Shown here one piece after another: positions 1-41,321 of a DNA stretch of 41,321 nucleotides. The notes beneath the pieces were generated by a model, which saw only the letters and a list, made by a program, of their open reading frames with translations, was not told the origin of the DNA and searched no databases. Numbering within the stretch: position 1 is the stretch's first letter; each line of letters starts with the position of its first letter. Source of the stretch: Actinomycetes bacterium (GTDB lineage: Bacteria; Actinomycetota; Acidimicrobiia; Acidimicrobiales; Acidimicrobiaceae); contig JAJYHR010000186.1 in assembly GCA_021784675.1 (NCBI GenBank), positions 1-41,321 of the forward strand, read 5' to 3'. Position numbers and translations under genes: made by a program.

Positions 1-1
1 G

Positions 2-1981
2 GTCGCTGTAATCGGAGCTTCGGAACGCCATGTCGCCGTGATCGAAACGGTAACCGCAAGTGACACGCCAACCTGGTTCGTAAATCCGAACCGCGACTCG
101 GTTCTCGGAAAGCGCTGCTACCCTGACACGGCGTCGCTGCCAGAGCGACCTGATGCGGCCATCATCGTCGTCGGATCGCCATACATCGAGCCCGCAGCCA
201 ACGAGGCACTTACCACCGGAGTACCCGCCCTGGTCATCCCTGGCCTCGGGACCGAGGCCGGAGGTAAAGCCAGAGAACTTGCCGTGCGGATCGCTACTAT
301 GGCCGACACCGTTGGCAGTGCCCTGCTCGGAGTCAACTGTATGGGATATGCCCAACCCGAAGATACCAGCTTGTGGCTGGGAACTATCCCAACCCAATTT
401 CTCCGGGGGCACGTCTCGATCATCAGCCAGTCCGGATCCATCGCCGAATCGCTGGTGACGACCGGGCCACGCATCGGGTTCCGTACCGTGATCTCCTCTG
501 GGAGCGAATCCAATCGCGACTCCGCTGACTTCCTCGCTTATCTCGCCGCCGATGAGCAGACCAGAGCGATCGGAATATTCCTTGAGACCGTTCGCCGGCC
601 GGCCGCCTTCTCGGAGGCGCTGCACCGATGCCGCGAGACTGGAAAGCCGGTCGTGTGCCTAAAGGTGGGCCGGTCCGCGGTCGCGTCTCAGGTGGCGCTT
701 ACCCATACCGGTGCAATGGTCGGATCAAGCGAGACGTTCTCTGCATACCTGCGCGCCCACGGCGCCATCGAGGTCCAAGACATTCCCGAGATGGTTGAGA
801 CGTTGGAAGTGCTCGGGCATCCCCAATGGCCGCAGGGGCCGCACGTCGGCGCCGTCTCCGAGTCGGGAGGTGAGGCTGGACTTCTCGCAGATCTGGCCGA
901 AGAGGCCGGACTCTGCCTACCGCCCCTCCCGGAAACCTTCCGGCAAGCACTGGCCAGCGAGTTCCCGAACTTCCTGAACCCTCAAAATCCAGTAGATGCC
1001 TGGGCCGTAGGTGAGGTAAACGCGGTCTATTCGCAATGCTTCAAGATCATGCGAGATACCTCTCTATACGACACCATCATCGCTCAGGTGGATCTCACGC
1101 GCTACCGCAGCGATCATGACAACGAGTGGTGCAGTCAGATTGTCAGGGCACTCGCCGCAGCGACCCAGGACTCTGGGATCGTGCCAGCTGTGATATCGAC
1201 CAATACGGTGGAGCCACCGGATGCGCTGGTCCAGATTGCCAGCGATGCCGACATAGCGCTGCTGCGCGGAACTGGAAACGCTACCCGCGCAATAGCTCAT
1301 GTCGCCAGATGGAATACCGTGAGAAAACACCTGTCACGCCCCCGTCCAACGAACCCGGTCGCTCCGCGACTGCGCCCTGGAGTCCTATCCGAATTCGAGT
1401 CGGCCAGCCTGCTCGCCGCGTATGGAATCCCCTTCGCTCCATTCCGACTAGCTGTCTCACCCTCCGAGGCTGGGGACGCTGCAGAGGAACTCGGCTTCCC
1501 TGTAGTTGTCAAGATCGACGGTCTCGCCCATAAGAGCGCGTACCACGGTGTGGCTCTCGACCTAACCTCACGCAAAGCTGTGGAGCAGGAGGCCGAGAGG
1601 ATGGGGGGTCGCGTCCTCGTCGCCCTACAGGTCCCTGCGGGTTTGGAAGTCATCTGCGGGATGCAGCGAGATCCAGGCTTTGGTCCAGTAATCGCCATCG
1701 GTCTCGGTGGAGTCGCAGCCGAGGCCTTCGGCGTGTCAGCGGCTTCGCTTGCACCACTTGACTCAGAAGAGGCGAACCGGCTCGCGAGCTCCATGACACG
1801 CCACCGAGCAGGATTTCCCCCCGCGCTGGCAAGGCTGCTGGCCGATATCCTCGAGGCCATGTCATCTGCGACCATGGAGCACCCCGAGATTTCTTCGATC
1901 GATATCAACCCCGTAGTCCTGTCAGGCAAGGGCGCAATCGCGGTGGACGCGCTCATAGCCGTGGAAGCCTACGCCGGCTGA
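2..1981 (+). CDS. Acetate--CoA ligase (ADP-forming)-like acyl-CoA synthetase, 5' end truncated by window edge
   Basis: The reading frame is open to the window edge (VAVIGASERHVAVIETV..., a CoA-binding domain motif), so the listed GTG at 38 is probably internal. Contains SQSGS, SESGGEAG and a C-terminal ATP-grasp-like region (FPVVVKIDGLAHKSA). Confidence 0.88.
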   Translation, partial: VAVIGASERHVAVIETVTASDTPTWFVNPNRDSVLGKRCYPDTASLPERPDAAIIVVGSPYIEPAANEALTTGVPALVIPGLGTEAGGKARELAVRIATMADTVGSALLGVNCMGYAQPEDTSLWLGTIPTQFLRGHVSIISQSGSIAESLVTTGPRIGFRTVISSGSESNRDSADFLAYLAADEQTRAIGIFLETVRRPAAFSEALHRCRETGKPVVCLKVGRSAVASQVALTHTGAMVGSSETFSAYLRAHGAIEVQDIPEMVETLEVLGHPQWPQGPHVGAVSESGGEAGLLADLAEEAGLCLPPLPETFRQALASEFPNFLNPQNPVDAWAVGEVNAVYSQCFKIMRDTSLYDTIIAQVDLTRYRSDHDNEWCSQIVRALAAATQDSGIVPAVISTNTVEPPDALVQIASDADIALLRGTGNATRAIAHVARWNTVRKHLSRPRPTNPVAPRLRPGVLSEFESASLLAAYGIPFAPFRLAVSPSEAGDAAEELGFPVVVKIDGLAHKSAYHGVALDLTSRKAVEQEAERMGGRVLVALQVPAGLEVICGMQRDPGFGPVIAIGLGGVAAEAFGVSAASLAPLDSEEANRLASSMTRHRAGFPPALARLLADILEAMSSATMEHPEISSIDINPVVLSGKGAIAVDALIAVEAYAG

Positions 1982-2017
1982 GGACCCGCTAGCAGAGACC
2001 AGCAAGGAGGTGTTCCT

Positions 2018-2827
2018 GTGGCAATACTCGATGTCGACCATCGAGGCCCGGTGGCGTGGGTGACATTGAACCGCCCAGAAAAGCTGAACGCGATCAACGA
2101 CGAACTCGTCGACAAGCTCCTGGAGACTCTCGACATCCTGGCGCGCGACGATGACCTTCTGGCAATGGTGGTGACCGGATCGGGTCAGGCTTTCTCAGCC
2201 GGCTTCGATCTAGCTGAGGACCCTGGCGAGCACAATGCTGATTCTGACGGCTGGCACAGGATACTGCGCCGAGACGTCGCCGTCACTATGGCCCTCTGGG
2301 AGTTCCCACTCCCAACCATCGCCGCAGTCAAAGGCTGGTGCCTTGCAGGCGGATGTGAACTCGCCATGGCTTGCGACATCGTTGTCGCCAGCGAAGACGC
2401 ACGCTTTGGCGAACCCGAAATCCGCTATGGGTCCGGTCCAACCACCCTTCTCATGCCGTTCATCCTGGGACAGAAGAAAACCAACGAACTCCTATACACC
2501 GGCGACACCGTGAACGCGACCGATGCAGAGAGGCTTGGACTGATAAACCGAGTCGTACCTCTTAGCGAGCTCGAGAGATCCGTTACCGAACTCGCATCCC
2601 GCATTGCCCTGACCCCGTCGAAGGTGTTGCGACTTACCAAACTTGCCATCAAACGTGCCTACGAGGCCAAGGGATTGCGCGAGGCCGTGAATGCGAACCT
2701 CGACCTCTCAGCAATACTCAACTCTGCTGCAGTCCCCGAGCGAGAGGCGTTCACCGAGATCGTACGGACCAAGGGATTGCGAGAGGCCTTGGCCTGGCGC
2801 GACGGGCGCTACGGTAGCCCGCTTTAG
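2018..2827 (+). CDS. Enoyl-CoA hydratase/isomerase family protein
   Basis: Crotonase motifs (VTLNRPEKLNAIND, SAGFDL, KGWCLAGGCELAMACDIVVASEDARFGEPE); AAGGAGG RBS upstream of GTG. Confidence 0.93.
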   Translation: MAILDVDHRGPVAWVTLNRPEKLNAINDELVDKLLETLDILARDDDLLAMVVTGSGQAFSAGFDLAEDPGEHNADSDGWHRILRRDVAVTMALWEFPLPTIAAVKGWCLAGGCELAMACDIVVASEDARFGEPEIRYGSGPTTLLMPFILGQKKTNELLYTGDTVNATDAERLGLINRVVPLSELERSVTELASRIALTPSKVLRLTKLAIKRAYEAKGLREAVNANLDLSAILNSAAVPEREAFTEIVRTKGLREALAWRDGRYGSPL

Positions 2828-3123
2828 TGGCTGGCGCGAGTATGGCTCTATTCACGCTCCCTCAAGGCCAACTTGGCGCCAGCGAACTCCAACTCCCAAG
2901 GGATGACGAGGATCGCGGACTTTCCCATCCTCGATCACCGTAAATAGGCGCGAATGAGCTGCGCTCCGGGCTGCAAGGCGGCACTCAGAAGACCGACGCT
3001 GAAGCCCGAGATTCCGCGAATTAGTGGCGCGCCACTCCCTCCAGGCGGTGTCGCGGGTCGCTCCGGAACGCCGCCTTCGGACATTGCCCAGGGCAACGGC
3101 GAGAACGAGGTTGCCCAGATTGA

Positions 3124-3592
3124 GTGAACACCTTTAAGCCGGGCCAAAGTTGTCCGGGAAAGGAAGTCCATATGGAAGCGGCTAGAAGAAGGTTATCTCT
3201 CGAGTCCAGGAGCAACGCCGCACACAGGGTGATCGATTCCGACCGGAACGTGATGGAGGTGGCCAGGGATCTCTCTCCGGTGGAGGCGACCCTCGCGGAG
3301 TGGGTTCGGCGGGGAGAGGCGCCAGCCGGCAGCTGCCGCCAGCACCAGCGAGGCGCCGCTCGCCGCAGCGGCGCAGGTGGGCTGGCAAGGCTATCCTCGC
3401 TGGCTCCGGGAGAACATACAGAGGCTGCGCAGCGAGCACGCCCCCAAAGACCCAGCCGGATGCCATCTCTCCGGAGAGCAGATCCAGTGCGATCTTTGGT
3501 TCCTGCCGGTCAAGATCTCCCATCCCAAGGCTGAAACGGCATCTTCGCCCCCGGTCCTTGCGGATTGCTTCCAGATTGATATACTAGTTTGA
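3124..3592 (+). pseudogene. Composite transposase remnant: IS3-type OrfA N-terminus followed by an IS21/IS481-type integrase-core fragment
   Basis: RRLSLESRSNAAHRVIDSDRNVMEVARDLSPVEATLAEWVRRGE resembles IS3 OrfA. In another frame LRENIQRLRSEHAPKDPAGCHLSGEQIQCDLWFLPVKI resembles the region before an rve core. Both are truncated and frameshifted. Confidence 0.65.
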
Positions 3593-3658
3593 ACAGTGAA
3601 TTAAGTTATTGCAAGCCGACTCGCCGGCTGAGCAAATCTATTGAAGGAGAGTGAGCGT

Positions 3659-5038
3659 ATGGCGTCCATCAGGCAGGATGCTCGGGACTTTGGAGATCGG
3701 CTGAACGCCATGATCTTCGAGCAAGAGAAGATCTTTCTTGCCCGACAGCCAAACTCTGCCCGCAATCAAGGCAGGGCGGAAAGGAGCCTCGCCGGGGGTA
3801 CCACTTCAAGCTGGCAAATTCACCGACCCCAGGCGATCTGGATCAGCCATGGAGTTGGATCCAAGGTCTACGACGTGGACGGGAACGAGTATGTCGACAT
3901 GCACGGGGGCTACGGAGCGATGCTGGTCGGTCATGCTCATCCCCTTGTTGCAGGCGCGATTGCCGAGCGCGCCTTTCGGGGCACTCACTTCGCGCAACCG
4001 ACCGAAGACGCTGTCACCGTCGCGGAAAATCTCGCTTCGCGGTTTGGCCTGCCCCAATGGCGCTTTGAGAACTCAGGAACCGAAGCTACCATGGACGCGA
4101 TCCATCTGATGCGAGCCTATACAGGCCGGGATCTCATCATCAAGGTCGAAGGATCCTATCATGGTCACCACGATTCCGTCCAGGTCTCCGTCTACCAGGA
4201 ACCACCCGATATCGGACCCGCCGATGCGCCGGCTAGCGTCGCGGCGTCATCCGGCATCCCGCAGGCGATCGTTGCGCTCACAAAAATCGTACCCTTCAAC
4301 GATCTAGCCGCGCTTGAACGGCTGCTCGAAGCCAATTCAGACTCCATCGCCGGAATGATCATCGAACCAGTGATGATGAACCTGGGGATCATCCCTCCCG
4401 ACCAAGGCTATCTCGAGGGCGTCCGAACCCTGACCCGGGAACACGGCGTCCTGCTGGCCTTCGACGAGGTCAAGACTGGTCTAACGACCGGCTACGGCGG
4501 CATCACCAAGCTCTACGGCATTGAGCCCGACATCGTATGTCTTGCCAAATCGCTTGGAGGGGGTGTCCCCTGCGGAGCAATCGGCGGGACTCATGAGCTT
4601 ATGGACTTTATCGCCAGTGGCGGTTACGAGCAGGTCGGGACCTTCAACGGCAACCCACTCACCATGGCTGCAGCCCGGGCCGTGCTAACTCAAGTCCTCG
4701 ATGAAACCGCCTATAACCGTATCGAGCAGTTGAGAAAGCTGCTTGCAACTGGAGCGGAGGCCATCATCAGGGAATTCGAGCTGCCAGCATATGTACGCAC
4801 GATCGGAGCCAAGGGAGCAATCATCTTCTCGCCTACCCCACTTCGGAACTACCGGGATTTCCTGGCAGTTGACAACCGGTTCAGCCATGCGCACTGGCTA
4901 TTCCAGCACAACGGCGGAGTCTTCTTGCCTCCGTGGGGAAAGGCAGAGCAGTGGACCGTGTCGGTCCAGCACACCGTCGAGGACGCCGAACGCTTCCTTG
5001 CAAACTTCCGGGAGTTTGCCACGGCCCTCGTTGCCTAG
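3659..5038 (+). CDS. Class III PLP-dependent aminotransferase (glutamate-1-semialdehyde aminomutase-like)
   Basis: ENSGTEATMDAIHLMRAYTGRDLIIKVEGSYHGHHD, LLAFDEVKTG and CLAKSLGGGVPCGAIGG. AAGGAGA RBS supports ATG at 3659 rather than TTG at 3641. Confidence 0.9.
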   Translation: MASIRQDARDFGDRLNAMIFEQEKIFLARQPNSARNQGRAERSLAGGTTSSWQIHRPQAIWISHGVGSKVYDVDGNEYVDMHGGYGAMLVGHAHPLVAGAIAERAFRGTHFAQPTEDAVTVAENLASRFGLPQWRFENSGTEATMDAIHLMRAYTGRDLIIKVEGSYHGHHDSVQVSVYQEPPDIGPADAPASVAASSGIPQAIVALTKIVPFNDLAALERLLEANSDSIAGMIIEPVMMNLGIIPPDQGYLEGVRTLTREHGVLLAFDEVKTGLTTGYGGITKLYGIEPDIVCLAKSLGGGVPCGAIGGTHELMDFIASGGYEQVGTFNGNPLTMAAARAVLTQVLDETAYNRIEQLRKLLATGAEAIIREFELPAYVRTIGAKGAIIFSPTPLRNYRDFLAVDNRFSHAHWLFQHNGGVFLPPWGKAEQWTVSVQHTVEDAERFLANFREFATALVA

Positions 5039-5299
5039 GCGGCAAACCAAGGGCGGTTGCCCAATTCTCGCACAGTACGGAAATCACGTGGCGGTACTGC
5101 CAAGCCGTAGGAGCAATCAGTCGGAAGGGGTGCCACACCATGACCGGAACAGCTAGGCCCAAGTTTCGCTTCATATTCCCACCGATCTTCCCGCTGAACA
5201 GCGTCAGTGGCTTTATCGGAGCAGTTTGGTGTAGCCAAGGGAGCGGTTTTGCGGCCGCGACTGGTCAGCGAGAATAGCGCTTCGACCGGGCAATCGTGT

Positions 5300-5460
5300 G
5301 CCGTGCATATCGCGCGCGTTCTACGCAAGGATCGAACGAAGGGCGGCGACAGCCGCGAGTCGGTCCCCCGCCTTCGGCGCCGGAGCTATCGCGAGGGCAA
5401 GAAGATCCGCCGCGAGACCCTCGGGAACGTCTCGGCACCTCCCGTCGCCGCGCTCCTACT
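5300..5460 (+). pseudogene. IS1634-like transposase N-terminal remnant
   Basis: AVHIARVLRKDRTKGG...RRRSYREGKKIRRETLGNVSAPP resembles the IS1634-family N-terminus (HIARV..., SYREGGKV...ETL.N.S.LP); truncated. Confidence 0.5.
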
Positions 5461-5757
5461 CCCTGCCCAGCGCGCGCCCAAGCAGCATTCATCTGGCCCG
5501 ATTTCCGCTGGTCACCGAAACTGCGCCAGGAGTCCGTCCTCGAGCCGCCGGAGCAGGATCCCCGTGCCCGACCGCAGTGGCGGCCATGCACGAAGATCAG
5601 GATTGCTGTGTGCCACGCCATCACGTGCTGGGAATAATTCGGTATGCCTTGCGCATGAGACGGAATCAGTATAGTTTTGGGAGTTGCAAACAGGATTCCG
5701 TAACACACCTCCGGCACTGTTCTTTGAGGGCTTACCGGGAAGCCAAAGGAGGTCTTC

Positions 5758-7122
5758 GTGGTGCACGACCACCGGAAAGGTGCTGCCAGCTTCTGGCTTG
5801 CAGAGCTCGGGGAACCGGTCCTGCGGAGGCCTCTTGCCAGCGATCTACGGGTCGATGTCGCCATAGTTGGCGCTGGCCTTTCCGGTCTCTGGACGGCCCG
5901 CTACCTACTCGAGCGCTCCCCTGAACTGAAGATTGCTGTGCTGGAGCGCGAGTATGCCGGCTTCGGCGCCTCGGGAAGAAACGGCGGATGGGTCTCAGCG
6001 CTGTTCCCGGTGCCCGTCCCCCGGGTCAAGAGCGAATACGGTGCGACCCTTGCAGACTCGCTTGAGCGTGCCCTCGCCAAGACGGTGGACGAGGTGGGGC
6101 GGCAAGTTCACGATCTGGCGATTGAGTGCGATTTCATCAAGGAAGGCACTCTCGTCGTAGCGCGGAATAGGCCCCAGTGGTCGAGGTTGCTGGAGGGGGC
6201 GATGGGCTCTACGGGTTCGACCATCCTCGATGCGTCCGGGACCGCGCGGATCCTGCGGGTACCCGACGCGCTTGGAGCGGTGTACGAACCGAGCTGCGCC
6301 ACGGTGCAGCCAGCCAAGCTGGTCAGGGGACTGGCCGACCGGGTGGAGGAACTCGGGTGCAGGATTTTCGAGAGTACCGAGGTGAGCGCTGTCGACGGAT
6401 CCCGGTTGGTCGCGAATGGGCACACGGTGCTGGCCGACCATGTCGTAGTCGCCGTGGAGTCCTACGGCTCCGAACTCGCGGGCCGCCACCGGTCCGTGCT
6501 TCCCCTGTACTCGATGATGATCGCGACCGCACCGCTAAGCGATGCGCAGTACGAAGCCATCGGGGAACCGCCAACCGGGCTGAGCTTCGCCGACGGCCGC
6601 AACCTGGTGGTCTACGGTCAGGTCACCGCTGGTCGACGGATAGCTTTCGGCGGACGCGGGGCCCCGTACAACTTCGGCTCGCGGATCTCTGATCGGATGG
6701 ATCAGCGCGAAGCGATGCGGCGCAAGCTCGCCAGCGACCTGATAAGCCTTCTGCCTGGCCTCCACGAAGTCAAGGTCGAAGCGTTCTGGGGAGGCACCAT
6801 CGGGATCTCCAGAGACTGGTTCCCGCGGCTGCTGCTTGGCGCCGGGAACCGGCAGGTCGAGGTGCGTGGGTACGCAGGCGACGGGGTAGCCATGACCAAT
6901 CTCATGGGGCGGCTAATCGCGGGCGTGGTAACCGATCCCGATAACCTTCCGGAGTATCTGCCGATCTTGACCCGGCCCGAACGGGAGTGGGAGCCAGAGC
7001 CGCTCCGATATCTGGGTATTAACCTTGGGCTCTTGCTCACCCGCGCGGTGGATCGGTTGGAGCAAGCCGGTAAGCCAGCCTGGCCTCTCGACCGGATGAA
7101 GAGGGTACTTATTGGCAGATAG
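5758..7122 (+). CDS. FAD-dependent oxidoreductase, DadA/glycine-D-amino acid oxidase-like
   Basis: Rossmann motif VAIVGAGLSGLWTARYLLERSPELKIAVLERE, GFGASGRNGGW, FGGRGAPY, YAGDGVAMTNLMGRLIAG; AAAGGAGG RBS. Confidence 0.92.
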   Translation: MVHDHRKGAASFWLAELGEPVLRRPLASDLRVDVAIVGAGLSGLWTARYLLERSPELKIAVLEREYAGFGASGRNGGWVSALFPVPVPRVKSEYGATLADSLERALAKTVDEVGRQVHDLAIECDFIKEGTLVVARNRPQWSRLLEGAMGSTGSTILDASGTARILRVPDALGAVYEPSCATVQPAKLVRGLADRVEELGCRIFESTEVSAVDGSRLVANGHTVLADHVVVAVESYGSELAGRHRSVLPLYSMMIATAPLSDAQYEAIGEPPTGLSFADGRNLVVYGQVTAGRRIAFGGRGAPYNFGSRISDRMDQREAMRRKLASDLISLLPGLHEVKVEAFWGGTIGISRDWFPRLLLGAGNRQVEVRGYAGDGVAMTNLMGRLIAGVVTDPDNLPEYLPILTRPEREWEPEPLRYLGINLGLLLTRAVDRLEQAGKPAWPLDRMKRVLIGR

Positions 7123-7172
7123 GCCGTCGCCGCCTGCTTCACCGAGTTGCTCTTGATCTGCCTGCCACTCGA

Positions 7173-7903
7173 GGAATAGTCAAGACCTGTGGATCGGCAT
7201 GTTACGCAACCTGCTGTCCACCTCCTGACTCGTCGGGACGTTCGATGAGCTTGCCGTTGTCGAAGTTCACGCCGGGCGCCGACGAGAGCGACGAGATGAG
7301 GCGCGTTGAGCGCCCGCCACCGTGCCTGTGCGGACTCGATGAGCTTGGAGGTCATCGCTACGCCGGCTGCCCGTGAGCCGGGTCATTGGTGACCCGTTGC
7401 CGGAGTCGCCCGGTCGCAAAGGTCGATTCGATCGGGCTCATGGTCCTCAAGTGCACCCAGTGTTCATCGGAGTTGTTGAAGAACTCGAGGAGCACGTCAA
7501 GGTCTTCAGTGATCTTGGCGGCGGCCTTGGGCCACTTCGGCCCGTACTCAGTCGTAAAGGCCCGGGCGGCAGCCTCGGCGTGCTCGCGGTCTTCTGAGTT
7601 CCAGATCACGGCCCAGAACCCAAGTGCCCCATCACCGATGGCGAACACGGGCGCGGCCACGCCGCGCCGCTTGCAGGTGCGCAGGAGATCGCCCCAGGAC
7701 TCGGCGTGCTCCCGGTGTCCGTCGTCGAGGGCGATCAACTCCTTGGAGCCGTCGGCACGCGCCATCATCAGGGATCCAGCTCGGCAGATCGACGTACAAG
7801 CCCGGGTAGTCAATCCCGGCCTGCGGCGAGCGCTCCGCCACGCCGACAACCTAAAGCACTCTGATGGAGAGCCCTGGGCCGGAAATCTCGCGCCATGCGC
7901 CAT
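7173..7903 (-). pseudogene. IS256-family transposase remnant with frameshifts and a probable internal deletion, including a candidate terminal repeat
   Basis: ELIALDDGHREHAESWGDLLRTCKRRGVAAPVFAIGDGALGFW joins directly to IWNSEDREHAEAAARAF...EHWVHLRTMSPIESTFATGRLRQRV. The C-terminus SKLIESAQARWRALNAPHLVALV is in another frame. Minus-strand GATCCACAGGTCTTGACTATTCC at ~7174-7196 resembles an IS256-type end. Confidence 0.8.
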
Positions 7904-7940
7904 GAGGCCGCCCGCGCGGACAACCCGCGCGGGCGGCCTC
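7904..7940 (-). terminator. Perfect 16-bp inverted repeat downstream of the cytochrome b gene; possible terminator
   Basis: GAGGCCGCCCGCGCGG-ACAAC-CCGCGCGGGCGGCCTC, 18 nt downstream of the minus-strand stop at 7958. No clear T-tract. Confidence 0.55.
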
Positions 7941-7957
7941 TGCGCATCAACAAACTT

Positions 7958-9547
7958 CTACCTGGCCTGCTCCTCCTCGTAGTAGCGGCGCCAAATCGCC
8001 TTGTACACCGGGATCTTCTCCGGGATGCGGCGAAGACCCGGGATATAGGGGAAGATCACAAAGGCGAGCGTGAGAACGGCCATGATCGACATCACCATTA
8101 CGTCCCCGTTGGCCGATGTTGACATTGGCGGGATCTGGTACCAGAAGGTATACAGCCACAACCACGCTTGTCCCGGGAAGTTGCCGGTCTCGTTGGTCAT
8201 TCCCCACTGCGTCCCGAGCAGGTGGTACTTCTGGCCGATGGAGCTGAAGTAGCCACCGTCGGCAAGGAACAGGAGCGGCTTGGTGTAGTCGGTGCCGTAG
8301 AAGCCCTGATGGGACTCGAGCGCGTTGTCCAGCCCACCCGAACGGGCCATCACCAGCAGGTTATCGAGAAGGGTCGGTACCGGGCCATAGTTGCCGCGCG
8401 GGTACGAAAGCCGGTCCCCGGTCACGGTGAGGTGCTGGTCCGCCTTCCCGAAGGCCGCCGTCCAAGCAGCCTGCTGCGCCACCGAAGCGTGCTGGTAGGT
8501 GTAGAGCGCGCCTGCAAGCGACGGGATTCCCGACTTGATCGTTTCGAGTGGTCCAAGGACGAAATCCTGCCCCGAGTTGATCGGATAGTGAACACCCGCA
8601 AGCTTCTGGAGTGATACCGGACCAAGGCTCTGCACGAAACCTGACTGATTGTTGTACGGTGGACCGTAGGTGGCACTCTCGGACGCTCCGGCCAGCTCGG
8701 ACTGGGCGGTCTGCACGAAGTCCACCGGATCGACCTGCGACCACTGCTTAATGGTGGCCGCAGGATCGTCTGGGGAGCTGAAGACAACCGAGAACAGCAG
8801 TGTAAGGATCGCCACGATCACAAAGGCGATCGAAGCCTCCTTGACGATGTCGTAGGGACGGACGCGGCCCCTCCAGGGCTTTTTCTCCTCCGAACGCGGC
8901 ACCGAGCCTATCGGCGGGACAACGCCCCGGTACCGCACCATTAGGACGTGTATGGCAACGAAGATGATCACCAGCAAGGGCAGCAGGAGAATGTGCCACA
9001 TGAACATCTGCCCGAAATTGAGGACGTTGAAGTATGCCCCGATCCCGGTCGAGTTCATCCCGTCCTTGGCCTGGGTGGATATCCACTGCGAGTCCAGGTT
9101 CTGCTGCGAAAGGTAGCCGGTAAATGCGGCCCCGATCGAGAGCAGGAAGGCAAGCACCCCCGTTACCCAGGTAAGCCCTCGCTTCCCGCGCCATGCTGCC
9201 ATGAAGAATTTCCCCCAGAGGTGGATCACCATGAAGAAGAAAAAGAGCTCGACGCTCCAAAGATGTGTCGAGTTGACGAAGTGGCCCTCGGGAGAGTTGT
9301 GCCACCAGTCCGGCCCCTCCAGGGCGAGCACCGCCCCCGAGATCGCGACCACGATCAGGGCCGCGAGCGTCAGCACTCCGAAGACGTAGATCCAGCTGGC
9401 TACGTAGGCTGGCTGGGTGTCCGGGAGCAGCTTCTCGGGGGGAAGCTTTCCGGTCAGGGTGCGACGCAGCCTCGAGGTCCACTCCCGGGACAGCTCCGCC
9501 TGATCGAGCTCAGCAGCCTGGTCAGGGGCCTGCGGTTCAGTTCTCAT
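7958..9547 (-). CDS. Cytochrome b6/petD-like fused protein with a large insertion in the predicted ef loop (paralogue 1)
   Basis: Four heme-ligand His in HLWSVELFFFFMVIH and HILLLPLLVIIFVAIH; HLWGKFFMAAWRGKRGLTWVTGV; C-terminal petD-like helices (PYDIVKEASIAFVIVAILTLLFSVVFSSPDDP; AWLWLYTFWYQIPP). Start placed at MRTEPQ (9547). Confidence 0.88.
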   Translation of the reverse strand: MRTEPQAPDQAAELDQAELSREWTSRLRRTLTGKLPPEKLLPDTQPAYVASWIYVFGVLTLAALIVVAISGAVLALEGPDWWHNSPEGHFVNSTHLWSVELFFFFMVIHLWGKFFMAAWRGKRGLTWVTGVLAFLLSIGAAFTGYLSQQNLDSQWISTQAKDGMNSTGIGAYFNVLNFGQMFMWHILLLPLLVIIFVAIHVLMVRYRGVVPPIGSVPRSEEKKPWRGRVRPYDIVKEASIAFVIVAILTLLFSVVFSSPDDPAATIKQWSQVDPVDFVQTAQSELAGASESATYGPPYNNQSGFVQSLGPVSLQKLAGVHYPINSGQDFVLGPLETIKSGIPSLAGALYTYQHASVAQQAAWTAAFGKADQHLTVTGDRLSYPRGNYGPVPTLLDNLLVMARSGGLDNALESHQGFYGTDYTKPLLFLADGGYFSSIGQKYHLLGTQWGMTNETGNFPGQAWLWLYTFWYQIPPMSTSANGDVMVMSIMAVLTLAFVIFPYIPGLRRIPEKIPVYKAIWRRYYEEEQAR

Positions 9548-9734
9548 TCGTCCTCCCGGAGCGATGCTGCGGGAATGGGATCGCCATAGCAAGCACGAAA
9601 ACCAATAACATCAGGATGATTACCACCAAGTTCGCGTAGGAGATCTGGATCACGCCCCACTCGAAGTAATGAGCCGTCCCCTTCAGGTTCACTATCGCTC
9701 CGAGCAGGAGCCCGAGAACTTCCAGCATGTACAT
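9537..9734 (-). CDS. Small single-TM protein, homologous to the N-terminal extension of cytochrome b paralogue 2
   Basis: AIVNLKGTAHYFEWGVIQISYANLVVIILMLLVFVLAMAIPF aligns with AIVNLNHPDHYISWGFILISVANLIVIAILIALFIIAIALPF of the 12556 ORF. AAGGAGG RBS. Overlaps the downstream cytochrome b start by 11 nt. Confidence 0.8.
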   Translation of the reverse strand: MYMLEVLGLLLGAIVNLKGTAHYFEWGVIQISYANLVVIILMLLVFVLAMAIPFPQHRSGRTNEN

Positions 9735-9813
9735 ATACCTCCTTGCGGATACCTATTAGGTACGTTCTCGCTCAATCACAAGTGCTCAAAGTCCCGACCA
9801 TCGAACTACTTGC

Positions 9814-10055
9814 TGTGGACGACGCTCGAAAACTGGACGATTACAACGCTCGAAAAGTGAACAGCGCCATGGAGTCTAACTCGTGTCCTCCGTGGTCATC
9901 ATGACGCTCGGCAGACTATTGACACCCCGTCCGCGCAGTCGATAGCTTGCGCCCTTCAAAGTGAGGACGTCGGCGTGATGGACAATCCGGTCGATCATCG
10001 CGGCCGCGACAACTTGGTCCCCGAACACCCCTCCCCATCCATCTGGAACTGGCAC
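9814..10055 (-). pseudogene. IS21-family IstB C-terminal remnant plus IS terminal repeats
   Basis: Minus-strand translation WGGVFGDQVVAAAMIDRIVHHADVLTLKGASYRLRGRG matches the IstB C-terminus. It is followed by two copies of acgctcgaaaa[cg]tg[ga]ac at 9822-9838 and 9846-9862, typical of IS21 ends. Confidence 0.75.
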
Positions 10056-10223
10056 AGGTTCTCTTGGGTGAATGTTGCCTGCTGACTGGGGATTCCTTGG
10101 TCAATAGCGATTCGACCTAATTCAAGGTACGACCTGCTATTGTTAGGTGTCACCTGTGAGTTTATGGCAGAACGAAGGTGTGCAGGTGGGGCGGGTAGCG
10201 GCGCAGTCGTGCGAGCTCCGCGC

Positions 10224-10496
10224 TCAGTCGTCCGCGCTGGTGAGCTTCGCCCAAGCGACGGACCCATTCGCTTGCAGGAGCGAACAGGCCACGGTAGCCC
10301 TGTTGGGTCCGCATCGTTTCGCGAGCCTCGAGTACTGGGCCAAATAGTACGTCCCCTTGGTCCGTGACGCGGCTTTGGCGGCCTCGACGAGGGCGTCACC
10401 GATCCGGGCCCCGAGGTCCCCGAACCAACAAAGGGTCCACGCCGATACCGCCGCCTGCAAGGCCATGATCCTCGCCGAGCACGAAACCCTCCACAA
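10224..10496 (-). pseudogene. IS110-family transposase C-terminal remnant
   Basis: ALVEAAKAASRTKGTYYLAQYSRLAKRCGPNRATVACSLL resembles the IS110 C-terminal region (EAA.AA.RTKGTYL.AQY.RLA.RRG..RA.VAVAHSIL); truncated. Confidence 0.6.
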
Positions 10497-10569
10497 GGCC
10501 GAGAAGGGAGCGCTGCCGCGCCGCGAAGGGCTCTGATCACCGAGTGGCGCCGCCAGGCCCTAAAAGTAA

Positions 10570-10610
10570 AGGTTGGTGTTCGTGAATCCACGACTCACGA
10601 ACACCAACCT
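10570..10610 (-). terminator. Rho-independent terminator of the cytochrome b paralogue 2 operon
   Basis: Perfect 16-bp stem AGGTTGGTGTTCGTGA / TCACGAACACCAACCT with a 9-nt loop, followed on the minus strand by TTTACTTTTA; 21 nt after the stop at 10632. Confidence 0.82.
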
Positions 10611-10631
10611 GGCGATCAGCCAGCCACCGGC

Positions 10632-11630
10632 TCAAGCCGACTCGGTGACCTCCTGATCCCGATAGTAGCGCTTCCAGATCAGCCGGTGCAGCGGAAGCTT
10701 CTCCGGTATCCTTCTGACTCCTGGAATCACCGGGACAAACAGCAGAGCGATGCTCAGCACCGCCATGATAGCAGCTACCTCCACATCGCCGTTCGCGGAG
10801 ACTGACATCGGCGGCACCTGGTACAGCATGGTGTAAAGCCACAGCCACGGCTGTCCCGGCCAGCTGCCGGTCTCGTTCATGACTCCCCACTGGCCACCGG
10901 AAAGATGCTGGGAACCAACGATCTTCCCCCAGTAGCTTGCGGTACCCTGAGCCTTCCACGAGTCGCCGATCATCATCAGAGGCCGGGTGTAATTCGTGGT
11001 ATAGAAGCTGGAGCTGGTGAGGAGCTGGGCGTCAAGACCGCCGGACTGCGCCATTGACAGCAGCTTGGTCATGAGCTCGGGAACCGGACCAGCGCCCGGC
11101 ACGGCAGCTGGCACGTTCGAGCTCGACAGCGGCTCCTTGCTCAACTTGGCTTGGTACACGCTTGCCCAATGGTCCTGCACCGACGTCGGCGCCTGCTCGA
11201 ACTCTGCGATAGCAGCCGAGAGCGCTGGATCGCCAGGCAGCGTGGACAGTGGCTTCAGAACAAAGTCCTGCGCCGTGTTGAGCGAGTACTTCACGCCGAG
11301 GATTTTCTGGATCGACACCGGCCCAAGCGTTTGAATTCCGTCGGTAGCCGGGTTGTCAGAGTTGTTGTACGGCGGTCCATAGGTGGCCGAGTTACTGGTG
11401 CGGTTCAGCTCGCTTATCGCTATGTCCACGAATCCGGCTGGCTGAGCCTTGGCCCAGGCCTGAACGGTGACGGGGGGCATATCAGGCGACGAGAAGGTTA
11501 TCGCAAGAACGAACGTGAGCACCAGCACGACCAAGAATGCGATCGTCGCCTCCTTCAGGATGTCGTAGTGCCGCTGCGGCCCAACCCATGGCGAGGCGTA
11601 CAGCTTCTCGGAATCAGACCAACGACTCAC
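10632..11630 (-). CDS. petD-like C-terminal half of cytochrome b paralogue 2, with large extracytoplasmic insertion
   Basis: HYDILKEATIAFLVVLVLTFVLAITFSSPDMPP...SNSATYGPPYNNS...LGPVSIQKILGVKYSLNTAQDFVL...GSWPGQPWLWLYTMLYQVPPMSVSANGDV is colinear with the C-terminal part of the 7958-9547 product. ATG overlaps the upstream stop by 4 nt. Confidence 0.85.
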   Translation of the reverse strand: MSRWSDSEKLYASPWVGPQRHYDILKEATIAFLVVLVLTFVLAITFSSPDMPPVTVQAWAKAQPAGFVDIAISELNRTSNSATYGPPYNNSDNPATDGIQTLGPVSIQKILGVKYSLNTAQDFVLKPLSTLPGDPALSAAIAEFEQAPTSVQDHWASVYQAKLSKEPLSSSNVPAAVPGAGPVPELMTKLLSMAQSGGLDAQLLTSSSFYTTNYTRPLMMIGDSWKAQGTASYWGKIVGSQHLSGGQWGVMNETGSWPGQPWLWLYTMLYQVPPMSVSANGDVEVAAIMAVLSIALLFVPVIPGVRRIPEKLPLHRLIWKRYYRDQEVTESA

Positions 11631-12556
11631 TTGACCACCTCCTCCTCTCCTTCAGCCGCGCCAACCTTGCGATTGGCAAGAATCGAATGCCTGCCCACGG
11701 CGCCGTCTTCGGCTGTGGCCGCTTGCAGCGCCACCGCGAGGTACTCCGGCTTCACATCGATCGGCGGCACCACTCCTCGAACCCGGACCATCAGAACGTG
11801 AATGCCGACGATAACCAGGAGAATGACCGGGACAAAGACGATATGAAGCATCAGCGCCTGCCCGAAGTCCATAGCGTTCATGAAATAACCGATACCGGCT
11901 GAGTTGAACGCGTCCTTGGCTTCAAACGCAATCCACTGCGAGTCGAAGTTGGTCTGGGACAGGTATCCGGTGAAGGCTTCGAAGATCGAGACCAGGAAGG
12001 CCAGCACACCGGTTACCCAGGTGAGCCCGCGCTTTCCCCGCCAGGCAGCCATCCAGAACTTGGCCCAAAGGTGAACCGTCATGAAGCCCATGAACAGTTC
12101 AACCGACCAGAGGTGCAGGGAGTTGACGAACACCCCGTACGTGCTCGAATGCCACCATGCAGGCCCTTCGATGGCCAGGACCAAACCGCTCAGGACAGCC
12201 ACGGCCAGGGCGCCTATAGTTAGCACCCCGAAGACATACACCCAGGACGAGACGTAAGAGGGCTGTCCGTCCGGCAAGAGCTTGCCCGGTGGAAGAAACC
12301 TGAGCCCCCACTCCCTGACGGAGGCCGTCCAGCCATCCGGCCGCTCACCCGGCGTTTCCGGCGCCACCTGCTTCACCGAGTTGCTCTTGATCGGCCTACC
12401 AGCTACGAACGGCAGGGCGATCGCGATAATGAAAAGTGCGATCAATATCGCTATCACTATCAGGTTCGCAACGGATATCAGAATGAAACCCCACGAAATG
12501 TAGTGGTCCGGATGATTCAGATTGACAATTGCGGCTACTGTCGTAGGCACGCTCAT
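11627..12556 (-). CDS. Cytochrome b6-like N-terminal domain protein with an N-terminal TM extension (paralogue 2)
   Basis: HLWSVELFMGFMTVH and HIVFVPVILLVIVGIH heme ligands; HLWAKFWMAAWRGKRGLTWVTGV; N-terminal TM segment; AAGGAG RBS. Confidence 0.88.
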   Translation of the reverse strand: MSVPTTVAAIVNLNHPDHYISWGFILISVANLIVIAILIALFIIAIALPFVAGRPIKSNSVKQVAPETPGERPDGWTASVREWGLRFLPPGKLLPDGQPSYVSSWVYVFGVLTIGALAVAVLSGLVLAIEGPAWWHSSTYGVFVNSLHLWSVELFMGFMTVHLWAKFWMAAWRGKRGLTWVTGVLAFLVSIFEAFTGYLSQTNFDSQWIAFEAKDAFNSAGIGYFMNAMDFGQALMLHIVFVPVILLVIVGIHVLMVRVRGVVPPIDVKPEYLAVALQAATAEDGAVGRHSILANRKVGAAEGEEEVVK

Positions 12557-13373
12557 TCTCCTTCCAAACAGAGTCTGATCGACTCTCGGCTCAACCCCCA
12601 GACGGGTTCATCAGATCGGCCTATCGTTAAACCCTTCCCATAGGAGCCTAGGCAAACCGGGGGAACCTTTCTAGGGCCAAAACTCCGCCGAGCGTTTCCC
12701 AATGGTCGCATTTTCCATGGGTAGCACTTCTCTCCTTCGGCAAGCGCCCCGGCTGCCAGAAGAGCCGGCAGGGTCACCCCGGCGCGCGGCTGCCCTAGAA
12801 CCCTTACGGCTTGAGCGATTGCCCGAGGATCGTCCCTCCGGATACCGGGGGCCAGGGCAAGGCCATGTCGCGTCCGGGCTCTCCAGGCAGGCCCGGCACC
12901 CTTTCCCCCAGAATACTGCGGGTCACTTCGGAGATTCCACCCCCGGTCGTGCTCGCACGAGAGCGGAGAAGCAGCTCCACGAGGGTCTTGCCAAATCCCC
13001 CACCACGCACACCCCGCCGGCTCCGGCCGGCGCATCGTGCAGTCCGGATGGAACAGCGGCTCGCCCCGATCGGCAGGCGCAGGCAGTGCTGCGCTATGAC
13101 GCCGTTGTGGACCCGGGCGCCGTTGCGACCGATCCCGCCGGCCGCGTGACCAGGGACCGTGCAGCCGGCCAAACAGTTCGGGCCGCCTCGCTCTGCCAGG
13201 GGCTTCCTCAAAGATCAGAAGTTCAGCCTCGATCACCGTGCAACACATCCCTCGTCTCCACCAAATGTCAAGCGGCCCACTTTCAATCACATAATCGCAT
13301 CATTTGTCGATCGCAAGTGCACAAAGTCCTTACGGTATTGTGCCCGGTCACGGTCCCGGTTCTGATCTGGTTA

Positions 13374-13447
13374 GCGGTTGACCGCCCGCAACGGTGCGCG
13401 CACAGCCCGCGCGGTTGACCGCCCGCAACGGTGCGCGAACAGCCCGC
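13374..13447. repeat. Tandem direct repeat, 2 x 37 bp with one mismatch
   Basis: gcggttgaccgcccgcaacggtgcgcg[c/a]acagcccgc at 13374-13410 and 13411-13447. Confidence 0.9.
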
Positions 13448-13482
13448 GCCGTTTCCCGCCGGCGGCCCCTAGGGCACCTCGC

Positions 13483-16400
13483 TCAATCTCTCCCCCCCGA
13501 CACCCAGCTGGCGGTCAGCTCCCAATCTATGTCTGCCACCAACCTCTCCATCGCGTCGACCAGCTCCGGACCGAGGAGCACCGAGCCGGAGTCGTGCAGG
13601 CGCTGGTGAAGGGAGTGAGCAGTCCGGAAGCTCTCGAACCCTCCCCAGCGCACTTCCCGCCTTGCGAACCAATCCCCGAGCGCGCAGGCTGACCCCCGGT
13701 AAAGCTTGGCGGGATTCAGATGGCTGTCAATGAGCGCCCTGGAAACCAGCACGAAGTCCGCCAAGGGAAAGGGGGTCGTGTTCCGGCGCGAAAACCTTCC
13801 CGGACGAAGCTGGGCGAAGATCTCCTCCAGGGGAACCGGCCTCGAGTAGTGGTAGCCTTGCACCATCTGCCCGCCGAGACGCATCCAGGCGTCGAGTTCC
13901 TCTCCGGTCTCCACCCCTTCGGCGATTACCTCGAGGCCAGCCAAGCCGGCAAGAATCGCCAGCGATGAGACCACGGCGAATGCGTTCAAGTCGTGCCGGA
14001 AGCGGGAGATGAAGGAACGATCGACCTTGATCTCGTCGACCTCGAGCGTGGCCACATTGGAGAGAGAGGCGTATCCGGTGCCGAAGTCGTCGAGCGATAC
14101 TCTGAGGCCGGCCGCCCTGAGGTCGGCGACCGCGGTCCGGGCAACGTGGAGGTCTCCAAGGGCGACATCCTCGGTAATCTCCACCGTAAACCGTCCCTGG
14201 TCACCGGCGGTGAGTAAAGGCTTCACGTCGTCGAGGAAGTGGGGCGAGAGAAAGTGGGATGGCGTGATGTTAAAGGAGATCCCCAGCGAAGCGAACCCCG
14301 CCCGGCTGAAATCGTCCCCGACGCTCCTCGCGGTCTCGATCGCGTAGATCCCGAGATCCCGGGCGAGGGCGGGATCGGACCTGAGTTCGGCGCCTACGAC
14401 GCCCATGCTGGAGATCGGCCATCGCAGCAACATCTCCACGCTCTTTAGCGCACCGGTGCGGGCGTCGATCTTCGGCTGGAGCGCGAAGGGCACCTTGGAG
14501 GCCGCAAGGTCGGCTGGGAGTTGCTCCCGGATCAGCCGCCGGCTGGCCGTCCTCGCCGCCACCTGCCCGCCAAAGAAGAGCGACCTTGCCTTGCCGGCTG
14601 CCTTGGCCGCGTAGAGCGCTTCGTCCGCGTGAACCAGCAGCAGCCGGTAGGAGTCGCTGTCCTCCGGAGCTAGCGCCCACCCCAGCGAGCAGGTAATGGC
14701 GAACTCGGAACCCATCTCGGCGATGGCAGCCATCACCCGGTTCGTAAAACCCGCTACCGACTCCCCGTCGGTCCGGTCGATACAGAAGCCAAACTCGTCC
14801 CCACCGAGCCTGGCCACCATCACTTCCCTCGAGCGCATCACTCCGAGCACGGCACCGAGCCGCTGGAGAAATAGATCGCCAGCCGAATGCCCGAGCGAGT
14901 CGTTCAGCTCCTTGAAGCCGTCGAGATCGAGCACTCCGAGGGCGACCGGCCGCCTATCGGAGAGCCACTCGACAGTTACCTCCTCGAAAGCGATCCGGTT
15001 CCCCAGGCCGGTCAGGTGGTCGGTGCGCGCCGCCCGGCTCTGATGGTTGCGCTCCTCGTTCAGACGCTGCTTCAGCTTGAAGTCGGCGAGCCCCTGGCTC
15101 GCCATTCGCGCCACCGTAGCCAGGATCGAGATCACCGGCGCGATAAACACTCCCGGCTCGTACGCCACCACCACGATGGCGCCGCTTACCCTGCCGGCAT
15201 CGTGTATTGGCAGCGCGACCGCGGACCGGTACCCGTTTGCGAGCAGAAACGCCTGCCACTCCCGAAAGCGGGGGTCGGCCCAGCCCTCCTCGCTCCAGGA
15301 GACGGCACCGTTTCTCACCCCCTGGAGCGAGAACGGGCCAGGACCATCGCTATCGATCACCGTTTGCAACTCGGCAAGCCCGGAGGGAGCCGGACCGGCA
15401 AGCGCCACCGGGGAGAGGCGCCCGGTCGCCGGATCGGCCATCGCCACCCACGCCCCCCCAAAAACTCCATTGGAGATGATCGCATCACAGATCGCCTGCA
15501 GAAGCGACTGATCGCTGCTCGCCTCGAAGATCACGCCAGCGGAGTCGAGAAGGGTCCGGCTCAGCTCCCCCAACCAGCGGGACTCCACTTCGACCATGTT
15601 GCGTTCGAAGCGTGCCATCGCGGCACCTACCAGATCCCTCAAATCATTGATGAGCAGGTCGGAGGTGCTCGTCCCGGCGTGGTCAGCGATCATTGCGACG
15701 TAGACCCCTACCGAGCTGCCCCTGACTACTAGCGGGAAGCGGGCGATGGTCCGTCCAGCAGCCAGCTCCACCAGCGCTTTAACGACCCCCTGATTGGCCT
15801 GATTGGCCTTGGCAAGCCCGCTGGTAATCACCTCTTCCTGAAGGTGAAAGGCCGAAACGACTGAACTTGCGATGGTCGCAGCACCGGCAAGCGGGACCTG
15901 CAGCTTGAGCAGGTCCTGCTCGAAGGTCGCCTCCCCCCAGAACCGGACACACCGGAGGACCGTCCGATCCGGATCGGCCACTAGCAAGGTCCCGGAGCTG
16001 ATCACCCCGCTGGCCAGCAGCCGCTTCGAGAACCAATCGATCATCTCGGCCAACGCGGTTGCGTCGCAGGAGGCCAGGGAGGCCTTCGCCTCCGAGACCG
16101 CCAGCCGGCGCTTCTCCTGCTGGGAAAGGCGCCGGGCTCGGAACAGCCGGGAGACCTCTCCCCCCATGGCCACCAGCGGATCGCTCAGATCGGGAGTGAC
16201 CGGATCATCGGCACCCCGGAAGAGCGCGATCACCGCTGTCCGCTCGAGCGAGATCTCAAAGGGGACCGCCGCCGCGAAGCACAGTCCAAGGCGGTCCAGA
16301 TCGCTCCTCCACCGATCGAACTCCGGAGAGCCGAGGGAGAGTGCCAGCTGGACCTCGCCGCTTTGGAGTGCCCGCCCCACCGGTCCCGTTCCCGCCGGCT

Positions 16401-17019
16401 CTTCGGGGTCGGCCGAGAGCTCCGGCGGCCCGCAGAATGCGCCCTCCGGCCCGCTCCAGGTCCGCACCTCGACCGGGCCCGAGAAGCCGGCGGATCTCGT
16501 ACCATCCACGGTGGCGACCAGGACCAGCGGGACCCGGGTGACCTCCCGGACCATCTCTACGATCCTCTGGAACAGTGCGGCCTCCGGCAGCGGCAGGAGG
16601 TCGTCGAAGGTGTTCGCAAGTCTGACGACAGCCCGTTGGAGCGACTCCCGAAACTGGAAGCGAGCCAGCGTGGTCTCCACATGAGCCAGGATCATCGCCT
16701 GCTCGTGCTGGAGGATGAGTTCCAGCGCCTCGCTGCCAAGCCTCTCCCCGGCGTAATCGCGGAGAGCCGCATAGATCGGAGTCAGCTGCGCTACACCAGT
16801 GTTGAGAAGGTAGTGGCGCTCGGCAATCTGCTTGATCCGCCCGGCATCCACCAACCCGCTGGAGAGCGTCAAGGCGATCTCACTCTCGATGAAGCTGGCT
16901 ACGCGCTCAGTTGCGGCTCGATCCTCCAGGCCGAAAGGTGGCGACAGCGCCGCCACCGCATCGACAAGCATTGTGTGGATGCCTTCGAACGATGCGCCGG
17001 CACTCTCTGGAAACTGCAA
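13483..17019 (-). CDS. Large GAF/GGDEF/EAL c-di-GMP signalling protein with possible N-terminal protoglobin and C-terminal CZB-like domain
   Basis: ARLGGDEFGF; EMLLRW, SFNITP, EITE, LDDFGTGYASL, KVDRSFI, IAEGVET. Multiple GAF-like segments. C-terminal CALGDW...HQRLH. N-terminal AERHYLLNTGVAQLTPIYAAL. Confidence 0.88.
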   Translation of the reverse strand: MQFPESAGASFEGIHTMLVDAVAALSPPFGLEDRAATERVASFIESEIALTLSSGLVDAGRIKQIAERHYLLNTGVAQLTPIYAALRDYAGERLGSEALELILQHEQAMILAHVETTLARFQFRESLQRAVVRLANTFDDLLPLPEAALFQRIVEMVREVTRVPLVLVATVDGTRSAGFSGPVEVRTWSGPEGAFCGPPELSADPEEPAGTGPVGRALQSGEVQLALSLGSPEFDRWRSDLDRLGLCFAAAVPFEISLERTAVIALFRGADDPVTPDLSDPLVAMGGEVSRLFRARRLSQQEKRRLAVSEAKASLASCDATALAEMIDWFSKRLLASGVISSGTLLVADPDRTVLRCVRFWGEATFEQDLLKLQVPLAGAATIASSVVSAFHLQEEVITSGLAKANQANQGVVKALVELAAGRTIARFPLVVRGSSVGVYVAMIADHAGTSTSDLLINDLRDLVGAAMARFERNMVEVESRWLGELSRTLLDSAGVIFEASSDQSLLQAICDAIISNGVFGGAWVAMADPATGRLSPVALAGPAPSGLAELQTVIDSDGPGPFSLQGVRNGAVSWSEEGWADPRFREWQAFLLANGYRSAVALPIHDAGRVSGAIVVVAYEPGVFIAPVISILATVARMASQGLADFKLKQRLNEERNHQSRAARTDHLTGLGNRIAFEEVTVEWLSDRRPVALGVLDLDGFKELNDSLGHSAGDLFLQRLGAVLGVMRSREVMVARLGGDEFGFCIDRTDGESVAGFTNRVMAAIAEMGSEFAITCSLGWALAPEDSDSYRLLLVHADEALYAAKAAGKARSLFFGGQVAARTASRRLIREQLPADLAASKVPFALQPKIDARTGALKSVEMLLRWPISSMGVVGAELRSDPALARDLGIYAIETARSVGDDFSRAGFASLGISFNITPSHFLSPHFLDDVKPLLTAGDQGRFTVEITEDVALGDLHVARTAVADLRAAGLRVSLDDFGTGYASLSNVATLEVDEIKVDRSFISRFRHDLNAFAVVSSLAILAGLAGLEVIAEGVETGEELDAWMRLGGQMVQGYHYSRPVPLEEIFAQLRPGRFSRRNTTPFPLADFVLVSRALIDSHLNPAKLYRGSACALGDWFARREVRWGGFESFRTAHSLHQRLHDSGSVLLGPELVDAMERLVADIDWELTASWVSGGRD

Positions 17020-17224
17020 CCTCCGACCGCCCTGAATCTATCCGTCCTCAACTCCCGCAGCGTTCCCGGGCCTAAGTCACCCTCCGAAGCGCCGCCGCCA
17101 CCCTGCGACTCGATTGCCACGCCTAAAGGCGAGTTTAGCCCAGATACCAGCGAAAACGTGAAAACTATCGCCCTGCCCCGGATAAAAAGTGGAAAGTGCC
17201 TCCATGTAGGGTAAGAATGGAGGC

Positions 17225-18376
17225 ATGACAGCCTTTGCACTCACCGACGAGCAGAAGGAGTTCCGCTCGGTCATCCGCTCATTTGCCCGGAACCGGATCG
17301 CTCCGCACGCGGCCGGGGTCGACGACACCGCCAGCTTTCCCTGGGAGAGCTTCCAGGCCTGCGTGGAGATGGGCCTGCCGGGAATGGCGATTCCCGAACA
17401 GTACGGCGGCGCCGGCGCGGATCACGTAACCCAGGCCATCATGGTCGAGGAGATCGCTGCCGCCTGCGCCTCGACCTCGCTGACACTGCTGATCTCGAAG
17501 CTGGGGATGACCCCGGTGATCTACTGGGGATCGGACGAGCTAAAGGCACGCTACCTTCCCCGGATAGCCGACGGTACCGCCCAGGCCTCCTACTGCCTCT
17601 CAGAGCCGGATGCCGGGAGCGACGTCGCCGCGCTCTCGACGCGGGCGGTTCGCGACGGGAACAGTTACGTCCTCACCGGAACCAAGTACTGGATCACCAA
17701 CGCGGGCATCTCCGACACCTACACCGTCTTTGCCAAGACCGACCCGGCGGCCGGTCACCGCGGGATCACCGCCTTCGTAGTCGAGGCCGGTTGGGGGGTA
17801 AAGGTCGCCAAGCTGGAGAGGAAGCTGGGAGTCCGGGGGTCGCCCACCGGCGAGGTGGTCCTGGACGAGGTCCGGGTACCCGTCGAGAACCGGATCGGCG
17901 AGGAGGGGCAGGGCTTCTACATCGCCATGGGCACGCTCGATCGCTCCCGTCCGATGATCGGGGCGCAGGCCACCGGGATCGCGAGCGGCGCCCTCGCCTA
18001 CGCAGTCGACTACATGAAGGAGCGCAAGCAGTTCGGGCGCGCACTGGCGGACAACCAGGGACTGCAGTTCATGGTCGCCGACATGGGCACCCGCCTGGAG
18101 GCGGCCCGGCGGCTGGTCTACTCGGCCTGCGCCCTGGTGGATGACGACCCGGAACACGAGCTCACCAAGATCGGAGCGATGGCGAAGCTCTTCGCATCCG
18201 ACACCGCCATGCAGGTGACCGTCGACGCCCTCCAGTTACTGGGAGGGTACGGTTACACCAAAGACTTTCCGCTGGAGCGGATGATGAGGGACGCCAAGAT
18301 CACCCAGATCTACGAGGGCACCAACCAGATCCAGCGGATCGTGGTCGGGCGCCAGCTGATAGGAGGCAAGCAGTGA
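17225..18376 (+). CDS. Acyl-CoA dehydrogenase
   Basis: ASYCLSEPDAGSDVAALSTRAV, GTKYWITNAG, QLLGGYGYTKDFPLERMMRDAKITQIYEGTNQIQRIVVGR. Confidence 0.96.
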   Translation: MTAFALTDEQKEFRSVIRSFARNRIAPHAAGVDDTASFPWESFQACVEMGLPGMAIPEQYGGAGADHVTQAIMVEEIAAACASTSLTLLISKLGMTPVIYWGSDELKARYLPRIADGTAQASYCLSEPDAGSDVAALSTRAVRDGNSYVLTGTKYWITNAGISDTYTVFAKTDPAAGHRGITAFVVEAGWGVKVAKLERKLGVRGSPTGEVVLDEVRVPVENRIGEEGQGFYIAMGTLDRSRPMIGAQATGIASGALAYAVDYMKERKQFGRALADNQGLQFMVADMGTRLEAARRLVYSACALVDDDPEHELTKIGAMAKLFASDTAMQVTVDALQLLGGYGYTKDFPLERMMRDAKITQIYEGTNQIQRIVVGRQLIGGKQ

Positions 18377-19227
18377 TAACCCGTCTGGGAGTGGTGGGTG
18401 CGGGCCTCATGGGCTCCGGGATCGCCGAGGTATCGAGCCGGAAGGGCCTAAGCGTGGTGGTGGTTGAGGCCAGCCAAGCGGCGCTGGAGCGAGCCCGAAA
18501 CCGGATCACCAAGTCGATCGATCGCGGGGTGCGCTCCGGAAAGCTCACCGCGGCCGAGCGCGACGCGGCTTTGGCGCGGATCGCCTTCGAGACCGACCTC
18601 TCCGCCATCGCCGACTCCGAGCTGGTGGTGGAGGCGGTCATCGAGGAGGAGAGTACCAAGCTCGAGCTCTTCCGCCGGATCGACGAGGTGGTCACCGACC
18701 CCAACGCCATCCTCGCCTCCAACACCTCCTCGATACCGATCATGAAGCTGGGGATGGCCACCAAGCGCCCGGAGTCGGTAGTGGGTATCCACTTCTTCAA
18801 CCCAGTGCCGGTGATGCCCCTGGTCGAGCTGGTAACCTCGCTCCTCACCGATCCGAACACCGCGGGCGCAGCCAACCGCTTCGCCACCGACCAGCTCGGA
18901 AAGCACGTCATCCTCTCCAAGGATCGGGCCGGCTTCATCGTCAACGCGCTGCTCATCCCCTACATCCTCTCGGCGATCCGCATGTTCGAATCCGGCTTTG
19001 CGACCGCGGAGGATATCGATACCGGCATGGTCGACGGGTGCGCCCACCCGATGGGGCCGCTGGCCCTCGCCGACCTGATCGGCCTGGATACGACCATGGC
19101 GGTCGCCGAGTCGCTCTATAGCGAGTTCAAGGAGCCGCTGTACGCGCCACCGCCGCTCCTCTCGCGGATGTGCGAGGCGGGGTTGCTCGGCCGCAAGACC
19201 AGCAGGGGCTTCTACCAGTACGACTGA
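18373..19227 (+). CDS. 3-hydroxyacyl-CoA (3-hydroxybutyryl-CoA) dehydrogenase
   Basis: LGVVGAGLMGSGIAEV, ILASNTSSIPI, GIHFFNPVPVMPLVELV, DRAGFIVNALLIPYI; 4-nt overlap with the preceding CDS. Confidence 0.95.
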   Translation: MITRLGVVGAGLMGSGIAEVSSRKGLSVVVVEASQAALERARNRITKSIDRGVRSGKLTAAERDAALARIAFETDLSAIADSELVVEAVIEEESTKLELFRRIDEVVTDPNAILASNTSSIPIMKLGMATKRPESVVGIHFFNPVPVMPLVELVTSLLTDPNTAGAANRFATDQLGKHVILSKDRAGFIVNALLIPYILSAIRMFESGFATAEDIDTGMVDGCAHPMGPLALADLIGLDTTMAVAESLYSEFKEPLYAPPPLLSRMCEAGLLGRKTSRGFYQYD

Positions 19228-19271
19228 TCCGCTAGGCTGGGTGGCGAAAATAACCCCCGATAAGGAGTTCA

Positions 19272-20645
19272 ATGCCAGCCGAACGGCTCCGCTTCGCCCC
19301 GTCGCCCACCGGTTACTTCCACGTCGGGAGCGCGCGAACCATCCTCTACAACTGGCTTCTGGCCAGGAAGTCCGGTGGGTCGCTGCTGCTGCGCATCGAT
19401 GACACCGACACCGAGCGCAACCGGGAGGAGTGGGTCGATGGCATCGTCAGCTCGATCCAATGGCTGGGGCTCGACTGGGATCTCGGGCCGGTACGCCAGT
19501 CGTCACGGCTCGAGCGTTACGCAGAGGTAGCCGCCGAGCTCGAGAGCACCGGCCACGCCTACTGGTGCGGCTGCACCCGTGAGGAGGTCGAGGCGCGCAA
19601 GCCCGCCGGAAGCCCTCCGGGCTACGACGGCTTCTGCCGCGATCGGAGGCTCGGCCCCGCCGAAGGGCGGGCGCTGCGCTTCCGGGTCCCCGAGAACCCG
19701 GTGACGGTCTCCGACCTGGTGCGGGGAGAGGTGGTCTTCCCGACCGGCTCCATCGAGGACTTCATCGTGGTGAAGTCGAGCGGCGCCCCGCTGTACGTCC
19801 TCGCCAACGCCGTCGACGACGCCGACTTCGAGATCACGCTGGTGGTCCGGGCCGAGGAGCACCTCCCGACCACGCCGAAGGCGGTCCTCATCCACCAGGC
19901 GCTCGGGCATGGGATCCCGCGCTTTGCCCACCTTCCGGTGCTGGTCAACGAGGCGAGGCAGAAGCTGTCCAAGCGGCGCGACCGGGTAGCCATCGAGGAC
20001 TTCCGTGACCAGGGGTACCTCCCCGAGGCCATGATCAACTACCTCGCGTTGCTGGGGTGGAGCCCTGGCGGTGACCGGGAGTTCTTCACCATCGCCGAGC
20101 TGGAAGAGGAGTTCTCCTTCGAACGGGTCTCCCACTCACCCGCCTTCTTCGACGAGCGCAAGCTGGCTCACTTCAACAAGCACTACATCCAGCAACTCTC
20201 CGAAGAAGAGCTGCTCGCCATGGCGGTGCCCTTCATCGAGAGGGCGGGGCTCACTCTCGATCCCCACGCTATCCGGCCGTTGCTCGCCGAGGTCAAGCCC
20301 AGAATCTCCACCCTGGAGGAGCTCCCGGGCATGGTCGACTTCCTGCTCTCCGACCCCAGCTACGAGGGCCTCGACCTCGCCAAGTTCGACCAGGGCACGG
20401 TTTCGATGCTCGGCGCCGTCGCCGCCGCTATCGCCGATACCGAGCCCTTCACCCCGGAGAAGCTGGAGTCGCGGATCCGCGCCCTCTGCGAGGAGATCGG
20501 AGTCTCCCTCCGCAAGCTCCAGGAGCCGGTCAGGCTGGCGATCACGGCGAAGCGGGTGGGGGTTCCCCTCTTCTCGGCCATCGCCGCAGTGGGGCGACCG
20601 GCGGCGCTTCGCCGGCTCAGCGCCTTCTCCGCGGCCATCGGCTAG
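19272..20645 (+). CDS. gltX: Glutamyl-tRNA synthetase
   Basis: RFAPSPTGYFHVGSARTILYNWLLAR, LLRIDDTDTERN, KLSKRRD; class I aaRS signatures. Confidence 0.96.
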   Translation: MPAERLRFAPSPTGYFHVGSARTILYNWLLARKSGGSLLLRIDDTDTERNREEWVDGIVSSIQWLGLDWDLGPVRQSSRLERYAEVAAELESTGHAYWCGCTREEVEARKPAGSPPGYDGFCRDRRLGPAEGRALRFRVPENPVTVSDLVRGEVVFPTGSIEDFIVVKSSGAPLYVLANAVDDADFEITLVVRAEEHLPTTPKAVLIHQALGHGIPRFAHLPVLVNEARQKLSKRRDRVAIEDFRDQGYLPEAMINYLALLGWSPGGDREFFTIAELEEEFSFERVSHSPAFFDERKLAHFNKHYIQQLSEEELLAMAVPFIERAGLTLDPHAIRPLLAEVKPRISTLEELPGMVDFLLSDPSYEGLDLAKFDQGTVSMLGAVAAAIADTEPFTPEKLESRIRALCEEIGVSLRKLQEPVRLAITAKRVGVPLFSAIAAVGRPAALRRLSAFSAAIG

Positions 20646-20758
20646 CCGGCCTCTGCGCGAGATCGTCGCGTCCCACCGCAGCAGCGGCCACCCGGTAAAG
20701 GCCGCTTTCCCCGGGCGGAGCCGGCTCCGCCGCCCCGGCGAGTAAGATGTCCTCACCT

Positions 20759-20830
20759 TCGGGGGTGGTGTAATCGGCAACACTGCAGGTTCTGGCCCTG
20801 CCATTGGGGGTTCGAGTCCTCCCCCCCGAG
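20759..20830 (+). tRNA. tRNA-Gln (anticodon CTG)
   Basis: Cloverleaf: acceptor TCGGGGG/CCCCCGA, anticodon stem GCAGG/CCTGC with loop TTCTGGC, T-loop TTCGAGT, discriminator G; CCA not encoded. Confidence 0.93.
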
Positions 20831-21037
20831 CTCAACCGGGTGGATTTCGGTACCGGCGCGAACCCGCAGGGATCCTGCCCGCCACCTCTTCCACCACGCA
20901 TCCTCCCCCAGTTCCTCCTGCTACGACCCGAGCGAAACGGGCCGCCCATCCGGAGCCGGCTGGGAGCGCACCACCCCTCCCCGCTTGACTACCGCGGCTG
21001 CTCGGGGTATTCTTCAACTGTGCGTAATACGGATACT

Positions 21038-21790
21038 ATGTCCACCATGCGGACAGGCGATGGAGCCGAGAGCGTAGCGGTCCTGGCGAAGACGTTTCAG
21101 GTTCTCGACGCCCTGGCCGCTGGAAGGCCGGAGTCGGTCTCCCAGCTCGCCAGCAGACTGGCGATGCCCAGGACCACCGTCCACCGGATCCTCCAGACCC
21201 TGGCCGCCCAGGAGGTCATCACGGCGTCCTTCCAGCCTGGACCCAAGCTGATCCACTGGGCGCTTGCCGCGCTCAACGTGGGTGGGATCAGGGCGGCCAG
21301 CGGGCCGGTTCTCCACCGCCTCGTCGAGGCCTTCGGGGAGACAGCAAGCGTCTTTGTGAGAAGCGGGCCAACCAGGACCTGCGTCGCCCGGCAAGAGGGT
21401 ACGGAGGAGATCAGGCACAACCTCAGCGTCGGGATGTCGATCCCGCTCCACGTCGGCTCAGGGGGTCGCATCCTCCTCGCCTGGCTGGCCCCCGAGGAGC
21501 GGGAGCAGCTGATCCGCGAATCCCGGTCGGTATCCGGCGCGCCGGCGGTGGAGCCACAGGGAGGCTGGCAAGCGATAAGGGAGGGGGGCTGGGCGATCTC
21601 CCGGGGCGAGCGCGACCCGGTCCTCGCCTCGATCAGCGCTCCGGTGTTCGGGCCGGACGGCCACGTCGCCGCCGCGCTCAGCCTCTCGGGTCCGCTGATG
21701 CGCTTCACCGCGGAGCGGGCCTCCGATATGGCGGCGCGGCTCAAGGCGGAGGCAAGGATCCTCGGCGCCCAGATCGAGGGAGGGGAATAA
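21038..21790 (+). CDS. IclR-family transcriptional regulator
   Basis: Helix-turn-helix ESVSQLASRLAMPRTTVHRILQTLAAQEVI and IclR effector domain (SVGMSIPLHVGSGGRILLAWL). ATG 21038 chosen because the longer ORF (20804) overlaps the tRNA. Confidence 0.9.
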   Translation: MSTMRTGDGAESVAVLAKTFQVLDALAAGRPESVSQLASRLAMPRTTVHRILQTLAAQEVITASFQPGPKLIHWALAALNVGGIRAASGPVLHRLVEAFGETASVFVRSGPTRTCVARQEGTEEIRHNLSVGMSIPLHVGSGGRILLAWLAPEEREQLIRESRSVSGAPAVEPQGGWQAIREGGWAISRGERDPVLASISAPVFGPDGHVAAALSLSGPLMRFTAERASDMAARLKAEARILGAQIEGGE

Positions 21791-22996
21791 ATGAGCCGGA
21801 ACCAAGCGCTTGGCGGTCTTCGGGTGGTCGAGTTCGGCCAGTTCGTAGCCGCTCCTTCCGCTGGACGGATCCTCGCCGACTTCGGCGCCGAAGTAGTGAA
21901 GGTGGAGGCTCCGTCTGGAGATCCGCTGCGGGGCTGGGGCGCCGATTCCGGAGGCTCCGACAGCTGGTGGTGGCGGATGCAGGCGCGAGGAAAGCGGCTG
22001 GTGGCGATCGACCACAGAACCCTGGAGGGGCGGAGGGTCTCCTTCGAGCTGGCGCGGCGGTGCGACGTTCTCATCGCCAACCTGAGGCCGGGAAGGATGG
22101 AGTCCTGGGGACTCGGGTACGCCGAGGTGGCCGCTGCCAACCCAGCCATCATCTACGCCAGCATCTCTGGGTTCGGGGCCTCCGGACCCTACCGGGAGCG
22201 CCCCGGCTTCGGGAACATCGCCGAGGCCATGGGCGGCATCCGCTACGTCACCGGCTTTGCCGACCGACCCCCGGTGCGAACCGGACTTTCGGTCGGCGAC
22301 GAGCTGGCGGCGCTCCAGGCGGTCATCGGCATCCTGCTCGCCCTCCACCGCCGGGACCAGGACCCCGAACACCCAGGGGAGTTCGTCGACGTCGCGCTTA
22401 ACGAGTCGGTGCTCTCGATCACCGAAGGGATGATCCCGGACTACGCCAACGCCGGGATCGTGCAGGAGCGGACCGGGAATCAGCTGCTCCGATCGGCTCC
22501 ATCGAACATCTACCCCGCGGCGGACGGGCGATGGGTTGCCATCAGCGCCAACAGCAACAAGACCTTCGCCAATCTCGCCAAGGCCATGAACCAACCCGAG
22601 CTGGCGGACGACCCGCGCCTCCAGACCAACGCCGGACGGGTCGCCGCCGCCGGCGAGCTCGACGAGCTCATCTCCTCCTGGACCGCGCAACACGACCACG
22701 ACTCCCTGCTCGAGCTGCTTGCCGGCGCCGGCGTCCCGTCCGGGCCGGTGATGAGCGCGAGGGACATCTGCGAGGATCCCCAGATCCGCGCCCGGAAGAT
22801 GATCCGCCACACCTCTACCCGGTCTGGAGACCCGGTGCAGATGCTCGACGTGATCCCGAGGCTCGCCAACTCTCCCGGCGCGATCCGGTGGGCAGGTGGC
22901 GAGGTCGGGGAGGACACCGACGCGGTGCTGGCCGAGTACCTCGGATACCCGACGCATGAGATCAAGCGCCTCCGCGACTCGGGCGCGATCGGCTAG
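21791..22996 (+). CDS. Class III CoA-transferase (CaiB/BaiF family)
   Basis: LGGLRVVEFGQFVAAPSAGRILADFGAEVVKVEAPSGDPLR; GFGNIAEAMGGIRYVTG. Confidence 0.94.
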   Translation: MSRNQALGGLRVVEFGQFVAAPSAGRILADFGAEVVKVEAPSGDPLRGWGADSGGSDSWWWRMQARGKRLVAIDHRTLEGRRVSFELARRCDVLIANLRPGRMESWGLGYAEVAAANPAIIYASISGFGASGPYRERPGFGNIAEAMGGIRYVTGFADRPPVRTGLSVGDELAALQAVIGILLALHRRDQDPEHPGEFVDVALNESVLSITEGMIPDYANAGIVQERTGNQLLRSAPSNIYPAADGRWVAISANSNKTFANLAKAMNQPELADDPRLQTNAGRVAAAGELDELISSWTAQHDHDSLLELLAGAGVPSGPVMSARDICEDPQIRARKMIRHTSTRSGDPVQMLDVIPRLANSPGAIRWAGGEVGEDTDAVLAEYLGYPTHEIKRLRDSGAIG

Positions 22997-23009
22997 GCGA
23001 GCATCTCCG

Positions 23010-24071
23010 GTGGGAACCCTGCGCCTGGTCTCCGGGAACTCCTTCCTCGGCGGCAAGCTGGAGCCGAACGGCACGCTCGAAGTGGACCTGCCCGAGCAGC
23101 ACGATCTGGAGGTGACCCTCGACGAGGATGACCTGATCTGGCCGGGTTTCATCGACTTCCACCTCCACCTGGGTGACCGGGGGCGGGACGGCTTCGGCGT
23201 GGAGCCCCCGGATCTCTGCCGCGCCGGGGTGTTCGCGGCTGGAGACGCCGGCACCTTCGGCTGGAAGAACCTGCCTCCCGCCCGGGGAGGATTCCCTTAC
23301 CGGCGATGGCTATCGTTGCTACCCTACGGCCTGCTTTCGCCGAGCGGTGACCGCTACCCTGGCCTCGACTCTGAACCCCGGCTCATCGAGGCCTACGAGA
23401 CCAACCGCGACCAGCTCGCGGGCGTGAAGATCCGCCTTGGCCAGCACGATCTTGACGAGGATGAGCTCCTGCTCGCCGACGGAACCCGGATCGCGCGGCG
23501 CCTGGGAGCGCCCCTGATGGTCCACATCACCGGCACCTGGATCCCGCTCGGCGATCTGGTCGCGGCCCTCCAGCCGCGCGATGTGATTACTCACCTCTAC
23601 CACGGAAGGCGGGGGTCGATACTCACCGATGCCGGGATCGATCCGGCGATCGAGGTCGCAAGGAGCAAGGGCGTGCACCTCGATCTCGCCCACGGCCGCA
23701 ACCACTTCTCCTGGAGGGTCTTCGACAGCGCGTGCCACCGCGGGATCGCCGTGGATACGGTGAGCACCGACCTCACCCGCAGCAACCGTGGCCGCCCTCC
23801 CCTGATCGACTTGGCACACCTCTGCTCGAAGCTGCTCTCCGCCGGTTTCGGCTGGCCCGAGCTCTACCGGGCGACGGTGGAGGTGCCGGGGAAGTATCTT
23901 CGGCTTGCGATCCCGGAGGGGTCGCTGGTGGTGCTCCGAAAGCGGGAGGCCCCCACCACCCACTACGACTGCGAGGGGGAGTTCCGGAGCGCTACGCACC
24001 GCTGGAGCCCGACGCTCGCCGTCTACGCGAACCGGCTGGTGACCACCGGCCTTCAGAAAGGAACCCGTTAA
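23010..24071 (+). CDS. Amidohydrolase/deacetylase-family metallohydrolase
   Basis: WPGFIDFHLHLGDRG, FAAGDAGTFGW, GVKIRLGQ, LMVHITGTW, VITHLYHGRRG, VHLDLAHGRNHFSW; GTG 23010 in frame. Confidence 0.78.
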   Translation: MGTLRLVSGNSFLGGKLEPNGTLEVDLPEQHDLEVTLDEDDLIWPGFIDFHLHLGDRGRDGFGVEPPDLCRAGVFAAGDAGTFGWKNLPPARGGFPYRRWLSLLPYGLLSPSGDRYPGLDSEPRLIEAYETNRDQLAGVKIRLGQHDLDEDELLLADGTRIARRLGAPLMVHITGTWIPLGDLVAALQPRDVITHLYHGRRGSILTDAGIDPAIEVARSKGVHLDLAHGRNHFSWRVFDSACHRGIAVDTVSTDLTRSNRGRPPLIDLAHLCSKLLSAGFGWPELYRATVEVPGKYLRLAIPEGSLVVLRKREAPTTHYDCEGEFRSATHRWSPTLAVYANRLVTTGLQKGTR

Positions 24072-24958
24072 TGCAGAGCGCTACCGTTACCGACGTAACC
24101 GCGCGGGACGGCCTTCAAGACGCGGGCGTCTTCGTCCCGCTGGCGGAGAAGGTCGCGCTGATCGAGGGGCTCGCCGCCGCCGGGCTTCCCTACATCGAGG
24201 CCACCTCCTTCACCCACCCATCCCGAATCCCGATGCTGAGGGACGCGGACGAGCTGATCCCGATGGTGCTCGACGTGGTGGACCGGCTGGTGGTTCTCGC
24301 CCCCAACCGCAAGGGGGTGGAGCGGGCGGTCCGGGCGGGTGCGCAACGGGTGCTGCTGGTCGCCTCGGCCAGCGAGGGGCATAGCCGGGCGAACCTGAAC
24401 CACTCGCGCGAGGAGGCGATGCGCATCGCCAAAGACGCCGCCGCCTTCGCCGGCGAGCAGGGGATGGCCACGCGGGGCGGGATCAGCGTGGCCTTCGAGT
24501 GCCCGTTCGACGGCATCGTTCCCACCGGCAACGTGGTCGAAGCTGCCGAGATGTACCTGGCGGCGGGAGTGGAGGTGATCAATCTTGCCGATACCCTGGG
24601 AACCGCCACTCCGCAGCTGGTCAAGGAGCGCATCCGCGCAGTTCGTGGCGCCATCGGACCAACGGTCCCGCTAGGCCTGCACCTGCACGATCGAAACGGC
24701 TGCGGGCTAGCCAACGTGGCTGCGGCCATCGAGGAGGGGGTCACCCACTTCGAATCCGCCCTCGGCTCCCTGGGAGGTTGCCCCTACGCACCCGGCGCCG
24801 CCGGTAACCTCGACACCGAGACCCTGCTCCGCTTCCTGGAGGTCCAGGGGATCGCCACCGGTGTCGACCTCGACCTACTCCCGCGGCTTCGCGAGAGCGT
24901 ACTATCCGCCACCTCTCCGACTCGCAAGGAGGCGCCATGGCCTGATCTGCAACGCTAG
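24071..24958 (+). CDS. Hydroxymethylglutaryl-CoA lyase-like protein
   Basis: DVTARDGLQDAGVFVPLAEKVALIEGLAAAGLPYIEATSF; LHLHDRNGCGLANV; GSLGGCPYAPGAAGN. Start overlaps the previous stop (TAATG). Confidence 0.92.
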   Translation: MQSATVTDVTARDGLQDAGVFVPLAEKVALIEGLAAAGLPYIEATSFTHPSRIPMLRDADELIPMVLDVVDRLVVLAPNRKGVERAVRAGAQRVLLVASASEGHSRANLNHSREEAMRIAKDAAAFAGEQGMATRGGISVAFECPFDGIVPTGNVVEAAEMYLAAGVEVINLADTLGTATPQLVKERIRAVRGAIGPTVPLGLHLHDRNGCGLANVAAAIEEGVTHFESALGSLGGCPYAPGAAGNLDTETLLRFLEVQGIATGVDLDLLPRLRESVLSATSPTRKEAPWPDLQR

Positions 24959-25005
24959 CTCGGTAGTCATCATCGGCAACTGTTGAGATCGATTGGGGGA
25001 TAAAG

Positions 25006-26367
25006 TTGGCTTCAAGCATGGCATCCGGAATCACAGCGATCGACCGGATCAACCGCCTCCCGGCGAGCAGATACTTCACGCGGTTAGTGGCGCGGGTATC
25101 CACCGGGGGCTTTTTCGAATTCTACGAACTCTTCCTCGCCGGCGCCGTAGGGGCAGCGCTCGTCGCGGCGAAGTTCCTGCCGCTCTCGGGGCTCCCCTAC
25201 TTCGTGGGGGCCGGCTTCCTGGGCATGTTCTTCGGGACCTCGATCTTCGGGCGCGTGAGCGACCGGATCGGGCGGCGAAAGGGGTACGTCTACTCGCTGC
25301 TCATCTACTCCACCTTCACCCTGCTGATGGCTGCATCGCCATCGGCACTGTGGCTGGACATCTTCAGGATGTGCGCCGGCTTCGGCGTGGGCGCGCAGCT
25401 GGTGATCATCGACACCTACGTGAGCGAGATGACGCCGGCTACCCAGCGCGGCCATTACATTGCCTTTAGCCAGTTCGTCACCTACTGGGCCGTTCCGGTC
25501 GTCGCCCTGCTCGCCTACGCGCTGGTACCCACGCACTTTCTCTGGGCCGGCTGGAGGTGGGTTGTGCTCTTCGGGGCGCTGGGATCGGTGCTGGTGTGGT
25601 GGATCCGGAAGGGGCTTCCCGAGTCCCCGCGCTGGTACGAGGAGCACAACGAGCACGAGAAGGCGAACGCGATTCTCAGTCAGATCGAGAGCCAGGTGGA
25701 GCGCGAGACCGGGCCGCTTCCCCCGGCTACCGCCGGACTCGCGCACAAGGAGGAGGCCGGGCGCTTCGGGGAGATCTGGGTGCCACCCTATCGCAAGCGG
25801 ACGATAATGCTGATAATCTTCAACATCTTCCAGACTGTCGGCTTCTACGGGTTCGCGGCGTGGGTCCCGACCCTGCTGGTCAGCGAGGGGGTTACCCTGC
25901 TGCACTCGCTCCTTTACACCTTCCTCATCGCCATCTTCAACCCGCTCGGGCCGGTGATCGGGATGTACTTGTCCGATCGCTGGGAACGGAAGTGGCAGAT
26001 CGTGCTCGTGTCGCTGGGGATCGCCGCCTCGGGCCTGATCTTCTCCTTCATGAGGATTCCGATCTGGATAATCGTCGTCGGGGTGGTGATCACCCTGCTG
26101 AACAACTGGTTCAGCACCCTGTTCCACTCCTACCAGGCCGAACTCTACCCCACCCGGATCCGGGCGACCGGAGTCGGCTTCACCTACAGCTGGTCACGGC
26201 TGAGCTCGGCCTTCACCGGCTTTGCCATCGTCGCCCTGCTCAAGGCCTTCGGCGTCGGCGGCGTCTTCGCCTTCATCTCGATCGCGATGGTGATCGTGGC
26301 GTCGGTGATCGGGATCATGGGGCCCGCAACCAACCGCCGCAACCTGGAGGAGATCTCGGCGGCCTAG
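25006..26367 (+). CDS. MFS transporter, metabolite:H+ symporter-like
   Basis: GRVSDRIGRRKGYVYSLLIYS, multiple TM helices, YQAELYPTRIRATGVGFTYSWSRLSSA. Confidence 0.92.
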   Translation: MASSMASGITAIDRINRLPASRYFTRLVARVSTGGFFEFYELFLAGAVGAALVAAKFLPLSGLPYFVGAGFLGMFFGTSIFGRVSDRIGRRKGYVYSLLIYSTFTLLMAASPSALWLDIFRMCAGFGVGAQLVIIDTYVSEMTPATQRGHYIAFSQFVTYWAVPVVALLAYALVPTHFLWAGWRWVVLFGALGSVLVWWIRKGLPESPRWYEEHNEHEKANAILSQIESQVERETGPLPPATAGLAHKEEAGRFGEIWVPPYRKRTIMLIIFNIFQTVGFYGFAAWVPTLLVSEGVTLLHSLLYTFLIAIFNPLGPVIGMYLSDRWERKWQIVLVSLGIAASGLIFSFMRIPIWIIVVGVVITLLNNWFSTLFHSYQAELYPTRIRATGVGFTYSWSRLSSAFTGFAIVALLKAFGVGGVFAFISIAMVIVASVIGIMGPATNRRNLEEISAA

Positions 26368-26498
26368 GGACTGCCGGATCTCCGGGAGCACCGGGCCGCG
26401 GAGTCTCCTCCCCGGCCCGGCTCCCCGCGTGCAAGTTCCGGCGTTGCCGGGCGCTCTTTCCCAACCCGGGCCGAAAGCCGCCAGGCTCCTGGGCCCGC

Positions 26499-28034
26499 CT
26501 AGGGGGTTTCGGAGTTGGAGAACTTCTCCCGTACCCGCGACAGCCGGTTCAATCCGTTCAGGTAGGCGCGGGCCGAGGCCTCGACGATGTCGGTGGAGAT
26601 GCCACGTCCGGAGACCTTGCGACCGTCAGCCTCGAGCGTCACCACCACGTCACCAAGCGCGTCTACGCCGCCGGTCACCGAGGCGACGGTAAAGCCGGTC
26701 AGGTCGGCCCTTACCCCGGTCGCCTGCGAGAGAGCTTTACCCAACGCGTCCACCATCCCGTTCCCGTCCGCAACCGCCGCCGCCTTCACGCCGTTGTCGG
26801 CGACCTCAACGCTGGCGGTCGCGTTCTGGCCGGTGGAGGCGCTCACCGACATGCCGAGGAGCTCGAAGCGCTCGCCAGCGTGCCCCCCCTTCTCCTCGGC
26901 AACGATCGCCTCCAGATCGGCCGCCTCGATCTGGACCTTGCGGTCGGCCAGCTCCTTGAAGCGGGCAAAGGCGAGGTTGAGCGCGTCGCCGGAGATCTCG
27001 ATCCCCATATCCTTGAGGGTGCTGGAGAAGGCGTGCCTCCCCGAGTGCTTCCCGAGAACGATCTGCGAGCCCACCTGCCCCACCGACGCCGCGTCGATAA
27101 CCTCGTAGGTACTGCGCTCGGCGAGCACGCCGTGCTGGTGGATCCCCGACTCGTGGGCAAAAGCATTCTTGCCGACGACCGCCTTGTTGTACTGGACCGG
27201 GTAGCCGGTAAGCCTCGCGACGAGGCGCGAGGTTCGGGCCAGCTCCTCGGTTCTTACCCCGGTCTCCAACCCCCCGAAGATGTCGGGCCTGATCCGGAGG
27301 GCCATCACCACCTCCTCCAGGGAGGCGTTTCCGGCCCGCTCACCGATGCCGTTGATGCAGCATTCGATCTGCCGGGCTCCGCGCTCTACGGCCGCCAGCG
27401 AGTTGGCGGTGGCCAGGCCCAGGTCGTTGTGGCAGTGGCAGGAGATGACGTACTCGCCGTGCACCTGGCGGCGGACCTCCTCGATGATCTGGCCAAAGTC
27501 CCACGGGATCCCGTAGCCGACCGTATCGGGCACGTTGAGGGTGCTGGCGCCGGAGTCCACCGCGGCCTGGAGCACCTCGAAAAGGAAGTCCATCGGCGTC
27601 CTGGTGGCATCCTGGGGAGAGAACTCGACGTCGCCGGTGTAAGAGCGCGCCCGCTCCACCCCCTGGCGCACCTCCTTCAGCACCTGGGCCTGGTCCATCC
27701 GCAGCATGTGCTCGAGGTGCGAGGGGGAGGTGGAGATGAAGACGTGGATCCGGGAGCGCCCGGCGTCCTTGATCGACTCCCAGCACCGGTCCACGTCGGC
27801 GAGGTGGGTACGGGAGAGAGCGCAGATGCCGGGACCCTCCACCCTGCGCGCTATCGCCTGCACCGCGTCGAAGTCTCCCTGCGACGCGACCGGGAAACCG
27901 GCCTCGATGTAGTCAACGCCAAGCTTGGCCAGCTGCTCGGCGATCTCCAGCTTCTCGAGCGGGTCGAGAGAGATCCCCGGCGACTGCTCGCCATCCCGCA
28001 GCGTAGTGTCGAATATCAGAACCCGCTCTCCCAT
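26499..28034 (-). CDS. leuA: 2-isopropylmalate synthase
   Basis: IFDTTLRDGEQSPGISL, HCHNDLGLATANSLAAVERGARQIECCINGIGERAGNASLEEVVMAL, C-terminal LeuA regulatory domain. Confidence 0.96.
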   Translation of the reverse strand: MGERVLIFDTTLRDGEQSPGISLDPLEKLEIAEQLAKLGVDYIEAGFPVASQGDFDAVQAIARRVEGPGICALSRTHLADVDRCWESIKDAGRSRIHVFISTSPSHLEHMLRMDQAQVLKEVRQGVERARSYTGDVEFSPQDATRTPMDFLFEVLQAAVDSGASTLNVPDTVGYGIPWDFGQIIEEVRRQVHGEYVISCHCHNDLGLATANSLAAVERGARQIECCINGIGERAGNASLEEVVMALRIRPDIFGGLETGVRTEELARTSRLVARLTGYPVQYNKAVVGKNAFAHESGIHQHGVLAERSTYEVIDAASVGQVGSQIVLGKHSGRHAFSSTLKDMGIEISGDALNLAFARFKELADRKVQIEAADLEAIVAEEKGGHAGERFELLGMSVSASTGQNATASVEVADNGVKAAAVADGNGMVDALGKALSQATGVRADLTGFTVASVTGGVDALGDVVVTLEADGRKVSGRGISTDIVEASARAYLNGLNRLSRVREKFSNSETP

Positions 28035-28080
28035 TTTCCGCCCTCCTCATCTCGTGGACAACCAGCTCCGCTTGCAATGA

Positions 28081-28110
28081 AAAACCCTCCCGGCCGAAGC
28101 GCGGGAGGGT
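28081..28110 (-). terminator. Intrinsic terminator-like hairpin upstream of leuA (candidate attenuator terminator)
   Basis: Minus strand ACCCTCCCG-CGCTTCGGC-CGGGAGGGT followed by TTTT. Confidence 0.85.
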
Positions 28111-28113
28111 GAA

Positions 28114-28140
28114 GGGCAACTGCCTGAGAGGCAGCTGCCC
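28114..28140 (-). promoter_or_regulatory. 12-bp stem-loop between leader ORF and terminator, part of the candidate leuA attenuator
   Basis: Minus strand GGGCAGCTGCCT-CTC-AGGCAGTTGCCC, one G-U pair, starting at the last base of the leader stop codon. Confidence 0.75.
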
Positions 28141-28178
28141 TAGAGAAGAAGCTCGTCAAGCGTAACGAAAGCTAACAC
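28140..28178 (-). CDS. Candidate leucine-rich leader peptide MLAFVTLDELLL (leuA leader)
   Basis: Minus strand GTG TTA GCT TTC GTT ACG CTT GAC GAG CTT CTT CTC TAG: 5 Leu in 12 codons, located between serA and leuA and just upstream of the stem-loop and terminator. No strong Shine-Dalgarno. Confidence 0.6.
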   Translation of the reverse strand: MLAFVTLDELLL

Positions 28179-28191
28179 GATGCCCAGGCTA

Positions 28192-29811
28192 TCAGTCGAT
28201 CGGACCGCAGCCAACCGCTTTGGCGTAGATAATTCCGTCGGCACCGGATATCTCCGCAAGCACCGGCTCCGGGATCGGCATCGAGACCGTGAGCAGCATC
28301 AGAGCGCTGCCATCTTCCACCTTGGGCGATACCGCCATCGACGAGATCGAGATGCCGGCATCCCCCAGGACTCTGCCGACCACGCCGATCATCCCAGGGC
28401 GATCCAGGTTCCGGACCGCGAGCATCGACGCGGCGGGCGGGAGCTCGATCCAGTGGCTGTCGACCAGCACGATCCGCGGGTCGTGCCCCTTTGCCCCGGC
28501 GAGCGTCCCGGCGACCACGTGCTCCGGCGACCGGAGGACCACCAGGTTCTGGTAGTTCTGGGCGTGTGCCGAGCTGGTCTCGCGAACCTCGAGCCCGCGC
28601 TCGGCGGCAAGAGCGGGAGCGTTCACGTAAGAGACCGGCTCGTTCAGCCCGACGGAAAAGATCCCCTTCAAGATCGACAGGGTGAGAAGACGGGTGTCCT
28701 CGCCTGCGAGCTCGCCCTGGTACTCGATCTCGAGCTCGGCGGGAAGCCCGCCGACCAGGGAGGAGTGGAAGCGGCCAAGAGCCTCGGCGAGTGGGAGGTA
28801 CGGCTTCACCTCCGGGGAGGCCTCGCTGGCGTCGACGTTAACCGCAAAGGGGACGAACTCGTTCGCGAGCGCCAGCTGGACCTGCTCGGCGATGGTGACG
28901 CCGGCCTTGTTCTGCGCCTCCTCGGTGCTGGCGCCGAGATGGGGAGTGAGGACCACGTTCGGGAGGTCGAGGAGTGGCGAACCCTTGGGGGGCTCGGTGG
29001 TGAAGACGTCGAGGGCGCAGCCCGCAACCCTTCCGTCGGTGATCGCCTCGTAGAGCGCCTCCTCGTCGATGATCCCGCCGCGGGCGGCATTGACGAAGCG
29101 GATCCCCGGCTTCACCTTGGCCAGCACCTCGCGGTTGACGAGGCCCATGGTCTCCTTGGACTTGGGAAGGTGGATGGTGACCACGTCGGCCGTGGCCACC
29201 AGCTCCTCGAGAGTGACCAGGGTGACGCCCATCTTGCGCGCCCGCTCCTGGGAGATGTACGGATCGTAGGCAACCAGCTTCATCCCGAAAGCCAGCGCCC
29301 GCTGGGCCACCAGGGCACCGATGCGCCCGAGGCCGATGATGCCGAGCACCTTGCCGTAGAGCTCCATGCCCTCGAATTTGGAGCGCGCCCACTGGCCGCC
29401 GGTGAGGGAGGCGTGCGCCTGCGGCAGGTGCCGGGCGAGAGCCAGGATCAGCCCCATGGTGTGCTCGGCAGCGGAGATGATGTTCGACTGAGGGGCGTTC
29501 ACGACCATAACTCCATGGGCGGTGGCCGCCTCCACGTCGACGTTGTCCAGCCCGATACCGGCCCTTCCGACCACGATCAGGCTCGGAGCCGCCTGGATCA
29601 CCTCCTTGGTGACCTTGGTGGCCGACCTGATGATCAGGGCGTGGACGTCAGCGACCGCAGACAGCAGCTCCTCCGGAGACAGGCCAAGGGACACCCTAAC
29701 CTCGTGGCCGGCGTTGCGGAGAATCTCCAGCCCGCGATCGGCTATCTCTTCGGTTACCAGGATCGTCGCCATCTTCACCTCAATCTGGTCGGAGCCGTCA
29801 GCCCGGCGCAC
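28192..29811 (-). CDS. serA: D-3-phosphoglycerate dehydrogenase
   Basis: [72 protein letters not shown]-terminal ACT domain ([27 protein letters not shown]). Confidence 0.96.
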
Positions 29812-29822
29812 CGGCCGAGCTG

Positions 29823-31046
29823 CTAAGGCTCCAGTTTAGCAACGAACTCCGAAATACGACTAATTCCCTCAACAATCCGATCGTCACCGAGAGCGTAGGA
29901 GAGCCGCAGGTATCCCGGAGCGTCGAAGGCCTCGCCCGGCACCACCGCAACCCGCGCCTCCGAGAGGAGGAGCTCGGCGAAGGACATGCTCGAGGCCACC
30001 GGAGAGCCGTGGTACCGCCTCCCGATCACTCCGGCAACCGACGGGAAGGCGTAGAACGCCCCGTCGGGCCACGCCACATCGAAACCAGGGATGCCGGCAA
30101 GGCCGGAGACGATCGCGCTCCGCCGCCTGAAAAAGGCCTCCCGCATGTAGGCGGTCTCCCCCAAGTCGGCGCGAACGGCGGCGAGGGCGGCGCGCTGGGA
30201 GACGTTGGCGACGTTGGAAGTGAGCTGGGACTGGAGCTTGACCATGCCCTTGGCGATGTCGGCCGGCGCCACCGACCAGCCCAGCCTCCAGCCGGTCATC
30301 GAGAAGGTCTTTGAGACGCCGTTGACCAGCACCATCCGCTCGATGAGGGAGGGGGAAGCCACCTCTCCCAGCGACGTCGCCCGCTCCCCGGGGCCCGTCC
30401 CCGAGTAGGTGAGGTGCTGGTAGATCTCGTCACTCATGACGAAGAGCCCGAGCCGGTCGAGGGTGGCGGCGAGCGCTTCGCTCTCCGCGCGGGTGTAGGT
30501 AGCGCCGGTCGGGTTGGACGGCGAGACGTGGATGAACATCTTGGTCCGCTCGGTGTAGTACCGCTCGACGTCCTCGGGAGTTACCTTGAACCCGGCTGAG
30601 AGGCCGGTCGGTATGGCCACCGGAACGCCACCGGCAAGCTTGACCACCTCGGGGTAGCTCACCCAGTAGGGAGCCGGGATCAGCACCTCGTCACCCTCGT
30701 CGATGAGCGTCATCAGCACCTCGTAGATGGCGTGCTTGCCGCCGTTGGTGACGACCACCTGATCGGCGGTGACCTCCAGGCCGGCGTCCCGCTTGGTCAC
30801 CTCCGCGATCGCGGCCCGGAGCTCGGGAAGGCCCCCGGCCGCGGTATACCTGTGGTTGCGGGGATCCCGCGCGGCCTCGATGGCCGCATCGACGATGAAC
30901 CCGGGGGTCGGGAAGTCGGGCTCCCCGGCGGCAAAGCTCACTACGTCGACACCCCCGGCTATCATCGACTTTGCGATTGCGTCGATTGCCAGAGTCGCCG
31001 ATTCGGCAGCCTGTTCTATGCGAGTGGCAAGTCGCTTCGTTGACAC
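29823..31046 (-). CDS. Class I/II PLP aminotransferase (aspartate aminotransferase-like)
   Basis: [59 protein letters not shown] 31046 preceded by AAGGCGG. Confidence 0.93.
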
Positions 31047-31088
31047 AGAGACACCGCCTTGATTGGTTCGGATGGAGGTACCAGGACT

Positions 31089-32201
31089 ATGACCGACCAC
31101 TTAACAATACCCGACGACCTGCTTCCCTCTGACGGCCGGTTCGGCTCCGGACCCTCCAAAGTGCCGGTGCCAACGCTTGAAGCGCTGGCGGACTCCTCCA
31201 CCTCCATCATGGGAACCTCCCACCGCCGGCCCGCGGTCAAGAACCTGGTAGGCACGGTCAGAAGCCGCCTTAAGGATCTGTTCAACCTCCCCGACGGCTA
31301 CGAAGTGCTCCTCAGCAACGGCGGCGCCACGCTGTTCTGGGATGCCGCCGCCTTCTCGCTCATCAACGCGAAGAGCGAGCATCTGGTCTTTGGCGAGTTC
31401 TCCTCCAAGTTCGCCACCGCTGCCAAGAAGGCTCCCCACCTGAGCGGCGTAGTCGAGGTCAATGCCGACTACGGCTCCTGCCCCGACCTGGTGGAAGACC
31501 CGAGCGTAGACCTCTACGCCCTCACCCACAACGAGACCTCCACCGGCGTGATGGCTCCGCTCTCGAGGCCGGCAGGAGACGCCCTGGTGGCCGTCGACGC
31601 CACCTCCGCCGCGGGCACCGTCATGGTCGACCCGTCGGTCTTCGACGTCTACTACTTCTCCCCCCAGAAGGCCTTCGCCTCCGACGGCGGCATCTGGTTC
31701 GGCCTCTTCTCGCCGGCGGCGATCGCCCGGGTGGAGGAGATCAAGGCGTCGGGAAGGTACATGCCCTCCTCGCTCGACCTGTCGATCGCGGTGCAGAACT
31801 CGCGGGAGAACCAGACCTACAACACCCCGGCGCTGGCGACCCTGTTCCTGATGAACGAGACCCTGGCCTGGATGGAGCTGCACGGCGGGTTGGAGTTCAC
31901 CTCCAAGCGGTGCGCGGCCTCGGCCGCTACCATCTACGGGTGGGCCGAGCGCTCCGCCTTCGCCACCCCCTACGTCACCGATCCCAAGCTCCGATCGCAG
32001 GCGGTCGCGACCATCGACTTCGCGGAGCAGGTCGACGCGGCGCAGGTCGCCAAGACGCTGCGGGCCAACGGCATCGTCGACACCGAGCCCTACCGCAAGC
32101 TCGGCCGGAACCAGCTCCGGATCGCGCTCTTCCCGGCGATCGACCCCACCGACATCGAGGCCCTTACCGCCTGCATCGACTACGTGGTCGAGCGGCTCTA
32201 G
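31089..32201 (+). CDS. serC: Phosphoserine aminotransferase
   Basis: DGRFGSGPSKVP, MGTSHRRPAVKNLVGTVRSRLKDLFNLPDGYEVLLSNGGATLFWDAA, YYFSPQKAFASDGGIW; ATG 31089 with GGAGG RBS. Confidence 0.94.
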   Translation: MTDHLTIPDDLLPSDGRFGSGPSKVPVPTLEALADSSTSIMGTSHRRPAVKNLVGTVRSRLKDLFNLPDGYEVLLSNGGATLFWDAAAFSLINAKSEHLVFGEFSSKFATAAKKAPHLSGVVEVNADYGSCPDLVEDPSVDLYALTHNETSTGVMAPLSRPAGDALVAVDATSAAGTVMVDPSVFDVYYFSPQKAFASDGGIWFGLFSPAAIARVEEIKASGRYMPSSLDLSIAVQNSRENQTYNTPALATLFLMNETLAWMELHGGLEFTSKRCAASAATIYGWAERSAFATPYVTDPKLRSQAVATIDFAEQVDAAQVAKTLRANGIVDTEPYRKLGRNQLRIALFPAIDPTDIEALTACIDYVVERL

Positions 32202-32254
32202 TCCCAAGCCATCCGCCCCCGCCACACCCATGCTGGGGCGGATGGCTGGTCAGG

Positions 32255-32851
32255 TTAGACCGCCGCCCGCGGCATCCAGGAGGGGCGCCGCTCCTCGAAG
32301 GCGGTTATCGCATCCATGCGGGCGAGGGTGAGATCGATATCGTCCAGGCCCTGGACAAAGCGGTTGCGGACCCCCTCGGAGAGGTCGAAGCGGAAGACCA
32401 GGTCCAGCCTGGGTACCGAGACGGTACCGTGGACCACGTCGACCAGGATCTCGGTGCCAGGGTCTTCCTCTACCGCCGCCAGCAACCGGTCCACCGCGCT
32501 CCGCTCGAGCACGACCGGCAAGAGCCCGGTCTTGGTGGCGTTGTTCCGGAAGATGTCGCCGAAGCGCGGCGAGATCACCACCCTGAACCCCCAGTCGGTG
32601 AGGGCCCAGACGGCGTGCTCCCGGGAGGAGCCAACCCCAAAGTTCTCCAGCGCGATCAGGATCGAGCCGCCGGAGAAGCGCATGTCGTTGAGGACGAACT
32701 CCGGGTTGTCCCTCCAGTCGGCAAAGAGACCCTGCCCGAATCCGGTCCGCTCCACCCGTTTCAGCCATTCGCTGGGGATGATCTGGTCGGTGTCGACATC
32801 GCTCGCCCGCAGGGGGATCCCCCTGCCCCGGTACTCACTCATCTGCCGCAA
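32255..32851 (-). CDS. leuD: 3-isopropylmalate dehydratase small subunit
   Basis: GIPLRASDVDTDQIIPSEWLKR, ENFGVGSSREHAVWALTDWGFRVVISPRFGDIFRNNATKTGLLPV. Confidence 0.95.
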   Translation of the reverse strand: MRQMSEYRGRGIPLRASDVDTDQIIPSEWLKRVERTGFGQGLFADWRDNPEFVLNDMRFSGGSILIALENFGVGSSREHAVWALTDWGFRVVISPRFGDIFRNNATKTGLLPVVLERSAVDRLLAAVEEDPGTEILVDVVHGTVSVPRLDLVFRFDLSEGVRNRFVQGLDDIDLTLARMDAITAFEERRPSWMPRAAV

Positions 32852-32866
32852 CTTGACCGTCCTCCT

Positions 32867-34282
32867 CTACAGATCGTTGGGGCTGGCAAAGTGCCCCAGT
32901 AGCGCGCTCGCGGCGGCAACCGACGGCGAGACCAGGTGGGTTCTGCCGCCACGGCCCTGCCTGCCTTCGAAGTTCCGGTTCGAGGTGGAGGCGGAGCGCT
33001 CCTTGGGCCGCAGCTGGTCGGGGTTCATCCCGAGGCACATGGAGCAGCCCGGCTCGCGCCACTCGAATCCGGCCTCGACAAGGATCCGGTCGAGACCCTC
33101 CGCCTCCGCCTGCTCGCGCACCTTGCGCGAACCGGGCACCACCATCGCCCTGACGCCGCTGGCTACCTTGCGCCCCCTGACCACCTGGGCCACAGTGCGC
33201 AGATCCTCGATCCGCGAGTTGGTGCAGGAGCCGACGAAGACCGCATCCACCGGGATCTCCCGGATCTTCTGCCCGGCGGCGAGGCCCATGTAGTCGAGGG
33301 CCCTCCGGGCCGCGTCGCGCTCCCCGCTGGTGGCAAAGGAGTCCGGATCGGGAACGGAGCCGTCGATCCCGACGACCTGGCCCGGGTTGGTACCCCAGGT
33401 CACCTGGGGAACCAGCTGGGTGGCGTCGATGGTCACCTCGGCGTCAAAGACCGCGTCCGCGTCGGTGGCAAGCGTTTTCCAGTAAGCGACCGCCTGGTCG
33501 AAGAGCTCTCCTCCCGGGGCGTGCTCCCTCCCCTTGAGGTAGCTGAAGGTCACTTCGTCGGGAGCGATCATCCCGGCGCGCGCTCCGGCCTCGATGCTCA
33601 TGTTGCACACGGTCATCCGCGCCTCCATCGAGAGCTTGGAGATCGCGTCGCCCCGGTACTCGATGACGTAGCCGATCCCCCCGCCGGTACCGATCTGCCC
33701 GATGATGGCGAGGATCAGGTCCTTCGCGGTCACCCCGGCCGGCAGCTCGCCCACGACGTTCACCGCCATGCTCTTCGGCCTGGCCTGGGGCAGGGTCTGG
33801 GTGGCGAGCACGTGCTCAACCTCCGAGGTCCCGATGCCGAACGCCAGAGCGCCGAAAGCCCCGTGAGTGGCGGTGTGCGAGTCGCCGCAAACGATGGTCA
33901 TCCCGGGGAGGGAGTAGCCCAGCTCCGGCCCGATCACGTGAACGATGCCCTGCGACGCCGATCCCATGGGGAAGTACTCGATCCCGAACTCCTCGCAGTT
34001 GGCGCCCAGCACCTCCAGCTGCTTGGCCGAGATCGGATCGGCTACCGGCTTGTCGATGTCGATGGTCGGCACGTTGTGGTCGGCGGTGGCCACGCTCAGA
34101 TCGGGCCGCCTGACCCGGCGGTTCGAGATCCGCAGCCCGTCGAAGGCCTGCGGCGAGGTGACCTCATGAATCAGGTGCATGTCGATGAAGAGCAGGTCCG
34201 GCTCGCCATCCGTACCCTCGCTGACGACATGCGCATCCCAAACCTTCGCGGACAAGGTCTTTCCCAATTTCCCTCCTGCCAA
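32867..34282 (-). CDS. leuC: 3-isopropylmalate dehydratase large subunit
   Basis: [84 protein letters not shown]. Confidence 0.96.
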
Positions 34283-34328
34283 AACAAGTCCTGCCGGTCC
34301 CGCCTGCCCGATCAGCGGGTGTCCCGCC

Positions 34329-34799
34329 CTAGCGTCCGAGCCGGACCACCTCGACCCGCAGCGTCCCGCCCGGGGCCGTGTACTCCACCCACTCGCCCTC
34401 GCGCGCCCCGATCAGCGCCTTGCCGAGCGGCGAGGTTGGCGAGACTACCTCGACTCCGCGGTGCCGCTCCTCGATGGAGCCCACGAAGTAGTCGAGTGTC
34501 TCGTCGTCGCCGTCGTAGCGGAGCGAGACGTAGGCCCCCGGGGAGACCACCTCGAAAGCCCCCCCGGCCGCTTCAACCACGGTCGCGTTCGCAAGGATGT
34601 GCTCGATCTGGCGGATCCTTGCCTCCATCTTGCCCTGAGCGTCACGGGCGGCGTGGTAGTCGCCATTCTCCCGGAGATCCCCCAGTGCGCGGGCGTCGGC
34701 GATGGCCTTCGCTATCTCAATGCGGCCCACCGTCTTCAACTCCTCCAGCTCGCTGGAGAGCGCGTCGTAGGTCGCCCTGGAAATGGTCGCGTCACTCAC
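34329..34799 (-). CDS. greA: Transcription elongation factor GreA
   Basis: [58 protein letters not shown]. Confidence 0.94.
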
Positions 34800-35220
34800 G
34801 AGCTACAATCTAGCCGGGAAGGGCTCAAGGGGGCGGTTGCCGGGTCCGTGGTTGGCGCGGGTGGGGCCGGCCTTGCCGGCGCGCTCGGCACGAAGGAGAG
34901 ACCCAAGCCGCTGGAGTTTCGCACCTCGGCGCCAGGAGCTTGCGCAACCTGCACCACTGGGAGATCGACTCCGCCAAGAGCGTCCCCGCTCCCCGGAGGA
35001 GAGGGGTCGAACGCCCGGGGAGGCCGCGCAAGAACGAAGTGCGCGGGGGCCATGCCGGCCGGCGAGGCAGGAAGCCGCAGAGGTGCCGCGTAACGTGGCA
35101 CGGGCAGGATCTTGCGCGCCAAGGCGGGAGACGGCCAAGGAACGATCCGGGCGGGGCATTCGCACTTGAGGCACCGCCCGATTCCGAATAAGCTGTTGAT
35201 TTTGAGGAGAGCTGGAGTAG

Positions 35221-36237
35221 ATGCAGCACAGGATCGCGGTCGTCGGTGGGGACGGGATCGGCCCCGAGGTGGTAGCGGAGGCGCTCAAGGTAATCGAGGC
35301 CGCCGGCGCCAAGGTAGCGGTGGAGAATTTTTCTCTCGGGGCGGCGCACTATCTCGCGACCGGCGAGGTCCTCGAGGAAGAGACGCTGGCGAAGCTTCGG
35401 GGATACGACGCCATTCTGCTCGGAGCCATCGGACCCGCCATCGGCTCGACCGACGTCCCGCCCGGCATCCTGGAGCGGGGGTTGCTGCTCAAGCTCCGCT
35501 TCGAGCTCGACCTCTACATCAACGAGCGGCCGTTCCTGACTCTGGACGCCAGCTCCACCACTACCCGCAAGCAGGCCGACTTCGTGGTCATCCGCGAGAA
35601 CACCGAGGGTACCTACGCGGGCGAGGGCGGATTCCTGCGGCGGGATACCCCGCATGAGGTAGCGACCCAGGGATCGGTCAACACCCGGATGGGCGTGGAG
35701 AGGGCGATCAGGCACGCCTTCGAAGTGGCCTCCGGCCGGCCGAGGAGGCACCTGACCCTGGTTCACAAGACCAACGTCCTCACCTACGCCGGCGACCTGT
35801 GGGCGCGGGCGTTCGCCAGCGTAGCCAAGGAGTTTCCAGCCGTTGCGACCTCCTACAACCACGTCGACGCCGCCTGCATATACCTGGTCGAAGACCCCGG
35901 GCGCTACGACGTGATCGTCACCGACAACCTCTTCGGGGACATCCTTACCGACCTGGCGGCGGCGGTAACCCAGGGGATCGGCTACGCCGCATCAGGTAAC
36001 CTGAACCCGGCGAGAACGGGGCCCTCGATGTTCGAGCCCGTCCACGGCGCGGCCCACGACCGCGCAGGGACCGGAGGGGCAAACCCGTACGCGGCCATCC
36101 GCTCCGCTGCGATGATGATGCGATTTCTAGGGGAGGACGAGGTGGCGTCCCGGGTAGAGCGGGCGATCGGGGTCCTCCCGCCGTCCGGGCTCGACACCCG
36201 CAAAATTGGCGACTTCTATGCAGAAAGGGTGAGTTGA
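35221..36237 (+). CDS. leuB: 3-isopropylmalate dehydrogenase
   Basis: IAVVGGDGIGPEVVAEALKV, VIRENTEGTYAGEGG, HVDAACIYLVEDPGRYDVIVTDNLFGDILTDLAA, NPARTGPSMFEPVHGAAHD. Confidence 0.93.
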   Translation: MQHRIAVVGGDGIGPEVVAEALKVIEAAGAKVAVENFSLGAAHYLATGEVLEEETLAKLRGYDAILLGAIGPAIGSTDVPPGILERGLLLKLRFELDLYINERPFLTLDASSTTTRKQADFVVIRENTEGTYAGEGGFLRRDTPHEVATQGSVNTRMGVERAIRHAFEVASGRPRRHLTLVHKTNVLTYAGDLWARAFASVAKEFPAVATSYNHVDAACIYLVEDPGRYDVIVTDNLFGDILTDLAAAVTQGIGYAASGNLNPARTGPSMFEPVHGAAHDRAGTGGANPYAAIRSAAMMMRFLGEDEVASRVERAIGVLPPSGLDTRKIGDFYAERVS

Positions 36238-37160
36238 TGGCAATCGAAGAGATGGACCGCATCTGGTTCAATGGGGAGCTCAAGCCGTGGGCGGACGCGA
36301 AGGTCCACGTGCTCACGCACGCGCTCCACTACGGGTACGGAGTTTTCGAAGGCATCCGCGCCTACTCGACGGCGGAGGGTCCGGCGGTCTTCCGGCTTAC
36401 CGACCACATCAACCGCCTGTTCGCCTCCGCCAAGATCATGATGATCGACATCCCCTTCACCCCCGAGGAGATCGTGGCCGCCACAAAGCAGGTGGTCAAG
36501 GCGAACGGCCACTCCTCCTGCTACATCCGGCCGGTCGCCTTCACCGGTTACGGCGAGATGGGGCTGAACCCGCTCACCTCTGCCATCGACGTCGCAATCG
36601 CCACCTGGCCGTGGGGCTCCTATCTCGGCGACGAGGGCCTCGCCAACGGGATCAGGGCAAAGATCTCCTCCTGGCGCCGGCACGATCCGAACTCGATCCC
36701 CCCGGCGGCAAAGAGCACGGGCGCCTACATCAACTCCGCCCTTGCCAAGGCCGAGGCGATCAAAGGCGGTTACGACGAGGCGATCCTCCTCTCTCCGCAG
36801 GGATTCGTCAGCGAGTGCACCGGCGAGAACCTCTTCGTGGTGAAGAACGGCAGGCTGGTGACCCCGCCGGACGCCGCCGGCGCCCTCTCCGGGATCACCC
36901 GCAGCACCATCGCCACACTGGCCGAGGAGATGGGCATCCCCGTGGTCCAGGAGAACCTGATCAGGAGCGATCTCTACCTGGCCGAAGAGATCTTCATCAC
37001 CGGCACCGCGGCAGAGGTGGTACCGGTCGGCTCGGTTGACGATCGCCAGATCGGCAGCGGGAAGCCGGGGCCGATCACCAAAGAGCTCCAGAACCGCTAC
37101 TTCGCCGTCGTGAACGGGAAGGACGGGCGTTACGCCCACTGGTTGGAGCATGTCTCCTAG
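36234..37160 (+). CDS. ilvE: Branched-chain amino acid aminotransferase
   Basis: IWFNGELKPWADAKVHVLTHALHYGYGVFEGIRAY, YIRPVAFTGYGEMG, EAILLSPQGFVSECTGENLFVVKNG; ATGA overlap with leuB. Confidence 0.95.
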   Translation: MMAIEEMDRIWFNGELKPWADAKVHVLTHALHYGYGVFEGIRAYSTAEGPAVFRLTDHINRLFASAKIMMIDIPFTPEEIVAATKQVVKANGHSSCYIRPVAFTGYGEMGLNPLTSAIDVAIATWPWGSYLGDEGLANGIRAKISSWRRHDPNSIPPAAKSTGAYINSALAKAEAIKGGYDEAILLSPQGFVSECTGENLFVVKNGRLVTPPDAAGALSGITRSTIATLAEEMGIPVVQENLIRSDLYLAEEIFITGTAAEVVPVGSVDDRQIGSGKPGPITKELQNRYFAVVNGKDGRYAHWLEHVS

Positions 37161-38736
37161 CGGCCGCGTCGAGATCTACGACACCACCCTTCGCGATGGA
37201 TCCCAGCAGGAGGGGATCTCGCTAAGCGTCGACGACAAGCTCAAGGTCGCCCACCAGCTGGACATCCTCGGAGTTGACTATATCGAGGGTGGATGGCCGG
37301 GCGCGAACCCGAAGGACGAGGCGTTCTTCGAAGCGGCCAAGCGCCAGCTCAACCTGCACACCGCCAAGCTGGTCGCCTTCGGCTCCACCCGAAGGGCGAA
37401 GGGCAAGCCCTCCGAGGACCCCAACCTTGCCGCTCTCGTCGATAGCGGGGCGAAGACCGTCTGCATCGTGGCCAAGGCGTGGGACTACCACGTTATCCAC
37501 GCGCTCAGAACCTCGACTGCCGAGGCGCTGGCCATGGCCTACGACTCCGTCGCCTTCCTGGTAGAGGCCGGCCTCGAGGTCTTCCTCGACGCCGAGCACT
37601 TCTTCGACGGCTTCCGGAACAACGAGGAGTTCGCGCTCTCCGTGCTCAGGGAGGCCGAGCGCGCCGGTGCCTCCCGTATCGTCCTCTGCGACACCAATGG
37701 GGGGACCCTTCCGGGCGAGGTCGGCCCGATCGTCGACCGGGTGAAGGCGGCTATCGCCCAGGAGATCGGGGTCCACTTCCACAACGATTCCGGCTGCGCG
37801 GTCGCCAACTCGCTGATCTCGGTCGACCACGGGGTGCTGCAGGTCCAGGGGTGCATGAACGGCTACGGCGAGCGCACCGGGAACGCGAATCTGGTTCCGG
37901 TGATCGCCGGCCTGAGCCTCAAGCGCGGCATCCGGACCATACCCGGAGACAACCTCGAGCTCCTCTCCGCGACCGCGCGCCACATCGCCGAGATCACCAA
38001 CCTGCCGCTGCCGCCCCAGAGCCCCTACGTCGGCTCCTCCGCCTTCACCCACAAGGCAGGCCTCCACGTCTCGGCGATCTCGCGGCGCCGGGACGCCTAC
38101 GAGCACGTCGATCCAACGCTGGTGGGGAACGGAACCCGGTTCGTGGTCTCCGAGATGGCCGGAAGGCAGACGCTGCAGATCAAGGCGAACGAGCTCGGGA
38201 TCGGCCTCGACGATGCGGCGACGGCGAACCTGCTCTCGCAGCTGAAAACCCTCGAGCATCGCGGGTATCACTTCGAAGCCGCAGACGGCTCCCTCGAGCT
38301 GCTGATGCGCTCTGCCACCGGGTGGGCGCAGCCCTACTTCGAGATCGAGTCGTACCGGGTGATGACCGACTGCTACGCCACCCCCGCGCCGCTCACCGAA
38401 GCCACGGTAAAGGTGGTGGTCGGCGGGAGGCGAGTGCTCGCGACCGCCGAGGGAAACGGCCCGGTCAACGCCCTCGACGAGGCGCTCCGGGCGGCGCTCA
38501 TCAGCGAGTACCCCGACCTCAAGCAGATGAAGCTCACCGACTTCAAGGTCCGGGTACTCGACTCCAGCCAGGGGACCGACGCGGTCGTCCGGGTGCTGAT
38601 CGACTTCACCGACAGCGAGGTGGAGTGGACCACCACCGGTGTCTCAGCTAACATCATTGAGGCGTCCTTCAACGCGCTGGTGGAGGGGTTCGTGCTGGCG
38701 TTGCTCCGCGCAAGCGAGCGCCGGCAGGCCTTCTGA
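37150..38736 (+). CDS. cimA: (R)-citramalate synthase
   Basis: IYDTTLRDGSQQEGISLSVDDKLKVAHQLDILGVDYIEGGWPGANPKDEAFF; GVHFHNDSGCAVANSLISVDHGVLQVQGCMNGYGERTGNANL; overlaps ilvE end. Confidence 0.94.
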   Translation: MSPSGRVEIYDTTLRDGSQQEGISLSVDDKLKVAHQLDILGVDYIEGGWPGANPKDEAFFEAAKRQLNLHTAKLVAFGSTRRAKGKPSEDPNLAALVDSGAKTVCIVAKAWDYHVIHALRTSTAEALAMAYDSVAFLVEAGLEVFLDAEHFFDGFRNNEEFALSVLREAERAGASRIVLCDTNGGTLPGEVGPIVDRVKAAIAQEIGVHFHNDSGCAVANSLISVDHGVLQVQGCMNGYGERTGNANLVPVIAGLSLKRGIRTIPGDNLELLSATARHIAEITNLPLPPQSPYVGSSAFTHKAGLHVSAISRRRDAYEHVDPTLVGNGTRFVVSEMAGRQTLQIKANELGIGLDDAATANLLSQLKTLEHRGYHFEAADGSLELLMRSATGWAQPYFEIESYRVMTDCYATPAPLTEATVKVVVGGRRVLATAEGNGPVNALDEALRAALISEYPDLKQMKLTDFKVRVLDSSQGTDAVVRVLIDFTDSEVEWTTTGVSANIIEASFNALVEGFVLALLRASERRQAF

Positions 38737-38776
38737 GCGAGGGCGCGACGGGTCAAGACGAGTGAGGAGCGGGCAA

Positions 38777-39232
38777 GTGAGCCAACCGGACCAGGTAACT
38801 ACGAGCTTTGCGGAGGCTGCGCCGGGCTTCTGGAGTGAGCCGGTGGAGATATCGGCGCACACCCGGGTCTCCGAGCTCCGCGGGCGTCGGCTTCCGGCCG
38901 GGGCCGGCTTCGGCCGTCCCGGACCCGACCAGGGTTATGCCCTCACCCTTTTTAGCCAGCTCGAGGAGTCGCTGCTTCTGGTCGCGGGGGAGCACCTCGA
39001 CGACGTCCGGGAGGGCGTGATCGCCAGCGTGCTAGCGCTGGCGGCGGAGTCTGGAAGGGGTCCGTCCCTTCCAGACCTGCAGCGGGTGCTCTCGCACTAC
39101 CGGCTTCAGGGAGAGGCCGGATCGGCGGACATCCGCAAGCGCAAGCAGCGATTCTCCGGCGCGGCCCACGACTACGCCAAGCGCCGGGCCGCCGCCGACG
39201 CGCTGGTGGAGGAGCTGGCAGCCGAGGGCTAG
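38777..39232 (+). CDS. Hypothetical protein (~151 aa)
   Basis: GTG 38777 preceded by GAGGAGCGGG; open frame FAEAAPGFWSEPVEISAHTRVSELRG...LFSQLEESLLLVAGEHLDDVREGV...; convergent with the 39229 gene. Confidence 0.6.
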   Translation: MSQPDQVTTSFAEAAPGFWSEPVEISAHTRVSELRGRRLPAGAGFGRPGPDQGYALTLFSQLEESLLLVAGEHLDDVREGVIASVLALAAESGRGPSLPDLQRVLSHYRLQGEAGSADIRKRKQRFSGAAHDYAKRRAAADALVEELAAEG

Positions 39233-40530
39233 CCGCCCAGGATCACCCGGGGACCCTTGCCCCACGAGATGTAGTGCCACATCCAGTTGAGCATCACCGA
39301 GGCCTTGTTCCGCGACCCTAGGAGGGTGACCACGTGGAGCCCGAGCCATGCGAGCCACGCCAAGGTTCCGTTGAGCCGGATCCCCACCGGCATCTCGGTT
39401 ACCGCCGCCCGCCGGCCGATAGTAGCCATGGTCCCCTTGTCGCGGTAGCGGAACGGGGAGGTAGAGCGGCCATCGATCAGGGCGAGCACCTGCTCGGCCG
39501 CGTGCCGCCCGCCCTGGATCGCCGGCTGCGCCAGCTGGGGTAGCGGGTCCCCCTTGTCGTTCACCGCCAGCCCCACATCGCCGACCGCAAAGATCGAATC
39601 GGAGCCGATCACCCGGAGGTCGCTCCCGACCATGATCCGCCCGCCGCGCCCGGTCGGGAGGTTGAGGTGGTTGACGACCGGCGGTACGGCAACGCCGGCG
39701 GCCCACAGCACCAGTCCGTTCTCAATCTCCCTGCCGCTCTTCAGCACGATCTTCCCGGGATCGACAGACTCCACCGCCTCCTGCAGCAGGACGGTCACCC
39801 CGCGGGCCCGGAGCTCCCGGCGGGCGTACTCCGAAAGATCCTCGTGAAAGGCTTCTAGCAGCCGTGAATTCTGCTCGATGAGAATAACTCTGACGTCGTC
39901 GGGATTGAGCGTGGTGTAGTCGGTGTAGAGGGCCTTGTGGGCGAGCTCCGCGACCGCTCCAGCCATCTCCACTCCGGTCGCCCCTCCCCCTACGACCACG
40001 AAGGTCAAGCCGCCGTCGCGGACGCCATGGCTGGCGGCACGCTCGAACTGGCGGAACAGGTGGTTGCGGACGTCGATCGCCTCGTCGAGGGTGTAGATCG
40101 CGTGCGAGTGCTCCCTCGCCCCCTTGATACCGAAGTAGTTGGCGTTTGCCCCGATGCCGAGGACCAGGTAATCGTAGTCGATGGTCTTGCCATCCTCCAG
40201 GGTGACGAAGTGCTTTTCGGCATCCACAGAGGCCAGGGTTCCCTGCTCGAAGCGGGCGTGGTTGCGCGCCCTAAGCACTGTCCTCAGCGGGAAGGCGACG
40301 TCACCCGGGTTCAGCCCGGCCGTCGCCACCTGGTAGAGGAGGGGTTGGAAGGTCGAGAAGTTGTGCCTGTCGACCAGGATCACATCCGTCTGGGAGTCCT
40401 TCAGGCTCTCCACCGCGCTGAGTCCGGCAAAGCCGGCGCCAACCACTACCACCCGCTTCCGCCCGCTTCCGCTCGAACGGAGCTCGGGCTTCTCCTTCAC
40501 CACCTTCGACTTCAACTGGATCATCTCCAC
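39229..40530 (-). CDS. FAD/NAD(P)-binding oxidoreductase, type II NADH dehydrogenase-like
   Basis: RVVVVGAGFAGLSAVESL, FVVVGGGATGVEMAGAVAELAHKAL, GSDSIFAVGDVGLAVNDKGDPLPQLAQPAIQGGRHAAEQVL; SWGKGPRVI tail. Confidence 0.93.
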   Translation of the reverse strand: MEMIQLKSKVVKEKPELRSSGSGRKRVVVVGAGFAGLSAVESLKDSQTDVILVDRHNFSTFQPLLYQVATAGLNPGDVAFPLRTVLRARNHARFEQGTLASVDAEKHFVTLEDGKTIDYDYLVLGIGANANYFGIKGAREHSHAIYTLDEAIDVRNHLFRQFERAASHGVRDGGLTFVVVGGGATGVEMAGAVAELAHKALYTDYTTLNPDDVRVILIEQNSRLLEAFHEDLSEYARRELRARGVTVLLQEAVESVDPGKIVLKSGREIENGLVLWAAGVAVPPVVNHLNLPTGRGGRIMVGSDLRVIGSDSIFAVGDVGLAVNDKGDPLPQLAQPAIQGGRHAAEQVLALIDGRSTSPFRYRDKGTMATIGRRAAVTEMPVGIRLNGTLAWLAWLGLHVVTLLGSRNKASVMLNWMWHYISWGKGPRVILGG

Positions 40531-40592
40531 CTCCGCACGTTAATCCCAGGCTGATCCCAGGATACCAGCAAGGCCGGCCGGCAAAGATCCAA

Positions 40593-41201
40593 TCAGGTTA
40601 CGGCTCTCACCCTTCCACCGGCAGCAAGCAGACGGATTGCCGGCCGCAACTGGCCACTCCAACCGGCAACGATCACCGCTCCACCATCCGACGCGTGCCG
40701 CCGGAGCACCTCGACCGCCGCCGGCCCGATCTCCTCTCCCCAGGCGCCGGCGACCCAAAGCGGCACTGGCCTCACCATCATCATCGCCAGCGAGAGCCGG
40801 AACCGGTCGCGGGGAGCGAGCGTGGAGGCGAGTACCTCCTCTCCCGCCGCCAGCCCGACGACCGCAAGCGTGGCGGAGAAGTCCAGTCCCGAGCCGCGAA
40901 CCCTCGGTCCCCCCAGCCGCACCGCTAGCAGCAGATGCTCGAGCACGGTCAGGCCGGTTATCACCGGGAGATCCCGAGCGGCGATCGCGGTCACCGCCCG
41001 CGCCTCCACCCCGCCGGCCTCGGCGCCGAGCACCCTGATGCAGCTCTTTGCCGGAGGGAGGAAGCCGGAGAAGAGGACCGGGGCGCACTCCCCCTCCACC
41101 AGGCATACGCCCCCCCGCTGGACGGAGAATCCGCCCAGGTCGAGCCGCCTCCCGCCGGTCTCGAGCACCCCGCTCGCCTCGACGCAGGCGTCCCCGGTCA
41201 C
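40593..41201 (-). CDS. Degenerate ABC-transporter ATPase-like protein
   Basis: SGFLPPAKSCIRVLGAEAGG aligns with a Walker A context but lacks the glycine loop; GLTVLEHLLLAVRL and LAPRDRFRLSLAMMMVRPVPLWVAG align with the Q-loop-distal and signature/Walker B regions. GTG 41201 overlaps the upstream stop. Confidence 0.55.
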   Translation of the reverse strand: MTGDACVEASGVLETGGRRLDLGGFSVQRGGVCLVEGECAPVLFSGFLPPAKSCIRVLGAEAGGVEARAVTAIAARDLPVITGLTVLEHLLLAVRLGGPRVRGSGLDFSATLAVVGLAAGEEVLASTLAPRDRFRLSLAMMMVRPVPLWVAGAWGEEIGPAAVEVLRRHASDGGAVIVAGWSGQLRPAIRLLAAGGRVRAVT

Positions 41202-41321
41202 ATCCCCCTCCACCACCTGGCGATCGCCACCCCGGAGAGGCCGACCAGGAGCGAGAAGGAGGCGCCGGCGATGGCGTAGGCCACGGCGAAGGGCCCGGAG
41301 CCGGCGTTGTTGATCTGGACG
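41198..41321 (-). CDS. C-terminal end of a membrane protein, truncated by the window edge
   Basis: Minus-strand frame VQINNAGSGPFAVAYAIAGASFSLLVGLSGVAIARWWRGM*: a TM helix ending at TGA overlapping the downstream GTG. Confidence 0.55.
   Translation of the reverse strand, partial: VQINNAGSGPFAVAYAIAGASFSLLVGLSGVAIARWWRGM

What the first reader, a model, noticed from the sequence alone, without database searches (positions are those of the whole stretch)
7958..12556. Two cytochrome b6/petD-like paralogues share a ~190-200 aa extracytoplasmic insertion in the predicted ef loop
Seen: in both loci the petD-like helix E (…FSSPDDPAAT / …FSSPDMPPVT) is followed not by the Qo-loop segment but by ~190 aa (approx. 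8180-8755) or ~200 aa (approx. 10868-11468). Only then come the helix F-like segments (PGQAWLWLYTFWYQIPP / PGQPWLWLYTMLYQVPP). The insert is conserved between paralogues (SATYGPPYNN, LGPVSxQKxxGVxYxxNxxQDFVLxPL, SGGLDAxL, YTxPLxxxxD, QWGxxNETGxxPGQ) and has no CXXCH. Established: in cyt b6f subunit IV the EF loop is short and contributes to the Qo site. Inference: a Qo-side soluble domain replacing or adding to the usual Rieske/cyt f partner surface.
Basis: partly seen in the sequence, partly recalled or inferred. Interest (0 to 1): 0.78.

Follow-up and report, generated by a model that had tools for sequence, protein, structure and literature searches.

The report
Rieske-less cytochrome b with ectodomain
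Two neighbouring genes encode an undescribed kind of respiratory cytochrome b in which a roughly 200-residue domain of no known fold sits on the outer face where the usual partner protein would dock; the family is widespread in actinobacteria and often has binding sites for the low-oxygen (dormancy) regulator in front of it.

Summary
Both loci encode a diheme cytochrome b6-like half, followed by a helix-E segment, then about 200 residues, then the segment that replaces PEWY and helix F. The insert is conserved between paralogues (44% identity) and across 74 aligned family members. It has no cysteines and matches no Pfam or NCBIfam family, no PDB sequence, and no PDB fold (AlphaFold2 pTM 0.78, best Foldseek E 3.7). 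A one-helix ORF of about 65 aa precedes the fused gene and is fused to the split one. Helix G is absent and the Qo motifs PEWY and PW are gone, while all four haem ligands and the b6-type n-side Arg remain. No bc-type Rieske partner gene lies near 88 family loci, although the host keeps a separate canonical bcc-aa3 locus. The family is in 40 of 43 genomes of the host's family, in other Actinomycetota and in Chloroflexota. DevR/DosR-type boxes precede 31 of 78 members (4.3 expected), and DevR orthologues lie nearby in several lineages. In the window, a DevR-like element occurs exactly twice in the genome, upstream of these operons. Most likely it is a hypoxia-induced transmembrane quinone oxidoreductase working without Rieske; the p-side redox partner is unknown.

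The parts
9779..9794 (-). DevR-box-like promoter element GGACTTTGAGCACTTG (context CGGGACTTTGAGCACTTGTGAT)
   Evidence: Exact pattern GGACTTTGNNCACTTG occurs only twice in the 1.95-Mb genome, here and at 13314-13329; conserved in same-genus relative L030.
9537..9734 (-). small one-TM subunit, 65 aa (MYMLEVLGLLLGAIVNLKGTAHYFEWGVIQISYANLVVIILMLLVFVLAMAIPFPQHRSGRTNEN)
   Evidence: Homologous ORF found upstream in 60 of 109 copies by a motif scan; fused to the cytochrome in P0003 and L123; no Pfam match.
7958..9592 (-). fused cytochrome b6-like + ectodomain protein (544-aa ORF; likely real start ATG at 9547, overlapping the small ORF)
   Evidence: PF13631 E 6.6e-17; His ligands H110-x13-H124 and H200-x14-H215.
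8168..8779 (-). inserted extracytoplasmic domain of the fused protein (SSPD...PGQ, 204 aa)
   Evidence: Alignment A3; AF2 pLDDT 80.9, pTM 0.78; no PDB fold.
11627..12556 (-). split paralogue, N half: small TM segment fused to cytochrome b6-like domain (309 aa)
   Evidence: PF13631 E 6.2e-10; 62% identical to P0001 over 210 aa.
10632..11630 (-). split paralogue, C half: helix E + ectodomain + helix F (332 aa); start overlaps the stop of the N half
   Evidence: 47% identity to P0001 C half; no Pfam or NCBIfam match at threshold.
10851..11492 (-). inserted extracytoplasmic domain of the split paralogue (214 aa)
   Evidence: 44% identical to the first insert.
12674..12687 (-). weak DevR-box-like match GGAGTTTTGGCCCT, about 120-130 nt upstream of the split operon
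   Evidence: 2 mismatches to GGGACYTTNGGYCC; at the usual distance for the family but weak alone.
13314..13329 (-). second exact copy of GGACTTTGNNCACTTG, about 760 nt upstream of the split operon
   Evidence: distance unusually long, function uncertain.

Best explanation
These are two paralogous copies of an undescribed respiratory membrane complex made of a one-helix small subunit, a diheme cytochrome b6-like unit (helices A-D), and a helix E - ectodomain - helix F unit, fused to the b6 unit or separate. The n-side half of the cytochrome (haem bH, b6-type Arg) is kept, so it most likely exchanges electrons with the menaquinone pool there and passes them through bH and bL across the membrane. 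On the p-side the Rieske-dependent Qo chemistry is lost: PEWY becomes PGQxWLWLY and the PW motif of the cd loop becomes SQQNxDSQW. A capping domain with no known fold relative covers a pocket rich in invariant polar and Trp residues, where an as yet unknown acceptor or donor reacts directly with bL. The complex is expressed under low oxygen or NO through a DevR/DosR-type regulator in many lineages. Shown by sequence: architecture, ligands, missing motifs, small subunit, distribution, regulatory-site enrichment. Inferred: n-side quinone site, direction of electron flow, p-side substrate, hypoxic induction in this organism.
For: All four bis-His ligands in 107 of 109 N halves, with the Arg matching b6 R207. 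Cytochrome b relatives with solved structure match across helices A-E, and the whole AF2 model's best Foldseek hits are bc1 cytochrome b (E 2.7e-6). Invariant p-side residues: Q163, D167, Q169, N467, E468, G474, W477, L478, W479, L480, Y481. No bc-type Rieske or partner multihaem cytochrome c gene near 88 loci, while the host has a separate canonical QcrA/QcrB/QcrC plus aa3 locus. Small subunit conserved upstream and fused in some members. DevR-type box (<=2 mismatches to GGGACYTTNGGYCC) in 31 of 78 upstream regions against 4.3 expected from 593 other upstream regions in the same loci; <=1 mismatch 12 against 1.3. Identical cores are listed as OsdR sites in Streptomyces coelicolor (PMC5069765). 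DevR orthologues (51-63% identity over about 210 aa) within about 4 kb in L036-L050 members, L064, L074, L088 and L094; the L094 copy's best PDB match is M. tuberculosis DevR 3c3w, E 1e-66. Own genome has a USP-DevR pair on C71.
Against: No biochemical data, and no identified p-side partner, so direction and substrate are guesses. The full-length AF2 model is only moderate (pLDDT 69, pTM 0.58) and the p-side loops are below 50. The published Streptomyces sites, used as a weight matrix, give a weaker, though significant, enrichment than the consensus (p 3e-5). A control FNR palindrome is also mildly enriched (25 vs 13.6 at <=2 mismatches). In the host genome itself the canonical DevR box is not enriched, and the two window elements are divergent. 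Many members neighbour ctaA/ctaB/ctaG, which could mean an oxidase-assembly role.
Confidence: 0.5

Rival explanations
1. It is an ordinary Rieske/cytochrome b complex whose Rieske and cytochrome c subunits are encoded elsewhere; the insert is an extra docking domain.
For: N half is homologous to b6 units of Rieske complexes of other actinobacteria; the host has several Rieske proteins elsewhere.
Against: PEWY and the cd-loop PW motif are missing; related canonical operons keep PEWY and Rieske side by side; no linked bc-type Rieske in 88 loci. Of the host's Rieske hits one is the canonical QcrA; the C89 and C90 loci looked at do not look like bc-complex loci.
Confidence: 0.13
2. It is an assembly or haem-handling factor for the haem-copper oxidase (haem A synthesis, copper insertion) rather than a respiratory enzyme.
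For: In 21 loci, mostly of one Acidimicrobiia lineage, it lies next to ctaA and ctaB, and ctaG is near in 15.
Against: That linkage was not seen in the window, the Acidithrix group, Thermoleophilia, Amycolatopsis or Chloroflexota loci; all four haem ligands are retained, as expected for an electron-transfer chain.
Confidence: 0.13
3. It is a hypoxic electron outlet from menaquinol to extracellular metal, such as Fe(III) reduction by acidophilic members.
For: Ferrithrix and Acidithrix carry it and reduce Fe(III) when oxygen is low (PMC8790237); weak profile similarity to ExtP of metalloid-reduction operons.
Against: Also in Amycolatopsis, Conexibacter, Phycicoccus and Ktedonobacteria; no multihaem cytochrome partner; the ExtP score is far below its cut-off.
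Confidence: 0.12
4. It is a redox or oxygen sensor or a degenerate, non-catalytic paralogue.
For: Qo motifs lost; located near two-component genes in several lineages.
Against: Strong conservation of ligands and p-side residues over Actinomycetota and Chloroflexota, 40 of 43 genomes of the host family; no output domain.
Confidence: 0.1

Closest known systems
Cytochrome b6 + subunit IV of Rieske/cytochrome b complexes (PF13631, PF00033; split operons of deep actinobacteria such as L163/L164)
   Same: Helices A-D with H-x13-H and H-x14-H ligands, Arg five residues after the last His, helix E start, split or fused arrangement.
   Different: No Rieske or cytochrome c partner gene, no PEWY, no cd-loop PW, no helix G, about 200-aa ectodomain between E and F, extra one-helix subunit, no Cys for haem c_n.
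Actinobacterial QcrB (bcc-aa3 supercomplex)
   Same: Same superfamily; Foldseek and HMMER hits.
   Different: A canonical QcrB with its Rieske and a two-haem cytochrome c is present separately in the same genome (contig C178); this family is an addition to it.
ExtP (selenite/tellurite reduction operon cytochrome b, NF040969)
   Same: Best NCBIfam hit of the b6 half (52 bits).
   Different: Cut-off is 290 bits; no Ext operon partners seen; the 205-position ExtP model covers only the b6 half.
DevR/DosR (OsdR) dormancy regulon
   Same: Box of the GGGACCTTYGGCCC type upstream; DevR, USP, PNPOx and nitroreductase genes as neighbours in several lineages.
   Different: The word cytochrome does not occur in the S. 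coelicolor OsdR regulon paper; no report of a b-type cytochrome complex of this kind in the regulon was found in the searches made.

Membership tests
Cytochrome b/b6 superfamily | four-helix core with two bis-His haems | tested here: met
   PF13631 E 6.6e-17 and 6.2e-10; ligand pattern in 107 of 109 N halves.
Rieske/cytochrome b (bc1, b6f) complex | PEWY Qo motif | tested here: not met
   Replaced by PGQxWLWLY in the family; canonical relatives keep it.
Rieske/cytochrome b (bc1, b6f) complex | Rieske subunit in operon | tested here: not met
   None near 88 loci except a dioxygenase-like ORF about 5 kb from one.
Rieske/cytochrome b (bc1, b6f) complex | subunit IV with helices E, F, G | tested here: not met
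   Helix E supported, one helix after the insert, sequence ends before a G helix.
Cytochrome b6f | Cys attaching haem c_n | tested here: not met
   No cysteine in P0001 or P0003.
Described ectodomain family | match to Pfam, NCBIfam, PDB sequence or PDB fold | tested here: not met
ExtP | score over NF040969 cut-off | tested here: not met
   52 bits against 290.
DevR/DosR regulon (family-wide) | DevR-type box upstream | tested here: met
   31 of 78 against 4.3 expected, in several lineages; a statistical property of the family, not of every member.
DevR/DosR regulon (window genes) | DevR-type box upstream | tested here: inconclusive
   Divergent element, two copies only in the genome; 2 mismatches to the consensus.
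DevR/DosR regulon | induction by hypoxia or NO | not testable with these tools
   Needs expression data.
Quinone oxidoreductase | quinone turnover | not testable with these tools
   Only n-side residue conservation seen (R220; D248 and E252).

The most novel reading that the evidence does not exclude
A DevR-controlled, hypoxia-specific energy-transducing complex in which cytochrome b works without Rieske protein: menaquinone reacts at the n-side, and a previously unknown chemistry takes place at a p-side pocket capped by a domain of new fold.
Probability: 0.3. Interest if true: 0.85.

Novelty: new variant of a known kind. Interest (0 to 1): 0.62.

Why it matters
Cytochrome b is treated as inseparable from its Rieske partner in energy-conserving bc chains. 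A conserved, widespread branch that has kept both b-haems but replaced the whole quinol-oxidation side would show another way to use this scaffold. The DevR-type sites tie it to the low-oxygen/dormancy programme of actinobacteria, where how the quinone pool is kept balanced without oxygen is still open. It gives a short list of genes to delete and assay in culturable carriers (Amycolatopsis, Conexibacter, Acidithrix).

Tried and rejected
Frameshift in the fused gene: rejected. The upstream reading frame is a complete small ORF conserved in relatives. Plasmid-borne copies: none. Distant PDB or viral fold for the insert: none. Profile alignment of the C half with canonical PetD beyond helix E: not significant. 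Actinobacterial N-half hits at E about 1e-21 turned out to be ordinary b6-type units with a PEWY partner, with Rieske genes in the two loci read in full. FNR-type box as control: enriched far less than the DevR box. Literature search for the family by organism, DevR and PEWY terms: no description found.
Full report
Observation. The window encodes, on the minus strand, a 544-aa ORF (7958-9592) and a pair of 332 and 309 aa (10632-11630, 11627-12556). The N-terminal parts match the cytochrome b N-terminal/b6 family (PF13631, E 6.6e-17 and 6.2e-10) and align with each other at 62%. The C-terminal parts align at 47% including the insert and match no Pfam or NCBIfam family at threshold. The four haem ligands are in place (H110-x13-H124, H200-x14-H215 in P0001). 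The insert spans about 8168-8779 and 10851-11492.

Anatomy. Alignment of 28 fused relatives shows invariant residues throughout the insert and at the p-side. The helix-E segment aligns with canonical subunit-IV-like proteins (hhalign E 0.0011), and the rest of the C half does not. After the insert comes PGQxWLWLYTxWYQ in place of PEWYFxxxxQIL, then a single helix and a basic tail, so helix G is missing. In the cd loop GYxLPWxQxxxW becomes GYLSQQNFDSQWI. There is no cysteine for a haem c_n. By the standard cytochrome b topology the insert is extracytoplasmic (inference). An AlphaFold2 model of the full protein is moderate (pLDDT 69) and its Foldseek hits are bc1 cytochrome b. The insert alone, with 74 sequences, folds with pLDDT 80.9 and pTM 0.78 as a mostly helical domain that matches nothing in the PDB (best E 3.7) or among viral models. 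No library of predicted cellular structures was available, so 'no known fold' means none among solved structures.

A missed subunit. Upstream of the fused gene, in another frame, lies a 65-aa one-helix ORF (9537-9734) with the motif NL...HYxxWxxIxISxANLxVIxxM. A motif scan finds the same ORF upstream of 60 of 109 family copies, and it is the N-terminal segment of the 309-aa protein and of L123. It is therefore a conserved small subunit, not a frameshift. It matches no Pfam family at threshold.

Distribution. 40 of 43 genomes of the host's family carry the insert-bearing form, 32 of 296 sampled in the class, and named carriers include Ferrithrix thermotolerans, Acidithrix ferrooxidans, Amycolatopsis, Conexibacter, Phycicoccus, Ktedonobacteria and a Dormibacterota MAG. 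Fused and split forms interchange: a tree needs about five changes, at least three forced by well-supported branches. The split paralogue of the window is on a long branch. A distant branch (L114/L115) keeps a shortened, recognisable insert. The host also has a canonical Rieske-QcrB-cytochrome c locus with an aa3 oxidase on contig C178, so this family is an addition.

Context. No bc-type Rieske or partner multihaem cytochrome c lies near any of 88 loci; one dioxygenase-like Rieske ORF sits about 5 kb from one locus, and one two-CXXCH ORF lies near L072. Neighbours differ by lineage but include DevR orthologues, DevS-like GAF histidine kinases, universal stress proteins, PNPOx-like flavoproteins, an Acg-type nitroreductase, phosphoketolase and, in one lineage, ctaA/ctaB/ctaG (several of these names are by eye). 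Four patterns were tested upstream: the canonical DosR palindrome, the looser DevR form GGGACYTTNGGYCC, a window-derived element and FNR as control. With 593 other upstream regions from the same loci as control, the DevR form within 2 mismatches is in 31 of 78 against 4.3 expected, and within 1 mismatch in 12 against 1.3; FNR 25 against 13.6. A matrix from the published OsdR sites (PMC5069765) gives a weaker but significant shift (p 3e-5). Upstream regions were thinned for near-duplicates, but related lineages are still counted more than once, so the exact ratio should not be over-read. The <=1-mismatch sites come from several separate lineages. In the window the element is divergent: GGACTTTGNNCACTTG occurs only twice in the 1.95-Mb genome, at 9779 and 13314, upstream of the two operons, and is conserved in the same-genus relative L030. 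This pattern was derived by comparing the two promoters, so its uniqueness, not its discovery, is the evidence, and a shared element could simply be inherited from the duplication. The copy at 13314 is about 760 nt from its gene, and a weaker box at 12674 is at the usual distance.

Mechanism. Kept n-side features (haem bH, R220 matching b6 R207) with a rewritten p-side argue for a transmembrane electron path between menaquinone on the n-side and something reacting directly at bL on the p-side, under a capping domain. Which way electrons flow, and the p-side substrate, are not known. The DevR link makes low oxygen or NO the likely condition of use. Rivals are a Rieske complex with unlinked subunits, an oxidase assembly factor, an Fe(III)-reducing outlet, and a sensor. 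None is excluded biochemically.

Novelty. No description was found in the literature searches, and the ectodomain has no match in the libraries used. Because the core is plainly cytochrome b, I rate it a new variant of a known kind.

Noticed in passing
window 7124-7167 and 12358-12401: A 44-nt repeat (91% identical), only these two copies in the genome by a 61-bp query; the second copy lies in the linker where the small TM segment is fused to the cytochrome in the 309-aa protein (peptide IKSNSVKQ), suggesting that the fusion arose by insertion or recombination.
   Followed up: partly
window 9995-10591 and 7358-7903: Remnants of transposases around the fused gene: an IS110-like C-terminal remnant (by eye) at about 10160-10460 and a Mutator-family fragment (PF00872) at 7358-7903.
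   Followed up: partly
L114 8518-10195 + and L115 (reverse strand): Distant subfamily with shortened insert, split genes and two short TM ORFs (about 63 and 33 aa) downstream, next to glutamate-synthase-like genes.
   Followed up: partly
L084, L076, L071, L066: Solirubrobacterales-type copies have an FAD-dependent Pyr_redox_2 (sulfide:quinone-reductase-like) gene upstream, a possible partner.
   Followed up: no
window 13374-13447: Two 37-nt tandem copies (97%) of GCGGTTGACCGCCCGCAACGGTGCGCG... between the cytochrome operon and the GGDEF/EAL gene.
   Followed up: no
L158 (contig C71 of the host genome) 4095-6024: USP-DevR-PhoU gene order; PhoU, DevR and USP also flank the cytochrome in the Acidithrix group, a shared synteny block.
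   Followed up: partly
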